Below, piece by piece: positions 1 to 6,075 of a stretch of 6,075 nt of DNA (its first letter is position 1; every line of letters begins with the position of its first letter). The translations under genes and the position numbers were made by a program. The stretch lies in contig CAMWHW010000066.1 in assembly GCA_947174175.1 (NCBI GenBank), positions 1 through 6,075 on the forward strand, read 5' to 3'. The notes under the pieces are model-generated. The model was not told where the DNA came from, made no database searches, and was given only the letters and a program-made list of their open reading frames with translations. This DNA comes from an uncultured Clostridia bacterium (GTDB taxonomy: Bacteria; Bacillota; Clostridia; Christensenellales; Borkfalkiaceae).

Positions 1-139
1 GGTCGATATACACGGGCAGAACGCTTTTGCCTCCCTTTTTCAAAACGTTGCACGCCATAGTGCCCGTGATTACGGAAACTTCGTTTTCGCTTGAAACGCC
101 GCCGAAAACCACGGCTACGTCGTAACTTTTTTCAGTCAT
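1..139 (-). CDS. ddl: D-alanine--D-alanine ligase, N-terminal fragment (cut by window edge)
   Basis: Only the first 46 codons are present; the rest lies beyond the left edge. Ddl is a cytoplasmic ATP-grasp enzyme that joins two D-alanines, giving the dipeptide that MurF adds to UDP-MurNAc-tripeptide. The visible part reads as a first beta strand (YDVAVVFGG, residues 6-14) followed by the family signature GGVSSENEVS (13-22). Glu18 aligns with the catalytic Glu15 of E. coli DdlB (GGTSAEREVS); Asn19 replaces the usual His or Arg of the signature. The start is ATG at 139, with GAGGTGA seven bases upstream. The gene follows murF on the same strand, which fits its substrate role, but a terminator hairpin separates the two, so it may have its own promoter. 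The identification rests on a short stretch, but the signature and neighbour agree. The ATP-grasp domain cannot be inspected here. Confidence 0.88.
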   Translation of the reverse strand, partial: MTEKSYDVAVVFGGVSSENEVSVITGTMACNVLKKGGKSVLPVYID

Positions 140-146
140 ATAATTA

Positions 147-153
147 TCACCTC
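147..153 (-). promoter_or_regulatory. Shine-Dalgarno site of ddl
   Basis: GAGGTGA on the minus strand, seven bases before the ATG at 139. It fixes the ddl start and lies just after the T-run of the terminator hairpin. Confidence 0.8.
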
Positions 154-160
154 GGAAAAA

Positions 161-193
161 TAAAAAAACACCAAAGCCTTTAAGCTTTGGTGT
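161..193 (-). terminator. Intrinsic terminator after murF, inside the ddl leader
   Basis: On the minus strand the arm ACACCAAAGC (193-184) pairs perfectly with GCTTTGGTGT (177-168) around a six-base loop. It is followed at once by TTTTTTTA (168-161), a good intrinsic terminator tract. The plus strand has no T-run after the stem, so it acts only on minus-strand transcripts. It begins 27 bases after the murF stop codon and ends just before the ddl ribosome binding site, so it should mark the end of the tsaE-murF operon. Any read-through would carry ddl. Confidence 0.85.
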
Positions 194-199
194 AAGTGC

Positions 200-205
200 A
201 TTATA
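200..205 (-). promoter_or_regulatory. Possible -10 box of a ddl promoter
   Basis: A perfect TATAAT lies on the minus strand at 205-200, between the murF stop and the terminator hairpin. A start about seven bases on would fall near 193, the first base of the hairpin, giving ddl a leader of roughly 54 bases with a 5'-terminal stem-loop. No good -35 hexamer sits 16-18 bases upstream (the best there is TACAAC or CTACAA), and there is no TGn extension, so this is tentative. Confidence 0.35.
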
Positions 206-219
206 CTCGAATAATTTTA

Positions 220-1824
220 TCAGTTGTAGATCTCGGGCAAGTCGTTCAAAAACAAAACGGTATCGCCCTTTTGAATTATATCCTTTATTACGTCCTGCGC
301 CGCCGCAAGCGAAGCAACCTGCGTAAGCTTTTCCTGTTCGCCGCCCGCGTCCAGATAACCCTGCTTAACCGCACCGACCAGCGTTTCGCCGACGAGTATG
401 ACGTGGTCCAGTCCGACCAGCTCTCCGCCCAGCGCCATATTTTCGCTCTCTTCCAGAATACCCAGTTCGACCAGTCCGGGAGTAACGACAATCTTTTTGC
501 CGCCGAACGAGCGCAGAACTTCGACCGCAGCCTTTGCGCCGACAACGTTGGAATTATAGCCGTCGTCCAGAATATTAACGCCGTTGCTTTCGATAAGCTG
601 CAATCTGTGCTCGACAAATTCAAGCTCCGAAATAGCCTCCGCAATATCGTCCGCGGCAACGCCCAGAGCGTAAGCAGCCTGCGCGCACAGCCCTATATTG
701 TTTGCGCAGTGCGCACCCAGAAGCTTGGTTTTTACACGGCGCTTATCTTTGCCGAGAGTGAGCGTAAACTCCGTGCCCGTGCAGTCTGCAACGACTTCGG
801 AAACGCAATCGCACGCGGCTTTATCCCCATCGATATCCTTGAACATTTCGAAACAGTCCGCCGCAATAAAGCAGGTCTTTTTACTGCCCGAAATAATTTC
901 GCCCTTGGTCTTTACGACGTTTTCAATGGTCTTAAAGCTTTCCAGGTGCTGGGGGCAAATGCCAGTAATCAGCGAGTAGTCGGGACTGCACAGTCTGCAC
1001 AGCTCGGCAATATCCCCTTGTCTGCGCGCGCCCATTTCGGCGATAAAAATATCGTAGTCGGCAAGGTTTGCGCCGTTTACCGTCCTAGCAATGCCGAGCG
1101 GCGTGTTGAACGACGACGGGGTGGACAGCACTCTGTACTTTTTGGACAGCAGCGCAAGTAACACGTTTTTGGCGCTCGTCTTGCCGAAACTGCCCGTAAT
1201 GCCCACGACGGTTATTTCCGCCGCCGCAAGCTTTGCCCTCGCCTTCTTTACGTAGGAATTATTTATGGGCGCTTCCCATATCAGCGTGATAAAGTTTGCA
1301 AGACAGATTATGGGAAGTATTGCAAGCGGGAACACGGCAAGCGCGCAGTATTTAAGAGTTGCGAACAGTCTTGCGCCCCACGCGTATTCCGCAAAGTTTA
1401 AAAGCGTGACGGCAAGATAGACGAGTATTGCGTACACAAGCCACAGCGTTACGAACAGTCTTTTGAATCGAGGCGTAAGCGTTGCGTTGCCCTTTATTGT
1501 GCGGCGCGCCTCGGCAAACAGATATAGCACGAAGAAAATGAGATACGCCGCAAGCCCGATGACCGCCGACCAGTGCGCGCCCGCGAACCCGAAGCACAGC
1601 GATATGACCGCGCAGGCAAGCACGGTTGCAAGCGCAAGCAGGCAAAAGCGCGCCTGCGTTAAATTGCTTTTGCGGCGCGACCAGCTTAAAAGCTTTGCGC
1701 CCTTATAGCCGAAGCCCTGCAAAATGCCGAGCGGCTTGAAGCTTATTACGCTTAAAAAGCACGCAAAGACGAGCGCAATTAAAACGCACTCCAAAGTTGT
1801 CTGCCAATCTATAAATATCCACAT
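220..1824 (-). CDS. murF: Membrane-anchored MurF-type Mur ligase
   Basis: ATP-dependent Mur ligase, most likely adding D-Ala-D-Ala to UDP-MurNAc-tripeptide in peptidoglycan synthesis; 534 residues. The central ATPase domain has the P-loop GITGSFGKTS (208-217), SFNTPLGIARTV (238-249), EMGARRQGDIAEL (263-275), and PQHLESF followed by VVKTKGEI; K305 or K307 there is the expected carbamylated lysine. GAHCANN follows at 370-376. The C-terminal domain has EHRLQ (405-409) and DDGYNSN (420-426), as in MurF. The usual N-terminal UDP-binding domain is missing. In its place residues 1-190 hold about five hydrophobic segments (roughly 11-29, 60-80, 84-103, 124-144, 160-184). I chose ATG 1824 because the upstream in-frame GTG at 1833 lies inside the Shine-Dalgarno AAAGGTG. 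It is the last gene before the terminator, with ddl next. A lipid-linked substrate, as for MurT, is an alternative. Confidence 0.87.
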   Translation of the reverse strand: MWIFIDWQTTLECVLIALVFACFLSVISFKPLGILQGFGYKGAKLLSWSRRKSNLTQARFCLLALATVLACAVISLCFGFAGAHWSAVIGLAAYLIFFVLYLFAEARRTIKGNATLTPRFKRLFVTLWLVYAILVYLAVTLLNFAEYAWGARLFATLKYCALAVFPLAILPIICLANFITLIWEAPINNSYVKKARAKLAAAEITVVGITGSFGKTSAKNVLLALLSKKYRVLSTPSSFNTPLGIARTVNGANLADYDIFIAEMGARRQGDIAELCRLCSPDYSLITGICPQHLESFKTIENVVKTKGEIISGSKKTCFIAADCFEMFKDIDGDKAACDCVSEVVADCTGTEFTLTLGKDKRRVKTKLLGAHCANNIGLCAQAAYALGVAADDIAEAISELEFVEHRLQLIESNGVNILDDGYNSNVVGAKAAVEVLRSFGGKKIVVTPGLVELGILEESENMALGGELVGLDHVILVGETLVGAVKQGYLDAGGEQEKLTQVASLAAAQDVIKDIIQKGDTVLFLNDLPEIYN

Positions 1825-1830
1825 AATAAG

Positions 1831-1837
1831 CACCTTT
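1831..1837 (-). promoter_or_regulatory. Shine-Dalgarno site that decides the murF start
   Basis: AAAGGTG (1837-1831), six bases before ATG 1824. It overlaps the stop codon of the hydrolase gene (1836-1838), which suggests translational coupling. The GTG at 1833-1831 is part of this site and is therefore unlikely to be the start codon. Confidence 0.75.
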
Positions 1838-2570
1838 AATCTTGCGAACGCCCGCTTAAAAAGTCAAGCATCAGACGGTTGAACCCGACGTGATTTTCGC
1901 TGAAACAAAAATGACCGCCGTCTATAATTTCAAGCCTGCTGCCCTTAATGAGCGAATTGAAAATTGCGCCCTCCTCGTCGGGCGGAGTAACCTTATCGTC
2001 TGCGCCGTAAATGAGAAGGGTTTTATTTATAACGCTTTGCGCGCACCCGCGCAAATCCTCGTTGACTATTTTTTTATAGCTCTCCTTCATAAGCGGCGAA
2101 AGAGAGCGGTATTCCTCGCTCCCGAAGTGCTTTTCGGCGTAGCGCGGAAACAGCTTTTTTATGCGCCTGTAACGCTTTACACGGCGTATATACGCGTCCG
2201 AACGCGGTTTTACCAGCCCCGCGCCGCCCGTAATGATAAGTTTATCCGCATACGAGGGGTCGGACGAAAGCAGCTTTAACGCCACCCTTGCACCGAACGA
2301 ATGAGCGATTATATCCGCCCCTTTAATATCCGCCGCGGCGATAAAGTGTTTAAGCCATTCGGCGTAATCGCCCACCGACCACGCTTGCTTTATGGGCGCG
2401 CTTGCTCCGAACGCGGGCATGTCGGGCGCAACGGCAAGCCTGCCGTTTTTCGCCAGTTCTTCAATCTGATAATAAAAACTCTGTCTGTTGGAAAGGTAGC
2501 CGTGCAGCAACAGCACGGGCTTGCCCTTACCCGCTTTGGTAACGCTTACGTACGCGCCGTCAAGTAAAAT
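1836..2570 (-). CDS. Alpha/beta hydrolase, apparent ATT start
   Basis: Soluble alpha/beta-fold hydrolase of 244 residues if started at ATT 2570; substrate unknown. Visible landmarks are the oxyanion strand-turn VLLLHGY (19-25), the nucleophile elbow AHSFGAR with Ser91, the acid strand LLIYGADDKVTPP with Asp192 the likely catalytic acid, and His220 in DGGHF, so the triad is complete. A basic helical cap lies around 121-142 (KPRSDAYIRRVKRYRRIKK). The first usual start, GTG 2516, falls at the Val of VLLLHGY and would remove the first strands (LLDGAYVSVTKAGKGKP), and an in-frame TAA at 2579-2577 blocks any longer form. AAAGGGG stands nine bases before the ATT. It lies 21 bases after rimI and 11 before murF, so it belongs to the operon. 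A lipase, esterase or acyltransferase role is possible; nothing here decides. Confidence 0.8.
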   Translation of the reverse strand: MLLDGAYVSVTKAGKGKPVLLLHGYLSNRQSFYYQIEELAKNGRLAVAPDMPAFGASAPIKQAWSVGDYAEWLKHFIAAADIKGADIIAHSFGARVALKLLSSDPSYADKLIITGGAGLVKPRSDAYIRRVKRYRRIKKLFPRYAEKHFGSEEYRSLSPLMKESYKKIVNEDLRGCAQSVINKTLLIYGADDKVTPPDEEGAIFNSLIKGSRLEIIDGGHFCFSENHVGFNRLMLDFLSGRSQD

Positions 2571-2579
2571 GGGACTTTA

Positions 2580-2586
2580 CCCCTTT
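2580..2586 (-). promoter_or_regulatory. Shine-Dalgarno site pointing to the ATT start
   Basis: AAAGGGG on the minus strand (2586-2580), in the 21-base gap between the rimI stop and ATT 2570, with a nine-base spacer. No ATG, GTG or TTG follows in the hydrolase frame until GTG 2516, 54 bases past the ATT. The site therefore supports initiation at the ATT. Confidence 0.55.
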
Positions 2587-2591
2587 ATAGA

Positions 2592-3035
2592 TTACTCGCG
2601 ACCGATTACCTTCTGCATCACCAGGCAGTCCTCTCCGTCCGAATAGTACCTGGTCCGCGCGTAAACGCCTACGAACCCGCACGAGAGATACAGCCGCATT
2701 GCAACCGAGTTGGATACGCGGACTTCAAGAAAAATTTTCTCCGCGCCCCTCTCCTTTGCGTCGGCTATAAGCCCGTTTATAATCGCCTTGCCCACGCCGC
2801 TGTTTCTGTACTCCTCGGCAACCAGAACGTTTTCAAGGTCGCAGCTCTCGCACGCGGTGCAGGTGCAGCCGTAGCCTATCACCTCGCCGTCCTCCTCCGC
2901 AACCAGCATACAGTACGCGGGGTTTTCGAACGCGGAAGCAATGGTGCCGTAGCTCCAACTCTCGCCCTTGAAACATTCCTTTTCCAGTTCGGAAACGCTC
3001 AATATATCTTCGTACTTACACTTGCGTACCGTCAT
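2592..3035 (-). CDS. rimI: Ribosomal-protein-S18-alanine N-acetyltransferase (RimI-type GNAT)
   Basis: GNAT acetyltransferase of 147 residues, the usual RimI length; RimI transfers acetyl from acetyl-CoA to the N-terminal alanine of ribosomal protein S18. The acetyl-CoA loop is seen in VLVAEEYRNSGVGKAII (70-86), with RNSGVG as the Q/RxxGxG motif. LEVRVSN (103-109) supplies Glu104, and Tyr116 lies in MRLYLSCGF; these align with Glu103 and Tyr115, the proposed base and acid of Salmonella RimI. The tail RTRYYSDGEDCLVMQK is also RimI-like. ATG 3035 overlaps the tsaB stop in an ATGA, so translation is probably coupled, and no strong ribosome site precedes it. A longer reading from 3119 would run into tsaB and is rejected. 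The neighbours tsaE and tsaB support RimI over another GNAT. Strand four carries an odd C-x-C-x2-C-x2-C (57-65). Confidence 0.9.
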   Translation of the reverse strand: MTVRKCKYEDILSVSELEKECFKGESWSYGTIASAFENPAYCMLVAEEDGEVIGYGCTCTACESCDLENVLVAEEYRNSGVGKAIINGLIADAKERGAEKIFLEVRVSNSVAMRLYLSCGFVGVYARTRYYSDGEDCLVMQKVIGRE

Positions 3036-3652
3036 ACCAAACCAAGGCGCGCCGCGCGCTCCTCCTCCGCCTGAGGCTTTTTGACGTACAGCGCTGTAAT
3101 GTCGCAGTCGTCCGCACACACCGCTTCAACGGCGGTGCAAAGACAGTCCTTAGCCTCCAATTTCGTATACTTGGGCAGGGGCAGCTCCTCGAAGCCGTAT
3201 ACGGGGCGCCCCTTTTCGATAAGCTTTTCGCGGGGCATAAAGCAGGGTTGCAGGTTGCAGACGCCGTGCGCGTTGTAACCGCAGACGTAGTAATTTCCGT
3301 GAGCCGCGTCAACGGCAACCAGATAATCGCAATCGCTGTTGACATTATATGAGATAAGCTCGAACGCGGTTACACCCACCGCCCGCTTGCCGAGCGCGGT
3401 CGCATACCCCTTTATGCACGATACGCCTATCCTTATGCCCGTAAACGAACCGGGGCCCGTAACCGCGGCAAAAAAATCACACTCCGCGGGGGTAAGACCT
3501 GCCTTATCCAACGCCTTGTCGATTTCGTCCATAAGCACTACCGAGTGGTTCATCGCGCAGTCGGCAAGGTGGCTGACCACCCTGTTTTCGCCCTTGCACG
3601 CAACCACCGTGAGATAGCGCGAGGACGTGTCCACCGCCAGATAGTTACTCAC
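3032..3652 (-). CDS. tsaB: tRNA threonylcarbamoyladenosine biosynthesis protein TsaB
   Basis: TsaB is a catalytically inactive ASKHA-fold paralogue of TsaD; it binds TsaD, and with TsaE they transfer threonylcarbamoyl from its AMP ester to A37 of ANN-decoding tRNAs. It has 206 residues, somewhat shorter than the roughly 230 of E. coli and B. subtilis. The diagnostic parts are LAVDTSS (5-11), MNHSVVLM (34-41), AVTGPGSFTGIRIGVSCIKG (63-82) and the C-terminal LYVKKPQAEE (188-197). I chose GTG 3652, preceded by AGGGAGA with a six-base spacer; TTG 3658 stands directly after that site and is too close. The start overlaps the tsaE stop by eight bases and the stop overlaps the rimI start, so the three genes are probably translated together. 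Twelve cysteines in 206 residues is high. tsaD is not in this cluster. Confidence 0.94.
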   Translation of the reverse strand: MSNYLAVDTSSRYLTVVACKGENRVVSHLADCAMNHSVVLMDEIDKALDKAGLTPAECDFFAAVTGPGSFTGIRIGVSCIKGYATALGKRAVGVTAFELISYNVNSDCDYLVAVDAAHGNYYVCGYNAHGVCNLQPCFMPREKLIEKGRPVYGFEELPLPKYTKLEAKDCLCTAVEAVCADDCDITALYVKKPQAEEERAARLGLV

Positions 3653-4049
3653 AGACAATCTCCCTGTTGGAAGGGCTTATCTTTCTGATAGTCACCTTTT
3701 TGCAGTTTTCGGGAAGCACGTCCGCAATGTTTTCCGACCACTCGATAACGCACACGCCCGTGCCCTGGAAATAGTCCGTAAGCCCCAGCCTCTCCGCTTC
3801 CGCGCCGTTTTTAAGGCGGTAGCAATCGTAGTGGTAAAGCTTTCCGTCGTAGTCGTTCATATAGGCGTAGGTGGGACTTAAAATTTCGTCCTTGATTCCC
3901 AGCCCCTGCGCAATACCTTTGCAGAACGTGGTCTTGCCCGCGCCCAGTCCGCCTTCCAGCAGAACGACGTCGCCGCCGCTGAGCGTAGCCGCATATTTCT
4001 TTGCAAACTCAATGGTAGCCTGCTCGCTACCCGTTAAATAAATAGCCAT
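3645..4049 (-). CDS. tsaE: tRNA threonylcarbamoyladenosine biosynthesis ATPase TsaE
   Basis: TsaE is the P-loop ATPase that works with TsaB and TsaD to make t6A37 in tRNA. The protein has 134 residues, close to the usual 150. Visible motifs are the Walker A GGLGAGKTT (33-41), SPTYAYMNDY (58-67), HYDCYRL (73-79), which is the HxDxYRL of the family, and VIEWSENIADVLPE (101-114). ATG 4049 is the only reasonable start: an in-frame TAA lies four codons upstream and the next methionine (Met64) is past the Walker A. No Shine-Dalgarno site precedes the ATG. Instead a consensus -10 ends nine bases upstream, so the predicted transcript starts at or next to the ATG (leaderless). The start codon also lies in one arm of a 13-bp inverted repeat. 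It is the first gene of the tsaE-tsaB-rimI-hydrolase-murF operon. Confidence 0.94.
   Translation of the reverse strand: MAIYLTGSEQATIEFAKKYAATLSGGDVVLLEGGLGAGKTTFCKGIAQGLGIKDEILSPTYAYMNDYDGKLYHYDCYRLKNGAEAERLGLTDYFQGTGVCVIEWSENIADVLPENCKKVTIRKISPSNREIVCE
3659..3665 (-). promoter_or_regulatory. Shine-Dalgarno site that decides the tsaB start
   Basis: AGGGAGA on the minus strand within the last codons of tsaE. It is six bases from GTG 3652 and directly adjacent to TTG 3658, so it favours the GTG. Confidence 0.65.
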
Positions 4050-4077
4050 ACGGGTACATTATACACCCGTACGGCTA
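4043..4077 (-). terminator. 13-bp inverted repeat overlapping the tsaE start; possible terminator or operator
   Basis: Minus-strand arms TAGCCGTACGGGT (4077-4065) and ACCCGTATGGCTA (4055-4043) are complementary at 12 of 13 positions around a nine-base loop (4064-4056). The one mismatch becomes a G-U pair in minus-strand RNA, so that RNA could form a continuous 13-bp stem; in plus-strand RNA it would be A-C. TTTATTTAAC follows, a modest U-tract, which lets the stem serve as a terminator for the accessory gene at 4115. The loop holds the -10 box and one arm contains the tsaE ATG (4049). As DNA it could equally be a symmetrical operator centred on the -10. Confidence 0.6.
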
Positions 4078-4087
4078 AGTTTGGCAA
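4058..4087 (-). promoter_or_regulatory. Promoter of the tsaE-murF operon
   Basis: The -35 is TTGCCA (4087-4082, five of six consensus), the spacer 18 bases, and the -10 a perfect TATAAT (4063-4058). The region just upstream (about 4108-4090) is almost pure A/T, like an UP element. The expected start is near 4051-4049, on or next to the tsaE ATG. It is the best match to a housekeeping sigma promoter that I found in the window. Confidence 0.72.
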
Positions 4088-4114
4088 TAGATTTTTATAT
4101 TTAATTGTCCACCT

Positions 4115-4753
4115 TTATTCAGCCCAGAGCGCCATATCTATAAATTTCATAGGCGAATACTTAACCAAAGTTTTTCCTTCATATTCTGCCTGCACTGCCT
4201 GTATATCTACCTTATAGTCACATGCAAAGTTTAATATACTATACAGCCCTTTTTCTGAACAAACCCCAGTGTACTTCAACGCGCGTAAGTTTTTAACTAT
4301 GTAAGTATCGTATGCGTGAATACACCCAAGCGTAGCAAGCATAATTTTACATATTACAGTGTGCTTATGTTTATAATCTGTCCCTGCAAATATAGCGTCA
4401 TCTAATTCTTTTTTTAACTTTAATACTGATTGTACATATTTATCTTTATTAAAGTCAGCGGCAAAAATATCTATATCGATTAACCAAGAATATTCATCTT
4501 TGCACACGACCTCAACAGCTTTATAAAGATATTTATAATCTTTTTTCATTAAAATACCTGTACGGCAAACCATACCCCAGCTGGCAAGAAACGTGTAAAG
4601 ATTTAACGCAAGATCGTCAATTATTTTCTCGTTAAGCCTGTTTCTGTTTTCCAAAAATAATTTATGACAGTAATCATACGAACGATATCTTGAATGTTCG
4701 TCCCTTAAATAACCGTCCATAAATTTTTTTACGTTTGCTTTAAAATTCAACAT
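4115..4753 (-). CDS. Uncharacterised 212-residue protein
   Basis: I do not recognise a named family. The protein looks soluble, without signal peptide or membrane segment, and is rich in Lys, Tyr and Asp. Notable blocks are LALNLYTFLASWGMVCRTGILMKK (48-71, shown in part: LASWGM at 56-61), KIMLATLGCIHAYDTYIV (136-153) and the end YSPMKFIDMALW (199-210). I loosely recall unannotated proteins with similar SWGM, LGC-PAYD and PMKLIDM blocks in accessory regions, but cannot verify this. Start ATG 4753 has GAGGTG seven bases upstream, a strong site. It is AT-rich (16 of 60 G+C at 4381-4440 by hand count), unlike the genes to its left. It follows the surface-repeat gene by 61 bases with no terminator between, so the two are probably co-transcribed, and the hairpin at 4043-4077 would end that transcript. 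Confidence 0.75.
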   Translation of the reverse strand: MLNFKANVKKFMDGYLRDEHSRYRSYDYCHKLFLENRNRLNEKIIDDLALNLYTFLASWGMVCRTGILMKKDYKYLYKAVEVVCKDEYSWLIDIDIFAADFNKDKYVQSVLKLKKELDDAIFAGTDYKHKHTVICKIMLATLGCIHAYDTYIVKNLRALKYTGVCSEKGLYSILNFACDYKVDIQAVQAEYEGKTLVKYSPMKFIDMALWAE

Positions 4754-4760
4754 ACATTTT

Positions 4761-4767
4761 CACCTCT
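4761..4767 (-). promoter_or_regulatory. Shine-Dalgarno site of the 212-residue gene
   Basis: AGAGGTG on the minus strand (4767-4761), seven bases before ATG 4753. It sits at the end of a 61-base A-rich gap after the surface protein. I see no convincing promoter or terminator in that gap. Confidence 0.75.
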
Positions 4768-4814
4768 TTTGTTTTTTACTTTTTTGTTTTGCCGGTTTTT
4801 GATTTGAGATTCTT

Positions 4815-6075
4815 TTAATCTAACACATACCAACTGAAGAACCAACCTTTTGAACTATGTTTATGACTATAAGAAGAATTTATGGCGTAATCTGCGCAAT
4901 ATTTTTTAATATTACTGGGTGTAATACGAATATCGTTCAAAGATTCCCAAGACTTATCCGTCGGATTTATATCATACTCAATATTAACACGATATTCAGT
5001 CATCGTAAAAGAATATTCGATATTAGCTAAACTATTGCATCCTGCAAATGCCGTTGCGTATACATTGCTAACGCCATTTCCCAACTTAACCGTCTTTAAG
5101 CTTGAACAGCCGTTAAACACGTAACTTTCTACTGTACCGATTTTATCGTTCAACTCAACGTATTTAAGATTTTTCAGATTTTCAAATTGTCTTTCATTTA
5201 GATTTTTAATATTATCGTGAATTATTATATTTTCAATATTTTTGGGACAATATAAAATGTTTTTAAAATCTTTGCTATAAAGTATCCCTTCAAAACTCGA
5301 ATACAGAGAACTACCGCTTTCAACGTTTATCTTTTCCAGCTTTAATGCTGAATTTAAAATAGTGATGTTTGATAACTGCGCATATTCAGGAATAGTTATT
5401 TCTTTAATCTGTGTATCTAATATACCCGTGATTATACAATTGCTATTATTATCATAGTAGAAATTAAAGTCCCTCAATTCCTGATAGCGCTCGAATTTTG
5501 CCGTAATCGATATATTATTTACTAAGTTGAATTTATAATTAAGTTTTGAGGTTATAAGTTCGTCGTCTTCATACCAGCCCAAAAACGTATACCCAAGGTT
5601 AGTCTGACAATTTAAAAAAATTTCAGTACCGTAATCGTAAGTATCAGAATTAGTACAAGTTAAAATGCCGCCTGCCGAAACGTTTGAATCTACCGAAAAA
5701 TCGTAGTGGTTAATATTCCAACGCGCCGTTAACGTTTTATTTTCGACATATTGCCAAATTCCGTCGGTCATTTTTGTTTCGCCGTCGTACCAACCGATAA
5801 ATGTATAACCCGTTCTGCTTACCGTGGGCAAAGTAAAGCTTAGGTCGTAAGTAACTTGTTGAGTATTTTCAGGCAACTCATCGCCGCCGTTAACGTCAAA
5901 ACTTATTCTATACTTATTCGCCAACCACGAAGCGGTTATAGTTTCGTTTTTCAGAATAGGTTTAAGGAAATCGTAACTCCACCCTGCAAACGTGTATCCC
6001 GTGCGGCTTGTCTGCTTAAACTGTGCAAATCCGTCCTCTTCAACTTGCTGAGCCGCAACTGCTGTGCCGCCCGCA
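4815..6075 (-). CDS. InlB-repeat / BspA-type leucine-rich-repeat surface protein, C-terminal part
   Basis: The reading frame is open to the right edge, so the start and any signal peptide are outside; 419 residues are visible. The first part is three InlB B-repeat-like modules. The end of one carries SRTGYTFAGW (about 1-50), a complete one runs from YRISFDVNGG to LTARW (about 55-119), and a divergent one has YDYGTEIFL, GYTFLGWYEDDEL and ITAKFE (about 123-195). BspA-type LRR_5 repeats follow (about 203-355), with SSFEGILYSKDFKNILYCP and the clear FNGCSSLKTVKL...AFAGCNSLANIEY. The protein ends in a polar tail, WFFSWYVLD, without LPxTG or a hydrophobic anchor. Such proteins are usually exported and bind host or neighbour surfaces; any anchoring domain must be N-terminal. 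The TTG at 5924 is inside the repeats and is not the start. The LRR part is very AT-rich (9 of 60 G+C at 5221-5280). Confidence 0.88.
   Translation of the reverse strand, partial: AGGTAVAAQQVEEDGFAQFKQTSRTGYTFAGWSYDFLKPILKNETITASWLANKYRISFDVNGGDELPENTQQVTYDLSFTLPTVSRTGYTFIGWYDGETKMTDGIWQYVENKTLTARWNINHYDFSVDSNVSAGGILTCTNSDTYDYGTEIFLNCQTNLGYTFLGWYEDDELITSKLNYKFNLVNNISITAKFERYQELRDFNFYYDNNSNCIITGILDTQIKEITIPEYAQLSNITILNSALKLEKINVESGSSLYSSFEGILYSKDFKNILYCPKNIENIIIHDNIKNLNERQFENLKNLKYVELNDKIGTVESYVFNGCSSLKTVKLGNGVSNVYATAFAGCNSLANIEYSFTMTEYRVNIEYDINPTDKSWESLNDIRITPSNIKKYCADYAINSSYSHKHSSKGWFFSWYVLD
5745..6035 (-). repeat. Tandem InlB-type repeat modules (protein-level)
   Basis: Successive SRTGYTF-GW blocks at about 5994-6008 and 5800-5830, and a more diverged NLGYTFLGWY at about 5574-5598, show tandem module duplication. 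The copies are clear in protein but have drifted at DNA level, so recent recombination between them is not evident. Confidence 0.6.

Follow-up and report, generated by a model that had tools for sequence, protein, structure and literature searches.

A conserved RNA hairpin enclosing the predicted tsaE promoter and the start codon, a candidate self-exempting terminator in a family of gut Clostridia

In the window, by which we mean the whole 6,075-nucleotide stretch of DNA analyzed here (an uncultured Clostridia bacterium of the Borkfalkiaceae, contig CAMWHW010000066.1), tsaE is the first gene of a unit on the minus strand, and only 65 bases of that strand separate it from a co-directional gene upstream. 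A 35-base element lies directly before and into tsaE and brings together a terminator-like hairpin, a predicted promoter and a start codon. This raises the question of what such an element would do to RNA that arrives from upstream, and to the RNA of tsaE itself. The genes and the other hairpin of the window are as follows.

4115 to 4753, minus strand: upstream gene for a protein of 212 aa, co-directional with tsaE; its RNA would meet the element
3645 to 4049, minus strand: tsaE, first gene of the unit, with the start codon ATG at 4047 to 4049
3032 to 3658, minus strand: tsaB, after tsaE
2592 to about 3034, minus strand: rimI, after tsaB
1836 to 2516 or longer, minus strand: alpha/beta hydrolase gene, after rimI
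220 to 1833, minus strand: murF-like gene, its model score lying below the curated cut-off
168 to 193, minus strand: terminator-like hairpin 3' of the murF-like gene

The 212-aa protein had no match in Pfam or NCBIfam and, among the rows clustered by upstream gene, its gene was common to the window and locus L033 only. Also upstream of tsaE, positions 4815 to 6074 encode a protein with InlB-like (List_Bact_rpt) and BspA-type leucine-rich repeats; in the place of these two genes, most relatives have a gene for an ECF-transporter S component. Elsewhere in the same genome, L002:1491-1542 (G000:C119) shows 79% identity to 52 bases within tsaE, near the nucleotide-binding region.

The element is composed of the following parts, read in the direction of tsaE.

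4082 to 4087, minus strand: predicted -35 hexamer TTGCCA (promoter match)
4065 to 4077, minus strand: 5' arm of the hairpin, within the promoter spacer (repeat, fold, covariation)
4058 to 4063, minus strand: predicted -10 hexamer TATAAT, in the loop (4056 to 4064)
4051, minus strand: predicted transcription start, the 7th base past the -10 and 2 bases before the ATG
4043 to 4055, minus strand: 3' arm of the hairpin, with the tsaE start codon (repeat, fold, covariation)
4033 to 4042, minus strand: U-rich stretch TTTATTTAAC after the stem, in tsaE codons 3 to 6

The earlier note on this DNA had described an inverted repeat with TATAAT in its loop, the ATG in one arm, a U-rich stretch behind it and a mismatch that becomes G-U in RNA, and each of these observations was confirmed. 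The two arms are complementary at 12 of 13 positions (92%) and stand 9 bases apart, and the loop reads GTATAATGT on the minus strand. The single mismatch, 4048 with 4072, is a G-U pair in minus-strand RNA, and its U belongs to the tsaE AUG. The promoter, TTGCCA-18-TATAAT, has 11 of 12 matches and scored highest among the 17 promoters listed for the window (shuffles, 8.0, sd 3.0). The element also ranked first among the 16 terminator-like sites listed in the window, where membership of the list alone means little because shuffles give 9.2 sites (sd 3.3). The RNA from 4090 to 4030 folded at -23 kcal/mol (z = -4.04), and none of 200 shuffles was equally stable. Comparison of the window with the covariance models of Rfam 15 gave no match at E up to 1, and hence no known RNA family. 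Here and in all rows described below, start sites were placed by distance from the -10 and are predicted.

We next turn to the relatives. Of 61 genomes, 60 had TsaE, and so did 197 of the 201 genomes examined within the family; the tsaE operon was found in 24 of the 25 genera of one search and in 18 of 18 of another. The relatives from the named-genome scan were the best 80 of 249; named records among the relatives are Candidatus Coproplasma, Borkfalkia and Scatosoma. After 45 duplicates were dropped, the 174 tsaE starts located gave 129 rows distinct at -40 to +60, the window included. A hairpin row was defined by at least 13 pairs in a register search over 17 positions, together with an exact TATAAT. 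The pair count in this search was bimodal over the 129 rows, and 54 of these 129 distinct tsaE upstream regions carried the hairpin with the -10 and the ATG in the same arrangement. It is this comparison that decides that the arrangement is real. Of the 129 rows, 50 had a distance of 8 from TATAAT to ATG and 22 a distance of 6; a separate promoter/fold classification gave 56 hairpin-class rows, 52 of which had TTGCAA or TTGCCA as the -35. The other leaderless-type promoters of a relative mostly had a -35 of TTGACT, TTGATT or TTGACA, unlike that of tsaE. In the hairpin rows, an A-run can pair with the U-tract. Other families of the order contributed 20 tsaE upstream regions; a TATAAT 6 to 8 bases before the ATG was found in 5 of them, and these 5 folded at only -2.0 to -3.5 kcal/mol. 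A tree of TsaE and TsaB covered 91 rows of the 129: 43 with the hairpin, 16 with the promoter alone and 32 with neither. In it the classes were interleaved (L106 adjoins L102, for example, and L073 adjoins L053); many supports being weak, the tree gives no claimable direction of hairpin loss versus gain.

The earlier note had proposed that compensatory changes be sought in the two arms, and the arms proved to be both conserved and covarying. In a MAFFT alignment of the 54 hairpin rows (A1), with a stem of 11 pairs taken from RNAalifold, the TATAAT, for which the rows had been selected, and the ATG were invariant. Pairing was found in 93.9% of cells, versus at most 37.9% with a slid partner; this high percentage is expected because the rows were chosen for pairing, and the stronger evidence of covariation is given by the double changes and by the permutation of 5' arms. 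Changes on both sides were present in 7 of the 11 pairs and amounted to 66 cells, compared with a shuffled mean of 21.7 (0 of 500 shuffles as high) and at most 17 in slid registers. They included pairs with tsaE codons 2 and 3 (U-A, C-G, A-U in one case and C-G, U-A in the other) as well as the inner pair (G-C, C-G). When the 5' arms were permuted among the 54 rows, the 691 Watson-Crick pairs observed fell to a mean of 581 and a maximum of 607. Since the 5' strand lies upstream of the predicted start of tsaE's own RNA, the covariation means selection on read-through RNA or on termination, and it is this covariation of the 5' strand that makes transcriptional insulation testable from sequence alone.

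An RNA hairpin and a DNA site can be told apart by the kind of departure from Watson-Crick pairing. Departures were counted as transition-type departures over the sum of Watson-Crick pairs and such departures, other mismatches (29 in the first count) being set aside. In the first count, for which the rows had been chosen with G-U counted as a pair, G-U made up 93 of 384 and A-C 9 of 235. The values were 47 of 201 versus 4 of 121 in 28 thinned rows, 72 of 333 versus 6 of 225 when rows and register were chosen by Watson-Crick pairs alone, and 107 of 442 versus 23 of 313 in 81 promoter rows taken with no pairing threshold. In addition, 53 of the 54 rows had the more stable fold on the sense strand (means, -22.3 versus -15.5). 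The excess of G-U over A-C therefore indicates a sense-strand RNA hairpin and neither a DNA operator nor an RNA of the opposite strand. Collectively, position, conservation, covariation and strand bias show that the element is a conserved RNA element.

As to its function, we consider it probable that the conserved hairpin is an intrinsic terminator and a start-codon lock for upstream RNA and that tsaE's own RNA would be exempt: with the predicted promoter of tsaE enclosed by the hairpin, transcripts from it would start past the 5' arm. Polymerase coming from upstream would copy both arms, upon which the hairpin would form and the U-tract in codons 3 to 5 would release the RNA. In any RNA that escaped, the AUG would be paired and a Shine-Dalgarno sequence absent, and such RNA, to judge from the predicted folds, would hardly be translated. 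RNA from the promoter in the loop is predicted to start 0 to 3 bases before the AUG; hairpin formation would be impossible in it, and it would be translated as a leaderless mRNA. With rather less assurance, we favor the broader description of the element as a self-exempting terminator, in which 35 bases would end transcription of the upstream gene, serve the next gene as its promoter and supply its leaderless start codon, with the U-tract in codons 3 to 5, kept by compensatory change across a family of gut Clostridia and set in a second register in a sister lineage. Termination, the translational block and the leaderless start are what we infer. If this is true, a single RNA hairpin judges transcripts by their starting point, neighboring genes are separated without a spacer, and RNA selection acts on the opening codons of a core gene for tRNA modification; the element would also be a small part that is testable in common laboratory strains.

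Co-directional upstream genes, the separate terminators of promoter rows that have no hairpin, and the richness of the U-tract all point to termination of upstream RNA. By tblastn, 101 of the 129 rows had, no more than 2 kb upstream and in the same orientation, a relative of the ECF-transporter S component (a family name resting on NCBIfam matches below the curated cut-offs), and the nearest upstream gene was 57 to 89 bases away in hairpin rows (quartiles). Divergent upstream genes appeared to accompany the hairpin in L034, L035, L066, L079, L081 and L157; these cases were rejected, the long frames of the opposite strand looking antisense to the transporter gene, and in each of the six tblastn placed the transporter relative in the orientation of tsaE. 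A separate terminator was found in 5 of 55 hairpin rows versus 11 of 18 promoter rows without the hairpin. When the classes were formed ignoring the U-tract, the values were 5 of 54 versus 10 of 18 (p 1e-4; here and below the rows are kin and not independent, and p-values serve as guides); the non-hairpin rows of this recount include L065 and L097, both with a bulged hairpin, and it omits L031, which has 8 of 11 pairs plus a separate terminator. With classes chosen ignoring the U-tract positions, the 8 bases after the stem held 6.4 T on average with the hairpin versus 4.8 without it (55 versus 25 rows, p 8e-7). A stable stem followed by such a T-rich tract is what an intrinsic terminator consists of, and the richness arises although those bases are tsaE codons. 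In the 11 rows in which tsaE lies within -10 to 12 bases of the upstream gene, the hairpin was found in none, and 10 of them had no exact TATAAT 5 to 9 bases before the ATG.

Several observations count against the terminator reading. The difference in T was small over the final four of those eight bases (2.96 versus 2.44). Seven promoter rows at 38 to 62 bases from the upstream gene had no separate terminator; one of them, L097, has the bulged hairpin, and L104, L139, L142, L144, L171 and L175 have neither. The site scored as a terminator in L100 is poor to the eye, and 5 hairpin rows also bear another candidate terminator. In L033, from a near-identical organism (TsaE, 99% identity), both arms are changed and the hairpin is weakened to -11.3 kcal/mol, which counts against the terminator and the lock alike; codon 2 is altered as well (L033:812-874), and the locus offers a natural variant for comparison. 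On balance, the hairpin is likely to act as an intrinsic terminator for upstream RNA.

A second effect, on translation, was suggested by the predicted folds. In predicted read-through RNA, 48 of the 54 rows had every base of the AUG paired, and no row left it fully free. In the predicted own RNA it was fully free in 33 rows; that it was not fully free in the other 21 of 54 counts against this reading. The hairpin begins 23 to 34 bases before the predicted start in the 56 hairpin-class rows, and the own RNA is by prediction without the 5' strand, its predicted leader having 0 bases in 9 rows, 2 in 40 and 3 in 5. A Shine-Dalgarno-like string was present in 1 of 54 hairpin rows, and the rows otherwise show the sequence trait of leaderless genes, a TA-like -10 some 10 bp ahead of the start and no Shine-Dalgarno sequence. 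Given an AUG that is paired in read-through RNA and free in own RNA, and so few Shine-Dalgarno-like strings, it is likely that little protein would be made from read-through RNA and that own RNA would be leaderless, in addition to termination.

The earlier note had supposed that the stem hides the AUG and perhaps terminates, so insulating the operon from accessory genes. The pairing of the AUG is borne out by prediction, termination gains from the separate terminators and the U-tract difference described above, and insulation from upstream RNA is likely; the word accessory was too narrow, given the transporter relative found upstream in most rows.

It seems unlikely that the hairpin is a translation lock only, as in phage T4 gene e, hiding the AUG of read-through RNA while termination is incidental. 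The fully paired AUG in 48 of the 54 predicted read-through RNAs would suit such a lock, as would the finding that the weaker G-U pair was the commonest partner type of the AUG's U (42 of 54 rows), since a lock need not be maximal. However, a lock alone predicts neither the higher T content after the stem where the hairpin is present nor the separate terminators where it is missing.

A different order of parts was seen in 24 Borkfalkia-type rows (Candidatus Borkfalkia and kin; for example L042:2920-3010, L092 and L096), in which the promoter precedes the terminator-like hairpin. Their -35 is TTGCAA in 23 rows and TTGCCA in 1, and their 5' arm begins 4 to 9 bases before the predicted start, so that the start falls inside the 5' arm. 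Beginning the RNA at the predicted start reduced the fold from between -12.5 and -25.4 to between -5.2 and -14.6 kcal/mol. The ATG or other start codon follows 34 to 101 bases after the -10, and a Shine-Dalgarno-like string was present in 15 of the 24 rows. The arrangement resembles the first in principle, set in another register: as the predicted start lies within the 5' arm of the terminator, own transcripts would keep a shortened hairpin only. The remaining inner hairpin, followed by U, might act on own transcripts too, which makes an attenuator possible in these rows. For the element as a whole we regard it as very improbable that it is a regulated terminator, letting upstream RNA pass into tsaE under some condition set by a protein, by ribosomes on the upstream gene or by a ligand. 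The inner hairpin that the Borkfalkia-type own RNA is predicted to keep would favor this, but the window had no Rfam match, and the upstream genes differ among the hairpin rows.

Against these alternatives we retain the terminator and lock that spare tsaE's own RNA. The earlier note had also allowed for a repressor, and a DNA operator might be expected to have further copies in the genome. A covariance model of this element only was run on 41 genomes under stricter filters, 130 first-look candidates being scored per genome. It recovered 17 tsaE sites at E 4e-7 or lower and 33 further matches at E 0.0026 to 0.96, none of them at tsaE. Seven of these 33 were inspected and rejected: L246, L235 and L239 are ordinary terminators, and L247, L238, L240 and L236 were by eye not this kind of element. 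In the own genome (67% complete), the tsaE site scored E 1.6e-10 and the next two matches 0.119 and 0.574. The search for further copies that the earlier note had in mind thus gave no second strong-scoring copy in the own genome or in the relatives among the 130 first-look candidates per genome. A symmetrical repressor site centered on the -10 is, in our judgment, even less probable than the attenuator. The repeat is indeed palindromic with the -10 at its center, but a palindromic operator would keep its symmetry equally on both strands, whereas here the departures are G-U and rarely A-C, the letters of the half-sites vary with compensation, the sense strand gives the stronger fold, and further strong copies were absent from the genomes as searched. 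Of the overall reading given in the earlier note, the part that incoming RNA is terminated or silenced and own RNA spared is supported by the conserved and covarying arms, and the repressor site is disfavored. That the constraints of promoter and codons mimic a hairpin by chance is scarcely credible: the TATAAT, the ATG and the following GC are conserved for reasons of their own, and 25 rows have the promoter without the hairpin class, but the covariation and permutation controls and the fold of the window (z -4.04) contradict it.

A hairpin spared by an internal promoter has precedents. In IS10, IS50 and IS200, transcripts entering the element fold so that the start of the transposase is hidden, and the promoter of the element itself avoids the fold; unlike these insertion sequences, tsaE is a core gene and not a mobile element. 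Like an intrinsic (Rho-independent) terminator, the element has a G+C-containing stem followed directly by a T-rich stretch, and some off-target matches of the model were ordinary terminators; unlike an ordinary one, it holds the -10, the start codon and the first codons of the next gene. The closest known logic appears to be that of phage T4 gene e and I-TevI. According to two reviews (PMC3014915, PMC2988022), genes e, soc, 49 and I-TevI (also segB and Aeh1 mobE) have an inhibitory hairpin with a late promoter in its 5'-strand part; long transcripts hide the translation start, and transcripts from the internal late promoter, which are without the 5' strand, are free. As in T4 gene e and I-TevI so described, the predicted folds here sequester the start in RNA begun upstream, and own transcripts, by their predicted start, are without the 5' strand. 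Unlike those T4 hairpins, the tsaE element is also terminator-like, has a predicted leaderless start and belongs to a conserved core cellular gene; it has an ordinary -35 (TTG...) and -10 (TATAAT) in place of a late promoter and temporal switch.

In a survey of leaderless genes (PMC3160421), a TA-like signal lies about 10 bp before the start, and those of Firmicutes are mainly found in Lactobacillales and Mycoplasma. The tsaE element resembles them in its TATAAT 6 to 9 bases before the ATG and in the absence of a Shine-Dalgarno-like string from 53 of 54 hairpin rows, and it differs from the definition given there in having a hairpin over the start. The t6A operon of Mycobacterium tuberculosis (PMC5335608) shares with this locus the t6A genes, internal promoters and a terminator-like hairpin; that hairpin, TtsaD, follows tsaD, has no U-tract and stands apart from promoters and start codons, and leaderless architecture is absent from the operon according to that paper. 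The combination of terminator, internal promoter and leaderless start was not found in the titles, abstract openings and passages of the mainly open literature covered, including PMC8450116, PMC4245973 and PMC3890552.

The rarity of the arrangement within a genome was assessed on a 656-kb contig of a relative (G179:C1, loci L178 to L210; Clostridia lineage). A general rule for the genome was considered and rejected: 27 of 843 terminator-like sites had a -10-like hexamer, and 9 of these 27 also had a loose -35. Only 3 of the 843 had an exact TATAAT, and among them only that of tsaE had a -35. Among ORFs of at least 50 codons with an exact TATAAT 5 to 10 bases before the ATG, tsaE was the only one to reach at least 14 of 17 pairs (16; next, 13). 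On the same contig, 30 of 534 long ORFs had a leaderless-type promoter, with an excess of TATAAT 6 to 9 bases before the ATG; this excess is tempered by the rate for all ATG (68 of 18092), which is only mildly above that of other trinucleotides such as TGA (62 of 18965). A second candidate was noticed at about 10197-10241 of L191 on the plus strand (G179:C1 near 270241), where TTGACT-17-TAAAAT lies within a hairpin of -24.8 kcal/mol, followed by TTTTAATGAA.
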